DNA of 64,000 nt from Owenia fusiformis. Lineage: Eukaryota; Annelida; Polychaeta; Sabellida; Oweniidae. The stretch spans positions 10,486,196-10,550,195 of the forward strand of contig CAIIXF020000004.1 of NCBI GenBank assembly GCA_903813345.2, in the 5' to 3' direction. The translations under genes were made by a program, and so were the position numbers. Under the pieces are notes generated by a model. It had not been told where the DNA came from, did not search any database, and saw only the letters and a program-made list of their open reading frames with translations. This document shows, one piece after another, positions 1-64,000 of this stretch. Position 1 is the stretch's first letter. Every line of letters begins with the position of its first letter.

Positions 1-69
1 AAAAGTTCTTGAATATATATTTTGGCCAATGCAATGACCACATGTGGTGATTTAAGATGATGTGTACTC

Positions 70-263
70 ATTCTACTATACCTAACCCCTAGAAATGCAT
101 AAGATACTCTGTCTTATTGTATTGTTCAGTATATTTTTGAAAGTACCTTATCACCATCTAACAGTCATCCTATAAACCATTCATAAGAAACAGACAAATA
201 AAAACAAATAACAAAATCATTATTAATAAGCTAATTGGGTTGCTCATGAACACCAAATGCAAG
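70..263 (-). repeat. Dispersed repeat R1, inverted copy
   Basis: This stretch is the reverse complement, with scattered substitutions, of 61006-61200. Shared landmarks are the blocks around TGCATTTGGTGTTCATGAGC and CCTAGAAATGCATAAGATAC. Similarity fades soon after position 263. No coding potential or terminal inverted repeat was recognised, so the class is unknown. Confidence 0.75.
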
Positions 264-1162
264 TTATAGTAGAGTGGAACTGGTAAACAGAAGATTAATT
301 TCTAGGCACTCAGTGATTTCATTAGCAGAAAACATGAAACTATTCCATGTGTTGATTGGAATAAACAACTCATGTTTCCAAGAGCTGGTCAATTCTAATC
401 CTGAAAGGTCAAGACTTCTGTCAGTGGAGTTAGAAATAGTTTTGAGTATCAAAATGGTCTTTTACCCCAGTATTCCATTTTTGCAAAGTGCAGACAGATT
501 TGCCTTGGCCAACCAACACATTTGCAATATCACGGTTCTCTGAAAGTACAATTGTATGGTGAAAAAGCAGCCTTTAGAACCTCTTGTATTGTTTTAGCAA
601 CTCTTTCTGGTTGGAATTCACCAAGAGTCCCAAAAATACCAATTTCTTTCACAATTTTTGTCATATTTGTGTTATGTTTTATATGAAACTTCCAATAGGC
701 AAAATAAATAAAAACAACTGGGAAAATGAATGAAAATAAGATATAAAATTATTGGAATCCATAATGTTTTAATATGTAAACACTTCCAAAATTGCTCAAA
801 TCAGCAAATAATTTTCGGTAAAACAACCAGAGAAAATTACCCATTGCCAACGTTTAATAGAATTCTTCTTAAGTCAATATTTTGTCTGTAAAAAGCTCAC
901 TATGTGTCATCCACCTCTTAGTAATATATTATTACCATATTTGGAAATAAATGAGATGACATTTTATTACCAGGAAATGTCAATGTCCTCATTTGATGGA
1001 GTGATGATTCCGGGAAATATGAGTTCATAATGTAATTTTATTTTCTGTTAAAATCCATCGCCTTTTTCTATCTCCGTTCTTCCAGATGCAACTGTGAGAG
1101 ACATATGAACCCTTTCAGTAGTAGTAGTTTGATTTTTATTCTTTGAAATAAAGCATGATAGA
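264..1162. other. No gene recognised
   Basis: AT-rich non-coding DNA. The small open frames on both strands near 264-543 lack any recognisable motif and sit next to a dispersed repeat. A short GGCAAAATAAATAAAAACAAC-like stretch near 690-730 recurs near 9500 and 60620, so part of this is repeat-derived. Confidence 0.5.
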
Positions 1163-1352
1163 TTACCAAAATTGTATCACTGGGTTACCAAAATTACATC
1201 ACTAGGTTACCAAGATCATATCACTAGGTTACTAAGATCATATCACTAGGTTACCAAGATCATATCACTAGGTTACCAAGATCATATCACTAGGTTACCA
1301 AGATCATATCACTAGGTTACCAAGATCATATCACTAGGTTACCAAGATCATA
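1163..1352. repeat. 22-bp minisatellite, left part
   Basis: Tandem units of 22 bp with core ACTAGGTTACCAAGATCATA. The first units are diverged and the later ones nearly identical. The array is split by the foldback element at 1353-2179 and resumes in register at 2182. Confidence 0.95.
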
Positions 1353-2179
1353 TAGGGTGTTAAAAAAAACGCAACCCGAAGAAATCGCTATATCTTGAAA
1401 AATACATGTTCAATTATGTTCATATTTTCAGGAAATAAAGAAGAGCCTGTGTATGTACAGCTCCTGTAAATGATTAGTTGTAAAACATGATGCCTTGGGC
1501 ACCTGCTCAAAAGACAGTTGTACTAGGAAAATACGAAAAACACAGTCAGGGGTGACTGCAACTGCAAAAAAATTGAATAACTTCCTTTAGTTAGTGTTTT
1601 GGCTCTTCAAATTTGGCACAAATCATCTTCATTCACTGTGTGGTAAATCTGTAGAGTGAAATCAAAATCACTTCAGGGACTTTACAGTTATGGTTGAAAT
1701 GCTTTCAAATCACAGTCAAACGCCCTGGTTCAGGGAGACTCAAGAAGCCATTTTGACCTTGACTGTAAAGTCCCTGGAGTGATTTTGATGAAACTCCACA
1801 AATTCACCACACATTGAATAATTTGTGCCAAATCTGAAGTGCCAAAACACCATGGTTAGAAAGTTATTTGGTTTTATTGCTGTGGCAGTCACCTCTGACT
1901 GCTATACATACACAGTCTCTTCTTTCTTTTCCTGAAAAAATGAACATAATTGAATTAGTATTTTCCAAGATATAGTGATTTTCCATTCACGTTTTTCGTA
2001 TTTTGCTAGTACAACTGTCTTTTCAGCAAGTGTCCAAGATATCATGTTTTACAACTAACTAACAACAGGGGCTATACATACACAGTCTCTTCTTTCTTTC
2101 CTGAAAATATGAACATATTTGGATTAGTATTTTCCAAGATATAGCGATTTCTTTGGGTTGCATTTTTTTGAACACCCTG
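1353..2179. mobile_element. Foldback mariner-like MITE inserted in the 22-bp array
   Basis: Left end reads TAGGGTGTTAAAAAAAACGC. The right end, reverse complemented, reads CAGGGTGTTCAAAAAAATGC. Both are flanked by TA (1351-1352 and 2180-2181), and deleting the element plus one TA restores an intact 22-bp unit. The terminal inverted repeats exceed 200 bp. A second inner inverted repeat (about 1665-1689 against 1762-1789) makes the element a near-complete palindrome. The right arm carries an extra copy of the subterminal block (about 1896-1982), which explains the asymmetry. No transposase is present. TA target duplication and CAGGGTG ends are typical of Tc1/mariner derivatives. Confidence 0.9.
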
Positions 2180-2181
2180 TA

Positions 2182-2415
2182 TCACTAGGTTACCAAGATC
2201 ATATCGCTAGGTTACTAAGATCATATCACTAGGTTACCAAGATCATATCACTAGGTTACCAAGATCATATCACTAGGTTACCAAGATCATATCACTAGGT
2301 TACCAAGATCATATCACTAGGTTACCAAGATCATATCACTAGGTTACCAAGATCATATCACTAGGTTACCAAGATCATATCACTAGGTTACCAAGATAAT
2401 ATCGCTAGGTTTCCA
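2182..2415. repeat. 22-bp minisatellite, right part
   Basis: Continuation of the array at 1163-1352, about ten units, with the last unit diverged. The units on the two sides are very similar, so the array probably was homogeneous before the transposon inserted. Confidence 0.95.
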
Positions 2416-2599
2416 CTGGTTGTGAAGAAACAGTTGGCTTATGCTAATTCTTGGTGGTCTTTCACTATCTGCAAACTACAAATGAAATAACTTGTTAAAG
2501 GTTTTATAAGGGATGGGTTGTTATGAGATAGCCACTGCCATAGATCTAGCAGCTCCAGGGGGAGTTGAGGAGGATAGAAGGTGTGATACTAGATGTATG

Positions 2600-2866
2600 T
2601 GCACTCAAGTTGCCTAATGAGTGGGCACTCAAATTGCTTAATGAGTGGGCACTCAAATTGCTTAATGAGTGGACACTCTAATTGCTTAATGAGTGGGCAC
2701 TTAAATTGCTTAAGGATTGGGTACTCAAATTGCTAAATGAGTGGTCACTTAAATTGCTTAATGAGTGTACACTTAAATTGATTAATGAGTGTACTTAAAA
2801 TGCTTAAAGGAGTGGGCACTCAAATTGCTTAATGAGTAGGCACTTAAATTTCTTAATTAGTGGGCT
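2600..2866. repeat. 24-bp minisatellite
   Basis: About eleven degenerate units of 24 bp with core GAGTGGGCACTCAAATTGCT followed by TAAT. Variants replace CTC with CTT or GGG with GTA. No coding function. Confidence 0.93.
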
Positions 2867-3819
2867 GCCCTCAATCAATTATCATATTACTTTTTTAATA
2901 CTTTAGTAAGAATGTCAAATGGCACATATTTATCACGTCATCAGTGTTCTGTATGTTGAGTGTCTCAATAAATGCCCTGTGGAGTTCTCAGAGTTGCTGA
3001 AATAGAATTAACAGGGAAGCTTAGAACAATAAGCATATCTTCTTCATATGCTTTTCATTCAATCTTCATTGAGCTTGAGGATTTCTTTATTTTGTAATCT
3101 TTTTATTTTTGCTTTTGTTGTTGTCATTCTCTGTATTTACTTTGTCTTGTTCTTCTATCTTTTTTGTCCTCTTTGCTGCTTTTAGCATTTTCAACTTAAT
3201 CATTCATCTTGAGGATTCCCTTTTGTTGTTGAATGGTTGGTGTTTGGCATTCAGTGGCTATAACAAATGGTATACATATATTTATAGTCTTCATCTTTTT
3301 TTGTGGACGGTATGCAGCGGTTGGTGTTTGGCGTTTGGCAGCTGTAACAAATGTCATTCGGCAGTTGATGCTTGTAACAAATGGCAGGTAGTGACATTTT
3401 GCATGTTGATACCTTGTTATTATTACTAGTCATTATATTTTTGGTCTTTAAGACAAATTCTTCTTTTTTGTTCCAAAATATTTTGGTTTGTGCATTGTCC
3501 AAACAAACAGATGGAAAATGGACAAATAATCAGACATATGTAGTTTGTACAGCAAACTGATTCAAGAAACTTCTCTGTTTTTTTGGATGGATGGTTGACA
3601 GACAGGCGGATGTATATTATTACAATGTGCTGTAATGTCTATGCAATTTCCCTGTTCCAATTTGCTAAAAGGATAGAACAATTCCATGTAACTCAATTAA
3701 GACTGTTGGCATTTCCCTATAAATGTCATATACATAGACATGTACCATTTTAAATCATGTTTTATAGCATTCATTTTCATTGATTATCACACATCACATC
3801 ATTTCTCACCCGAATACCA
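2867..3819. other. No gene recognised
   Basis: T-rich non-coding DNA. A GGTTGGTGTTTGGC...GTAACAAATG motif occurs two to three times at 3232-3400 and again at 63405-63460, so part of it is dispersed repeat. The open frame near 3109-3429 is hydrophobic because the + strand is T-rich and has no protein-like features. Confidence 0.45.
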
Positions 3820-3899
3820 AGAGCATGGCTCTCCCCAGGAAATATCTAGGTCTAATATCTAGGACCTAATCTAGGTCTGAGAATGATGCCTAATTTTTG

Positions 3900-4343
3900 G
3901 GCTCACACAGTGAGCCTATGGGATCGACCAGGCGTCCGTTGGTCCGTCCGTCCGTCAACATTGGCTGCACAAATTAAAACTGCTATTCGGATTGAGTCAT
4001 TTCCACATTCATTTTATGCATTTCCATGCCTAATTGACCTATCATCATCGCCATTTCCCAAGTTTGCCCGGTTTCCGAGAAATTGCTGATTTTGACGTCA
4101 AAAAGTCAAATTTTCTTAAATACATGTACTAGACACTTTGTTGAAGTAGAACTTTCAAATAACTTGTAGTAGTTGCTGTATATGCAACTTATGTTCTCTG
4201 AAGATTTCAAAGCTCTTGAAATTACATTTTTGGTGTTTATTCTATAAAATTTGACAAAAAGTAGGACTTGGTCATTTTTAGGGAACTTTCTCATGTATAA
4301 AATCAATCATCATTGGCTGCACAAAACACTGTGTGAGCACAGG
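3900..4343. mobile_element. MITE-like insert with GGCTCACACAGTG ends
   Basis: Left end GGCTCACACAGTGAGCC and right end CACTGTGTGAGCAC form an inverted pair. The element interrupts the first units of the 48-bp array: flanking sequence on both sides is array-like (ATGATGCCTAATTTT to the left, AGATGAAGTCAATCTAGATC to the right). It contains a GTCCGTCCGTCC stretch near its left end. A target duplication could not be fixed. No coding region. Confidence 0.7.
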
Positions 4344-4351
4344 ACCGTTGG

Positions 4352-5551
4352 TCCTTTATTTAAGTTCAGATGAAGTCAATCTAGATCAAAGAATGATTCC
4401 TAATTCTAAGAGTTCTGATGAAGTCAATCTAGATCTAAGGATGATTCCTAATTTTAAGAGTTTAGATGAAGTCAATCAAGAACAAAGAATGATTCCTAAT
4501 TTTAAGAGTTGAGATGAAGGCAATCTAGATCTGAGAATGATACCTAATTTTGAAAGTTCAGATGAAGACAATCTAGATCTGTGAATGATTCCTAATTTTA
4601 AGAGTTTAGATGAAGTCAATCTAGATCAAAGAATGATTCCTAAATTTAAGAGTTTATAAGAAGTCTATCTAGATCTCATGATGATTTCTAATTTAAGAAT
4701 TTAGATGAAGTCGATCTAGATCAAAGAACGATTCCTAATTTCAAGAGTTTAGATAAAGTCAATCAATGCATATCTAAGAATGATTCTTGATTTTAAGAGT
4801 TCTGATGAAGTCAATCTAGATCAAAGGATGATTCCTAATTTTAAGCGTTTAGATGAAGTCATTCTAGATCTAAGGATGATTCCTAATTTTAAGAGTTTTG
4901 TTGAAGTCAATCTAGATCTAAGAATGATTTCTAATTTAAGAATTTAGATGAAGTCATTCTAGATCTAAGGATGATTCCTAATTTTAAGAGTTTTGATGAA
5001 GTCAATCTAGATCTCAGGATGATTCCTAATTCAAGTTTTGATAAAGTCAATCTAGATCTAAGAATGTTTCTAATTTAAGAATTTAGATGAAGTCAATCTA
5101 GATCAAAGAATGATTTCTAATTTAAGAATTTAGATGAAGTCAATCTAGATCTAAGGATGATTCCTAATTTAAGAGTTTAGAATAGTCAATCTAGATCTAA
5201 GAATGATTTCTAATTTAAGAATTTAGATGAAGTCAATCTAGATCAAAGAATGATTCCTAATTTTAAGAGTTTTGATGAAGTCAATCTAGATCTAAGGATG
5301 ATTCCTAATTCAAGTTTTGATAAAGTCAATCTAGATCTAAGAATGTTTCCCAATTTTAAGAGTTGAGATAAGGGGAATCTAGATTTAAGAATGATTCCTA
5401 AATTTAAGAGTTTATAAGAAGTCTATCTAGATCAAAGAATGATTCCTAATTTTAAGAGTTTATAAGAAGTCTATCTAGATCTCATGATGATTTCTAATTT
5501 TAAGAGTTCTGATGAAGTCAATCTAGATCAAAGAATGATTCCTAATTTTAA
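4352..5551. repeat. 48-bp minisatellite, left block
   Basis: About 25 units of roughly 48 bp, core GATGAAGTCAATCTAGATC followed by AAAGAATGATTCCTAATTTT and AAGAGTT. Unit variants alternate (TAAGGATG, CAAAGAATG, a shorter TTTCTAATTTAAG form), suggesting higher-order duplication. The array resumes at 7369 after a 1.8-kb insert. Confidence 0.95.
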
Positions 5552-7368
5552 AGGGTTCCGAGCAATATGGCGGCTCCAGGCGAATCAACTGGATCAGTCC
5601 ATTTTTAAGAAATAAGGGGAGTTCTGTAAAATCCAGTTTATTGAAATTGTCTTTGAGATAAAGTAATCCGTTTATAATGATTTTGAAAACGTTATCCAAA
5701 GAGTGATTGGGTTCAAAGAATACATGTACACGGTGCCCATGTCAAGCTGCGCGCCTACTTAGGCGCGCAGTTTGTTTCGATCACAAACTGCGTGCCTAAC
5801 AACATTGCATCATTTAAGTTGGAGTCTGTAGTTTGAAACGTAACTAAAAGACATTTATCCTGCATTGTTTTCTTGTTCAATGCGTTCATTCTGTGGCGAA
5901 TATACGAATCTTGGAAATACTAGCAAAAACTATGTGCAAATGAATCTAAGTTTTAAAACATAAGCAGATTAATGGCATTTTTCGTCACTGATTTAACGGG
6001 AATTTATACGTAAATCGATCTAGCACTTTAAACATAAATGACAAATACTTTAGACTCGTTTTATATTTAATTCCTTACGCATTTATCATGTATAATTCAA
6101 AATATTTCGAGATAAAACAGATAATCAGGAGATTAAAAAGAAATAAACCACAAACTGCGCGCCTATTTTAGCCAGAAATTACAAACTGTGTGCATACACT
6201 ATTAAAACTACATATTATCATCGGAATTTTTACAGGCACGTAAAGGTGTTTTTCATATAGCTTTGGAAATTTTGCTTTATCGTCAGATTTTATGAGATTT
6301 TCATATTGAAAGTCAAAATGTATAATAGAAGTGACAATTAAGTTGGGAACGAAAGAAAGTATTTTATTTTCAGATCACCATCTTGGTGGACGGACTCTCA
6401 TAGTGTTTCAATTATGGGGTTCTACTATTAGACACATATGTGCCTTACATATGGCGCTTACGTTTTCTAATAATACAAAACAAGCTTGGATAGGCAAGTT
6501 TGGAAATATTAGGCACGCAGTTTGGGAAATACATGTGAATATAGGCGCGCAGTTTGACAAGAAAAATGTTTAAATCACGTTTATGGCTTATTATCGTTTT
6601 GAACACAAACTATGCTGCTTTAATCAGATAGAATGATCCTATATATTCTAGCATACACAGACACAATGGCTGAATAAACGGCATATGACGATAAAAATAC
6701 AAAGATATAATTTTACACAGAAAATTTTGAGCACATAAGTTACTTAAGACCCTTATATTGAGATAACTCGGTTAACATCGGGAAAAACATTGAGTACTAA
6801 GAGTAAATTAAGTTAATCTTCACAGAATGGTACTATCTTTAGAACGAGACTTACCTTGTATTTTTCGTATTTTGGCTCTTTTTGGGAGTCGTGTCCTCCC
6901 CGTCTTACATTTTGAAATATGCGCGCAGTTTGTCAGAGTTTCAAACTGCGTGCCTAGTAGGCACGCTGCTTGACATGGGTATCGTGATGTACAACAGCCA
7001 ATATAAATCCTTGTATTAGAAACCGGTTTGTCTTGCTTTGTTTCATTTGTAGGATATTTCATATGCCAAGCTGTGTGCTATTACGTTATGGGGAAATTTA
7101 GATGCCAATTTTTCCTTATTATACACAAATAGAAGATCCTGAAACTTCACCCATAAATATGGAATTGATTTGTCAAAATAAAAATCACCCTTTTATAAAT
7201 GTGTGACGATCTATAATATACTTATGCTATATAACGGTTAGAGGTGTTGACACAACGACCTCGAACCTGTGAACCCTTGAGTATTATTCCGGGATCTGGC
7301 CTTTTATACTAAACGGTGAGCAACACCAGAAACGAGCGTTCGATTTGCTAAACGATATGCGTCACCCT
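5552..7368. mobile_element. TTAA-flanked 1.8-kb element with repeated palindromic motif
   Basis: The insert begins AGGGTTCCG and ends GTCACCCT, flanked on both sides by TTAA (5548-5551 and 7369-7372). Removing it rejoins the 48-bp array. TTAA preference and short AGGGT/ACCCT ends fit a non-autonomous piggyBac- or Kolobok-type element. Subterminal blocks at about 5740-5800 and 6910-6985 are inverted copies of each other. A 14-bp motif, CAAACTGCGCGCCT or close variants, occurs about ten times on both strands. Two pairs form hairpins, at 5749-5772 and 6942-6973. No transposase was recognised; the open frame at 6331-6573 overlaps the motif copies and shows no known domain. Confidence 0.8.
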
Positions 7369-7680
7369 TTAAGAGTTTAGATAAAGTCAATCTAGATCTA
7401 AGAACGATTCCTTAATTTCAAGAGTTGAAATGAAGTCAGATCTAGATCTAAAAACAATTCCTGATTTTAAGAGTTTGAATAAAGTCTTATCTAGATCTAA
7501 GAACGATTCCTAATTTTAAGAGTTGAAATGAAGTCTATCTAGATCAAAGAATGATTCCTAATTTCAAGAGTTGAAATGAAGTCAATCTAGATCTAAAAAC
7601 GATTCCTAATTTTAAGAGTTTAGAATACTCAATCAATGCATATCTAAGAATGATTCCTAATTTTGAGAGTTACAATAAAG
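7369..7680. repeat. 48-bp minisatellite, right block
   Basis: Six to seven more units of the array at 4352-5551, more degenerate, often with GAAATGAAG instead of AGATGAAG. The array decays after 7680 into non-repetitive DNA. Confidence 0.9.
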
Positions 7681-7854
7681 GCAAGCTCTTGGAGAGGGTA
7701 ATCAAGACAGAACAATGATTGAGAATAATGATGTGTCAGAGATACAATAAGAAACCTTAGGGGATGTTCACCCAATGAACTAATGGCAGAGTTGAACCAT
7801 TCGCTAATTGATTTGTCATCAATGCCTATTAGAATAGAGTACAGATTTTAATTC

Positions 7855-7995
7855 ATTTCTATGATCTCCTTTTTATATACATTTGAATGAAGTATCTGAT
7901 TTACTCGTATTTCTTAACAATTTAAAGTATTGACTACATGCCTGTTTACTTTATTCTTTGCTGATTTCACTTGTTTCTACTCATTTGCATTTTAA
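7855..7995 (+). repeat. Family A repeat, + copy (diverged)
   Basis: Matches the family A core: TTTGAATGAAGT..CTGATTT, then TCTTAACAATTTAAAGTATTGACTACATGCCTGTTTACTTTATTC (given here in part). Family A is the commonest dispersed repeat in the window; a fuller form runs from CTGCTCATGCTTATTTCACTC through AAATTTGAATGAACTGTCTG to ACTTTATTCCTTGCTAATTC. Confidence 0.8.
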
Positions 7996-8042
7996 GATGG
8001 GTCTGTAATGAATTACATCTTCCAGGTGGTATATAATGAGAT

Positions 8043-8366
8043 AATTACCCTTTGCATTCGTTTCACTTCACTTAAAAGAGATTTTCATCTTCACACTTTC
8101 AGTTTACAATAAATCTTTGATCTCACTGAGCCAATCAGAGCTCGTTCTCGAAATACGGACGACTTTCTACATGGTCATTTCCTCTGACATAACGGCTTAG
8201 CTAATGAGCACATATTTAGCACGTGTTTCTTCTACTTTGGTGATTGAGAAAGGGTTAGTGTGGAAGATTTGAAATGAAAGGCTGTCACAGGCACCAATTT
8301 TTGGGGCAGGGCTGCTAAACTGTAATATAGTCTATACTAGGCAGATAGTAGTTTATAACTAGACTA
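8043..8366 (+). repeat. Dispersed repeat B, copy 1
   Basis: About 325 bp that recur in the same orientation at 24325-24650. Shared landmarks include ACCCTTTGCATTCGTT, GAGCCAATCAGAG, GTCACAGGCACCAATCTTxGG and AACTGTAATATAGTCTATAC. Internal CCAAT-like motifs are present but nothing indicates a promoter here. Confidence 0.85.
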
Positions 8367-8876
8367 TGTGGGCAGGGTATGATATAATGGTCAAATTGTA
8401 ATGTACGAAACAGAGCACAAATATTGTAATCAGCAAGGGATAGAATAAACAGGCATGACATCCAGAGGGGGAGGAACACCAGTGTTCAAAGATGACATAC
8501 GCTTATAATGTAAATCTGTATTGAGATGACATCGTCGCTCATTGGCCAAAAGTCGACAAACAAATTACGTCATCAATGGCGGTTTCAAAATTTTCGAAAT
8601 ACGCTTCGAATAATATTATGTTCATTTCTGGCGTGTTAACCAATATCATAGGTTCTCATTTCACATCAAGATAAGGGAAGGTGTACGGAATATGCCTATG
8701 TCAATTAAAACATCCCATCGAAGTGTAATATTTGATAACTAGCCAATGAAAATTCGAACGAACGAAGGCAGTTAAAGCAAGAGAGGTAATTATGTCTGTC
8801 ATCTTTAAACTCTGGGGCTTTCCCTCCTCTTCATGACATCAATACAATATATGCCCCCTTAATTGTGCATTGTTTA
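8367..8876. other. No gene recognised
   Basis: Non-repetitive, non-coding sequence with no open frame of note. It includes a CGTCGCTCATTGGCC-type segment resembling unique flank rather than repeat. Confidence 0.4.
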
Positions 8877-9015
8877 CAGGCATATAGCCAGGGGGGGGGG
8901 TTGAAATGGTCCCCCTGGCCAAAGATTCTATCAAAATCATGCAGTTTTACACCATTTTGAGCACTTTACTTTGAACCCCCTCGAATTTTTATAAAAAATG
9001 AACCCACCTTGGCTA
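8877..9015. mobile_element. Degraded CAGGCCCGTAGCC-type MITE
   Basis: Left end ACAGGCATATAGCCAGG followed by a G-run, and right part CCACCTTGGCTAAAGC, match the intact element at 62890-63087 with many substitutions. The internal block ATCAAAATCATGCAGTTTT is shared by both. Confidence 0.75.
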
Positions 9016-9169
9016 AAGCTCGCTCTGGTCTGCTTTATTCAAAGAAAATGATACTGAATATACAATGGATACTGATATTTTAATCCATTGTTAAGTAACC
9101 TGGGAGATGATTAAGCAATATGATTGAAACCCAACACCAATTTATTAATCTCAGAACCTAATCTCTTCG

Positions 9170-9320
9170 TCTGCTCATGCTTATTTCACTCATTTCTCTC
9201 TAAAATTTGAATGAAGTGTTTGATTTTCTGGCAATTCTGTAGCATTCAGAGTGTCTGCCACATGCCTGAAAGCTTTATTTGTGAAAACACATTCTCGTTT
9301 TCACTATTTTTCTTGTTTTA
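9170..9320 (+). repeat. Family A repeat, + copy
   Basis: Begins CTGCTCATGCTTATTTCACTC and continues through CTCTCTAAAATTTGAATGAA, close to the family consensus. It ends near a TTTTAAAACAAGACCATGATG segment like those beside several other copies. Confidence 0.85.
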
Positions 9321-10281
9321 AAACAAGACCATGATGATATTTTCTTCATAGGAAACAACCCGGGAGACGTCCATATTAATATGCTATATAATCATAGGTG
9401 TAAATATAATCAATGTGATCCAAGTACATTACCCTCAATAGCAGGATATGAATAATAGGCAAACTGAATGAGAACAATAGGGAAAATGAAAGAAAACAAC
9501 AGGCAAAATAAATGAAAACAACAGGCAAAATGACCATGTTAACGTAAACCATGTCATTGATTGAGAAGATGTATTGCCTTGTGAGCCTTTCAAAGTTTTC
9601 ATATTTTTGCAATTAGATTCTAAGGAGGAGGGAAAGTATCGCAACAGATTTCTGACAGTCATATGTTGGATTTTGGCTATTTTCTGAGGATTTAAACAGG
9701 CTCATATGTTAGACCAATGTATTACCTCCATGAAAAGCACTCCTAGAGTGTCCTGACCTTCTGTACCATGTTAAAGTATGGATGTAACCTGGTATTTTAA
9801 TGGGAGTTACTAGCAAGTTTGAAATCCCCCTTTAAGAACCTTGTTGGTTAGATGAGTCAAAACCAGAATGAAATAAATGTACCAAGTCATTTTAAGAAAG
9901 TATCGGTACTTCCTGAATAGGAGTCCCGCGATTCATCGATACATCGATGCATCGGCTCGTTTGGTTACGAAACAAGCGTTGCTTGTACAATCGTTAGGTA
10001 AGTATCGTTTCATAATGTATCGTTGGACCCCTTTACCTGAACCTGTACCGATTCTGTAAAATTTTAGCTTGGCAGTAACTTTTGAATCACCTGCGTTACG
10101 TCGGCTTTGCCCATATATGGAATAATGACCATAATGTTAGATAATACACCCATGTGAAATTTATTATGAGTAATAGGGGTGATAATTGATGTGATATGTC
10201 GCTCATTGATTTATATCAATTTCAACAAACAGGAAAGCAATTAACCTGACTCAACTCCATTGGTGTAGTTCGTGATTGTAT
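9321..10281. other. No gene recognised
   Basis: AT-rich DNA with two tandem AAACAACAGGCAAAATAAATG-like segments near 9490-9535 that also occur at 690-730 and 60610-60660. No conserved protein signature in either strand. Confidence 0.4.
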
Positions 10282-10395
10282 ATCTGTTTCATTTCATTTC
10301 ACTCTTTTTGCTCTAAAATTTGAATGAAGTGTCCGATTTTCTTGCATTTCTTTATAATTTGGAAAGTGTACTACTTATCTTACAGCTATCTTATT
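10282..10395 (+). repeat. Family A repeat, + copy (partial)
   Basis: TTTCACTCTTTTTGCTCTAAAATTTGAATGAAGTGTCCG and the following TTCTTGCATTTCT match family A; the 3' third is degraded. Confidence 0.8.
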
Positions 10396-10555
10396 TATTG
10401 ATGTGTCATTATTGTATTATACATCATGATTTGAAATATCACCATGGTGATGTTTTAGTCAGGGATCAATTAACACCCCCCTCCCCCAGTCTTGGATGAA
10501 CTCTGTTTGACTCACATTCAGTTGTCATGAATATGTTGGTTAGAAATATTGCTGA

Positions 10556-10684
10556 GTAGGAAACTGAAAAGAAATAGACTTCAGTGGGAAAACTTAAAAG
10601 AAAAAAACTTGAGCGGGAAAACTGAAAAGAAATAATTTTGAGTGGGAAAACTGAAAATTTGAGTGGAAAAACTGAAAATAAATT
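10556..10684. repeat. Short tandem repeat, ~35-bp unit
   Basis: Four degenerate units built on GTGGGAAAACTGAAAAGAAAT. Low complexity, A-rich, no coding potential. Confidence 0.8.
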
Positions 10685-11734
10685 GTTATTTATTGATTGA
10701 CCCTATGGACACTTTTGGTACTGGTGTTACAAAGATAAATGTGGCCAAATAGGAAATAACATTTATTTGAAATGAAATTACATCTGTTGCCATGGAAATA
10801 TAGATATGCTATTTATAGATAGAAACATCTGGGTATTAAATTTTATATTCACAGAACAGTTGTATAATCATTATTAATTATTAAATTATCTAATCCCCAA
10901 GTGCAAGAATAAAATGTACAAATGATCAATTTTTGCTTTAACTGTCAACCTCTTCAAAAAGAACAATTTCCAAGTAAAACACTTAGATATACCAAAGGTT
11001 TTCTACAGATACAAATTTTACTATATTTAGTTGCATCAAGCTTTCCTTGAAAGTTTGGTCTTAAAGTGCTCAGAATTTGTGAAAAATGCATTTTTCCAAA
11101 GATCTTTTGTCAACACATTCTGGTGTTATTATATTCCAAGAAAAATATAATCTGCACATGCCTTTCCTCACTAAAAAACAAATACCACTCTAAACCTTTG
11201 AATAAAAGCTTCCCAATTTGTAATATAACATAATAATCAAATAAAAGTCTCATTAATAAAAATGTATTAAAATCCTTGACCTGTACTCAGAACCCCTTTT
11301 ATGGAATGCTCTTAAGGAATTAAGAGTAATTCCCTATAAAGCAAAAACATGTCATATCTTAGAAAACAATCTCCCATCAAACCCAGTGAATCCTTTAAGA
11401 ACCATAAGAAGGAGTCAAGGAGATTTGATGTTTAATATAAGCCAATAGGTTTTTTATTACAATCATAGGATATAATTTTGTTAAGTTGTTATTGTTTTGT
11501 CATTTGTCATTCTATTAAGGTGTTTTGAAGAACTTGATTAACATTGTCATTTTTTCACATTAGTTCGCCATTCCCATTGTACTCTTTATTATGAATTTTT
11601 TGCTGTTGTCTTTTTATGTTTCTTTTTTTCCATTTTCTTTTTTGTCTGCTGTAAATAGCATCTTCATTATTCAAAGAATGCAATGTTATTTTATTTGCAG
11701 GATGCATTAACACTTTGTGCTTAAATTATATTTT
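10685..11734. other. No gene recognised
   Basis: About 1 kb of AT-rich sequence without open frames, clear repeats or splice-bounded exons that I could identify. Confidence 0.4.
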
Positions 11735-11890
11735 ATTCCAAGGCTACAGTGTTTATTTGAATTTTTATTCTAAGGCTACACTGATTTTTTTTATTTCAGA
11801 GGCAGCAGTGTTTTTTTTTAAATCTAAGGCTACAATGTTATTTTATTCCCTGGCTAAAGTGTAGTAGTTAATCCAAGGTGACCATAGCAC
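11735..11890. repeat. Degenerate tandem repeat, ~40-bp unit
   Basis: Four units of AAGGCTACAGTGTTxTTTxATTC-like sequence (around 11740, 11772, 11810, 11830). Strongly diverged. Confidence 0.6.
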
Positions 11891-12065
11891 TTCATTCCCG
11901 GGCTTCTCTTTCATTAGAGAGATTGTTTAAGACTAAGAAATGATTGGACGATAGAAACCTGAAATTATCCAGAAAGAAATATCATTTGTCTTATATCAAC
12001 TATTGCTTTTTCATTCTCTATTTCGTTCTCCATAAAATGAAGTTAAGGGAACTTTGTCTTGAATT

Positions 12066-13617
12066 AGTCTCTACTTGCCCCATTATCTACTTGCCCCATT
12101 TTTTACAGGCCCATATCCAGGATTTGCCAAGGGAGGGTTCAGTTTTCAAAAATTTCCAGGGGGGGTTCACTTGAGAAGTGCTCAAAATGGTGAAAACTGC
12201 ATGATTTTGAAAGAAGGTGGGGGGGGGGTTCACCCGTACCCTTTGAACCCCCCTGGCTACGGGCCTGTTTTACTTGCCCTAAAATCTACTCGTCCCATAA
12301 TCTGCATTCCCCATCACTTGCTTGCCCCATTATATACTTGCCCCATAATCTACCTGCCCAATTATCTACTTGCCCCATTATCTACTTGCCCACTTATCTA
12401 CTTGCCCCATTATCTGCTTGCCCAATTATCTACTTGCCCACTTATCTGCATTCCCCATCACTTGCTTGCCCCATTATCTACTTGCCCCATTTTTTACTTG
12501 CCCCAAAATCTTCTTGCCCCGTTATCTGCATTCCCCATCACTTGCTTGCCCCATTATATACTTGCCCCATAATCTACCTGCCCAATTATCTACTTGCCCC
12601 ATTATCTACTTGCCCACTTATCTACTTGCCCCATTATCTGCTTGCCCAATTATCTACTTGCCCAATTATCTACTTGCCCACTTATCTGCATTCCCCATCA
12701 CTTGCTTGCCCCATTATCTACTTGCCCCATTTTTTACTTGCCCCAAAATCTTCTTGCCCCGTTATCTGCATTCCCCATCACTTGCTTGCCCTATTATATA
12801 CTTGCCCCATAATATACTTGCCCAATTATCTACTTGCCCCATTATCTACTTGCCCACTTATCTGCATTCCCCATCTCTTGCTTCCCCCATTATCTACTTG
12901 CCCCATTTTTTTTACTTGCCCCAAAATATACTTGCCCCGTTATCTGCATTCCCCATCACTTGCTTGCCCTATTATATACTTGCCCCATAATCTACTTGCC
13001 CAATTATCTACTTGCCCACTTATCTGCATTTCCCATCACTTGCTTGCCCCATTATCTGCATTCCCCATCACTTGCTTGCCCCATTATCTACTTGCCCCAA
13101 AATATACTTGCCCCGTTATCTGCATTCCCCATCACTTGCTTGCCCTATTATATACTTGCCCCATAATCTACTTGCCCAATTATCTAATTGCCCAATTATC
13201 TACTTGCCCAATTATCTACTTGCCCAATTATCTGCATTTCCCATCACTTGCTTGCCCCATTATCTGCATTCCCCATCACTTGCTTGCCCTATTATATACT
13301 TGCCCCATAATCTACTTGCCCAATTATCTACTTGCCCAATTATCTAATTGCCCAATTATCTACTTGCCCAATTATCTACTTGCCCAATTATCTGCATTTC
13401 CCATCACTTGCTTGCCCCATTATCTACTTGCCCCAAAATATACTTGCCCCGTTATCTGCATTCCCCATCACTTGCTTGCCCTATTATATACTTGCCCCAT
13501 AATCTACTTGCCCAATTATCTACTTGCCCAATTATCTAATTGCCCAATTATCTACTTGCCCAATTATCTACTTGCCCAATTATCTGCATTTCCCATCACT
13601 TGCTTGCCCCATTATCT
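12066..13617. repeat. 16-bp satellite (CTTGCCCMATTATCTA)n
   Basis: About 85 units of a 16-bp repeat with core CTTGCCCMATTATCTA, interspersed with a 32-bp variant carrying GCATTCCCCATCACTTGC. Higher-order blocks recur (for example around 12440-12560, 12680-12800 and 12935-12990). The unit lacks stop codons and is not a multiple of 3, so all three + frames stay open for long stretches with the same 16-residue periodic peptide. The 474-codon frame at 12338-13762 is therefore a by-product of the array and not a gene. Confidence 0.95.
12106..12267. mobile_element. CAGGCCCGTAGCC-type MITE inside the 16-bp satellite
   Basis: Ends CAGGCCCATATCCAGG and CCTGGCTACGGGCCTG form a terminal inverted repeat. 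TTTTA is duplicated on both sides (12101-12105 and 12268-12272), and the satellite continues on each flank. The internal sequence is in the opposite orientation to the copy at 62890-63087. No coding region; superfamily not assigned. Confidence 0.85.
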
Positions 13618-13968
13618 GCAGTCCTTCTCAAATGTAACCCAACTTTCCAACTTCCTGTGGTCAGAAAACTCAACTGGAATAAATAATGAAATATTGAGAA
13701 ATGAAAATATTTCCAAATTTATCTTTTCGACCAATGATATCAATTTCCATTTGAAAAGTTGAGTTGACGATTATGTAGAGATCTTCCCATAAAACAGGTA
13801 ACTATTTTCCCTTCTTTGGTAAATTGCGAGGTAGTGATTTGAGAAAATAAAGGAAAACATTGCTACTTCCGCATTGCTAATTTTGAATCCTGTCGCTGAA
13901 TTTTTATACATTTTGGAAATCTAGGTATATTTGAATATTTTTATGCAAAACTGAAACAAATGGACACA
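13618..13968. other. No gene recognised
   Basis: Non-coding flank of the satellite. Nothing repetitive or gene-like was seen. Confidence 0.4.
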
Positions 13969-14190
13969 GTCAATCCACATCCACGTGGAACCCATGCCAC
14001 GAGGATCCTCGTGGAATCCACATGAAATCATTTGAAATCCACATGGATTTTAGATCCATGTGGAAATAGCGTGGATCCTCGTGGAAATTACCAATGTGGA
14101 TCCGCGTGGTCTTCTCAATCCATGGTGATCCACGTGGGTGAAATCCATGTGGATTCACGCTGTTTTCACATGTATTCCGCGTGGATCGGA
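13969..14190. repeat. Palindromic ATCCACGTGGAT-rich cluster
   Basis: About 220 bp densely packed with variants of the self-complementary 12-mer ATCCACGTGGAT (CACGTGG, CACATGG, CATGTGG, CGCGTGG, plus GAGGATCCTCGTGG). It can be read as a short-period tandem array of near-palindromes able to form many alternative hairpins. The minus-strand open frame here is a by-product. Confidence 0.75.
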
Positions 14191-15085
14191 TTGGGGTGTA
14201 TAGAATGAGTTAAGTGTACTCGTATATGAAATTAACACATATCAATTAGAAAACATAATTTCTGAACAATAACTGAACATACAGAGTTGCACTGAAAAAA
14301 TCTTACCAATCTCAAATGAAAATCTCACAGCATTTTTTGTTAGCTTTTGACATTTTATTACATCATAAATAACATTTCAACATATTTTAAAACAATTTTT
14401 GTGTAAATTGGATGAAAAATGTTCAAATAAGAGCAATTTTAGTGACTCACTCTGGGTTTCGAGGTCATATCAGAGGTGACGAGAAATCTCATCACTCCGG
14501 GTAGTCATGAGATTAATGTCATACAATAACAACATTGCGACATTTACATTGTTGGAAAATATCAAGATTGCATTCTGGGAACCAAACCCCTTTGTGGGGT
14601 GAATAAATGAAGCATTTTGATTTCCTGACTTTGAATGGTTATCAGGGAGATTAAAGGATTACATTTAATGGCAGTATACTAAGTACAGAGGTGAATATTA
14701 ACTTGGCATTCTGATAGTTATTATTGTAGTTAGTGCTTTTATTATAGTTAATCCTCAGGTGTGATAGTCATTAGCTTTCAGCATATTGCATATTTCTGCT
14801 ATGATGAAAACAAATAATGTCAAAAGACAATTTCTCAAACTAGGGTAGTATTCGCTGTTATTCAACTGTTGAGTGATGGATTAACTACTATTTTTATTGC
14901 TCCTTAACTCCTTAAAATATGAATAGAACCTAGTACTATGACATATTCATATTTAAATGAGTTGGCCCTAAAGTAGCGCTTAATCCAACAGCCAGCAGTT
15001 CATGAATCCTAGCACATACTACTGACAGATACCAGTGATCTCCCCACAAGTACATTTTCAGTGATCTCTCCAGGATTTTTTCTCA
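14191..15085. other. No gene recognised
   Basis: Roughly 900 bp of AT-rich single-copy-looking sequence. No splice-bounded coding block or repeat family was identified. Confidence 0.4.
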
Positions 15086-15388
15086 GGTAGGTGCAAAATT
15101 CTCATTTTCACAATTCAGACCAAACTTGGTCAAAATATGCCAATTTTTCATGATTTTTCTTATATTCAAGTGGGTGCAAATGGATTTTCAGGTGGGTGCA
15201 AGCCTATTTTCAAAATCTCAGGTGGGTGCTACGCACTTGCTTTAATGCTGGGAGAGCACTAATTTTTAAAACAGGCTTGCACCCACCTGAAAATCCAATT
15301 GAACCGCTTGAAAATGAGAAAAATCATGAAAAATTAGCTCATTTTGACCATTTTCAGTGTGAATTGTGAAATGAGAATTTTGCACCTT
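15086..15388. mobile_element. 300-bp foldback element
   Basis: Left arm AGGTGCAAAATTCTCATTTT at 15086 pairs with the right arm ending at 15388. The blocks TTTTTCATGATTTTTC and GGATTTTCAGGTGGGTGCAA also have inverted partners. The centre contains an extra CTCAGGTGGGTGC motif. It looks like a long-TIR MITE without coding capacity; flanking duplication not resolved. Confidence 0.8.
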
Positions 15389-15659
15389 TTGAGCTGTGAC
15401 TGGAATCTTGAAGGATTCCCGTAGCTCATGGTGTCATACTGTCATCATTTGTAATTAACATCTTCTGTTATTATTTGATCCATATGTGATTAATAGGCTG
15501 TTGTAGTATTTGTAATGCCTGTGAAAATTTCAAGATGATATAATTGAAAATGAGTACTTTACCCTTCCTACAGGCCGTTAGACCAATAGAGCCCATTAGA
15601 ATGAAAAATCATTTCAAGCAATGATCAAGTATGCCAAATATGAAGTAAAACTCATGCTG

Positions 15660-15710
15660 GATGACTGAGTTATGTACATTTGTTTGGGTTACCTTTTTTG
15701 GCTCACCCTG
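15660..15710. mobile_element. Solo right end of a mariner-like element
   Basis: GGCTCACCCTG followed by TA; reverse complemented it reads CAGGGTGAGCCAAAAAAGGT, the style of Tc1/mariner termini. No matching left end was found upstream, so this is either a truncated copy or a terminus joined to other DNA. Confidence 0.45.
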
Positions 15711-15735
15711 TATATTTGGACAACATAGATATGAG

Positions 15736-17245
15736 GGACAACTTGGACCCAGGCCATACGGACCCAGGACAACTCGGACCCTGGACAACACGGACCCAAG
15801 ACATCTCGGACCCAAGACAACTCGGACCACTTTTTGAAATGGTGATATTAACATCATAATATGGGGTTTTAATTTTTGTTTTATGTTTAGATGACATATA
15901 TTATGTACTGTGCATTCATTTATTGTGTTAATTTGATGAAATTGTTTTAAATCAATTTATTATTTGATGATAGTTAAGAAGAAAATATTGAAGCTAAAGA
16001 CCCAAGACAACTCGGACCACTTTTTGAGATTATGATTTTTACCATGATATGGTTTTTATTTTTTTATTTTATGTTTAGTATGACATATTATATATATTTT
16101 GAATTCAAATATTGTATTAATTTTATGTAATTGTTAAAAATGAACTTTATTGGAGAGAATTAAGAAGAAAATATTGAAGCTAAAGATCCAAGACAACTCG
16201 GACCACTTTTTAAAATTATGATTTTTATCATGATATGTTTTTTTTTTATTTTATTTTATGTTTAGTCTGACATTTTATACATATTTTTAATTCAAATATG
16301 GTGTTATTTGATGTAATTGTTTTTAATCAACTTAATATATTGGTGAGTTTTCATGTTCAGATCGTAATATCAGATCAGGTGTTATATTGAAAAATAAACC
16401 CTTTAGGGCTATACAGCTTTCGGACCCCTCACTCCCTTCAGCCATTTTGGGTACAGAACACGTTTATGCCTAGCCCTGCGGGGTTTATTCGTCCATATAA
16501 CAACTGATGTTCAGTGTATATTTCTTAATTAAATGATTAAAATGAGGATTTACAGAAAACAAACACATTCCTCAATCTTTCTGTGAGATTAAGATTAAAT
16601 TATCAAAAAAACTTTATGATTAACAGAATACAAACTCTTTCACTGATCTCTATGTGACATAGGTCTTTCAGTGATATTAATAATATGACTTCATGGTGGT
16701 GAGTGTAAATGAGATGAGATTAGGATTAAAATTATTATTGTTTTAATTTTCCATATGAGTTGGTATTAACTGTATGAAAAGACTCATTGACACCTCTATA
16801 TAACAAGTTGTATTCTCAACTCTCATCAAATAAGTTAATTGAAACATCTTGTTCATCTTTACATGTAAACACAAAATATAAATTCACAATATATCTAAAC
16901 CATGTCATGCTAAACATTTACAAATAATCCCATAGGCCTATCATGAACTAACCTTTCAGAAAGTGGTCCGAGTTCTCTTGGGTTTATAGCTTCAATAGCT
17001 TCTACTTAATCTTTATCAAATAAGTCAAATTAAAACATTTTAATCAAATTAGTACAAAATATGTATTCACAATACTGATTTAATAAGCATAAAGCAAAGA
17101 CTAAAAAACCGTAAACAATGAGAAAAATCATTATTTTAAAAAGTGGTCCGAGTTGTCTTGGGTCCGAGATGTCTTGGGTCCGAGATGTCTTGGGTCCGAG
17201 TTGTCCAGGGTCCGACTTGTCCTGGGTCCGAGTTGTCCGGAAACC
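15736..17245. mobile_element. 1.5-kb foldback element with 8-bp target duplication
   Basis: GATATGAG occurs at 15728-15735 and again at 17246-17253, exactly outside two inverted arms. Each arm holds 16-17-bp tandem units of the form CGGACCCAAGACAACT (five or six per end). Inside the arms are larger units of about 180-190 bp, three on the left starting near 15811, 16001 and 16187, and two on the right near 16962 and 17140. The middle carries a separate small MITE (16373-16514). An 8-bp duplication is what hAT and P-type transposases produce. No transposase is present. Confidence 0.85.
16373..16514. mobile_element. Small MITE nested in the foldback element
   Basis: Left arm CAGGTGTTATATTGAAAAAT, then AAACCCTTTAGGGCTA. 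Right arm, reverse complemented, is CAGTTGTTATATGGACGAAT, then AAACCCCGCAGGGCTA. About 140 bp, no coding region. Confidence 0.7.
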
Positions 17246-17456
17246 GATATGAGACCACTTTGTTCAATACTTTTTCTGTCTTCAAGTTTTCCTGATTATT
17301 TTCTTAACCAAACATGTTTTATATTTGTATTGTTATATAGTTAATTTTAACAGGGCCAATAATGCCTAGGTGTAGGCCCTGTACTACTGTATTGCACGAC
17401 TTATTATTATGAAATAAAGAAATCATGAAAAAAACACTTTTTCTTTATTTTTCCAG

Positions 17457-17501
17457 ATTTGCATCAAAGAAGGGTACCTCTTAAAACAGTCAAACTTCCA
17501 G
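17457..17501 (+). CDS. Type II diacylglycerol kinase, PH-domain exon A
   Basis: This 45-bp exon reads ICIKEGYLLKQSNFQ. It follows a pyrimidine-rich TTTTTCCAG acceptor and ends at CAG|GTGAGT. The peptide matches the first beta strand of the N-terminal PH domain of DGK delta/eta (IKEG.LLKQ..(S)FQ). Exon end phase is 0, and it joins directly to the exon at 20182 to give the diagnostic FQRWRRRYFKL. Type II DGKs phosphorylate diacylglycerol to phosphatidic acid; this PH domain helps membrane targeting. The upstream start exon was not recognised in the window. The intron that follows is filled by a repeat array which has copied the last 15 bp of this exon with its donor site four times. Confidence 0.85.
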
Positions 17502-18016
17502 GTGAGTTCATTTTTATTTTTTTATTATCCCATCGAACAAAGTTCGGAGGGATATAGGGAACACCGTACGTACGTCCATCCGTATGTAGTCCGTACGTCC
17601 GTCCGGGCAATAACTCAAATACCGTTGGCCCGATTTTGTTCATATTTTGTACATATATACCCTATGGGGGTAGAAGTTCTGCTCGAAAGCCGATTTTCAA
17701 AATGGCCGCTCATTTCAAAATGCTGGCCATTTTAGTGCCGAATTTACTGTAATTTAGGTGCAATATGTAAAACTGTAATAGTAATATGTTTTAGATGTAA
17801 AAAGATTATATAGGACATTAATAAAGCTAAAAATGTAGATATTAAAGAAGCACATGGCAGCCATCTTGAAAAATGGCGGCCTTTACTAGTTATTTTACGA
17901 TTTTTGCTGTAACTCGAAAAGTAGTAGAGCAATTTTGTTCATATTTGGTATGTGAATACTATAAACATTGCACACTGTCTAATGACACTTTTTGTAGAAG
18001 GCGGCCATTTTGAAAA

Positions 18017-18068
18017 AAAACAGTCAAACTTCCAGGTGAGTTCAGTTTTATTTATTTATTATCCCATC
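18017..18068 (+). pseudogene. Captured DGK exon-A end plus splice donor, copy 1
   Basis: AAAACAGTCAAACTTCCAG|GTGAGTTCA and the following intron start through ATTATCCCATC are copied from 17484-17530. The copy is fused upstream to a GGCCATTTTGAAAA unit and downstream to TTAACGTATTTTAC. The donor GT is at 18036. Confidence 0.9.
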
Positions 18069-18191
18069 TTAACGTATTTTACTATAACTCGAAAAGTAGT
18101 GGAGCGATTTTGTTCATATTTGGTATGTGAATACTATAAGCATGGCACACTGTCTAATGACACTTTTTGTAGAAGGCGGCCATTTTGAAAA

Positions 18192-18243
18192 AAAACAGTC
18201 AAACTTCCAGGTGAGTTCAGTTTTATTTATTTATTATCCCATC
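18192..18243 (+). pseudogene. Captured DGK exon-A end plus splice donor, copy 2
   Basis: Same fusion as the copy at 18017, 175 bp further on, with an intact CAG|GTGAGT whose GT is at 18211. Confidence 0.9.
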
Positions 18244-18896
18244 TTAACGTATTTTACTATAACTCGAAAAGTAGTGGAGCGATTTTGTTCATATTTAGTA
18301 TGTGAATACTATAAGCATGCCACACTGTCCTATGACACTTTTGAAAGAAGGCGGCCATTTTGAAAAATGGCCGCCATTTTAACATTTTTTACTATAACTC
18401 AAAAAGTAGTGAAGCGATTTTGTTCATATTTGGTATGTGAATACTGTAAGCATGGCACACTGTCTAATGACACTTTTGGTAGAAGGCGGTCATTTTTCAA
18501 AATGGCCGCCATTTTAACGTATTTTACTATAACTCGAAAAGTAGTGGAGCGATTTATTTATATTTGGTATGTAAATACTATAAGCACGGCACACTGTCTT
18601 GTGGCATTTTTGGTAGAAGGTAGCCATTTTGAAAAATGGCCGCCATTTTAACTTTTTACTATAACTTGAACAGTAGTGGAGCGATTTTGTTCATATTTGG
18701 TATATGAATACTATAAGCATGGCACATGGTTTAATGACACTTTTGGTAGAAGGTGGCCATTTTGAAAAATGGCTGCCATTTTTGCTATATACTTTGTTTG
18801 TAAAAAGGCCATATTGTTCATATTTGGTATGTGAATACTATAAACATTGCACACTGTCTAAAGACACTTTTTGTTGAAGGCGGCCATTTTGAAAAA

Positions 18897-18948
18897 AAAA
18901 CAGTCAAACTTCCAGGTGAGTTCAGTTTTATTTATTTATTATCCCATC
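18897..18948 (+). pseudogene. Captured DGK exon-A end plus splice donor, copy 3
   Basis: Counterpart of the 18017 copy in the second 880-bp block; donor GT at 18916. The A-run at the junction is one base longer. Confidence 0.9.
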
Positions 18949-19072
18949 TTAACGTATTTTACTATAACTCGAAAAGTAGTGGAGCGATTTTGTTCATATT
19001 TGGTATGTATATACTATAAGCATGGCACACTGTCTAATGACACTTTTTGTAGAAGGCGGCCATTTTGAAAAA

Positions 19073-19123
19073 AAACAGTCAAACTTCCAGGTGAGTTCAG
19101 TTTTATTTATTTATTATCCCATC
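19073..19123 (+). pseudogene. Captured DGK exon-A end plus splice donor, copy 4
   Basis: Counterpart of the 18192 copy in the second 880-bp block; donor GT at 19091. All four copies keep a consensus donor but have no acceptor immediately upstream. Confidence 0.9.
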
Positions 19124-19740
19124 TTAACGTATTTTACTATAACTCGAAAAGTAGTGGAGCGATTTTGTTCATATTTAGTATGTGAATACTATAAGCATGC
19201 CACACTGTCCTATGACACTTTTGAAAGAAGGCGGCCATTTTGAAAAATGGCCGCCATTTTAACATTTTTTACTATAACTCCAAAAGTAGTGAAGCGATTT
19301 TGTTCATATTTGGTATGTGAATACTGTAAGCATGGCACACTGTCTAATGACACTTTTGGTAGAAGGCGGTCATTTTTCAAAATGGCCGCCATTTTAACGT
19401 ATTTTACTATAACTCGAAAAGTAGTGGAGCGATTTATTTATATTTGGTATGTAAATACTATAAGCACGGCACACTGTCTTGTGGCATTTTTGGTAGAAGG
19501 TAGCCATTTTGAAAAATGGCCGCCATTTTAACTTTTTACTATAACTTGAAAAGTAGTGGAGCGATTTTGTTCATATTTGGTATATGAATACTATAAGCAT
19601 GGCACATGGTCTAATGACACTTTTGGTAGAAGGTGGCCATTTTGAAAAATGGCTGCCATTTTTGCTATATACTTTGTTTGTAAAAAGGCCATCCATGGCT
19701 CTTCGATGGGATTCGCTAGGCTTTGGCGTTGCCGTTGTTC

Positions 19741-19920
19741 TGGTTTATTTATTTATTTATCCATTTATTTATTCCATTTATCTAGTATTTGTTTATTTAT
19801 TGATCTACTTACTCATTTATTGTTTTTTATTCATAATTTGATTATTTATTGATTTACTTATTTATTTGTTTATTTGATTTATTTACTTATTTCATTATTT
19901 AAGTTTGTACTTTTGTGTTT
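19741..19920. repeat. ATTT-type microsatellite
   Basis: Imperfect TTTA/TTTATTGATTTAC repeats adjoining the end of the repeat family copy; low complexity. Confidence 0.85.
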
Positions 19921-19929
19921 TAATCATGA

Positions 19930-20172
19930 CCTTCTATGTTATTATCAAGACCTTTTGAACTACAATTACGACCTTTTGTGTTAAAATCATTACCTTTTAT
20001 GTTAAAATCATTACCTTTTGTGTTAAAATCATTACCTTTAATGTTAAAATCATTACCTTTTATGTTAAAATCATTACCTTTTATGTTAAAATCATTACCT
20101 TTTGTGTTAAAATCATTACCTTTAATGTTAAAATCATTACCTTTTATGTTAAAATCATTACCTTTTGTGTTA
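19930..20172. repeat. 21-bp minisatellite reaching the exon B acceptor
   Basis: About eleven units of TTACCTTTTATGTTAAAATCA, with TATG/TGTG/TAATG variants in alternation. The last unit runs straight into TTACCTTTTGTGTTATATTTCCAG, so the pyrimidine tract of the splice acceptor for exon B is built from the final repeat unit. A 21-bp unit keeps one frame open, giving a spurious periodic peptide. Confidence 0.92.
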
Positions 20173-20181
20173 TATTTCCAG

Positions 20182-20250
20182 AGATGGAGGAGGCGTTACT
20201 TCAAATTAAAAGCCCAGGGAAAAAAGCTGTACTATGCAAAAGACACTAAG
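20182..20250 (+). CDS. Type II diacylglycerol kinase, PH-domain exon B
   Basis: A 69-bp, 23-codon, phase 0-0 exon reading RWRRRYFKLKAQGKKLYYAK then DTK. It lies between TATATTTCCAG and AAG|GTTGGT. It matches the conserved second and third strands of the DGK delta/eta PH domain ([21 protein letters not shown].K), with a two-residue longer turn after KLK. The basic cluster WRRRYFK is the usual phosphoinositide-facing part of such PH domains. A damaged partial copy of this exon lies about 180 bp downstream. Assignment to DGK rests on this exon plus exons A and C joining in frame. Confidence 0.9.
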
Positions 20251-20431
20251 GTTGGTTTTGAGCTTTAAGGTAGATATAGAAGAAGAATAAATACTTTGAC
20301 ACCTGTTTGCCAACGATGCCTCCAGGCTACCTTATAATTAATAATGTGTCAATATGAGTCCAGAGTCAGCTTTTGTCAAGGGGGTCATTGTAAAAAAATG
20401 CAGCTAGGTCACTTGGTGAAAATGGCATGAT

Positions 20432-20477
20432 TATAAAAGCCCATTGAAAAATGCTGTACTATGCAAAAGACATTGAG
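20432..20477 (+). pseudogene. Damaged duplicate of DGK exon B (3' part)
   Basis: AAAAGCCCATTGAAAAATGC then TGTACTATGCAAAAGACATT copies the 3' two thirds of exon B and about 40 bp of the following intron (GAGGTTGCC against AAGGTTGGT). In the frame of exon B there is a TGA, so the copy cannot be used in frame. Confidence 0.8.
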
Positions 20478-20844
20478 GTTGCCTCAGGGCTTAAACATAG
20501 ATCTATTTAAATACTTTGAAATGCAGGGAGATCGCTGAATTAGACAACCCAAAACCAAACTAAAATGTCTACCAGTCAAAAGTTGAATTCTGTTCTCTTC
20601 TGATAACTTCTTGCTTGGAACCACTTTAAGATAAATACAAATTAACTTATTACATAACAAAAAGTAATAAGATTTCTCACCAACTCACAAAATAAATTCT
20701 ACAAAAATAGAGAAATTGTGTTATTTTACAAGAGCACGTTCATAAATCATGACGGACTCATTATTTCTGCGATGAGAACTATTTTTAATGAGTTTCCTGT
20801 GGAGTTCTCTGATAGCAAGTCTGCTAAAGAGAACTCAATATCTG

Positions 20845-20975
20845 TCTGCTCATGTTAATTTCACTCAATTTCTCTCTAAAATTTGAATGAACTGCCCGAT
20901 TTTTACTCATTTTTATATAATTTTGAGCATTGACTATATGTCTGTTTATTTTATTCCTTGCTAATTACATTATTT
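20845..20975 (+). repeat. Family A repeat, + copy
   Basis: CTGTCTGCTCATGTTAATTTC through GAACTGCCCGATTTTTACTC to TTTATTCCTTGCTAATTAC; a tandem 45-bp duplication of its 3' end (TTGCTAATxACATTATTTTC) follows to about 21035. Confidence 0.85.
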
Positions 20976-22008
20976 TCTGTGTAATTTTGTATTATTCCTT
21001 GCTAATAACATTATTTTCTGTGTAACATTGCATTTTGACTTCAAAACGTGACTGCTGAGATGTTTCATTGATGTTTTATTGCAGTCTAATATATAGAATA
21101 TATGTTGTTTCAGATATTTTCCCTAGAATAATATGGCATCCATGCGATGGTTATGTTTTTCAAAGTGCAATATCCTTGTTCAAGAGTGAAGAATCGATGA
21201 GACTATTTCAGATAATCAGCACAATTATTTTTTGGGGAATAATTGCAATTTTTGTTCCATGGATTAAATTGTTTGGTAGATGTTGCCTTTTATTTTGTTG
21301 TTCGTCCTAATGATATTACATTTTAAAGTTAGTAAGACTATGGGTCTATTGGACGATTTCATATTTAGTGTTTGTCAGTTATCACCATGACAACCTCTAA
21401 CTAACCTTAACTCCCATGGGCAATATAACAAGGGGCATCATTACAAGAAAATCTAATATGATATATCAATTAGTTATGGAGAACTAGCGAATAGAAACAC
21501 ATAGAGAAAAACATTTCATGTAGATAATTCACTCTGAAAATTTCGAATCAGACTGTCATGGTTCAGTTCAAAGTTATTGACCACAGTTTAGCAATAAATC
21601 CAAAAATCGAATGTTTTAGCAATTCATTCATGGCATGACATTTTTCTATTTGTCCCTAATGTCGCATCAAGACAAGATTTATTTGTAATAGGGTCATAGA
21701 CTTCTGTGATTTACTGGTAATATTGATTAACTATTCCAAAACTAAAATCATTTAGGCTCCATGTTGAAAAATCAAATGCAAGTCAGAGTACTAAAATAAA
21801 GAGGGGTGTCAGCAAGGAACTATAGAGAACAAACATGAACTCATGAAGACATGAACTCAAATGCAACTGTTTCATTGTGAAAATTGTGATTTTCAATAAT
21901 TCCGCCAGTCATTTCCATCAATTTTGATTGTTGTTTCCATCTTTTTGCTTGTTATTTCCATTCATTTTTCAGAGATTATAATGAAGCCTCTGCATGTGAA
22001 TAGGAAAT
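20976..22008. other. DGK intron, no gene recognised
   Basis: AT-rich intronic sequence between exons B and C. The 80-codon open frame at 21068-21310 has no recognisable domain and no splice support. Confidence 0.4.
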
Positions 22009-22009
22009 G

Positions 22010-22320
22010 TCAGAAAATTTGAGAACCCTAAATGTTTTTTGAAATATTTGAAAACTCTAAATGTTTTTTAAAATATTTGAAAACTTTAAGAGGATTGAAA
22101 ACCTTAAATGTTTCCTAAACTATTTAAAATTCCTAAATGAGTAAATATATGACAATTAATGTTTCCCAAAGCATTTGAAAACCAGATACGTTTCCTTGAC
22201 AATTTGAAAACCCTAAATGAGTTAAATATTTGAAGACTCTAAATGTTTCCCAAAAATTAAAAAATTCTTATTAAAATATTCCTAAAATATTTGAAATCAC
22301 TCCATATTTCCTAAAAGAGT
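22010..22320. repeat. Degenerate tandem repeat in DGK intron
   Basis: Eight or so variants of TTTGAAAACCCTAAATG followed by TTTCCTAAAATA, unit roughly 38-46 bp, quite diverged. Confidence 0.75.
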
Positions 22321-22869
22321 GATGGCTGTATAGCTATACTTGTTTACTTCACAAGACCCCATTTCAGTCTTTATCATTTCATATAGATGTCTCTTCAGCA
22401 GAACATTGTTTTTATTTCTGTCCATTTGTTTATTCTGATAACAAGAAGTAATGCATCATTCAAAATATTGCCTCAGTGATTTCTGAAAATTGCTGCTACA
22501 CCTAAAAACATTTGGTAGAATATAAAGATGGAGTACTAGTCAATGATGAAGCATATTATGTTTGCATTGTAACTACATATCTGGGTATTTCATATTAACT
22601 ATCTCTCTCTTAATTTTAGATAACTATTTAGTTTTCTGACATTATAAATGTCGACTTAATCTTGGACACGGGGCATTCTCGGACAATCTTCAGTAATTCT
22701 TTGTTTTATCTGATTTCTTTATTGAAACTTCCAATTAGACACATTGTTTTGTCGACGTGGTGATACATGTTGTATTGAGCATAACAATGCCCTGAATTTT
22801 CACCTGATGCAAAGGGTTTGTCCAGTAATGCCCCGTGGCCAAGAAAGCCCTTATGTCATTTACATGGGT

Positions 22870-23125
22870 ATTTTCTCTCCTCGCTAATTTCTCTCAATTT
22901 TGAATGAAGTGTGATTTTTCTCATTTTTTGTACAATTTAGACTATTGACTGACGTCATGCCGATTTACTTAATTCCTTGTTAATTCCTCCCATTTCTCTT
23001 TAAATTTTGAATGAACTGTCTGATTTTCTTGCATTTCTATACAATTTAGAGTATTAACTCCATGCCTGTTTACTTTATTCCTTGCTGGTTCCTCTCTTTT
23101 CCACTCTACAGCTCATTTTAAAATG
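22870..23125 (+). repeat. Family A repeats, two tandem + copies
   Basis: First copy about 22870-22975 (lacking part of the TGAACTGTCTG block), second about 22976-23125 close to consensus and ending in CATTTTAAAATGTCACCCC. The second copy ends only about 40 bp before DGK exon C. Confidence 0.85.
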
Positions 23126-23163
23126 TCACCCCTGTGTCTGATAAGTCATATTTTGTTTTCCAG

Positions 23164-23244
23164 TCTGTAACATTTGACGAGATTGATCTTATAGATGTCT
23201 CTGTAGCAGAATGCAGCACGAAGAATGTCAACCACAGTTTTCAG
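23164..23244 (+). CDS. Type II diacylglycerol kinase, PH-domain exon C
   Basis: An 81-bp, 27-codon, phase 0-0 exon: [20 protein letters not shown] then NVNHSFQ, after TTGTTTTCCAG and before CAG|GTAGGG. It aligns residue for residue with the DGK delta/eta PH segment S.IFDEVDL.DASVAE.STKN.NNSF. The family continues with an (I/V)ITPFRKL block; no such exon was recognised downstream in the window. Either the next intron exceeds 40 kb, and then contains the two secreted-protein genes, or the gene is broken. Exons A to C keep an open frame with no damage. Confidence 0.9.
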
Positions 23245-23337
23245 GTAGGGCGGCCATTTAGTTTTCCGCATCCAACATATAAATCCATAGTCTTGTTTTT
23301 TATATGAAATACATATACAAGCTACATACATATAACC

Positions 23338-23371
23338 TTACAAACAAACAAACAAACAAACAAACAAACAA
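23338..23371. repeat. (CAAA)n microsatellite
   Basis: Eight perfect ACAA repeats. Confidence 0.95.
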
Positions 23372-23569
23372 TTAAAATATGTTCAAACAATCTAGTATGC
23401 ACACAAGGATTGCATTATTTGTCATTAGACTTTTATACCTACCCAGACAAAATTACATGCATCAAATGACCTAGCTTATGATCATCTATAAACATACAGA
23501 AAATATGACATACAAACAGCCCAAAAATAAACAAGCAATATGACAAAAAATAAATAGGATAACAATTAC

Positions 23570-23890
23570 AAACAAGCATGGTAACCTTTACAAACAACCT
23601 TGAAGTAAGATTACAATCAAAAAAGAAAGGTGACAAACAAGCAGGTGTAAGGTAAAATTTGAGCAAGTAATATTACAAAAAGCAGGTAAGGGTAACAATC
23701 AAACAAGGATGATTACAAACAAGGAAGTAGGGTAACATTTGAGCCAGTAAGATTACAAACAAGCAAGTAAGGGTAACAATCAACCAAGGATGATTACAAA
23801 CAAGGAAGTAGGGTAACATTTGAGCCAGTAAGATTACAAACAAGCAAGTCGGGTAACATTTGATTAAGTAAGATTACAAACAAGGATGTT
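23570..23890. repeat. Tandem repeat with GTAAGATTACAAACAAGCAAG unit
   Basis: Units of 40-42 bp alternate GATTACAAACAAG and GGGTAACATTTGAGC. A block of about 80 bp recurs (near 23700 and 23785). Purine-rich + strand, not coding. Confidence 0.85.
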
Positions 23891-24324
23891 TGAATCTGTT
23901 CTGTACAGTCTGCAAGCTGGGATTCAAAGAATTTTTTGCCCTTCAGGATGTTGATTGCCCTCATGTAACAGGACTCTCTTTAAACTAGTAACATCTTCAT
24001 CATAAGTACTAAATAAGTTAAACGAAAATAACACATATCGATTTCTTTATTTCAAGAAGCCCACTGTATCAAGCGGTTTTGAAAATCAAAGATAACTGTA
24101 TAAACGTTTCTATCAACACTAACTGTAAGCTTCCACAATTCCACGAAAAAAAATCTTGCTAGATCTCTGATTTTCTAACATTGAAATATTTAGATGTTTG
24201 TCTGCTTATGTTTATTTCTTATCCCATATAATGAAGTGGGGGATACAGAAAATGCCTCTGTCCTTTGAAGTTGTTTCCTGATGGTATCAAACGCTTATTA
24301 TAATGATGATATAAAAATATCATG
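23891..24324. other. No gene recognised
   Basis: Contains a CTTATCCCATATAATGAAGTG segment near 24222 that resembles the 5' end of the GGCGGCCATTTT family followed by CCTTTGAAGTTGTTTCCTGATGG, a block also seen near 39220. Otherwise featureless. Confidence 0.4.
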
Positions 24325-24650
24325 TTTACCCTTTGCATTCGTTCGACTTCACTTCTTAAAAGAGAGCTTCGTCTTCACTCTCAGTTTACAATAAATCTCT
24401 GATCTCACCGAGCCAATCAGAGTTCATCGTCGATATACAGATGACGTTCTATATGGTCATTTCCTAATAGTATAGTTAATGAGCATGTATTTAGCACATG
24501 TTCCTTCCACTTCGCTGGGTTGAGAAAGGGTCAGTGTGGTAGATTTAAAATGATTTATTACCTGGGCTGTCACAGGCACCAATCTTAGGGACTGGACTGC
24601 TAAACTGTAATATAGTCTATACTAGGCAGAGGGTAGTTATAACTAGACTA
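24325..24650 (+). repeat. Dispersed repeat B, copy 2
   Basis: Same orientation as 8043-8366, roughly 85 per cent alike by eye, with the same ends (ACCCTTTGCATTCGTT to ATAACTAGACTA). Confidence 0.85.
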
Positions 24651-24845
24651 TTATGTTATGAGAGGTTTTGGATATGTGGTATATTTGGAGGAAAGTATAG
24701 ATATCTGAGGGGGATTCAAAGAACACCCCCCCCCCTGTTGCCTCCGAAGGTTGGAGTTGTTTCCTGATCTCATCATATAAAAAAATTGTCATTGGAGGTT
24801 TTGGATATATAGTATATTCTGATAAAAATATAGATATCTTACTGA
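24651..24845. repeat. Paired GGTTTTGGATATGTGGTATAT repeats
   Basis: Two copies (24653-24705 and 24793-24845) of a ~50-bp block ending in AATATAGATATCTTAC; a third is at 39262-39312. The spacer holds a C-run of about ten. Confidence 0.7.
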
Positions 24846-25183
24846 TCAAGTTTTCTAACAACACTAACTTGACCTTCCACAATTCCATGAAAAGATAAGC
24901 CCTTCTTGCTAAATCTCTGATTTTCAACATTTCTGTAAATATTTAAGATATCTCTCTGCATATGTTTATTAATTGCACTCCAGAGTTTGAAGAAAGTGTA
25001 AGCAAGGGTATAGCCAGTATAACTCCGGTGAAGCATTTTTTCGAACCTCTGAATGAACTTGTATCATATTATTCTGCCCCCATTTGACATTGTCAGAGAC
25101 TTAGGAAGGTCATCTTGAAATTATCAACAGTTGTGAAAAAGTTCATTTCATTGTGGTTTGCCCCCACTTGTTGTCTTCTGGTA

Positions 25184-25420
25184 CAGTGACATCTGTATAT
25201 CCGAACACTTCTCTAATCCGAACACTTCTTTTATCTGAACACCTCACAATATAAAAATTTTCGCAGTCCCATTTTTTTAGATTTCATTGATTACATGTTT
25301 ATAAAAACTTAAAATGGGAACACCTGTCAATCTGAACACTTTGGCTGGTTCCAGAGGTGTTTGGATTAGACAGGTTTAACTGGATTAGGTAGGTTTAACT
25401 GGATTAGACAGGTTTAACTG
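25184..25420. mobile_element. MITE with CAGT...ACCTGT ends
   Basis: Left end CAGTGACATCTGTATATCCG; right end, reverse complemented, CAGTTAAACCTGTCTAATCC. Internal CCGAACACTTC motifs repeat in direct and inverted form, and the right end carries three tandem GGATTAGACAGGTTTAACT units. It resembles the shorter element at 36635-36785. Half of a similar end is visible near 45840-45875. Confidence 0.7.
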
Positions 25421-25747
25421 GTACGCGCATAATGTTATTTCACATGTCCCACTGACTCACTCTCTGAAAAACAGATGTAATATTTAACATATCCTGGCAA
25501 CATTATTTTTGTAAACATACACAAAACTTGTCCACATTTCTTGGAAGATATTGTTCTAAAACTGGGCAGTTTTGCTTTTGATTTACCCTTGGAGTAAGTC
25601 CTACGTGTCTGTTTGAGGTAATCATGCACTAACAAATGATGACCTTATGTGAAAGCATAAAGGCGATAAGGCGATGATTTGACAAGTTTTCAGCTTGAGA
25701 CCCCATACATTTTATGATATTACATATTTGAAAAATATGTTCAGCAA

Positions 25748-26183
25748 TAACCCAGATGCGAGTAGAAATAATCTTACTTTACGTCATTAAAAATTCAAAA
25801 TTCAGTCAAAGTAATATCATATTTGAAATCTACATGTAAAATTACATCTAGAAATATGGTTTTAAAAAGAGTTTATCAACTTTGAAAAATTAATTTTCTT
25901 TGAAAATGTGACTTCTAGCTCGGGGAGATTCCCCATAGATCCCATGCTATAAAATCACAAAAAATGAAATATCTTTTCTTTTAGTGGACAGATAATATTT
26001 TGCTTTACTGGACATATTTTCATTAGTATAAGTATCAGACGCATAAGGGTTATATGAAAATTGAGCCACTTAAATTGATAATATTCAAGTTTAAGGGAAC
26101 TTTCTTATATACCTGCCATGTTAATTGACCTGAATCAGCCACCTGGTGGTGAAACTGGTAACTACCTACTCGCATTTGGGTAA
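25748..26183. mobile_element. 436-bp element with ACCCAGATGCGAGTAG ends, copy 1
   Basis: Left ACCCAGATGCGAGTAG pairs with right CTACCTACTCGCATTTGGGT as an imperfect terminal inverted repeat. A near-identical copy lies at 63547-63980 in the same orientation, which fixes the boundaries independently. No coding region. Confidence 0.85.
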
Positions 26184-26733
26184 TTGTCATTTTGCATTGT
26201 AAGTTCCTAAAGTAAACTTACATGAACCCTTTTTCTGGTGTAGTATTTTGTTAAACATTGATAAAGTTTTAGTGAATCCAATATTATTTACATTTATAAT
26301 CACTTGTAATGTTACCTTATAAGACAAATCTGGGTGCCAGGAGATAATGATATGAATTAGACAAACACTGTTTGATTTGGTAAATGTTATATTTTTGAAA
26401 TATTATAGTTTACCAGGGGTTTCAAGAGCATTATTGAGCCCCCTCCCAATATTTTCTAGAAACAATGACACTCCGAGTAAAGGATTACATGTGACTGATC
26501 AGTCAAATATTTTTTAAAGCAACAAACAAATTAGTTTTGCTTGCATTGTGATTGAAGCCAGACTATTGAATTATATTGATGGACTTAAAAGTAAAACAAT
26601 CCAAATAAAGAAAATGAAAATAGAGATTCTAACCCTAAATAAATTGAAAATGATTAAGTATTTCATGAAAAAGAAAAAAGAAATGTAAGTTCTATTTTAC
26701 CTTGAATGTGGACAATCTGAGCTGTAACTTTGG

Positions 26734-26740
26734 TATAAAA
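26734..26740 (+). promoter_or_regulatory. TATA box of secreted gene 1
   Basis: GGTATAAAAG about 105 bp before the ATG at 26842. The paralogue has the same GGTATAAAAG context 85-90 bp before its ATG, which supports both as core promoters. Confidence 0.7.
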
Positions 26741-26841
26741 GAAAGCTCAATCACAAGCTAAATACCATGTATCAATTTAAAGTTGATTGATCAACAAAAT
26801 TATTTGGTAGAGCTTAAACCAAATCTGCAAAATTTTCTACA

Positions 26842-28930
26842 ATGGCACGCAACATTGGAGCACTGGCAATAATAGGCAGCCTTCTTATAATCACCATAGC
26901 AGCAAGTATGACAAAAATGGAAGAAAAACCTGTCGTGAGTAATGAAGAAGCGAAGAAAAACCTTGAAATGATTGAGTATTATGCTAATAAAACAGAGCTG
27001 ACACCATACGAAAGTTACATTATAAAAACAGGCATTAAAAGAATGAAACGTGCCGTTGCTCCAGTTGAGGGTGAAAAACTTGAAATAGTTGGAGGGAGAA
27101 ATGAGTAAGTCTATTTATAATTTTTAATTTTATTTGTTGAGTTTATTCATTTATCATCCGCTGCAAACATTTCATCAAATTTTCCAATTGCCCTATGTGC
27201 AGAATTAGGCAGAATCAACAATTGGAAAGTAACATTTTCAGAGTCTAAAATTTCCGAATATTTTCAGCTCGTGTCATTCATAGTCTGACCTCTAAAAGTC
27301 TGTAGTAATCAAACTACATTGTTTAACTGTTTATTGTTTGTATGCCTGTCAAAACTGCCTATTGTCTGAACTTATTATGATAATATCTGTTTTAAGAGGG
27401 TCTATAACTGTAATTTACCCCATTTGTACCAGGTCCTACTTTTGCACTGTTTTTGAGATTTTTTAACATTATCACCAAGTGTACCCGCAGAATGGTGTCA
27501 TTTTTCCATTGTGAATCTCATTATTTTCATCTATTTCAGCCATTGGTGTTGTAAGGAGGATCCCGTGGTTGGAAAGAACTACAGCACTCGCAGTGTGGGA
27601 GAACTGGTGATGGTCACCAGATCACGTAGAAGATTCACTAGATGTGGTTTCGGTGGCTGGGAAAGATGTTCCGTAGATGTGACTTATTTGAGGTAAGAAC
27701 TATTATGAGAAATATGGAATTTGAATGTTAAATGATGGAAAGAGGCTTTCAAAAGATACTCTTTGGACGTAAAATTTGTTGAGGATGCTTGACGTTTGTT
27801 TACTTTTGTCCGGTTGTACCCATAATTTCTCCTTTTAACATTGTTTTCTTATACGGAAAATTATATTTTGAAAATACAAGTAAAATACTACTCTTAGTAA
27901 CAGGGTGTCCACAAAAAAGTATACTTCAAAGCCAGGATACTAGAATTCTGAGCATTTTTAAAAAAAAATAAGGGAGCAGTAAAAGGCCTAGTTTGTCTTT
28001 CATCCAATACTGAATCTAAACAAGTAGATTCATGTTGGACAGTATTTCTAGAATCCATTTCAATAGAAAGAATAGGGGTCCTATACACAGTACATGCAAC
28101 TTGCTTTTTAGAAGTTTTTGTTGTCTCTACTGCTCAGGTCTCAGTTGAACCAATTTGCAGGCCCATTTTGGAATAGGTATACTTTTTTTTTGTGGACACT
28201 TTGTATTATGCCTTTACCTATTTGGACCTATCCTTACAAAATAACTTATTACTTTTCAGTCAGGAGATGAAGTATAAGTCAGTACTGGACACATTAGAGA
28301 TCCCCCAGGCCGAATGGGTTCATGGATGTCCCGAAGAAAAACTCTTCTGCTGTAGAGGATTCATTCTAAATGCTGATGTAAAGAACTGCATGAGTGAGTA
28401 TTTATTGTGCCTCCATTCTATATTGATTTTATTGCATTTTAAGGTTTTGAGCAGAGGTTTTGGTCCTTAAAATTGAGTAGTGGTCCTTGGGACCAGTAAA
28501 AATTCATGTAAAGTGGTCCTAAAGAAATGTTAGTCACCAAGTAGGACCACTTCATTTCAATTTTTACTGGTCCCATGAAAAAAAAATCAAGAAATTATTT
28601 GTGCCACAAATTGAAGCAGCCTCTTTGCATGATTAAATTGAATTTCTTCTTGAGTGAATAAGCTAGGAATTACTAGAATTAATTAGTAAAATCACATCTA
28701 CCTCTCTCTGGATCAAAAATGGAGGTCTGCGTCCAGTATCTCGATTTGTACCAGACAAAAGTACTGGACGCGTTTCTACTCCCTGACAGTGTTAATTGAC
28801 AACACATTTCTTTCCAGCCCAGGCAGAGGTGGATTCCCTGATTACAATGCTTTCAAGACATGGTGGAGAAGCCTTGTGTCTCATGCGCATGTTTGGTGTC
28901 TTAGACAGAGAATGTCCACTGCAGAAATAG
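26842..28930 (+). CDS. Secreted 10-cysteine proprotein 1, EMI-like (four exons)
   Basis: Exons 26842-27104, 27540-27692, 28260-28393 and 28818-28930 (stop TAG) splice with GT/AG boundaries and phases 2, 2, 1 into 220 residues. Residues 1-21 are a signal peptide. A prosegment follows with EEAKKNLEMIEYY, a sequon NKT at 49-51, and a furin-type RMKR at 67-70. The downstream part has ten cysteines: HWCC (91-92), RCGFGGWERC (123, 131), HGC (162), CCRGF (169-170), NC (182), LC (204) and EC (216). C..GW..C then a Y-rich stretch, W and CC.GF resembles the EMI domain of extracellular matrix proteins, but this is only a pattern match. Function unknown. A TATA box lies upstream. Intron 2 holds a MITE and intron 3 an inverted repeat. 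The prosegment is strongly conserved in the paralogue at 32973-35321. Confidence 0.88.
27901..28203. mobile_element. Mariner-like MITE in intron 2 of secreted gene 1
   Basis: Left CAGGGTGTCCACAAAAAAGT and right GTATACTTTTTTTTTGTGGA then CACTTTG form an inverted pair of about 28 bp. About 300 bp without coding capacity. The end is 57 bp before exon 3, so its T-run may contribute to the intron's pyrimidine-rich 3' part. A clean TA duplication was not seen. Confidence 0.75.
28489..28575. repeat. Inverted repeat in intron 3 of secreted gene 1
   Basis: Arm GGGACCAGTAAAAATTCATG then TAAAGTGGTCCT pairs with AGGACCACTTCATTTC then AATTTTTACTGGTCCC around a 20-bp loop. Could form a stable hairpin in the pre-mRNA; probably a small foldback element. 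Confidence 0.8.
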
Positions 28931-29176
28931 CAAGAGACTGAAAAAAACATTGTACTATACTTTTCACGCTTTATTGTGCAATATCCAGAATCAAGAATTT
29001 CCATTACAGAAATACAATGGACTGCAATATATTTTGTATTGTATTATGTATGTTTTACCCTGTTAAACGGAAAATGTCCATCATAGAAATAGCAATAGAC
29101 TGCAATAAATATTGAATTATATTATTTATGTTTTAGTGTGTAATATGCAAAACAGAAAATGGCCATTATAGGCACT
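28909..29176. repeat. ~85-bp tandem repeat spanning the stop codon of gene 1
   Basis: Three degenerate units start at GAATGTCCACTGCAGAAATAG (28909), GAATTTCCATTACAGAAAT (28996) and AAAATGTCCATCATAGAAATAG (29069), with a fourth partial at 29155. The first unit encodes the last residues ECPLQK and the stop; the rest is 3' UTR or flank. Confidence 0.75.
29104..29109 (+). terminator. Candidate polyadenylation signal of gene 1
   Basis: AATAAA about 175 bp after the stop codon, within the third 85-bp unit. The first two units have diverged versions. Not otherwise supported. Confidence 0.4.
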
Positions 29177-30119
29177 GGTGGTAGGCTCGCCAATTTGTGG
29201 GTCATGTGATCCAGTTAAATCGAAAAAATTGTTCAATCTGATGAATAATGGAGGTCAAATTGAATTGTGACGAATTATGCTCATCTGGATAAATCAAGAG
29301 CTAGAAGGCAAAAAATGTATATCTCATGTCTAAGTATGCGAAAGTGTTCATAACTTTGGGTTAAATATCGCAGAAAAATGAAAGTGGTCTATTATGACAT
29401 TTTTACCATTGAAAATCACTTTTTGGCTATATGTTCAAATAGTTTACCAATAAAATCTAGAAGATTTTTCCAAAATATCTTCCAACTCTCAAAATGGTCA
29501 TAACACATTATGGACATTTTCTAAAGAATACTTGAATAAGCTGTAAATTGAATAGTGAGAGATAAGCTCAACTGTTGTTTAGCATTGACCTTACTTTCAA
29601 ACCCCTGTTTACTTGTTACTGACATTTTGTCATAAGTGCTCTAAGAGTCTAGGGACTGTGTGTAAACAAAGTTTGAAAATCCCAAGGATAGAATATCTAA
29701 GCAGAAGTGTCAAAGGGAAAGTACCAAAAATAGAGATTCACTCTTGTTCAGGACCTGCTGAAATATGATATGTGCTTTAAGCCAAGTTTCAATAGCAGGG
29801 AGAGATAAAAATCTGGATTTTGTTAAGTGATGCAGGTAATAATTGAACTTTTGTATGAAGTTTAATGCTTTGAGGTTTGAGTTCTCCTTAAGGTTGTTAC
29901 TGAAAAAGTACAACTTTATATTTTTTGAGTTAACCCCTTGGTATATTGACCTTCCTAAATTCTATAAAAAGGATCAGAAGCATGTCTCAGATTTCAAACA
30001 AACAAGTTTTTACTTCCTCTTTTCAAGAAATACCTACACTAAGTTGTTTTTCAGTTTTTATTCAGAGTAGATGTGTTTCAAATTCTGATTTGGGGAGGAA
30101 ACCTTTTAATTGATACCAT
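29177..30119. other. Intergenic, no gene recognised
   Basis: AT-rich spacer between the two secreted genes. Short open frames lack splice sites or conserved motifs. Confidence 0.4.
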
Positions 30120-30750
30120 GCTGTCAAGGTAAATTACAGATGTGTTCAAGATAAATTAACAATTCTTGCAAGTAAAATTATCAATGCCTTCAAAGTAAAT
30201 TACCAATTACCAGTTGCAAGTAAAACTATTAAATGCTCGCAATTAAAATTACCAATACGTTCAAGATAAATTAACAATTCTTGCAAGTAAAATTATCAAT
30301 GCCTTCAAAGTAAATTACCAATTACCAGTTGCAAGTAAAACTATTAAATGCTCGCAATTAAAATTACCAATACGTTCAAGACGAATTAGTAATGCTTGCA
30401 ATTAAAATTAACAATGCTTGCAAGTAAAACATCAATGCTTGCATTGAAATTACCTCTGCTAGCAATTAAATTTGCCAATGCTTACAAGGTAAATTACCAG
30501 TGCTTTCGAGTATAATTACCAATGCTTTCAACTACAGCTTTGTAGGTAAAATACTAATGCTTATAAACGGTTTGCATGGTAATATACCACAGTTTGCAAG
30601 ATAAAATATAAGTGCTTGCAAGGTAAAACACCACAATTTGCAAGGTAAAATGTGCAACTTGCAAGGTAAAACACTTGAATTTTGCATGATAAAATGAATG
30701 CTTGCAGAGTAATATACCACTGCTTGCAAGGTACATTCAATTTAGTACAA
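30120..30750. repeat. 22-bp tandem repeat with 120-bp higher-order copy
   Basis: Degenerate units of AATTACCAATGCTTGCAAGT plus AA. The block at about 30136-30255 is repeated almost exactly at 30256-30375, showing a higher-order duplication of five to six units. Later units diverge toward CAAGGTAAAATACCAC. Confidence 0.9.
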
Positions 30751-31086
30751 TGCTTGGATAGTAAATACCATTTTATATCACTATTTAGAATTAAAAACGT
30801 TTTTTTGTCATAGTTTTTTTGTGACAGGCATTTGTTGTCTGCATTTGACAGTCAACGTTCTGAAACAATTCTATAACAATTGTTGTCAGTTTTATTTTTC
30901 AACTTTTGACATCTGTGAGAAATAATAAGTCTGCAGATTTCAGAAATTTGAGTTTTGAAGTTTTTGTCAAGTATTAGTTGACATTCACAGGCACTTGTTT
31001 TTAAATTTGAATCCCATATGCCTTACCCTGAAGATGGAATCACTAATTCAATCACAAGCACTTTAACTGTGATTTTACTATTTATC

Positions 31087-32455
31087 CCACGAACAAAGTT
31101 CGGAGGGATATAGGGAACGCCTCCGTCCGTCCGTCCGTCCGTCCGTCTGTACGTACGTCTGTACGTACGTCCGTCCGTCCGTCCGTCCGTCCGTCTGTCT
31201 GTCCGTCCGTCCGTCCGTCCGGGCAATAACTCAAATACCGTTGGCCCGATTTTGTTCATATTTTGTACACATATACCCTATGGGGGTAGAAGTTCTGCTC
31301 GAAAGCCGATTTTCAAAATGGCCGCTCATTTAAAAATGGCGGCCATTTTAGTGCCGATTTTACTGTAATTTAGGTGCAATATGTAAAACTGTAATAGCAA
31401 TATGTTTTAAATGTAGATATTAAAGAAATGTAGATATTAAAGAAGCACATGGCAGCCATCTTGAAAAATGGTGGCCTTTACTCGTTATTTTACGATTTTT
31501 GCTGTAACTCAAGAAGTAGTGGAGCGATTTTGTTCATATTTGGTATGTGAATACTATAAGCATGGCTCACTGTCTATGACACTTTTGGTAGGAGGCAGCC
31601 ATTTTGAAAATGGCCACCATTTTGAAAAATGGCCGCCATTTTAACATATTTTACTATAACTCAAAAAGTAGTGGAGCGATTTTGTTCATATTTGGTTTGT
31701 GAATACAATTAGCATGGCACACTGTCTAATAACACTTTTGGTAGAAGGCGGCCATTTTGAAAAATGGCTGCCATTTTAACGTATTTTACTTTAACTCGAA
31801 AAGTAGGGGAGCGATTTTGTTCATATTTGGTATGTGAATAAAATAAGCATGGCACACTGTCTAATGACACTTTTGGTAGAAGGTGGCCATTTTGAAAAAT
31901 GGCTGCCATTTTAACGTATTTTACTATAACTTGAAAAGTGGTGGAGCGATTTTGTTCATATTTGGTATGTGAATACTATAAGCATGGTACACTGTCTTAT
32001 GACACTTTTGGTAGATGGTGACCATTTTGAAAAATGGCCGCCATTTAAACGTATTTTACTCGGCCTTTACTTGTTATTTTACAACTTTTGCTGTAACTTG
32101 AAAAGTAGTGGAGCGATTTTGTTCATATTTGGTATGTGAATACTATAAGCATGGCACACTGTCTAATGACACTTTTGGTAGAAGGCGGCCATTCTGAAAA
32201 ATGGCCACCATTTTAAAGTATTTTACTATAACTCGAAAAGTAGTGGAGCGATTTTGTTCATATTTGGTTGTGAATGCTAGAAAAAAAAGCATATTACTTC
32301 TGATGACAACTTGGCTAGTGAGCAACCATTTTTAAAATGGTGGTCTTTCTTATGTATGTTATTTTATGATATTTGCTATATATTATGTATGTAAAAATGC
32401 CAGCCATTTTTGTTCGATGGGATTCGCTACGCTTTGGCGTTGCCGTTGTTCTGGT
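31087..32455. mobile_element. GGCGGCCATTTT repeat family, copy 2 (empty-site reference)
   Basis: Starts TTATCCCACGAACAAAGTTC, carries a CCGT/CTGT microsatellite (31118-31220), then about six 130-140-bp units with paired GGCGGCCATTTT/AAAATGGCCGCC, and ends TTCGATGGGATTCGCTACGC...GTTGCCGTTGTTCTGGTTT. At 32311-32320 it reads TTGGCTAGTG, which is the uninterrupted form of the site where copy 3 holds a 2.06-kb insert. It lies between the two secreted genes. Confidence 0.88.
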
Positions 32456-32884
32456 TTGATATTAATAAAATCTTAGTTTTGAATCTCAGCTAATTACCAA
32501 TAGTGATTTGTCTTTGACCTATGACTGCTGACCTATACTGGCGATTACTAGAGTGCTGCTAACTCGATAAAAGGCTGGCGCTGGCTAGAATTGTCTATGG
32601 TTCTAGCCAGGATAAAGATACCAGTTCTTCAACTCGACAATGGGAAGAACTGCTCTACCTAAGTGACTAATATGTCATGATATGACATCTAAAAGAGTCG
32701 ATAAAAGATATATATATATATGTAGTGTCATTGTTTTCTATCCACGGTCTTATAGTCTGAATTTTTAAGGCTGGATATAAGAGTTGTATTTCAATGAGAG
32801 TGAAGAAGAATAGCTTTTGCAAAGGGTATTGTGGATGTGGTATCATTTTTCTAAGAAAAAAGACAAAACATATTATGAGTTTGG

Positions 32885-32891
32885 TATAAAA
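32885..32891 (+). promoter_or_regulatory. TATA box of secreted gene 2
   Basis: GGTATAAAAGGAACAC about 88 bp before the ATG at 32973, matching the GGTATAAAAG of gene 1. Confidence 0.7.
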
Positions 32892-32972
32892 GGAACACAG
32901 GCATACATCTTTTACCATTCACACCTTGCCATCAACCAAGAATCATCAGCGCACAATCTGCAATCACGAAAA

Positions 32973-35321
32973 ATGGCATGCAAAATTGCAGCATTATCAA
33001 TATTTGGATGCTTTGTCGTAGTCACCATGGCAGCTGAAATGCGACAAGCAACGGAAAAGGAAAATTTTGTAACTGATGAAGAAGCGAAGAAAAACCTTGA
33101 AATGATTGAATATTATGTCAACAAAACAAAGATGACACCATATGATAATTTCATCATTTCGTCTGGTTTAAACAGAATAAAACGTAATGCAGTCCCAGGA
33201 AGCAATGAGTAAGTTCTCTTAATATCATTTTACACTGTCGATCCTCTCGATTACGCTGGAACCATTAGGTAGGTACAATTTTTCCTTATTTCACACGTTG
33301 TAGGCATTTTTATCACAAACGTGTATCAGTATCATATGTTTAAGATTAAGAAAATGTACACATTTCTGAACAAATAGGTCAGAAGACGGAGGAATCGTTG
33401 ATTCAATTCCTCACTTAAGTTACATTAACGGTATTTCGAAAAATAGTTTCGGTAACCAGCGTAATCGAGTGGATCACCAGTGTTTTAAGTCCACCCACCA
33501 ACTTATTCCATATGTCTCAGTCAAAGTAGAATACATATATTCTCATAATAAAAATTGCCATTGAAATTTAATTCAGATCTGGAAATGTGTTCTTTGACAT
33601 CCATGCGTTACCAATAAGTTTTTTCAAATCCTCTTTTGGATTTAATTTTAGACCCTTCTTTACAATCTTCAAATGATTGCTATAATTTATTTTGGTAACA
33701 CTTCAACACTTATAATGATTTGTTATACATATAACAATTTCAATACTCTGTCTTAACATGGCTTTTAAAGTTTCATCAATAGTCTTTGAATTCACTTCCA
33801 TGCATATTTGATATTTCACAATTATTGAAAGTATATTAAAAATGATTTTTAGGTATTTTACCATGTAAAACTGGATCTTGTTTTATGATTTTAAAATGTA
33901 ATAGCCCATTTCTTCTATGATATAACTCTTTGCCTCAGGCACTGGTGTTGCCAAGAAGACCCTGTGTTTGGTAAGGAGTACAATACTCGAACAGAGGGAG
34001 TGTATAAACCAGTCACAAAGATCCGTAGAAGTCAAACTAAATGTGGCTTTGGTGGATGGAAAAGATGTGTAGTAGACAGGACCTATACGACGTAAGAACT
34101 ATTCAAGATTTTGATTTTCAATTAATATTCCTTTTGTAATATGATATTTTTCTGCCATTTGCAACATGTGATCGCAATTTACATATAATATTTCCAATCA
34201 ATTTAATATCTAATATTTTATTATCCCATCTAATGGAGTTTTTGGGTGGTATAGAGAAACAACCCTGTCTGTCCATATGTTCCATAGGAAATAACTCAAT
34301 TTTTTATTATGTTTTATACTTATACTCGTATTCTATATGAGCAAAAGTTTTTTCTTGAAAGCTTACTATGAAACTTATGAATTGTGATATTAATGTTTTA
34401 ATGCAAAAATAATTCATGGTGTTAAGTCCACTCCACAATCTTAGTATTAAGTTGAAAATGGCAGCCGTTTAACATTTATTGGCCCAATCCCAAAAAGAAG
34501 AAGATCAGTTTCATTGATATTTTATATGCAAATATAGTTGGAATCATGACAGATTGTACTGTGTCAATTTGGATAATGTGGTACTCATTTATATTTCTCA
34601 GCCTGATTTACTGTTTTGTTCAAATTTGTTTTAACCTTAAATCATTGTTTAGGATGTTGTGTCTTTTTCTAGTGTCTGGTTGTCTGGTTTTATTTTGTAA
34701 TTTTTCTTACTTGAACTTTTAAATTATTTGCTTTCGTTTTTTTCAGTTTGGAGGTGACCTACAAAAGTGTTATTGACACAAGAGAATTTCGTCAAAGTGA
34801 ATGGACCCAAGGATGCCCCAGCCTTAAAGTCACTTGCTGTCGGGGTTTCATTTTGAATAAACCTGTTAATCAATGCATGAGTAAGTTCTATTCCATTTTT
34901 CATTTTTATATTCATTTGAGTTATGCCACCTCTACAATGCAGTAAAAGAATTTACCCACCAGTGCCAAACCGGCACAGTTCTGATTTTGAAAGTTAATAA
35001 CTTTTATAGATAAAGAAAGAACAATGAAATAGCATACATCCTAGAAGGAAACTAGCTCCATTGATTTCGCAGGACTATATCTGACACAAGATACAATTTT
35101 TGTTCTAATTTTTTAAAGTTTATATTGGTAAGCTTGCCTCTTCTATTTTTCTTTGAATTTTTAGGAACTAAATCTGGCGATTGTGCTGACATATTGTGTT
35201 TCTCTTTTCAGCTATTGATGAAATCGAGGCTCTAGGACGAGTGCTAAAACAAAATGGAGGAGAAGCTCTGTGTCTCATGCAGATATTAGGTGGAGGAACA
35301 TGTCAAATGAATAAAAAATAA
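32973..35321 (+). CDS. Secreted 10-cysteine proprotein 2, EMI-like (four exons)
   Basis: Exons 32973-33208, 33939-34091, 34747-34880 and 35212-35321 (stop TAA) give 210 residues. Exons 2 and 3 are exactly as long as in the paralogue (153 and 134 bp) and phases are again 2, 2, 1. The open frame extends upstream, but I start at the ATG before MACKIAALSIFGCF, since it gives a signal peptide and aligns with gene 1. The prosegment keeps EEAKKNLEMIEYY.NKT..TPY and ends in RIKR (68-71), an RxKR convertase site. The ten cysteines after it match those of gene 1: HWCC, KCGFGGWKRC, QGC, TCCRGF, QC, LC, TC. The last exon shares (N/H)GGEALCLM. The C-terminus is otherwise divergent. Likely an extracellular protein; EMI-like by pattern only. 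Function unknown. Confidence 0.88.
34218..34300. repeat. Diverged 5' fragment of the GGCGGCCATTTT family
   Basis: TTTATTATCCCATCTAATGG with GGTATAGAGAAAC and AAATAACTCAA echoes the 5' end of the family, within intron 2 of secreted gene 2. Heavily mutated. Confidence 0.5.
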
Positions 35322-35443
35322 CTTCCAGATGTAAACTTCTCATTTATGCAATGCTGACTTCTTCTCTCTGCAGATGTTAAAACCTCTCCACCTAGTTGTT
35401 TTGTGGCTTGTTACATTTACTGTTGTCATTGCTATGTAATTAA

Positions 35444-36137
35444 CCTTTAGCGTGCTGCCGGCGGACTCGTCCACCGAGACTAAAATGTCTCTCACAACTG
35501 CCGGCGGACCCGTACGCCCGATTTCAAACTTTTAAAAACTTTACTTTTTCGCGCCATTCGTATTGTCCAATTAGATTGCCCGATTTATTCAGTGCCTAAC
35601 ATGACTTCCTGTTGACCTAGAAATGGCGATATTTCGAAAAATAATTCTCAATTCAACAATTTAAACAGTGTTTTAGTCGTTTTTAGTGAACGAATCGTAC
35701 AAAATGGTGGACAAATACGATCACAACGAAAATGTGGAGGAAATAGATTACGATTTCGAGCTCTTTAGGCTCTTGGAAGCCGATAACGGTCATCGAAAAT
35801 AGAAACTAGAATATTTTCTGAATTGAAAAATTGAACATTCGATCGCTGCAAATTCAGATTTGGATTCTGACCAGACGAAGAGGCGGAGCGGCGGATTCCG
35901 GAGGAGTATTCATGGTATATTTATGCCCAGTTGTGTTAATGTACGAAAAAATTCATGAGAACATTTTTTTCATGAGCCAGGCCATTGTATCTTCCCTTTG
36001 TGAAAATTTTATCCAGATTCATTCAGTAGTTATTGAGATATTAATTATTTAGTCCAGGTATATCATTTTTTGCACTCTTTGAAAAATAAGCCAGTTGCGT
36101 GGGATATATTTGCTGAAATAAGGCAGCATGGTAAAGG
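35444..36137 (+). mobile_element. Internally deleted piggyBac-like element
   Basis: Flanked by TTAA at 35440-35443 and 36138-36141. Left end CCTTTAGCGTGCTGCC; right end, reverse complemented, CCTTTACCATGCTGCC. A short open frame from the ATG at 35704 reads MVDKYDHNENVEEIDYDFEL and ends after 32 codons in HRK. An acidic start followed by FRLLE is compatible with a transposase N-terminus, but the DDD catalytic core is absent. A later stretch with SDLDSDQTKRR may be another remnant. The element begins about 120 bp after the stop codon of secreted gene 2. Confidence 0.8.
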
Positions 36138-36634
36138 TTAATAATGAGTGGAACAAAGCAATTTTGAAATGGTATAAACATATATATTCGGTCTCTATTT
36201 TCATTGATCATGTTGCTCTTCAATAAAAGAGATTTAATCATATGTCTGCAGAGAGGAATATAGACCACTGAATGAAACTGCTAGGAGAATGCAAACATAG
36301 GCGCACAAAAAGCAACACTGGTGCATTACAGTGCTCCCCCAGGAGGAGGATTGGAGGATTTTGATTTTTTTAGTGCAACAATTTAGCATTTTGTAAATTT
36401 TTGTGCAGCATTTTATGATTTTGTAATTTTTTGTGCAACATTTTACGATGTGCAACATATTAGAATTCCTTTATTTTTTATTGTAACATTTCAGAGGCGC
36501 ATCTAATTGTTGTAATACTAGCTAAGCAAAGGCTATATTTTATGTCCAGTTTGGTAATGAAAACTACAATATACTGCATGTCAATTGTGGTAATATAAAT
36601 TTAAAATAAATGCTTTGTCGTTTGAGTTATGATA

Positions 36635-36785
36635 CAGTAAAACCTGTGTATATTGAACTTTTTTCAGAGAAAAAGAATTTAGTGTTGGTAGGTGCTCACT
36701 ACAGAGATAATATAGAAGTCAATTGAGTTTGTTTAGAGGAGAGGTGTCCACTAGAGACAGGTGTTCACTTAGACAGGTTTTACTG
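36635..36785. mobile_element. 151-bp MITE with CAGTAAAACCTGT ends
   Basis: Perfect 13-bp terminal inverted repeat CAGTAAAACCTGT/ACAGGTTTTACTG flanked by TA on both sides (36633-36634, 36786-36787). Internal AGGTG(C/T)TCACT blocks are repeated. Tc1/mariner-type target site. Confidence 0.88.
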
Positions 36786-36889
36786 TATACATTATACGTC
36801 ATGTTGTCAGTTGATTGTGGTTTACAAACAAAAAGTTCATTATGTTAAACATTTCGTTTGTATGTTCAAATTACTGTTAGTCATATAGA

Positions 36890-37245
36890 TGGCAGTTCAC
36901 TATGCAGTTCAATAAATTCTCAAAACCAGTCTTTTGATGTTTACAATAAAACACTGAATTCTTCACCATCTATTGACAATGCCATATATATGACTGTGCA
37001 TTTAACTTCTTGAATATATCAAACACTATAGGTATCTTAATATGGCTGTTCACTAGGCAGTTCAATAAGTTCTCCAATCCAGTCTTTTGATGTTTACAAT
37101 AAAACACTGAGTTTTTCGCCATCTATTGAGAATCCTTAATGCCATATACATGAGTGTGCATTTAACTTCTTGAATATATCAAACAATACATCTTAATATG
37201 GCTGTTCACTAAGCAGTTCACCAAGCAGTTATCTAAATTCTCCAC
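36890..37245. repeat. ~155-bp tandem repeat, 2.3 copies
   Basis: GTCTTTTGATGTTTACAATA recurs at about 36929 and 37082, and TTAACTTCTTGAATATATCA at about 37002 and 37160; a third copy of TATGGCTGTTCACTAAGCAG starts near 37197. Confidence 0.85.
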
Positions 37246-38910
37246 TTTCCAAAAATCATGTTTTAAAAATGTATTTAATTGGTCGCTAATGACTTATATC
37301 ATCAAAATGAACATCAAGTAGTGTGTATTTGGATATTAAAGGTACAAAACCTCGGGATTTTTATTATATAATGTAAAATGGATCAATATGTGTAGATAGA
37401 CCTAATGAAGGTAAATATAGCCTTGAAATACCATAGACTAATCAAGATCAGACTATATTAGCAGCGTGACTAAATGTATTTACTTTGGAAAATGAGGGAA
37501 TATACCTTATCAATAAACCCTGATCAATTTGATGATTCAAAGAAACCAGGGAATTGAGGCTATATTTATGATGTTATACTTGTACATATTCAGGCAGCAG
37601 TGTTTGTAAACAAAGTTGTTTTTGGAAAGTAGCTAGAAGTTATAACCCTATCTCTGCCATTAAACTGTAAGGACATCATAGCAAGTATGTTGCATGATTT
37701 ACTTGATTGAAGTACGCTCTTATCACATCCTCTGACCACTGGTTTCAAAGATCTCCAAGTATATGTAGCCCTGTGTTTAACCAATTAACTTTGTTATTAA
37801 CATTGGCAAGCAAGCACAATCTATTCCACCTTCTTTTCTTCAATAGTTTGATTACTCCAACAACTTAAGTTTGATAGGGATATGTTGATGTCATTTGTTA
37901 AACAATATATACTACACAAAAAAAAGCTGAGGAGCAGTCCTTTTCCTCAAAGATTTAAATGTTAAACCCCATGTATATTTTCTAAGCCCGAACCGAGGGA
38001 AAATGATAATGTAAATGAATAAAATGAATAGGTACCTTGACAAAGGTCACAAAGGTGACACTGGACTTTCAGAGTTGGTGTTTGCAAATTGTTTTTCATC
38101 AATATGTACCTTGACAAAGGTCAAAAAGGTGACAATCAGCCTTCAATCACAGTTCTTCAAAATCCAGAAAAATTCTTTCTTTTTTACCCCCTGCGATAAG
38201 CAGTTAGCATTTCCCTGATTAAGAACTCGCAATCTAATTGGCTGTCGCAATACTGTGACAGAAATAATGAATAAGTCATTGCGCATAATTAGAACACACA
38301 ATTCAGTTTAATTGGGTGCTTCCAAATTGGTTATAGCAGGGGGAAGAAGGAGGTACGGATTCTGGATACCTGCTTAGGAGGATGGTGACAATGGACTTTC
38401 AGAGATGGTGTTTGCAAATTGTTTTTCATCATATTCAGAGGCAATGTCCCTGCTTTAGCACTTTAATTCCACAAGTTCCAAAACATGACTACTCTGACAT
38501 TTTTAAGCTGAGATTAGATTGATACAGAATTTTCTCATTAAAAAATCAATCTCAATCTAAAAGAACAGGAGTATTGCCTGTGCAAAAAAATATTCTATAA
38601 ATGGGACAATTTACAAAAATTACCGTTAAAACCAAAACTTTTATAGGAAATAACACAAACTGACATTTGTTTTATATTTTGCAGTGTGGCCATTTTATAG
38701 AATGCAAGAATTTTTCATATGTTTAAAAATATAAAAGGTTTGATATGAATTTTTTCCATGGATCATACCTCTTCAATTTCTATGATAGGAGGTAGAATTA
38801 TTCAATTTATTTCATGAGATTGTTCCTGGGAGAGTTCCAATCACCTTTCTTTCAATGAATGTCACTGTACAGTAAGTGAAGAAATCAAACATCACTTTTT
38901 ATATTTATAT
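37246..38910. other. No gene recognised
   Basis: About 1.6 kb of AT-rich DNA. A block with GGTACCTTGACAAAGGTCA and GGTGTTTGCAAATTGTTTTT occurs around 38030-38130 and part of it again at 38385-38435. The open frame at 38015-38218 is this repeat. Confidence 0.4.
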
Positions 38911-39170
38911 CAGGGGTGTCCCCAGGATTTTTTCAAGGGGCTGCGTCCACATTTGAAAACAGACTTTATCATCATAGCTTGCACTTAAAGCCAAGCTTCT
39001 CCGTCTTTTTTGCTAGAGAATGTTGTTCTCCTTTTCTCCAAATACACTTTTCCTCACTACCATGAATAAAACCTCCATGTATTTGGCTTAAAAAGGGGAT
39101 TGGATCACACCCAATTTTCTCTTCAGTTGGGTGAAGAGGAATAAATAAAATCTAAAATTCTGGGGACGCC
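38911..39170. mobile_element. MITE with CAGGGGTGTCCCCAGG left end
   Basis: CAGGGGTGTCCCCAGGATTTT and AAAATTCTGGGGACGCC form an inverted pair; about 260 bp between. An ATTTATAT/ATTTATGT pair outside (38903-38910, 39181-39188) may be an imperfect 8-bp target duplication. Confidence 0.7.
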
Positions 39171-39261
39171 AAAGTAAAGTATTTATGTTCTCAAAAATGT
39201 AATTGAGTATGAGTTGTTTCCTCATGTTATCAGGAGCTTAATACAGTGGCATAAAACAATG

Positions 39262-39312
39262 GTGAGGTTTTAGATATGTGGTATATTCTGATGGAAATAT
39301 AGATATCTTACC
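39262..39312. repeat. GGTTTTAGATATGTGGTATAT repeat, third copy
   Basis: Matches the paired blocks at 24651-24845, including the ATATAGATATCTTAC end; upstream TTGTTTCCTCATGTTATCAGG also matches sequence near 24275. Confidence 0.65.
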
Positions 39313-39492
39313 AGGACACGGAGATCTTACTGAACGCCACCTCTTTGAGATGTTATAGAACGTTTTACATGATAATATAATCCCCAATTATTGTAGTATT
39401 TTATAACAAATCTTAATTTATTTAATTCATTGAAAAGCTTGTGTCATATCCACCCCCCCTTCAAATTGGTGTTCACAGTCAGGGCTCAGGTC

Positions 39493-39720
39493 CAGGGCTC
39501 TCACCAGGAAATATTTAGGGTGTGGCGCTAACATCTTCAGAATCACTGTTCAGTCGTAATACATCATATTTATGTTATGTTTTATCCTTTTTACATGCTA
39601 TTATTGTATATTCAGTCAAGTTCAGACTGTGGACACAGTCATGATTTGCCAATAGGGTGCGGAGGGAGCTAAATAGAATGTGGTGCTGCGCCACAGTCTA
39701 AAGGCCTGGCGAGAGCCCTG
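39493..39720. mobile_element. MITE with CAGGGCTCTCACC ends
   Basis: CAGGGCTCTCACCAGG and CCTGGCGAGAGCCCTG make a terminal inverted repeat around about 200 bp; GTGGCGC(T)/(A)GCGCCAC blocks are also inverted inside. The ends resemble hAT-type MITEs. No exact flanking duplication. Confidence 0.8.
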
Positions 39721-40987
39721 GTCTTTATATTCTGCAAGATTTAATGGCTGACAACTATCTGAAATTGCCTTATTCTAAAAATCTCACATGGTAAATGAGG
39801 TTATCTCTTGTTTTGATTCAACCCCCAATTCAAAAGTTTCGATGTTGTATTTTTCTTTTCAAAATTGAGAGAAATTGGATGAATTTTGTAAGATTTAGAT
39901 TCACAAAATATTTAGATGATTGCCTATATTGTATGAAAATGTATGAAAATCTATTAGTTCATTCAAATTTTTAAGAGGTATTGTTTGAATTTGTTCTTGA
40001 GCAGACGGATATTTTGCAGAATAATGAGGCTGCCTCATATGTTTACTGGTCACCTAGCTCTGTTCTCACTTGATAAGATCTGTTTTGAAATGGGAAAGCC
40101 ATCCGGTTGGTTATTATCCCATCGAACGAAGTTCGGAGGGATATAGGGAACGCCTCCGTCCGTCCGTCCGTCCGTCCGGGCAATAACTCAAATACCGTTG
40201 GCCCGATTTTGTTCATATTTTGTACACATATACCCTATGGGGGTAGAAGTTCTGCTCGAAAGCCGATTTTCAAAATGGCCGCTCATTTCAAAATGGTGGC
40301 CATTTTAGTGCCGATTTTACAGTAATTTAGGTGCAATATGTAAAACTGTAATAGCAATATGTTTTAAATGTAAAAAAATTATAAAGGACATTAATAAAGC
40401 TACAATGTAGATATTAAAAAAGCACATGGCAGCCATCTTGAAAAATGGCGGCCTTTACTCGTTATTTTACGATTTTTGCTGTAACTCGAAAAGTAGTGGA
40501 GCGATTTTGTTCATATTTGGTACGTGAATACTATAAACATTGCACACTGTCTATAAGAAACTTTTGGTAGAAGGCGGCCATTTTGAAAAATGGCCGCCAT
40601 TTTAACGTATTTTACTATAACTCGAAAAGTAGTGGAGCGATTTTTTCATATTTGGTATGTGAATACTATAAGCATGGCACACTGTCCTATGACACTTTTG
40701 GTAGAAGGCGGCCATTTTGAAAAAAATTTTGAAAAATGACCGCCATTTTAACGTATTTTACTATAACTCGAAAAGTAGTGGAGCGATTTTGTTCATATTT
40801 GATATGTGAATACTCTAAGCATGGCACATTGTCTAATAAAACTTTGGGGAGTAGTCGGCCATCTTCAAAAATGGCCACCATTTTTATGTGTTGTGTGTTA
40901 TTTTACAAGTACATGTGTGCGATTTTTCAAAAATTTTATAGGCGGCTACTTAAAAGCATATTATTTCTTCTGATGACAACTTGGCTA

Positions 40988-43050
40988 CCATGTTTAAACG
41001 TAAACCATGATACCATGGTATACCATGGTTTACCATGGTCTATCATGATCGGCAATGAAATTACCATCAACTCTGACCATGGTGGCAATGATGTTTTTTT
41101 GGTCAATTTTTGACCATGGTATACCATGGTATATCATGTTATACCATGTTTCATGGTATTTCATGTCCAAAGTTTGCCATCAAATACCATGGTATTTCAT
41201 TGCCATGTTCCTGACCATCATTTACCATGGTATTACCATGGTATATGATGGTTGATTGCATTTCATGGCATTTCATTGTAAGATGTGACAATCAAATACC
41301 ATGGTATTTCAATGCCATGTTCCTGACCATAATTTACCATGGTATATCATGGTTGATGGCATTTCATTATAAGATGTGACAATCAAATACCATGGTCATA
41401 CCATGGTATTTCATTGCCATGTTCCTGACCATCATTTACCATGGTATTACCATTGTATATCATGGTTGATGGTATTTCATTGTACAATTTGACAATCAAA
41501 TGTCATGGTCATACCATGATATTTTATTGTTATGTACCTGACCATCATTTACCATGGTATTACCATTGTATATCATGGTTGATGACATTTCATGGCATTT
41601 CATTGTACCGTGTGACAATCAATTACCATGGTCATACTATGTCATTTCATTGCCAAAATCATAACTCTCATTTATCATGGTTTTATCATTGCATTTCATG
41701 GTTGGTGGTATTTCATGGCATTTTATTGTCAAACCTGACCATCAAATACTATTGTCACACCATGGTATTTCATTGCCATAATCATAACTATCATTTATCA
41801 TGGCATATCATTGCATTTCGTGGTTGATTGTATTTCATAGCATTTCATTGTCAAACCTGACCATCAAATATCATGGTTATACCATGGTATTTCATTGCTA
41901 AAAAGAACTCTACAAGAGTCTCAAGTCTAAAATTGGCCAGAGTTGAAATGGATCATGAAATGCAATGAAATACCACGTTTAACCATGAAATGCAATGAAA
42001 TACAATGATTGATCATGATATGCAATGAAATGCAATGATCTTTCTTGCAATGCAGTGAAATACAATGAAAGGCCATGTTCAAAAAGTATTTTTTACATGA
42101 AATATCTTTATTAATAAATGTTGATTAGATAACCAAATTATTATAATTAGTGATTCTGATATTCATCAAAATCACAACTTTATATACTTTTGTTCCTTTA
42201 TTTAATAAATTAATTTCTATTATGAATAATTAAGTTAATAACCCTAGAAACAATTTTTTTTTTGTTAAACAAATATGCTTTACTTTTATTTGACTGTTGT
42301 CGGTTAAATAGGAGATCAACTTAATATTTTGTAAGTCAAACCTCCAGTCTTCGATTAAACATCTTGACTGTACTTCATTGCATTTGATGGTTTGTAACCA
42401 TGAAATACTGCAAAATAGCAGTATTTTTAAATGCAAAATTTTAAGTATAGTTTCCACAGTATACCATAGTAGATCGTGATAATTAAATGGCTCCATTGCA
42501 TATCATGGTTAAATGTCTAGACCATGATATCACTGCATTTGATGGTATTTGACCATGAAATACTGTGAAACGGTGGTATTTTTTAGATACAAAATTACTT
42601 GTTAATTGACCATGGTATACCATGGTATATCATGATCGTTAAATGGCACCATTGCATTTCATGGTCAGGAGCGTTTTTTTAACATGGAGTTTCCCATTGA
42701 AAAAATACTGCCGTTTCACAGTATTTCATGGTCACAAACCATCAAATGCAATGATATCATGGTCAAGAAACCATCAAATGCAATGATATCATGGCCGAGA
42801 ACTTGACCATGATATCATTGCATTTGATGGTTTCTGACCATGAAATACTGCGAAACGGCAGTATTTTTTCAATGGAAAACTCCATGTTAAAAATGCACTG
42901 TTAACAATGAAATGCAATGGTGCCATTTAACGTTCATGATCGGCCATGGTATTACCATGGTATTTCATTGCATTTCATGGCCATATACCATGGTATACCA
43001 TGGTCATACCATGGTATACCATGGTCATACCATGGTCCATTTCAACATGG
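40988..43050. mobile_element. 2.06-kb CCATGG-rich palindromic element with TA duplication
   Basis: Inserted at a TA in copy 3 of the GGCGGCCATTTT family; the empty site is visible at 32316-32317 in copy 2. Ends CCATGTTTAAACG and (reverse complemented) CCATGTTGAAATGG are inverted. Both flanks are largely tandem ACCATGGTAT-type palindromes with 90-120-bp higher-order units (TTTCATTGCCATGTTCCTGA recurs). The middle (about 42070-42470) is AT-rich and not palindromic. No transposase. The TA duplication suggests Tc1/mariner-type mobilisation of a palindromic satellite. Confidence 0.85.
42637..42932. repeat. ~295-bp near-perfect palindrome
   Basis: CGTTAAATGGCACCATTGCA at 42637 pairs with TGCAATGGTGCCATTTAACG at 42932, and matching continues inward through AACATGGAGTTTCCCATTGA and ACCATCAAATGCAATGATAT to a centre near 42795. 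It lies within the CCATGG-rich element. Confidence 0.88.
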
Positions 43051-43219
43051 TAGTGAGCAACCATTTTGAAATTGGTGGCCTTTCTGGTGTGTTGTTTTAT
43101 GATATTTGCTATATATTTTGTTTGTAAAAATGCCAGCCATTTCTATTCGATGGGATTCGCTACGCTTTGGCGTTGCCGTTGTTCTGGTTTATAAAATAAG
43201 ATACGATATATGATGGAAA

Positions 43220-43455
43220 AAGTGAAAAAAGCAAGGAAATCAAAAATCTAGTCAATACTCTAGAACCATATAGAAATACCAATATTCAGATACATCATCC
43301 AAGTTAGAGAGAAATGGAGAGGAATAGGAAAGGAATAGTGTAAATAGGCATGTAGTTAACACTCTAAATTGTATAAAAATGCCAACAAATCAGATACTTT
43401 ATTCAAAACCTGTTGAGAAATTAAGGGAAATAAGCATAAGTAGACAGACATTTTG
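43220..43455 (-). repeat. Family A repeats, two - copies
   Basis: Two tandem reverse-strand copies: GAGAGAAATGGAGAGGAATAG and AAATTGTATAAAAATGCCAA blocks. They end at AAATAAGCATAAGTAGACAG, about 430 bp before an inverted partner at 43885. Confidence 0.8.
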
Positions 43456-43884
43456 TTTACATACAAATTACATCCTCTTCAGACTTTGATTTTTCACAAC
43501 TTCATAAACTCAGATAATAAGCGCAAGCCAAACGTAATTGACATTTTGACTGCTGTAAATATTACAAATTCTCGTGTGATTTATGCAGTTTCTGCATGGA
43601 AGGAAACAGCCCTTGCATAAACTTTCAAGCCAAATTTTATTTAGTGAATAAATTATGCAATAGAAAATAATAAAAATAGATGGAGCTGCATGCTGAATTA
43701 TAAATTGTGTAATAAAGCAAGAATTTCTGACATTTTGTTTAAATATATTGAAAATTGGTGAAATATTTGAAACAAACATTGTGAATTATTTTTTCGGCTA
43801 TTCCTGATATTACACCTGTGTTGTTATTGTTGGTGATGGTTTAACATGCAATATCCATCAATTGATCACTGTGTCTGCTTAAAC

Positions 43885-44140
43885 ATCAATCTGCTCATGC
43901 TTATTCCACTCTATTTCTCTTTAAATCGGAGTAAAACATCCAATTCTCTGTCATTTTTAAAAATGATTTAGAGTGTTGATGTCTACTAAGGTTAGTCCAT
44001 GCTAATTCCACTCCTTCCACTCTCATTTCTGTTTTCAAGATCATTTATCAAAGCAGTGCCTCTATTTCTTGCAGTTCTGTATGTTATTTGTATCTTACTC
44101 TATTTCTTGTTGATTCCTCTCCCTTCTACTCTTATTCACA
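43885..44140 (+). repeat. Family A repeats, + copies
   Basis: CTGCTCATGCTTATTCCACTC, TTAGAGTGTTGATGTCTACT, then a second partial with TTGCAGTTCTGTATG and TACTCTATTTCTTGTTGATT. Confidence 0.7.
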
Positions 44141-44156
44141 TTTCTAGATATTTCAA

Positions 44157-44410
44157 TTTAGCAATGTTAGGAAATGGCAATTTTTAGAAATTTGGCAATA
44201 TTAGGAAATTGCCATTTTTAGAAATTTAGAAATATCAGGAAATGGCAATATTTAGCAATGTTAGGAAATGGCAATATTTAGAAATTTAGCAATCTTAGGA
44301 AATGGCAATTTTTAGAAATTTGGCAATATTAGGAAATGGCAATATTTAGAAATTTAGCAATGTTAGGAAATGGCAATATTTAGAAATTTAGCAATGTTAG
44401 GAAATGGCCA
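44157..44410. repeat. 35-bp minisatellite
   Basis: About seven units of TAGCAATGTTAGGAAATGGC then AATATTTAGAAATTT. Confidence 0.93.
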
Positions 44411-44884
44411 GTTTTAGCTTGACTTGAGCTCAGATTTCAGTTTATTTATAATCTCTTGAGGTTGTTTTTTCTGAATACACTTTTGAGAGGTAGCGCAAGT
44501 AGGTGTCTTCTAAATGGTACATTCCATCATTGTCCATGATCTAGGTTCTATCTTAATTATCATTTTCATTATATATTTGTCTCATGTGTCACAAAGGAGT
44601 GGTATCGAACAAAAACAGTAATATAAAATATTTCTAAATAATTTTCACATTAAATTGTTGTAAATCAGTCAACATTACATAAAATACCATGTTTTTTTAC
44701 AGAATGTTTTCAATGATTGGTTTAAGAGAAAAACATTGTTGAATTCAGTTCTCCATATCGATACCACTTCTTTGTAAGAGCTATGGGGAAATATGAGATC
44801 TAATCCTGAGGCTCTGAATTGTATAGTTTGCATTGTTTTTTACTCTAGGGGATAATATATTTTTTATGATATGGAATGAACTAT

Positions 44885-45105
44885 AAAAGAGTGAAATTAG
44901 CAAGTAATAAAGCAATGGTTGTAGTCAACACTCACATAGTCAACACATATGGAAATGCAAGAAATCCAGACACTTCATTCAGAGTTTAGAGAGAAAAGAG
45001 AGGAATTAGCAAGGAATAAAATAAATAGCCATATAGTTAACAATCTAAATTGTATAGAAATGCAAGAAAATCAGACAGTTCATTCAAATTTTAGAGAGAA
45101 ATTGT
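44885..45105 (-). repeat. Family A repeats, two - copies
   Basis: Reverse-strand copies at about 44885-45000 and 45000-45105, the second close to consensus (TCAGACAGTTCATTCAAATT). Confidence 0.85.
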
Positions 45106-45254
45106 ACCATATATAGAAAGTCAGCAGACGGAGAATTTGAGAACCATTGGAAGTAATAAGCCAGGGGTTCAGGTGTTTGGTTTTAACTAGTCTCACCAAA
45201 GTCAATTGATTTTCCTGGAGTAGTAATCAGCCTGTAAATATAATTCCATATTCA

Positions 45255-45415
45255 TGTTCTCCTTGTGAATTTAAGAGAAAAACAGAGGAATTAGCAAGAA
45301 ATGAAATTTTCAGGTATATAGCTGACACCATGAAGTGTTCAGAAAAGCCAAAACATGAGAATGCTCATTCAAATTTTAAAGAGAAATGAGTGGATTTTCT
45401 GCATGAGCAAACAGA
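45255..45415 (-). repeat. Family A repeat, - copy (diverged)
   Basis: GGAATTAGCAAGAAATGAAAT to CTCATTCAAATTTTAAAGAG then CTGCATGAGCAAACAGAT. Confidence 0.75.
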
Positions 45416-46399
45416 TATATTTAGTGTGGTGTATTTTCTTAACATTAGGAAATCAATTGCCCAGAGGGGGTCGGATAGATTTTTAAAGTAAAGCTAAACA
45501 TTGCCTCACAAGCTCTTCACTTGAGCATTTGAAGAAATAATCATGAAGTCACGTCTTTTCCATTTTATATACCAAACGATATATATTGTTGATAGATAAG
45601 CTTTCATTTGATATAAACATGTATAGGATTAATTGGTCTATGATTTATTTAATATGGTGTTGCCATTTTAAAATAGAATTAAACATTCTGCCATTCATCA
45701 TAATTCCATTTATACTTTAAAGTTGATTTTATGTGACATTATTTTATGTACCAAAATTGAAGTTCACGACTACAACTTTCATTTGATATATAGCATTGAT
45801 TATCAATTATTTCAATAATGGAACCTATAGTGTTCAAATTAGAGAGGTGTTTGGATATACAGATTTTACTGTTCATTAGTTTCTTTCTTGCAAATGTCAA
45901 TCTACCCTCATGAGAGGAAACTGATATTTTATTTAAGGCTAATCTGCTCTTTTGAGATACTGCCTATTTGGAGATTTTACCTTTTCTCTGAAATTCTTAC
46001 AGACCAAATGAAGTAAATGATCAGAAAATATTGTATGATATTTTCTTATATTCTTTACACTGTGCAAATACTTTTTCTTCAAAATTTGAGGATGTTTTGT
46101 AATCGTTCATAGAAATATGGTCCAATCGACAAGATTATAACATTTTCTTTGTAGGAATTTTTTGTTTCTACTCCATAAAGCTAGGATAACCTGAGCAAAT
46201 AAAATAATTATCTTATCCATATTGTGCTGTTTTTCATCAAAATGTTTAATGACAGGCCCAATTTTGTGTAATTTTAGAGTAAATCCACCCCATTTATGTG
46301 TAATTGTATTCTTGCTTTTCCTGTTTCATTCTAATATGCCAGGTATAACATTAAAGTGTACTTAGTTATTATACAAGGGTGAATCCTTTAAAAAAATCT
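45416..46399. other. No gene recognised
   Basis: AT-rich; the only identifiable piece is a GTTTGGATATACAGATTTTACTG transposon end near 45850-45873, similar to the right end of the MITE at 25184-25420. Confidence 0.4.
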
Positions 46400-46565
46400 C
46401 CATCTAGTCATGCTTATTTCACGCCATTTCTCTCTAAAATTTGAATGAACTGTCTGATTTTTTTGCATTTCTATACATTTTAGAGTGTTGACTATATGCC
46501 TATTTACTTTATTCCTTGCTAATTCCTCTCTTTTGTTCTGTATTTTCTTTTTTAAAACACGACCA
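46400..46565 (+). repeat. Family A repeat, + copy
   Basis: TCATGCTTATTTCACGCCATT through AATGAACTGTCTGATTTTTT to TTATTCCTTGCTAATTCCTC, near consensus. Confidence 0.88.
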
Positions 46566-47222
46566 TTAAGGAATTTTATGAATGGATGAAAGTGTGTAGG
46601 CTGAGGAATGGAAGCAATCAATTACCCTGTGCATCTTTAAGCTATCCAAGCTTCCCTCTGACTTTAATAGATAATTTCCAGTTTTGATACTCATAAAGTC
46701 TCAATAATCTTAAATGCAGTTTCATGTCTTCAAATACGAAATAAATAATAGATACATAAATGTTATTCTTTCACTTTCTTTCACATATTTGGATAAGGTA
46801 GCCTATGAAATCTATGATGTCACTTATCTTGTTCTAAGAGGAATAGGTGAGTTAAGATATTTTAAAGGGTTTGACTTATTGTGAGGTTCTACAATGATAG
46901 GAAAGCTGTGTTCACATAAGTGGTAGGAACATTTTCAATTTGATAAAATAAACAGTTTCTATTCAGACTGGATATTCATTGTTCTTCACAAGAAGTTCAT
47001 TTGATTCGATTCATGATGGACTAATAATCGGAAAACTCATTATTCGGTAATAGAATTGATACATTCAGACCCGGGTATTGAATTTAATTGAAAATCGGAA
47101 TTATCAATTCTGCTTGAGAATTTATTGGAATCCACATACTACGGAGCAAATGTGGAGTTTTTTTCTGGATTTTCAACTGATGTATCATCGAACAAATTCT
47201 TGACATTCGGAGATTGAGAGGT
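46566..47222. other. Upstream region of candidate promoter, nothing defined
   Basis: AT-rich sequence without repeats I could assign. From about 47000 it becomes less AT-rich and non-repetitive, consistent with a promoter-proximal region before the TATA box at 47235. Confidence 0.4.
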
Positions 47223-47234
47223 TGAGTGAGTGTG

Positions 47235-47241
47235 TATAAAA
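47235..47241 (+). promoter_or_regulatory. Candidate TATA box before exon at 47453
   Basis: GTGTATAAAACC about 215 bp before the ATG. Two short upstream open frames (ATGs near 47290 and 47329) lie in the presumed leader. Confidence 0.4.
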
Positions 47242-47452
47242 CCTGAATCCGATATAAACAATCTCAGTTTGAAATTCCTCTTGAGCTGCATGCTACAATT
47301 CGTGACTGATTACTTGTGATTCGGACCGATGACTTAAGTTTACATATTAAAAGGAGGAGTTTTTTGGGACTAGATTAAATAAATCGAAAACTTTTCATTC
47401 GAATATATCATTTCAAGGAATTAAACTGGATAACACAAAGGAAAAGGCGGAC

Positions 47453-47527
47453 ATGCCTCGTTTATGTAAAGAGGCGAAAGATGAAGAATCACCAGGGTTA
47501 CAGGAGGGGCTTTTATCTGTCCTGGGG
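47453..47527 (+). CDS. Candidate first coding exon (possible alternative DGK start)
   Basis: ATG with a purine at -3 opens 25 codons, MPRLCKEAKDEESPGLQEGL then LSVLG, ending at GGG|GTGAGT in phase 0. A TATA box lies 215 bp upstream and the surrounding 300 bp are free of repeats. The phase-0 donor is compatible with the exon that should follow DGK exon C, which also ends in phase 0. Inference: this could be an alternative promoter giving a DGK that lacks the first part of the PH domain, as described for mammalian DGK delta isoforms. It could equally be the start of an unrelated gene. It cannot splice in frame to the candidate exon at 49758, which needs a phase-1 donor. Confidence 0.4.
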
Positions 47528-48009
47528 GTGAGTAATAATTTTCATAGAAAAAGTTTAAGCACAGAAAAATATTTAGGTATTTTTCATAAAATTAGTGATT
47601 TTTCAAATTAAGGCTTAATTTTCCTAAATGATTTTAATAATTTAATATTCTTCTTTGAAAGAACCATTTTGCCACAATGAGGCTTAATTTTTGAAATTAT
47701 GTGCATACCGGTGAATAGAAGCTTTTTGAGATGAAAAGATCATGAACATTTAATGGATTTTTTCGATGATTTAGATGAATGTGGGCCATAATTAACACGA
47801 TACCTGTAAATAACAATAGGTTACAAATCAAAAGGTTTATCCTAACCACTGGGACGACTCACGCCGATTTGGTGATCAAATTCTTAAAATTTAAAGGTAG
47901 ATATGGGAAAAGAGTGAATAGAAGAGAATAAATGAGCAAGGAAAAAATATAGAAATAATATCTAGACTGAATGTCAAATTTTATTTAAGAAATTCATGAT
48001 ATTTTGATA

Positions 48010-48130
48010 ATAAGCATTAGCAGAGAGATAACAGTGTGAAAAAGAGAAGAATCAGCAAGGAATAAAATATACAGGCATGTTGCCTGTACACTGTAAATTG
48101 CTTACAAAAGTTTTAGAAAATTATGCAACC
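48010..48130 (-). repeat. Family A repeat, - copy
   Basis: AAGAGAAGAATCAGCAAGGAA through CAGGCATGTTGCCTGTACAC; a weaker copy precedes it at about 47915-48005. Confidence 0.75.
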
Positions 48131-48246
48131 CTTTTTACATAGAGAAAGGGGATGGAATCGTCAAAACCACTACTTCAGTGTTGTTAGAAATAGTGTCCAA
48201 TCATTGCCGGTCTTTGAAAAACCAAATTAATTTCGTTTTGGTTTGA

Positions 48247-48507
48247 CTATATTAAAAAATCGACACTATTTACTTTGAGATCATGATTTCCCCCCCCCAC
48301 CCCCCAGCCCTAGCAAAACTAACTTTGTTTTTCAACAACTTTTGATGATTGGGCACAATTCCTCAAGGACTAATGTTCATTGTCAACACTATTTCCTATG
48401 AGACCATCATTTACCCCCTCCCTTACCCCCTAGCAAAACTAATTTTGGCATTCCACAGCTTTTGATGATCGGGCACCATCTCTCAAGGACTTCTGTTCAT
48501 TGTCATT
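48247..48507. repeat. ~125-bp direct repeat, two copies
   Basis: CTAGCAAAACTAACTTTG and CAACTTTTGATGATTGGGCA in the first copy match CTAGCAAAACTAATTTTG and CAGCTTTTGATGATCGGGCA in the second, both preceded by C-rich runs. Confidence 0.85.
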
Positions 48508-49039
48508 TATTGACTGCTAAATAATTTGGACAACATCTTCATTTAGCCTAATTGGAATCAAATTACTTTCCCTGCAAGAGTCTTGTGACATGTCTTGTTA
48601 TACTGTGTAATCAATATTTCTATGTAACATTTCTCAGAAATTTAATGACCTGTGGCCGGATTAATTTTTTCTTGAAATTGCTGGCACCCATCCAGCATAT
48701 AAAATTAAGAAGACTGTTTTGAAAAAGACTGGATCTACCAAGTACCGTAATCAAATAAATATGATTCTTATGGCTTGTAAAGGTGTCTCAGAAAATTTCT
48801 CCAAAATATTTCTGTCCAAAAGACCATGAATCATGTTGATTCTCTGTAGTTGTTGTTCATTAAAGAAAACGTCTTTTCATTAGAGGACACCTCATTAGTA
48901 CTGGATTAACTTAATTTCACATAAATTGTCACCTTTCAAAATAATTCATTTTGTTCTTAAGAAAACAAACCTGCAGATCATTTTATGTAATCCAATATCG
49001 AGGAAAGTAGTGAAATAATCAAGTAATGGAACAATCAGA

Positions 49040-49140
49040 AGTTTAGATGATACTCCAGGTTATATAAAAATGCGAAAAAGTTGGGTAGTTTATTCAAATT
49101 TTAGAGAGAAATAGAGTGAAATAAGCATGAGCAGACATCA
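49040..49140 (-). repeat. Family A repeat, - copy
   Basis: TATATAAAAATGCGAAAAAG, TTTATTCAAATTTTAGAGAG and GAAATAAGCATGAGCAGAC match the family. Confidence 0.85.
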
Positions 49141-49269
49141 ATTTTGTCTCCGGTGCTTAGTTAGGATTAATAGAATTTTTCAGAAAACAACTCAAGATCT
49201 GCATATAATGATGTTCAATCCTTGAATAACATGACATGTCTGATGCAAATGATATTTTGAAATAAGATG

Positions 49270-49385
49270 TAGTCTAAGAGTGGAAAAGAAAGACATCAGT
49301 AAGTAATAAAAGTAAACAGGCATATGTAAGTCAATTTTATAGAATTGACAAGAAAATCTGATTTATTGAATTGTAAGATATGATG
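49270..49385 (-). repeat. Family A repeat, - copy (partial)
   Basis: AAGTAATAAAAGTAAACAGGC to GACAAGAAAATCTGATTTAT; truncated at the TTGAATTGTAAG end. Confidence 0.7.
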
Positions 49386-49757
49386 TTATAGAAGAGACAG
49401 CTCAAGGGAACTGTTCAAGGTTTAGTAAATATTTTCTGCAGAATAACAATTTTATGGCAGCATATAATTAAATTTTTGTTGATACTAGATCTGATATGGC
49501 TGTCTGAGGACATACGTATGTCACTGAGTTCAAGGCTAGAAAATACAAAACAGCCCCCTCCGGAAGGAAGGCCCAGAAAAAAATTTAGAAGTCAAAAGTT
49601 AGTGGGCCCTTTGGAGCATTACTGAGCCCAAAAAATTAGAAATATTTTTTTATGGCTTGAAATGTTGCCCTCTTATTAGTTTGCAGATACGTCCCTGGTG
49701 GAATACTAAATTCTGATCTTTATGTAATGCTTTTATGTATTTTTATAATGCTCCTAG

Positions 49758-49905
49758 ATATAGTAGAGGCTTGGAAACCCACCATGGAGGACTACCCCCA
49801 AGTATTTGAAAATATGATGAAGAAACAAAAGAATTTCCCACTTTTTAGAATTCAATGGTATTCAGCTTCTTCTGACCCACGAAACAAAAGTGATATCACA
49901 CGCAG
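49758..49905 (+). CDS. Unassigned candidate internal exon
   Basis: Between CTCCTAG and CACGCAG|GTATAT lies a 148-bp open segment (enters at phase 1, leaves at phase 2). It reads (D)IVEAWKPTMEDYPQVFENMM, then KKQKNFPLFRIQWYSASSDP, then RNKSDITR. The composition (W, Y, P and charged residues, balanced codons) is much more protein-like than other open frames in this region, and the donor is good. The acceptor has a weak pyrimidine tract. I do not recognise the family, and no partner exon with matching phase was found. It could also be a fossil exon. Confidence 0.4.
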
Positions 49906-50039
49906 GTATATTATATGCAAAAAGCAATTACTTATTTCAGCTTTACTTGCTGATGTTCTCAATTTTCATTTTATATTTATTATTCATCAAGCCTGAGCTA
50001 ACAACATTGTCACGTTCTATACACAAATCTCTGATATAA

Positions 50040-50200
50040 AATATCCGTCTGCTTGTGTTTAATTCACAAATTTCTCTCTAAAATTTGAATAAACTGTCTG
50101 ATTTTCTTGCATTTCTATATAATTTAGAGTGTCAACTATAAATCTGTGTATTTTTCCTGTCTGAATTCGGTATTTTCACTTCATTTGAAATTTTTTTAAA
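50040..50200 (+). repeat. Family A repeat, + copy
   Basis: GTCTGCTTGTGTTTAATTCAC, CTCTAAAATTTGAATAAACT and TAGAGTGTCAACTATAAATC. Confidence 0.85.
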
Positions 50201-50637
50201 AGGCATCCGTTGTGATGTTCATCTGAGCGCTGGATCATAATCCATCAATTATAATACCAGATGAGTTACCATATTAATATTCTTTGTCTGTTAGGCTTTT
50301 CTCCTTGAAAACATCATAAAACATTGTTATGATTAACGTTTTTTTAAACCCCTGAGTCGGGTATGTTTGTTTTCTCCAATACTGTAAATCAGTATCATTT
50401 GGTACTTTTTGATTTGGTTTATAATACCCATGAGCACATAGCACAATAGATATTTATCTTTCCAATGATTTTTCAGTAAAAAACTATCTAGAACTGACTC
50501 ACATTTAGGTTTTGTTGCCTTACTGCAGTTTAAAAATTTATAGTGCTACTGAATAGAAATTCTTATGCCGTAGCTGTAAAAGACTAAGTATTGACCAGTA
50601 TGCTCACAATTATCACAATATTACTGAACAGAATCAC

Positions 50638-50845
50638 CCTGTTATTTCTCTATTTCGGCCAATATTTAAATTGATGATCATGTATATTACCAATTTACTA
50701 CATACCCCCCCCCACCCTGTTATATCTTTATTTTTGCCAATGAATTGATGATCATGTATATTGGCAATTTACTACATACTCTGCCCGCCCTGTTATATCT
50801 TTATTTTTGCCAATGAATTGATGATCATGTGTATTAGCAATTTAC
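50638..50845. repeat. ~80-bp tandem repeat, 2.7 copies
   Basis: CCTGTTATATCTTTATTTTTGCC and TTGATGATCATGTATATT recur at about 50638, 50717 and 50788; the spacer has a C-run in one copy. Confidence 0.88.
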
Positions 50846-51427
50846 TGAAATTGAAGCAGCATAATATTTCCCTTTTTACAGTAAATGACGCATTTAGATT
50901 AGAGGGAATCAAACTTCACTTCATCACCATTTGTTTCCTGGATTGACTGGAATTATTTTCAAATTAAATTGATGAATTCCTAACATTAAAATAATCTATC
51001 AATTAGTTCAAGTCATTGGGCATAATCCTGATAAAATGCTTAGTTTAAAAACTAATCCCATGATTCCGTAGCTGGTATTTGTTATTGTGTGTAATGGTGT
51101 CTCTCGTCAACCTGGATAAATACGCTTGACAAATGTTTCATAAGATCTCTGGGAAAAGTTGAAAATGATTAACACTAACCCCTAGTTTTCTTTTCAAAAT
51201 GTAAATACCATAACTAAAAGTTTCTGTTAGTTGAAAAAAGTTTGATTATTTCGAAAGTTTGTTTTGATGTGAAAATTTGATTTCTACATGTGATCAAATG
51301 ATGAAGTGCCTGACGCCTGACTCCCACTTTGTACAATATTGACATTTAGGTGTCTCTTAGCCTTTTCTATAAACACCCATGCTTTTTAACACAGTTTTTC
51401 ACTAAAATATGGACTTTGAACTAATTT
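50846..51427. other. No gene recognised
   Basis: AT-rich unique-looking DNA with no coding or repeat signature identified. Confidence 0.4.
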
Positions 51428-51489
51428 TGGAATCATTTGGAGAATTGGCTTCATTTGGAGAATTGGCTTCATTTGGAGAATTGGCTTCA
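51428..51489. repeat. 18-bp tandem repeat, three copies
   Basis: TTCATTTGGAGAATTGGC repeated three times perfectly or nearly so. Confidence 0.95.
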
Positions 51490-51819
51490 TGCTTTTTTAT
51501 TTTATTCCTTGTTACATTGTTTTCTTTTTTTGTGACAATGTTTTGGTGTTGTAACAATTGTTACACTTTCTAAGCCATTTGTAGATAGTACCTTTTTTTA
51601 ACATGTTAATGCCTCATTGTTACGTTCTCCAAAACTTTTCTGCTTCTGTTTGTTTTGCTGTTTTGCAAGTAAAACCAGGGTTTGGAATATACAAAAGTGT
51701 TTTCCCCAGGTAAAACAAGATATTCCAATATCTTAATGTGTAAACCCTGGGGAAATCACCATATAAGTACATCTAAGTGTTTTGTTATTATGACATATGA
51801 TATACCTGGCATTAGATGC

Positions 51820-51985
51820 CGTCTGCTTGAGTATTTCACACGGTATTTCTTTAAAATTTGATTGAAGTATATGTTTTTCTTGCTTTTTTGAATAATTTAG
51901 AGTTTTGACTACACGTCTGTTTACTTTATATCTCATTTCTCATTCAGTATTTTGAATATTTCTTAATTTAAAATATGACCTCTTT
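51820..51985 (+). repeat. Family A repeat, + copy (diverged)
   Basis: GTCTGCTTGAGTATTTCACAC, TTTAAAATTTGATTGAAGTA and TAGAGTTTTGACTACACGTC. Confidence 0.8.
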
Positions 51986-53248
51986 GATTTTTTCAGTCAG
52001 GCAGAATTCTATATGAAATCATTTCCAACTAAATGACAGTGTTATCCCCTAGGAAATGAGATAAAACCTTTATTGTGTAATTTCGTGAAAAATTGCTCAT
52101 TTTGTATCATTATACTTTTATCTATTGGCATAAACAAGAAAAGGGATTGTCTCCAAATGATAAAAACAAGTTAAGGGATTTTGTCCAAATGCTATAGATT
52201 AGTTAAGGTATTACATTATATATATGTGTTAAGATATTATATTTCAGCTAATTTCATTGTAAAACATTTTACAAAGAAAATATTAATACATATGTCCAAA
52301 ATGAATGTGAGATTTAGGTTATTTTTTCTTTCTAATAAGCTACTTTGTAAAATGACAGCAAAGTGTTTTTCTGTTACAAATGCCGACTTTGAGTCTAAGT
52401 GAATTGAGCTTCTCAATTAAAGAAGATTAGGAGACAATGAGGTAGCACTAGGCGAGTCAATTATTGCAGAATAGAGAATTATTTGAAGTTCTTTGTCTAC
52501 TCATCTTTTAGATGTGACAAGGGAGTTGAGTGTAATTTGTTAAAAATTTCTCACTCTTTGAGCGCACATTTTCTTTTAAAGAGGCTCTATGCCATAGGAT
52601 AGCACAATCAAGACCCCTCTGGACTTTTTTTGCATATTGAGTTTCACCTATCTACTTATCAAGGAAGAAGTCCCAAATCCCCCTCTTTCAGTGTTAATTT
52701 TGTGATTGTACTGGCCGATTTAATTATTTTCGAAGAAATTAATTCAATCTGAAGTTTAAATATTCTGGGAAAGTCCTCCTGTTATCTGATTGGTCGTTGA
52801 ATTTGTTTATCATAAACCTGATTGGCTGCCTGGTTCAAGGCGCTTGTGGGCGCTTGTGTGACTCAATGGGGATTCCCCTCAAATGTACCAATCATGACGT
52901 TTCACAGGAGGTTGAATGATGTAGAATTATAAATATTAGCTTTTTAATGTGAAAAGAATAAATGATCGATAAAATAACTGCATCGAATCTTAAGAGTGCA
53001 GCTGAGTTTGAGGTTATGAAAGGGTAACATGCAATATAAGGAATGTATAGATCGGCTAATTAGAAATACCAAAATAGCAAATCGCTCAGGTATCTCATTG
53101 ATGAGGTCATCAGAAATAGCAGATTTCTGGCATGAAATATCCTATTCCAGTCAGTCTTGACATTCATGGGTAACTCCATGTAATAATACCATGAGGCGTT
53201 CAGTACATCTTAATTTATAATAAAGGAATAAATAATGATAGGCCATTC
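51986..53248. other. No gene recognised
   Basis: Mixed AT-rich DNA. CCTGATTGGCTGCC and TCTGATTGGTCG elements near 52790-52830 resemble CCAAT motifs on the opposite strand but no gene follows. Confidence 0.4.
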
Positions 53249-54179
53249 AATATAGTGAAATTCAGCACGAGTTTCACAGAATTTCATACAAAGCATGAAC
53301 CAAAGGTGAAAAGTGAAAGCATTGTTTCAAGAAGGGGAATAGAGGTCTATGAAATAACCAAATTGTTGTTATTTTCGCCATTCCCAATTGTCATGTCACA
53401 ATACAACACAATACATAGGTCCTCGGATGCAGATTGCATAATGAACAGTCACTCTTCTGTCGAGGATTAGAGAACGGCTGTTCTGCATTCTGATTGGATA
53501 AGAGATTTTGACATAACAAGGTCATGTTTGAATTAGTATTTTCTCAAATCTCTGTGATTCAATATGGTGAAATTCAGCATGAGTTGGACAGAATTTCATA
53601 CAAAGCACGAACCGAAGGTGAAAAGTGAAAGCATTGTTTCAAGAAGGGGAATAGAGGTCTATGAAATAACCAACTTGCTGTTATTTTTGCCATTCCCAAT
53701 TGTCATGTCACAATACAACACAATACATAGGTTCTCGGATGCAGATTGCATAATGAACAGTCACTCTTCTGTCGAGGATTAGAGAACGGCTGTTCTGCAT
53801 TCTGATTGGATAAGAGATTTTGACATAACAAGGTCATGTTTGAATTAGTATTTTCTCAAATCTCTGTGATTCAATATGGTGAAATTCAGCATGAGTTGGA
53901 CAGAATTTCATACAAAGCACGAACCGAAGGTGAAAAGTGAAAGCATTGTTTCAAGAAGGGGAATAGAGGTCTATGAAATAACCAACTTGCTGTTATTTTT
54001 GCCATTCCCAATTGTCATGTCACAATACAACACAATACATAGGTTCTCGGATGCAGATTGCATAATGAACAGTCACTCTTCTGTCGAGGATTAGAGAACG
54101 GCTGTTCTGCATTCTGATTGGATAAGAGATTTTGACATAACAAGGTCATGTTTGAATTAGTATTTTCTCAAATCTCTGG
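53249..54179. repeat. 312-bp tandem repeat, three copies
   Basis: Units begin at about 53249, 53561 and 53873 with TCAATATGGTGAAATTCAGC. Copies 2 and 3 appear identical over the whole unit; copy 1 differs at a handful of sites and at its first bases. Each unit contains an open frame of 71-72 codons (53255-53470, 53564-53782, 53876-54094) ending in IMNSHSSVED. The peptide has no recognised domain. The rest of each unit is AT-rich and includes TCTGATTGGATAAGAG. Purely tandem origin is enough to explain conservation of the frame. Confidence 0.93.
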
Positions 54180-54739
54180 ATTCATCCCTCTAGAAATAGC
54201 GAGACAGAGGACAGAGAGGGGGAATAACAAGAAATTGAATTTCTTGAGGGTCATCCCTTCACATAATCATATAGCAGTGAGGAGAACAGATGGGAGAGGG
54301 GGTAGGGTTGTGACGTAGCCTTACAAGAGATTGAATCAAGTCCCAAGAGTGGCCCTTCTAAATATAGAGGAGAGGTATATAGGCTAGTGGCAGAGCTTGG
54401 TCTCAAGCAAGTCTCAGGACTTCTGTTACTCATATATATTTAGCAGATCATGATAAAAAAGCTAAATCTATGGCAGATATAGTGCAGAATACAACTGAAT
54501 CCCACAGAGAGAACAAGTGCAATAAGGTTTTGCAAGTGTAATAAGGTTTTATGAATACCACTAATTTTTAAAGGAGTCCCGTCAAATCCCTTTAAATGTC
54601 TGTTGTTAAGCTCTAACCCAATCAGCATATGATTCAAGGAGACAGAGTGGTTTGTAGATTAACTCTCTCACCAAGTGATTTGCACTCTAAGTTAAAACCT
54701 CCCAAATAAATGCTGGGTAGTATGGTATTTTGAAATGGA
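54180..54739. other. No gene recognised
   Basis: Purine-rich segment (GAGAGGGGGAATAAC, GGAGAGGGGGTAGGG) with the two halves around 54180-54260 and 54280-54360 loosely similar, suggesting an old duplication. No gene seen. Confidence 0.4.
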
Positions 54740-54880
54740 AGTAAAGTTAAAATTAGTGGAACCAGCAAGGAATAAAGTAAATAGGCATGTTGCCAGTATT
54801 CTTAATTATGCAGAAATGTAAGAAAATCAGACACTTCATTCAAATTTTAGAGAGAAATCAAGCTTAATAAGCGTGACCAA
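54740..54880 (-). repeat. Family A repeat, - copy of an inverted pair
   Basis: AGCAAGGAATAAAGTAAATAG through AGACACTTCATTCAAATTTT; faces the + copy at 54990 across about 110 bp. Confidence 0.88.
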
Positions 54881-54989
54881 TCTGGTTTTTTAGTTATAGG
54901 GAAACTCTGATTTATACTGGTTTGATCAGGAAAAAACAAATGAATCAGAATTTTTGGGGGTTGTTTACACCAACTGTAAACTATCTGAT

Positions 54990-55150
54990 GTCCGTCTGCT
55001 AATGCTTATTTCACTCTATTTCTCTCTAAAATTTGAATGAACTCTCTGATTTTCTTGCATTTCTATACAATTCGGAGTATTGACAAAATATGTGTATATT
55101 TTATTCCTTGCCGATTCCTCTCCACTTTGCTTCATTCTTGATTTTAAAAT
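54990..55150 (+). repeat. Family A repeat, + copy of an inverted pair
   Basis: CGTCTGCTAATGCTTATTTCA through GAATGAACTCTCTGATTTTC to TTATTCCTTGCCGATTCCTC. Confidence 0.88.
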
Positions 55151-55894
55151 GATCCTGTTTACGTCCAGTTCATTGATGTTAGCAGGTACCAATTGCTTAA
55201 TAGTCAATAAGATCATCAACATCCATCAGTCATAAACCATTAGGGAGATTAGACTTAACCCTTGGGAAGAGCTCTACCTTTGTCTTCACTCTTTAATTTG
55301 GGCTGTATTTTTAGACATTATTTTTTGACCGTGAGCAAGATTTTAAAGATAAGCTACACTGTGGTTCTAGAATATTCTGGTAGCCAGAAGCCGAAAGTTG
55401 CATTTGGGAATACAAGCTAAACTAAACTGTAAAATTATCGTAACTATTCAATGGTTAGTTAAGAACTAAACTCTGCGCTTAGGGTACTAAATAGATGTAT
55501 CATTTGACGGTAGAATCAATTGTAATAGTAAGAGGAAAGCTTGGTCAGATTTGATTTCAGGGTGCACTTTCTGGTCTGTGGTTCAATGATCCATCAAAAT
55601 TGATCTACCATTAAGCCTGTTCATCCTATATGCATTCATGACCGACTGTATACATTCTCTAGAAAACAACTTGATTGATGTGAAAACTCGATTCCTCCAA
55701 CAGATCTCTGTAAAAAATCAGAATTTAATTCAATAAGATTTCTCGCGCATACTAATGAACCTTTAGTGTTTACTGGTAAAAGAACTGATGTGGGAATTAA
55801 AATGTGTTATCAAAGAAGAATGGAATATGCAAGGAATGAACATAAAAAAATGTGTAATAAGAAGAGACTGGGGAGAAAACAAGAAATAGATAGA
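55151..55894. other. No gene recognised
   Basis: AT-rich DNA with no assigned repeat or exon. Confidence 0.4.
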
Positions 55895-56060
55895 TCTAGA
55901 TGAATAAATAAATAGATAATGATATAGTAAGTAAATGAAATGAATAAATACATCAATAAATATATAGATGAATTAATAGACAAATAAATAATTCAATAAT
56001 AAATAAATAAATATCTAATGAATAAAAATTATATATTTTATTTGTTTTTTATTTATAGTG
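55895..56060. repeat. AATAAATAGAT microsatellite region
   Basis: Imperfect AAATAAATAGATxAAT repeats, ending in a TTTATTTGTTTTTTATTTATAG inverted T-rich part. Confidence 0.88.
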
Positions 56061-56519
56061 GTCAGTCTTACAATTCAGTAATAAAATACAAAAAATGAAT
56101 TACAATTTTACCCAGCCCACCTTGGGCTTATTAACCACTGTTAACAATAGGAAATACAAAATTAATACACGAAAATCAATATCACATGTATAAATGAATA
56201 AATAAATGAAGTAAACAGTCCTGTAGTCAATGTTTTAAATATTCTGTGCTTCTCTTCCTTGAATCACCCCCGATCATAAAGAATTAATCTTTTAGAAGAT
56301 TACAGTTAATTCTTCGGAAAATTAGGTTGAAATTCTCGAGGTAGAATATCAAAATTAACCAAAAATTTAGATAAATCTTAGTTGGAAGTTTTGTTTTTTA
56401 GGAACAATGTGCTTTAACCAAGACAATATTATAGCATTTGATGTAGACACCAGTTTACCTTGAAAACAGTCAGAAGAATAAATAGGTAGCTAATGTTGAG
56501 ACTAAAAGACTTGATATCT

Positions 56520-56985
56520 GTGTTTAAAATGTCTATTTGCTTGTTCTTTTTCAAAACATTCTCTCTAAAATTTGAATGAAGTTTCTGGTTTTCTTGTGTT
56601 TCTTTACAATTTGGAGTGTTTTCTTGATGTTTACTTATTTTAAATCTATACAACTTCTTTCTTTTTCACTTTATTTCTCATTTTTAAACATCACCGCTGG
56701 GTGTTATTTCAAGGAAAACTAAATAAAACTTCCTATAAAAGTATGTGTTTATGTCTAGAAGTATTCTGAGATTGATAACCCCCATGAGGAATTGATAAAA
56801 ACATCATCATGGCCGTGTTTTAAAATCACAAATTGTGTAAAACTAAGAGAAATTAGCAAGGAATAAAGTTAACAGACGTGTAGTCGACACTTTAAATTAT
56901 ACAAAAATCACTGAACATGTAACACTTCATTCAAATTTTAGAGAGAAACGAGTGAATAAAGTCAAGCATACAGCATTTGTAAAAT
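56520..56985. repeat. Family A inverted pair forming one foldback
   Basis: A + copy at about 56520-56680 (CTCTCTAAAATTTGAATGAAG, TTGGAGTGTTTTCTTGATG) and a - copy at about 56825-56975 (GAAATTAGCAAGGAATAAAG, ACACTTCATTCAAATTTTAG). They are separated by a core whose edges, TTTTTAAACATCACC and GCCGTGTTTTAAAATCAC, are also inverted. This suggests the complete family A element is a foldback with ~160-bp arms. Confidence 0.75.
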
Positions 56986-57106
56986 AGGTAGAGATAAAAA
57001 TGATTTAGATACCTGAACCAACTAAAGCTTTGGGTTAAATAAAAGTTATCAGGATTCTTCACAATGTCAAGATGATCATAAAGTTTTGAAGCTGTAGGTT
57101 GCAAAA

Positions 57107-58425
57107 ATCCAAGAACTTAATTTTCATGATATGTGAAAGAGATGATGGAACAACTTTGTATTTTACAACTGATAACATTTATACTAGATAATCCTTTAAA
57201 GGCCCCATATAAAGTTTAAACAGATCAACAATTTTTAATTCCATGATATGTGAAAGAGATGATGGAACAACTTAGTATTTTACAACTGATAACATTTATA
57301 CTAGATATCCTTTAAAGGCCCTATATAAAGTTTAAACAAATCAACAATTTTAAATTCCATGATATGTGAAAGAGATGATGGAACAACTTAGTATTTTACA
57401 ACTGATAACATTTATACTAAATATCCTTTAAAGGCCCCATATAAAGTTTGAACAGATCAACAATTTTAAATTCCATGATATGTGAAAGAGATGATGGAAC
57501 AACTTAGTATTTTACAACTGATAACATTTATACTAAATATCCTTTAAAGGCCCCATATAAAGTTTGAACAGATCAACAATTTTAAATTCCATGATATGTG
57601 AAAGAGATGATGGAACAACTTAGTATTTTACAACTGATAACATTTATACTAAATATCCTTTAAAGGCCCCATATAAAGTTTGAACAGATCAACAATTTTT
57701 AATTCCATGATATGTGAAAGAGATGATGGAACAACTTAGTATTTTACAACTGATAACATTTATACTAGATATCCTTTAAAGGCCCTATATAAAGTTTAAA
57801 CAAATCAACAATTTTAAATTCCATGATATGTGAAAGAGATGATGGAACAACTTAGTATTTTACAACTGATAACATTTATACTAAATATCCTTTAAAGGCC
57901 CCATATAAAGTTTGAACAGATCAACAATTTTAAATTCCATGATATGTGAAAGAGATGATGGAACAACCTAGTATTTTACAACTGATAACATTTATACTAA
58001 ATATCCTTTAAAGGCCCCATATAAAGTTTGAACAGATCAACAATTTTAAATTCCATGATATGTGAAAGAGATGATGGAACAACTTAGTATTTTACAACTG
58101 ATAACATTTATACTAAATATCCTTTAAAGGCCCCATATAAAGTTTGAACAGATCAACAATTTTAAATTCCATGATATGTGAAAGAGATGATGGAACAACT
58201 TAGTATTTTACAACTGATAACATTTATACTAAATATCCTTTAAAGGCCCCATATAAAGTTTGAACAGATCAACAATTTTAAATTCCATGATATGTGAAAG
58301 AGATGATGGAACAACTTAGTATTTTACAACTGATAACATTTATACTAAATATCCTTTAAAGGCCCCATATAAAGTTTGAACAGATCAACAATTTTAAATT
58401 CCATGATATGTGAAAGAGATTATAA
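57107..58425. repeat. 116-bp satellite, about 11 copies
   Basis: Units start at CCATGATATGTGAAAGAGAT about every 116 bp (57241, 57357, 57473, 57589, 57705 and on to 58401). Most differ by only one or a few bases. The variants AATTTTTAATTCC and GTTTAAACAAATC appear together at positions four units apart (57230-57350 and 57695-57815), so a 4-unit, ~464-bp block was itself duplicated. No open frame of interest. Confidence 0.95.
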
Positions 58426-58740
58426 TGGTTGAGATTTAAACCATGATTAAATTAACTTTGTTTTTTACAACTGATAACATTTTGACTCTATTCCTTGATA
58501 TCTAATAATACAATAATAACAGTTGTCTGGAAAGCCTATTAATGCAGAAGCATTCTCAAATAGAAAAGAATGTTTAATCTGTGATAGAGTAAATTGAGTG
58601 TGCACTGATGTATTAATCCCAGTCAATAATTATAACTGTCTCTTCTGATGGAACTCAAGTGGAAATCTTGAAAAACAAAGCTACCAACTTATTGAACTCC
58701 CCGTGTAAATAGAGAAGAATGAATGATGAATCTGAGAACA

Positions 58741-58990
58741 TTATATGCCATTCCCATAATCATTATTTCTTTCTGTTTCACTTGTGGCCTGGGCTTGTGG
58801 CATGCCTGGGAGGAAAATGAGATGCCATGGTTTTTCATGATTAGTTGAGTAAACAAATGTCAATAGAATGATGCCATTTCTCCCAATATACCATTGGAAA
58901 GTAGAAAGAAATAAGGATATAATCATTTTAGATCTATATACTTCTGATCTCATTATTTCTTTCTTTTCACTTGAAACACATCGTGAGATA
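58741..58990. repeat. Dispersed repeat D, copy 1
   Basis: ATGCCATTTCTCCCAATATACC, GGATATAATCATTTTAGATC and ATTATTTCTTTCTTTTCACT recur at 60060-60490. Confidence 0.8.
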
Positions 58991-59212
58991 TCACAGCCTT
59001 CTCTCAGTGTCCTTCTAGAATGCCGTGAGTTACTTGGCAATAGCCTTCGATCTGATGGGGGCGTGGCCCGTCCAGATTTCTGCCAAAGTGATATGACGAA
59101 TCAAATCCGTATTTACAGGTCACGTGACAGTGAGTGGCGGGTGTAAGAACTCCACCAATCAGATCGCTCAGTTTGATAAAAGTAGCGTTGAAATTACTCG
59201 TGACATTTATAG

Positions 59213-59284
59213 GGTCCCGTTGGTCTTGGGGTAGAATCCTCGTTTAGCACGCTGTAAACCCGAGTTCGAATCCCGGCATCGTCT
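59213..59284 (+). pseudogene. tRNA-like sequence, degenerate (Ala AGC-like loop)
   Basis: TTGGTCTTGGGGTAGAATCC resembles a box A/D-arm, GAGTTCGAATCCC is a good box B, and a T-rich run follows at once as for pol III termination. A 7-base TTAGCAC loop would put AGC in the anticodon position. The T stem has one mismatch. The anticodon stem and especially the acceptor stem (GGGTCCC against CATCGTC) do not pair well, so this is more likely a tRNA pseudogene or the head of a tRNA-derived SINE than a working tRNA. Confidence 0.5.
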
Positions 59285-59299
59285 ATTTTATTTTTTAAA

Positions 59300-60059
59300 T
59301 ATATGATTTTTCTTTGTTATTACGCAGAAAAAATTTACTTAAATTTTACATTAGAATTTAGAGCTTGAAAATGTAAAAACATTATAATATGTCAACATAT
59401 TGCGTTTTGGAGCGATGTGCAGGTTTAATTTTGATCACGTACCCCTCCCTTTTGGCATTTGCGCTTATATATTCAAGAGAAGTGTATACCATTGATAGAA
59501 AATAAACAGGTATTCCTTAGTATAAAACTGGAAGCGTGCTACCACGATGATCCCGGAAGTGTTAGAAAGATAGACCGCAAGATAATGGTACCTCGTTAGG
59601 AAAAAAAGATTTTTCTAAACTTGTTAAATACACGTTCAAATCGATGGAAAACGGACTAAGTATCGACTACATGTGTAGAAAATGAGATAAAGACGTGATG
59701 TAAGTAGATATTTACCCCTCGAGGATCAACAGGTTAGAGAAATCTTTAAAAGTGAAAAAAAATATGTAGGTCATGTCAGACGTCATTTTCGTTTCATAAA
59801 TTCAACTTCAAATAAGTCGAGTTTAAACGCATGGATTGCCAAGAAACTCGGGTATATATAACTTTGAAGCACAATGGCTGTAGTGAACTACAAATCATGT
59901 ATAACATCGTGGGGAAAAGGTATATTTTCTAATTTTAGAAATTCATCAACTGTGATTGGTTAGAATTCTGACGTCATTGTATTTATTAATATCATTATAA
60001 ATCTAGGCCCCGCCCATTCGATCGGCAATCAGTGCAAAGTATATCAGAGCATTCTTGTG
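59300..60059. other. No gene recognised
   Basis: Less AT-rich, unique-looking DNA after the tRNA-like sequence, with several short motifs such as TGATTGGTTAGAATTCTGAC. No coding exon was identified. Confidence 0.4.
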
Positions 60060-60490
60060 CATAGCAGAGATGGTCTGAGTATCAGAATGCTTGAAACATG
60101 TGTGAAAAGAAAATGAGATGTCATGGTTTCTATAATAGTTGACCAAACAAAGGTCAATAGAATGACGCCATTGCCATTTTCCCAGGGCTTTGATATACCA
60201 TTGGAAAGAGGAAAGATTTGGGAATAAAGATATAATCATTTTAGATCTACATATTTCTGATACTCATCATTTCTTTCTTTTCACTTGAAACATGTGTGTA
60301 AAGAAAATGAGATGTCATGGTTTTTTATAATAGTTGAACAAACAAAGACATTAGAATGACGCCATTTCTCCCAGGGCTTGAATTTACAATTGGAAAGTGG
60401 AAATTATCAGTGATAAGAATATAATCATTTTAGATCTGCATAACCATTCTGATACTTATCGCCTCTTTCTGTTTCACGAGCAATGTGCTC
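60060..60490. repeat. Dispersed repeat D, copies 2 and 3 in tandem
   Basis: Two copies offset by about 194 bp: ACATGTGTGAAAAGAAAATG at 60097 and ACATGTGTGTAAAGAAAATG at 60291, each followed by GAGATGTCATGGTTT, GACGCCATT and ATATAATCATTTTAGATCT. Confidence 0.85.
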
Positions 60491-61005
60491 AGATATTAGA
60501 CGTCATATCCTTTCTCTTGTGATGTAAAGTGTGATGGTTATATCATGTAATTATTGTCGTCAATGTTCATACATTATAGGATAGGCATCAATGGTTTCAC
60601 CAGAATTTCTCACAACAGGCTAAATAAATAAAAACAACAGGCAAAATTAATGGAAATCATACATTTAACATGGAAAAGTTGAAAAGTCGAAAAGTCTTTA
60701 ATAAAAACAGGCGATTCTGTAAAAACAACTGGTGAAAATCGCCTGTTGCCTGCTGTTAATGAAACCCCTGGGCATTGTACCATATTGTCTCTGCCATTAG
60801 ATCACAGACAGACACAGGTGATGTAACCATAATCTCTGTAAGGTCTATGACCCCTGATTAGATATGATATAACTGATCATGAAATGAAGAATCTCAAATC
60901 GATTTAATCTCGGCTCTCTTGGATCATGAAATCTCACCCATTATACCACTGCATCTTATAGCTGAGAAGAATTGAGGTGGCATGGTTTATATTCACTCTA
61001 CATAC
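60491..61005. other. No gene recognised
   Basis: Contains a short AACAACAGGCAAAATTAATGG repeat also seen near 690 and 9500; otherwise featureless. Confidence 0.4.
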
Positions 61006-61200
61006 CTTGCATTTGGTGTTCATGAGCAACCCATTTGGCTTATTAGTAATGATTATGTATTTGTTTTTATTTGTCTGTTCCTTATGAATGGTTTATCGGA
61101 TGACGTACGATGTTAATAAGGTACTTCAAAAATATACTAAACAATATAATTAGACAAACAAAGTATCTTATGCATTTCTAGGTGTTAGGTATAGTAGACT
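61006..61200 (+). repeat. Dispersed repeat R1, + copy
   Basis: Reverse-complement partner of 70-263. Confidence 0.75.
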
Positions 61201-61999
61201 AGAGTGATATTGTTATGTTTGTATGCCACATCCATGGCAGTGCCTTTCAGAATACACCTTACTACAGTGACATCTATTTTGTAATGAGTGGATTATTTTC
61301 ATCAAATGAAGATTGCAGAGGACTGAATTGCATATGGCATGATTTTAATTTTCATAAACAACAATTGACACTCAACCTTACATAAGATAATCACATGGCC
61401 CATCATTATAAAAAATTGCCCCAACTCAAAACTTTATAAAATGGCCCTTGAGCTATGATAAATCCCCAAACTTGATAATGATACATGTATGCAATGTGTC
61501 CGCTGTCCATAAAGTCTCTACATTTTACACACACTTTGTATAGTAATTGTAAAGATACGTAAAAGACAACCTGCCTGTATTTTTGAACTTGCTTTTTTAA
61601 CCCCAGGCAAGATTTTAATCGCAAAAATCAGCTAGATTGTGGTTATATGTGCCAAATACCGCTGTGTAAAACAAAAGAATCATGCAACTGTATCAAATTC
61701 ACTTGCACGGCGGTCATACGAAAATATGCCTCCTGTAATTTTTGATAAATTAATCTGTTTACGACTGTGTGTGTATTTTATTTCTCATGATTTATTTTTA
61801 CTCTTTCCGTGTCTATTATAACTAAATAATGTTTTTTCCTATCTTAATGATATTTGCCATCATGACAGGTTCATATGAGAAACTGATTAGTTTCTGTCAC
61901 AATATAATTCATTTAACAAAATGTATGTTATATTAATATTGATTGCCTGATTATGTGGTTTATGTAAAAAGAAGGATTTTGATGTATGATAAGTAGATA
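61201..61999. other. No gene recognised
   Basis: AT-rich non-coding DNA; a CTACAGTGACATCTATTTTG start near 61262 resembles the left end of the MITE at 25184. Confidence 0.4.
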
Positions 62000-62345
62000 A
62001 ACAAACTAGAGTATTATTAGGATTAAGAAATTATAATGATTATTGAAATATGATTAAGAAAATTATAAGGATTAGCAAATTATAGTATTATAAGAAATCA
62101 TAAGGATTATTGGATCAGGATTAAAAAATTAAGGATTATTGAATTCAAATTGAGGAATTAGAAGGATTTGGAAATTATAATGATTATTGAAATATGATTA
62201 AGAAAATAATAAGGATTATCATCTAAATAAGGATTAGTGAATTAGGATTGACAAATTATAAGGGTTATTGAATTAGGATTATTAAAGCATAAGGATTAAT
62301 ACAAATTATAGGGATTAACAAACTAGAAGGATTAATTATAAGTTC
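62000..62345. repeat. Degenerate AAGGATTATTGAATTA-type tandem repeat
   Basis: Irregular 25-40-bp units on AATTATAAGGATTATTGAAT with GATTAAGAAA variants; a block near 62025-62060 is repeated at 62170-62205. Confidence 0.8.
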
Positions 62346-62889
62346 ACTTCATAAATGATATGAATGATCTAAGAATTATCAATTGGTATTTCATCATTGT
62401 TGATTTTTATGTAGTTCTGAACTTATACAGCTGTAACAGTTGGTAGAGATGGTATGTGAATGAATATTCTACTGAACCAGGTAAATATCTACATAGAACG
62501 TGGAAAATATAACCAGTATATGATCATTAATAATTGGTGATTGTAGTTATGAAAATTAAGAATTCATATCATTTGGATCAATAAGTGACTACAGAGGTGT
62601 TAATTGATATCATAAATGAAAATACAGGAAATGCGTGGGGGAGGTTAATCATAATATATCTGCGGTTTTACTTATGTCACCTTTTGTATATGAACGATGT
62701 CATATACTGGTCACCTATAGATAGAAGTTTATTACAAGCATCAGATGTCATTGTATCAGATGTCATTGTAAATATAAGCCTGTATAGCCCACTTTCATGT
62801 GTTGTCATGGCATTCTTATGATGTCATTTTTTTTATATTCCTACCAATCTGTGATTGTGCATAAAATATGTCTTGTCATTGATACAAGT
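62346..62889. other. No gene recognised
   Basis: AT-rich; ATCAGATGTCATTGTA is tandemly repeated twice near 62740-62770. No exon identified. Confidence 0.4.
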
Positions 62890-63087
62890 CAGGCCCGTAG
62901 CCAGGGGGGGTTCGGGGGGTTCGGGCGAACCCCCCTCCCTGGCCAAAATTTCTTTCAAAATCATGCAGTTTTTCACCATTCTGACCATTTTTTGTATGAT
63001 TTTTGGCCAAATTTGCCAAAGTGAACCCCCCTCCTAGAATTTTTGGGAAAAGTGAACCCCCCTTGGAAAATTCTGGCTACGGGCCTG
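62890..63087. mobile_element. Intact CAGGCCCGTAGCC MITE
   Basis: Terminal inverted repeat CAGGCCCGTAGCCAGG / TCTGGCTACGGGCCTG with CAAGT duplicated outside (62885-62889, 63088-63092). Inside, GTGAACCCCCC(T/C) blocks are repeated. The copies at 8877 and 12106 are older or internally changed. No coding region. Confidence 0.9.
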
Positions 63088-63092
63088 CAAGT

Positions 63093-63546
63093 GATATTGA
63101 GAATAAAAGTATGTTATCACTCTTCCTAGTCTAGGAGTGTGTAATATTCTGTTTTGTAACTCTGAAATATCTCTTCAAAATGGAAACTTGTAGTACCATC
63201 AACAAATGAAGTAAACAGGCGTTAAGTCTTAGCGCTTCAACATCTGCCAGAAAAGTTGCATTCTGTTGATATTATTACTATTGAATGATGTAATTGATTA
63301 GTTGAAGATATAAATTGTGGTTTGTATTCACATTTTAAAAAATTATTGTGTCACCACCAAAAAGTGTTGACATATTGTTATTGTCTCCATTTTTTTGTGA
63401 TGGTGGTTGGCGATCAGCGTTAGGTGTCTGTAACAAATGGTGGTGACATTTGCATGTTAATGTTTTGTTTCTGTTTTGTTTCGATGGCAAGAAGTTTACT
63501 GTCCTATGATTTCAAGCATTCAGTAGAAAATAAATGCTTGATAATA
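63093..63546. other. No gene recognised
   Basis: Shares a short GGTTGGCG..GTAACAAATGG motif (63405-63445) with 3330-3390; nothing else was recognised. Confidence 0.4.
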
Positions 63547-63980
63547 GGCCAGATGCGAGTAGAAATAATCTTGATTTATGTCATTAAAAATTCAAAATTC
63601 AGTCAAAGTAATATCATATTTGAAATCTACATGTAAAATTACATCTAGAAATGTGGTTTTAAAAAGTGTTTATCAACTTTGAAAAATTAATTTTCTTTGA
63701 AAATGTGACTTCTAGCTCGGGGAGATTCCCCATAGACCCCATGCTATAAAATCACAAAAAATGAAATATCTTTTCTTTTAGTAGACAGATAATATTTTGC
63801 TTTACTGGACATATTTTCATTAGTATAAGAATCAGACACATAAGGGTTACATGAAAATTGAGCCACTTAAATTGATAATATTCAAGTTTAAGGGAACTTT
63901 CTTATATACCTGCCATGTTAATTGACCCGAATCAGCCACCTGGTGGTGAAAATGGTAACTACCTACTCGCATTTGGGTAA
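63547..63980. mobile_element. 436-bp element with GCGAGTAG ends, copy 2
   Basis: Same orientation as 25748-26183 with only scattered substitutions by eye, so recently mobile or recently exchanged. The left terminus has AGGCCAGATGCGAGTAG where copy 1 has AACCCAG. Confidence 0.85.
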
Positions 63981-64000
63981 TTGCACCAATGCAGTAGATA

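What the first reader, a model, noticed from the sequence alone, without database searches (positions are those of the whole stretch)
17457..19123. A DGK exon end with its splice donor is captured and amplified inside an intronic repeat
The last 15 bp of DGK exon A, its GTGAGT donor and about 30 bp of intron occur once in place and four more times (18017, 18192, 18897, 19073). Each copy is fused to units of the GGCGGCCATTTT family. Breakpoints fall at short shared sequences (AAAACAG on one side, ATTATCCCATC on the other), then a further 880-bp duplication doubled two copies to four. The intron therefore contains five consensus donors in a row, which could compete for U1 or act as decoys. It also gives a clear record of how satellite growth can pull in coding sequence.
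Basis: seen in the sequence. Interest (0 to 1): 0.8.

Follow-up and report, generated by a model that had tools for sequence, protein, structure and literature searches.

The report
Copied splice donors in intron transposon
A mobile-element insertion next to an exon of an animal lipid-kinase gene copied the exon's end and its splice signal into itself once, and local duplications then made four copies, leaving five identical splice donors in one intron, probably a neutral accident.

Summary
The end of DGK exon A, its CAG|GTGAGT donor, 22 bp of intron and the first 11 bp of the adjacent element (17483-17534) recur at 18017, 18192, 18897 and 19072. The core 24-mer occurs nowhere else in the 498-Mb assembly. 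The host repeat is a dispersed, non-autonomous, Helentron-like (HINE-type) element with about 135-bp internal units. The copied block includes the element's own 5' end, so capture followed insertion and happened in place. It starts at the apex of a hairpin in one unit and replaces most of its 3' arm, which fits a template switch at a stalled hairpin (AAAA shared on the left, imperfect CCAT on the right). A 175-bp unequal exchange and an 880-bp tandem duplication then gave four copies. All five donors are identical and are the five best U1 matches among 167 GTs. Using donors 2-5 would add a stop codon or a 38-nt frameshifting pseudoexon. Splicing effects, read support and polymorphism could not be tested. 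Such capture is known for other DNA transposons; donor amplification inside an element's array is a new variant. Most likely neutral.

The parts
17457..17501 (+). DGK exon A (ICIKEGYLLKQSNFQ, first part of the PH domain); the intron after it is phase 0
   Evidence: Reads in frame into exon B; joined peptide hits Pfam PH, E 1.2e-05
17502..17507 (+). authentic donor GTGAGT (CAG|GTGAGT)
17483..17534 (+). source block later copied: 19 bp exon, 22 bp intron, 11 bp element 5' terminus
17524..19745 (+). HINE-like non-autonomous element: 5' terminus (A)TTATCCCATCGAAC, 3' terminus ..CGATGGGATTCGCTAGGCTTTGGCGTTGCCGTTGTTCTGGTT, inserted in a T/TTTA-rich tract
   Evidence: Termini defined from dispersed genome copies; end and flanks
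17902..19662 (+). internal tandem array of about 135-bp units (175 bp where they carry the capture)
18017..18068 (+). captured block copy 1, donor at 18036
18192..18243 (+). captured block copy 2, donor at 18211
18897..18948 (+). captured block copy 3, donor at 18916 (one extra A on its left)
19072..19123 (+). captured block copy 4, donor at 19091
17937..18813 (+). first copy of the 880-bp tandem duplication
18816..19693 (+). second copy of the 880-bp tandem duplication
17998..18035 (+). possible 38-nt pseudoexon 1 (acceptor ..CACTTTTTGTAG), frameshifting; equivalents at 18173-18210 and 19053-19090; the one at 18877-18915 (39 nt) has lost its AG
   Evidence: sequence only; no RNA evidence
20182..20250 (+). 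DGK exon B (RWRRRYFKLKAQGKKLYYAKDTK)
23164..23244 (+). likely next PH exon ([27 protein letters not shown]), between ..TTTTCCAG and GTAGGG
   Evidence: its likeness to DGK delta/eta is recalled, not computed

Best explanation
A non-autonomous Helentron-like (HINE-type) element inserted in a T-rich stretch 22 bp after the donor of a PH-domain exon of a gene that is most likely a type II diacylglycerol kinase. Later, replication or break repair in the element's array stalled at the hairpin formed by GGCGGCCATTT-TGAA-AAATGGCCGCC. The nascent strand switched at AAAA to the same-strand sequence 534 bp upstream, copied about 50 bp (exon end, donor, intron, element 5' end), and re-entered the array at TTAACG, past the hairpin's 3' arm. 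Unequal exchange between neighbouring units doubled [capture + unit] (175-bp step), and an 880-bp tandem duplication doubled it again. Shown: the anatomy, the uniqueness in this assembly, the element termini and the relative order of events. Inferred: the template switch and the stalling. Expected function, inferred: normal splicing uses the first donor because exon A is defined by its own acceptor and donor; the four copies are mostly silent, with at most occasional use as a 38-nt frameshifting pseudoexon.
For: Five places in 498 Mb, all here. The captured block contains the element's 5' terminus; 26 of 26 complete elements, picked by fuzzy match to both ends, share exactly TTATCCCATCGAAC. 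The terminus fused to a unit core is found only at these four places genome-wide. The unit folds as an 11-bp hairpin, loop TGAA (-14.1 kcal/mol; the same units cut one base short, 10 bp, -11.6 by DNA parameters, z -4.0 and -4.7). The capture leaves the unit in its A-run, at the loop or first bases of the 3' arm, and the 11 bp TGGCCGCCATT are missing. The hairpin centre is lengthened at 364 places genome-wide (100 listed). An overlap of 4 bp or more arises in 3.0% of random junctions. U2a and U2b are identical, U1a/U1b differ at 2 of 124, U1a/U2a at 7 of 124; the 880-bp copies differ at 8 internal columns of 877. Microhomology, closeness to the source, post-insertion timing and internal breakpoints are what PMC8277862 reports for single-copy Pack-TIRs (12 of 22 passages shown).
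Against: The right junction has no exact overlap (CCATC against CCATT). A unit reading GCCATCTTAACG, which would give one, was found at only 1 place in the genome, on another contig. The A8 run at the left junction assumes a long-A unit as the parent; a long-A unit in this window (40708-40757) folds less well (-8.4 kcal/mol, z -2.4). One event (templated insertion) cannot be told from two (tandem duplication, then deletion). No reads, no second individual and no related species were available. No RNA data bear on the functional statement.
Confidence: 0.75

Rival explanations
1. Functional decoy or poison-exon array: the four extra strong donors, with upstream TTTTTGTAG acceptors, recruit the splicing machinery and promote retention of the intron or a non-productive isoform, lowering DGK output.
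For: Donors identical to the authentic one and clearly the best of 167 GTs (-12.2 against -7.2 kcal/mol for the next). 3 of 4 copies have an AG, a pyrimidine run and CTAAT upstream, giving a 38-nt frameshifting exon with a stop 21 codons past exon A. Decoy exons with splice sites are reported to promote intron retention (PMC12017769, passages).
Against: No RNA evidence. 38 nt is short for an exon without enhancers (established knowledge). One of the four acceptors is lost. The copies are too young for a test of constraint: at 8 in 877, about 0.95 differences are expected between the duplicated captures (2 x 52 bp, own arithmetic) and 0 are seen.
Confidence: 0.1
2. Two-step rearrangement without template switching: tandem duplication of the 534-bp segment from AAAACAG to the first unit, then deletion from the duplicated element 5' end to the next unit; each step by end joining.
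For: Gives the same product; both junctions are compatible with short-overlap joining.
Against: Needs two events, both with an end at the same hairpin. An intermediate could not be looked for, as only one assembly was available.
Confidence: 0.2
3. Assembly artefact: false tandem copies from repeat mis-assembly or haplotype stitching.
For: Tandem repeats are error-prone; 0.9% divergence of the 880-bp copies could be allelic. Reads were not available.
Against: The capture-bearing units have diverged (U1a against U2a, 7 of 124); the 880-bp joint lies between non-equivalent unit positions, GGCCATA/TTGTTC; no second, single-copy version of the locus is in the assembly. Mis-assembly could add copies but would hardly create the fused junction.
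Confidence: 0.07
4. The element carried the exon/donor fragment from elsewhere before insertion.
For: Helitron-like elements are known to capture gene pieces (general knowledge; touched on in passages of PMC8277862).
Against: No other place in the assembly has the 24-mer; the block matches this very insertion site including the element's 5' end.
Confidence: 0.01

Closest known systems
Single-copy Pack-TIR capture by transposition-independent gap filling, with template switching (PMC8277862, passages read)
   Same: Host DNA captured in cis after insertion, internal breakpoints in the element, short microhomology, explained by stalling or breaks and template switching
   Different: Element here is HINE-like, not TIR; the block is tiny, spans an exon-intron boundary plus the element's own end, and was then amplified with the internal tandem units
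Cg_HINE elements of the oyster (PMC7492417, abstract fragment and passages read)
   Same: Left flank with subterminal inverted repeat, complementary inverted repeat and microsatellite; central satellite-like repeats; right flank with subterminal inverted repeat and palindrome; dispersed
   Different: Sequences were not compared; nothing on capture of a neighbouring exon is in the passages I saw (12 of 32)
Decoy exons in retained introns (PMC12017769, passages read)
   Same: Intronic exon-like splice sites that could engage the spliceosome unproductively
   Different: Here only sequence resemblance; no splicing evidence, and the sites are recent duplicates

Membership tests
HINE / non-autonomous Helentron | Subterminal inverted repeats of 12-15 bp near both ends | tested here: met
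   ATCCCATCGAAC 2-3 nt from the 5' end in 26 of 26 and GTTCGATGGGAT 33 bp from the 3' end in 24 of 26 complete elements; 33 bp is a little under the 38-60 bp given for mite HINEs. In the DGK copy the 3' repeat reads CTTCGATGGGAT, 11 of 12. The elements were picked by fuzzy match to these ends
HINE / non-autonomous Helentron | Inverted repeat close to the 5' subTIR and a microsatellite in the left flank | tested here: met
   By eye: GTTCGGAGGGAT against ATCCCATCGAAC, 10 of 12, and CCGT repeats, in the two window relatives; the CCGT run is degenerate in the DGK copy
HINE / non-autonomous Helentron | Palindrome near the 3' end | tested here: inconclusive
   ACGC-TTTG-GCGT, 4-bp stem, in a relative; weaker than the 5-10 bp reported for mite HINEs; imperfect in the DGK copy
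HINE / non-autonomous Helentron | Central tandem repeats, no coding capacity | tested here: met
   about 135-bp units; stop-to-stop frames starting inside the array reach 95 aa
HINE / non-autonomous Helentron | No target-site duplication, insertion at TT / T-rich sites | tested here: inconclusive
   25 of 28 elements share at most 9 bp between flanks (mismatched pairs reach 13 of 756 tried); 3 of 28 (L005, L006, L029) share 21-44 bp. The two bases before (A)TTATCCC are TT in 15, TA in 8, TG in 2 and TC in 1 of 26; the first bases of the 3' flank are mixed
HINE / non-autonomous Helentron | Shares termini with an autonomous Helentron | tested here: inconclusive
   58 Helitron_like_N matches in the genome; these termini were not found in the 12 loci fetched, which cover 9 of the 58 places. 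6 of the 9 were only about 3.6 kb long, and in the other 3 the long frame starts within 412 bases of the fetched edge, so the 5' ends were hardly covered
Pack-TIR-like gap-filling capture | Source nearby, capture after insertion, microhomology at a breakpoint | tested here: met
   534 bp away; includes element 5' end; AAAA on the left
Pack-TIR-like gap-filling capture | Carrier is a TIR DNA transposon | tested here: not met
   Subterminal, not terminal, inverted repeats; no consistent TSD. It works like one; it is not filed as one
Decoy / poison exon | Spliceosome recognition or inclusion in RNA | not testable with these tools
   No RNA data
Type II diacylglycerol kinase | PH, C1, catalytic and accessory domains in one gene | tested here: inconclusive
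   PH exons in window; C1 at C4:10565924 (E 2.4e-4), DAGK_cat at C4:10569227 (E 6.9e-4), DAGK_acc at C4:10585683 (E 3.1e-26) and 10586354 (E 4.5e-9, one stop in the matched frame), all + strand on the window's contig; no transcript joins them

The most novel reading that the evidence does not exclude
The captured donor array acts as a decoy module: a transposon that copied its neighbour's splice donor and multiplied it now tunes retention or poison-exon inclusion of a DGK intron, a route by which hairpin-driven template switching writes splice regulation from the host's own signal.
Probability: 0.07. Interest if true: 0.7.

Novelty: new variant of a known kind. Interest (0 to 1): 0.4.

Why it matters
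The locus preserves a readable order of events (insertion, hairpin-associated capture, unequal exchange, tandem duplication), so it shows how host exon sequence can enter a transposon-borne tandem array in place. It is also a natural test of how splicing handles five equal donors in one intron. If splicing is unaffected it is a clean example of donor redundancy being ignored; if not, it is a new origin for decoy sites.

Tried and rejected
Transduction from elsewhere: rejected, because the 24-mer occurs only here in the assembly.

General habit of the element to copy its flank: not supported. Of the 30 best-scoring loci, 26 held a complete element; L001, L015, L023 and L026 were dropped, as no complete element was delimited in the locus. 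With two window elements that makes 28; only the DGK one matches its own 1.4-kb flanks strongly (E about 5e-13, four rows; next best E 0.02). For the two window elements the ends used were 1-2 bases off those now given, which does not affect the result.

Genome-wide exact patterns: element 5' end within 30 bp of a unit core, 4 places, all here; unit left part within 50 bp of an element 5' end, 5 places, of which 4 are here and the fifth (C5:21943838) has no host sequence between and was not followed. A unit variant giving exact right-hand homology: 1 place on another contig, so exact homology is not claimed. Lengthened hairpin centres: 364 places, 100 listed; all 100, read by eye, are built of the element's own sequence; the other 264 were not seen, and the four captures are among those by their length.

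Autonomous partner: not found at 9 of 58 places, with poor cover of 5' ends. Solved structures: exon A+B peptide hits PH-domain chains, best E 0.0017, no DGK chain among the 38 listed. Literature: searches showed no report of donor amplification inside a transposon array in the held open-access library (two returned no paper; of the listed papers I opened only PMC8277862), so this does not show absence from print. PMC8819188 (passages) gave background only. One search was an empty scan of 11 bases of no use. One search's Pfam scan of seven window frames gave one sub-threshold hit.

Full report
Observation. The window lies at C4:10486196-10550195 of a 498-Mb assembly of 525 contigs. Exon A (17457-17501, ICIKEGYLLKQSNFQ) is followed by CAG|GTGAGT, a 2680-bp intron (17502-20181) and exon B (20182-20250). 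The joined peptide matches Pfam PH (E 1.2e-05, over its cut-off). A likely third PH exon lies at 23164-23244 between ..TTTTCCAG and GTAGGG. C1, DAGK_cat and DAGK_acc matches follow on the same strand of the same contig, the first two weak (E 2.4e-4 and 6.9e-4), the last strong (E 3.1e-26), so a type II DGK is the likely gene. The block 17483-17534 recurs at 18017, 18192, 18897 and 19072. Its 24-bp core is found at 5 places in the whole assembly with up to 2 mismatches, all here, with 0 for the control pattern.

What carries it. The intron holds an element from 17524 to 19745. A search with a relative in the same window (40113-40560) gave 65 matches from 40 scored of 2632 first-look candidates, so copy number is a lower bound. 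Of the 30 best loci, 26 held complete elements, defined by fuzzy match to both ends: 26 of 26 begin TTATCCCATCGAAC, with an A before it in 24; 24 of 26 have GTTCGATGGGAT 33 bp from the end; 23 of 26 end in CTGGTT. Subterminal inverted repeats, a nearby inverted repeat, CCGT microsatellite, central tandem units and, in 25 of 28, no flank repeat beyond chance match the description of HINE elements (PMC4067079 and PMC7492417, passages). The 3' palindrome is weak and no autonomous partner was found at the 9 of 58 places looked at, so this is HINE-like rather than a proven member.

Capture. The copied block ends with the element's first 11 bp, so it was copied after insertion. The normal unit reads GGCGGCCATTTTGAAAAATGGCCGCCATTTTAACG and folds as an 11-bp hairpin with a TGAA loop (-14.1 kcal/mol). 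Two such units of the window, cut one base short, give a 10-bp stem at -11.6 kcal/mol, z -4.0 and -4.7. In the fused units the sequence follows the 5' arm and loop, runs through A8 (A9 in copy 3) into CAGTC..., and resumes at TTAACG, so TGGCCGCCATT, most of the 3' arm, is gone. Long-A variants of the centre are common in the genome (364 places with a lengthened centre, 100 listed); in an A8 form the junction falls in the apical loop (-16.9 kcal/mol for a typed A8 unit), though the one long-A unit of this window folds less well (-8.4, z -2.4). The left overlap is AAAA; 4 bp or more occurs at 3.0% of random junctions. The right side shares CCAT but with one mismatch at the joint, and a unit that would make it exact was found at 1 other place, so it is best called imperfect. 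A template switch during replication or repair at the hairpin explains this in one event; duplication followed by deletion gives the same product.

Amplification. Units after captures 1-4 compare as follows: U2a = U2b (0 of 124), U1a/U1b 2 of 124, U1a/U2a 7 of 124. The 3' part of U1 (CTGTCTAATGACACTTTTTGTAG) matches U0; its first 53 bases match U2, as expected from unequal exchange in register. The 880-bp copies differ at 8 internal columns of 877. Their joint (GGCCATA/TTGTTC) lies between non-equivalent unit positions, so this step was not exchange between like units. The four copies agree with each other and differ from the source at 17511 and 17520; since the 3' flank is TATTTATTTATTTATCC, the copies may keep the older intron sequence (inference).

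Rarity. Only 1 of 28 complete elements contains its own flank. The element 5' end next to a unit core is found, as an exact pattern, at 4 places in the genome, all here. The event is singular in this assembly as far as these patterns can show; captures with other ends would be missed.

Splicing. All five donors share the same 11 bases and a U1 duplex energy of -12.2 kcal/mol; the next of 167 GTs is -7.2. Extension of exon A to donors 2-5 meets a stop at 17733. A 38-nt pseudoexon is possible at three copies (AG kept) and not at 18877 (AG changed to TG); inclusion shifts the frame and meets a stop 21 codons after exon A. Decoy exons that promote retention are reported (PMC12017769, passages), but nothing here shows such a role. 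By exon definition (established knowledge) the first donor should be used; I expect little effect.

Novelty and verdict. In-place capture by template switching is documented for TIR elements (PMC8277862, passages). A captured exon-donor boundary amplified within a HINE-like array did not appear in five literature searches (listings only apart from PMC8277862). I rate it a new variant of a known kind, with interest 0.4.

Noticed in passing
26818-28470 and 32814-34945: Two similar small genes or gene fragments (MARNIGALAIIGSLL.. / ..CCRGFILN and MACKIAALSIFGCF.. / ..CCRGFILN), by eye a secreted, cysteine-containing pair lying between DGK exons; one half (34715-34945) matches Pfam MAGP below cut-off (E 0.0044), the other three halves nothing.
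   Followed up: partly
L005, L006, L029: 3 of 28 elements have the same 21-44 bp on both sides, against at most 13 bp in 756 mismatched pairs; the L006 repeat begins and ends with the same 8 bases, which suggests insertion into a pre-existing minisatellite.
   Followed up: partly
G000, 364 places: The hairpin centre of the unit is lengthened at many places, by the element's own sequence in the 100 listed, so the site looks unstable across the genome.
   Followed up: partly
53245-54184 and 57117-58420: Very homogeneous tandem arrays (312 bp x 3.0, 98% matches; 116 bp x 11.2, 97%).
   Followed up: no
12271-13617: 16-bp array TACTTGCCCCATTATC, 84 copies, inside a 522-codon stop-to-stop frame (12194-13762); GC skew -0.45 over 12001-14000.
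   Followed up: no
G000: 41 of 58 Helitron_like_N matches lie in open frames of 1491-3377 codons, many on short contigs.
   Followed up: no
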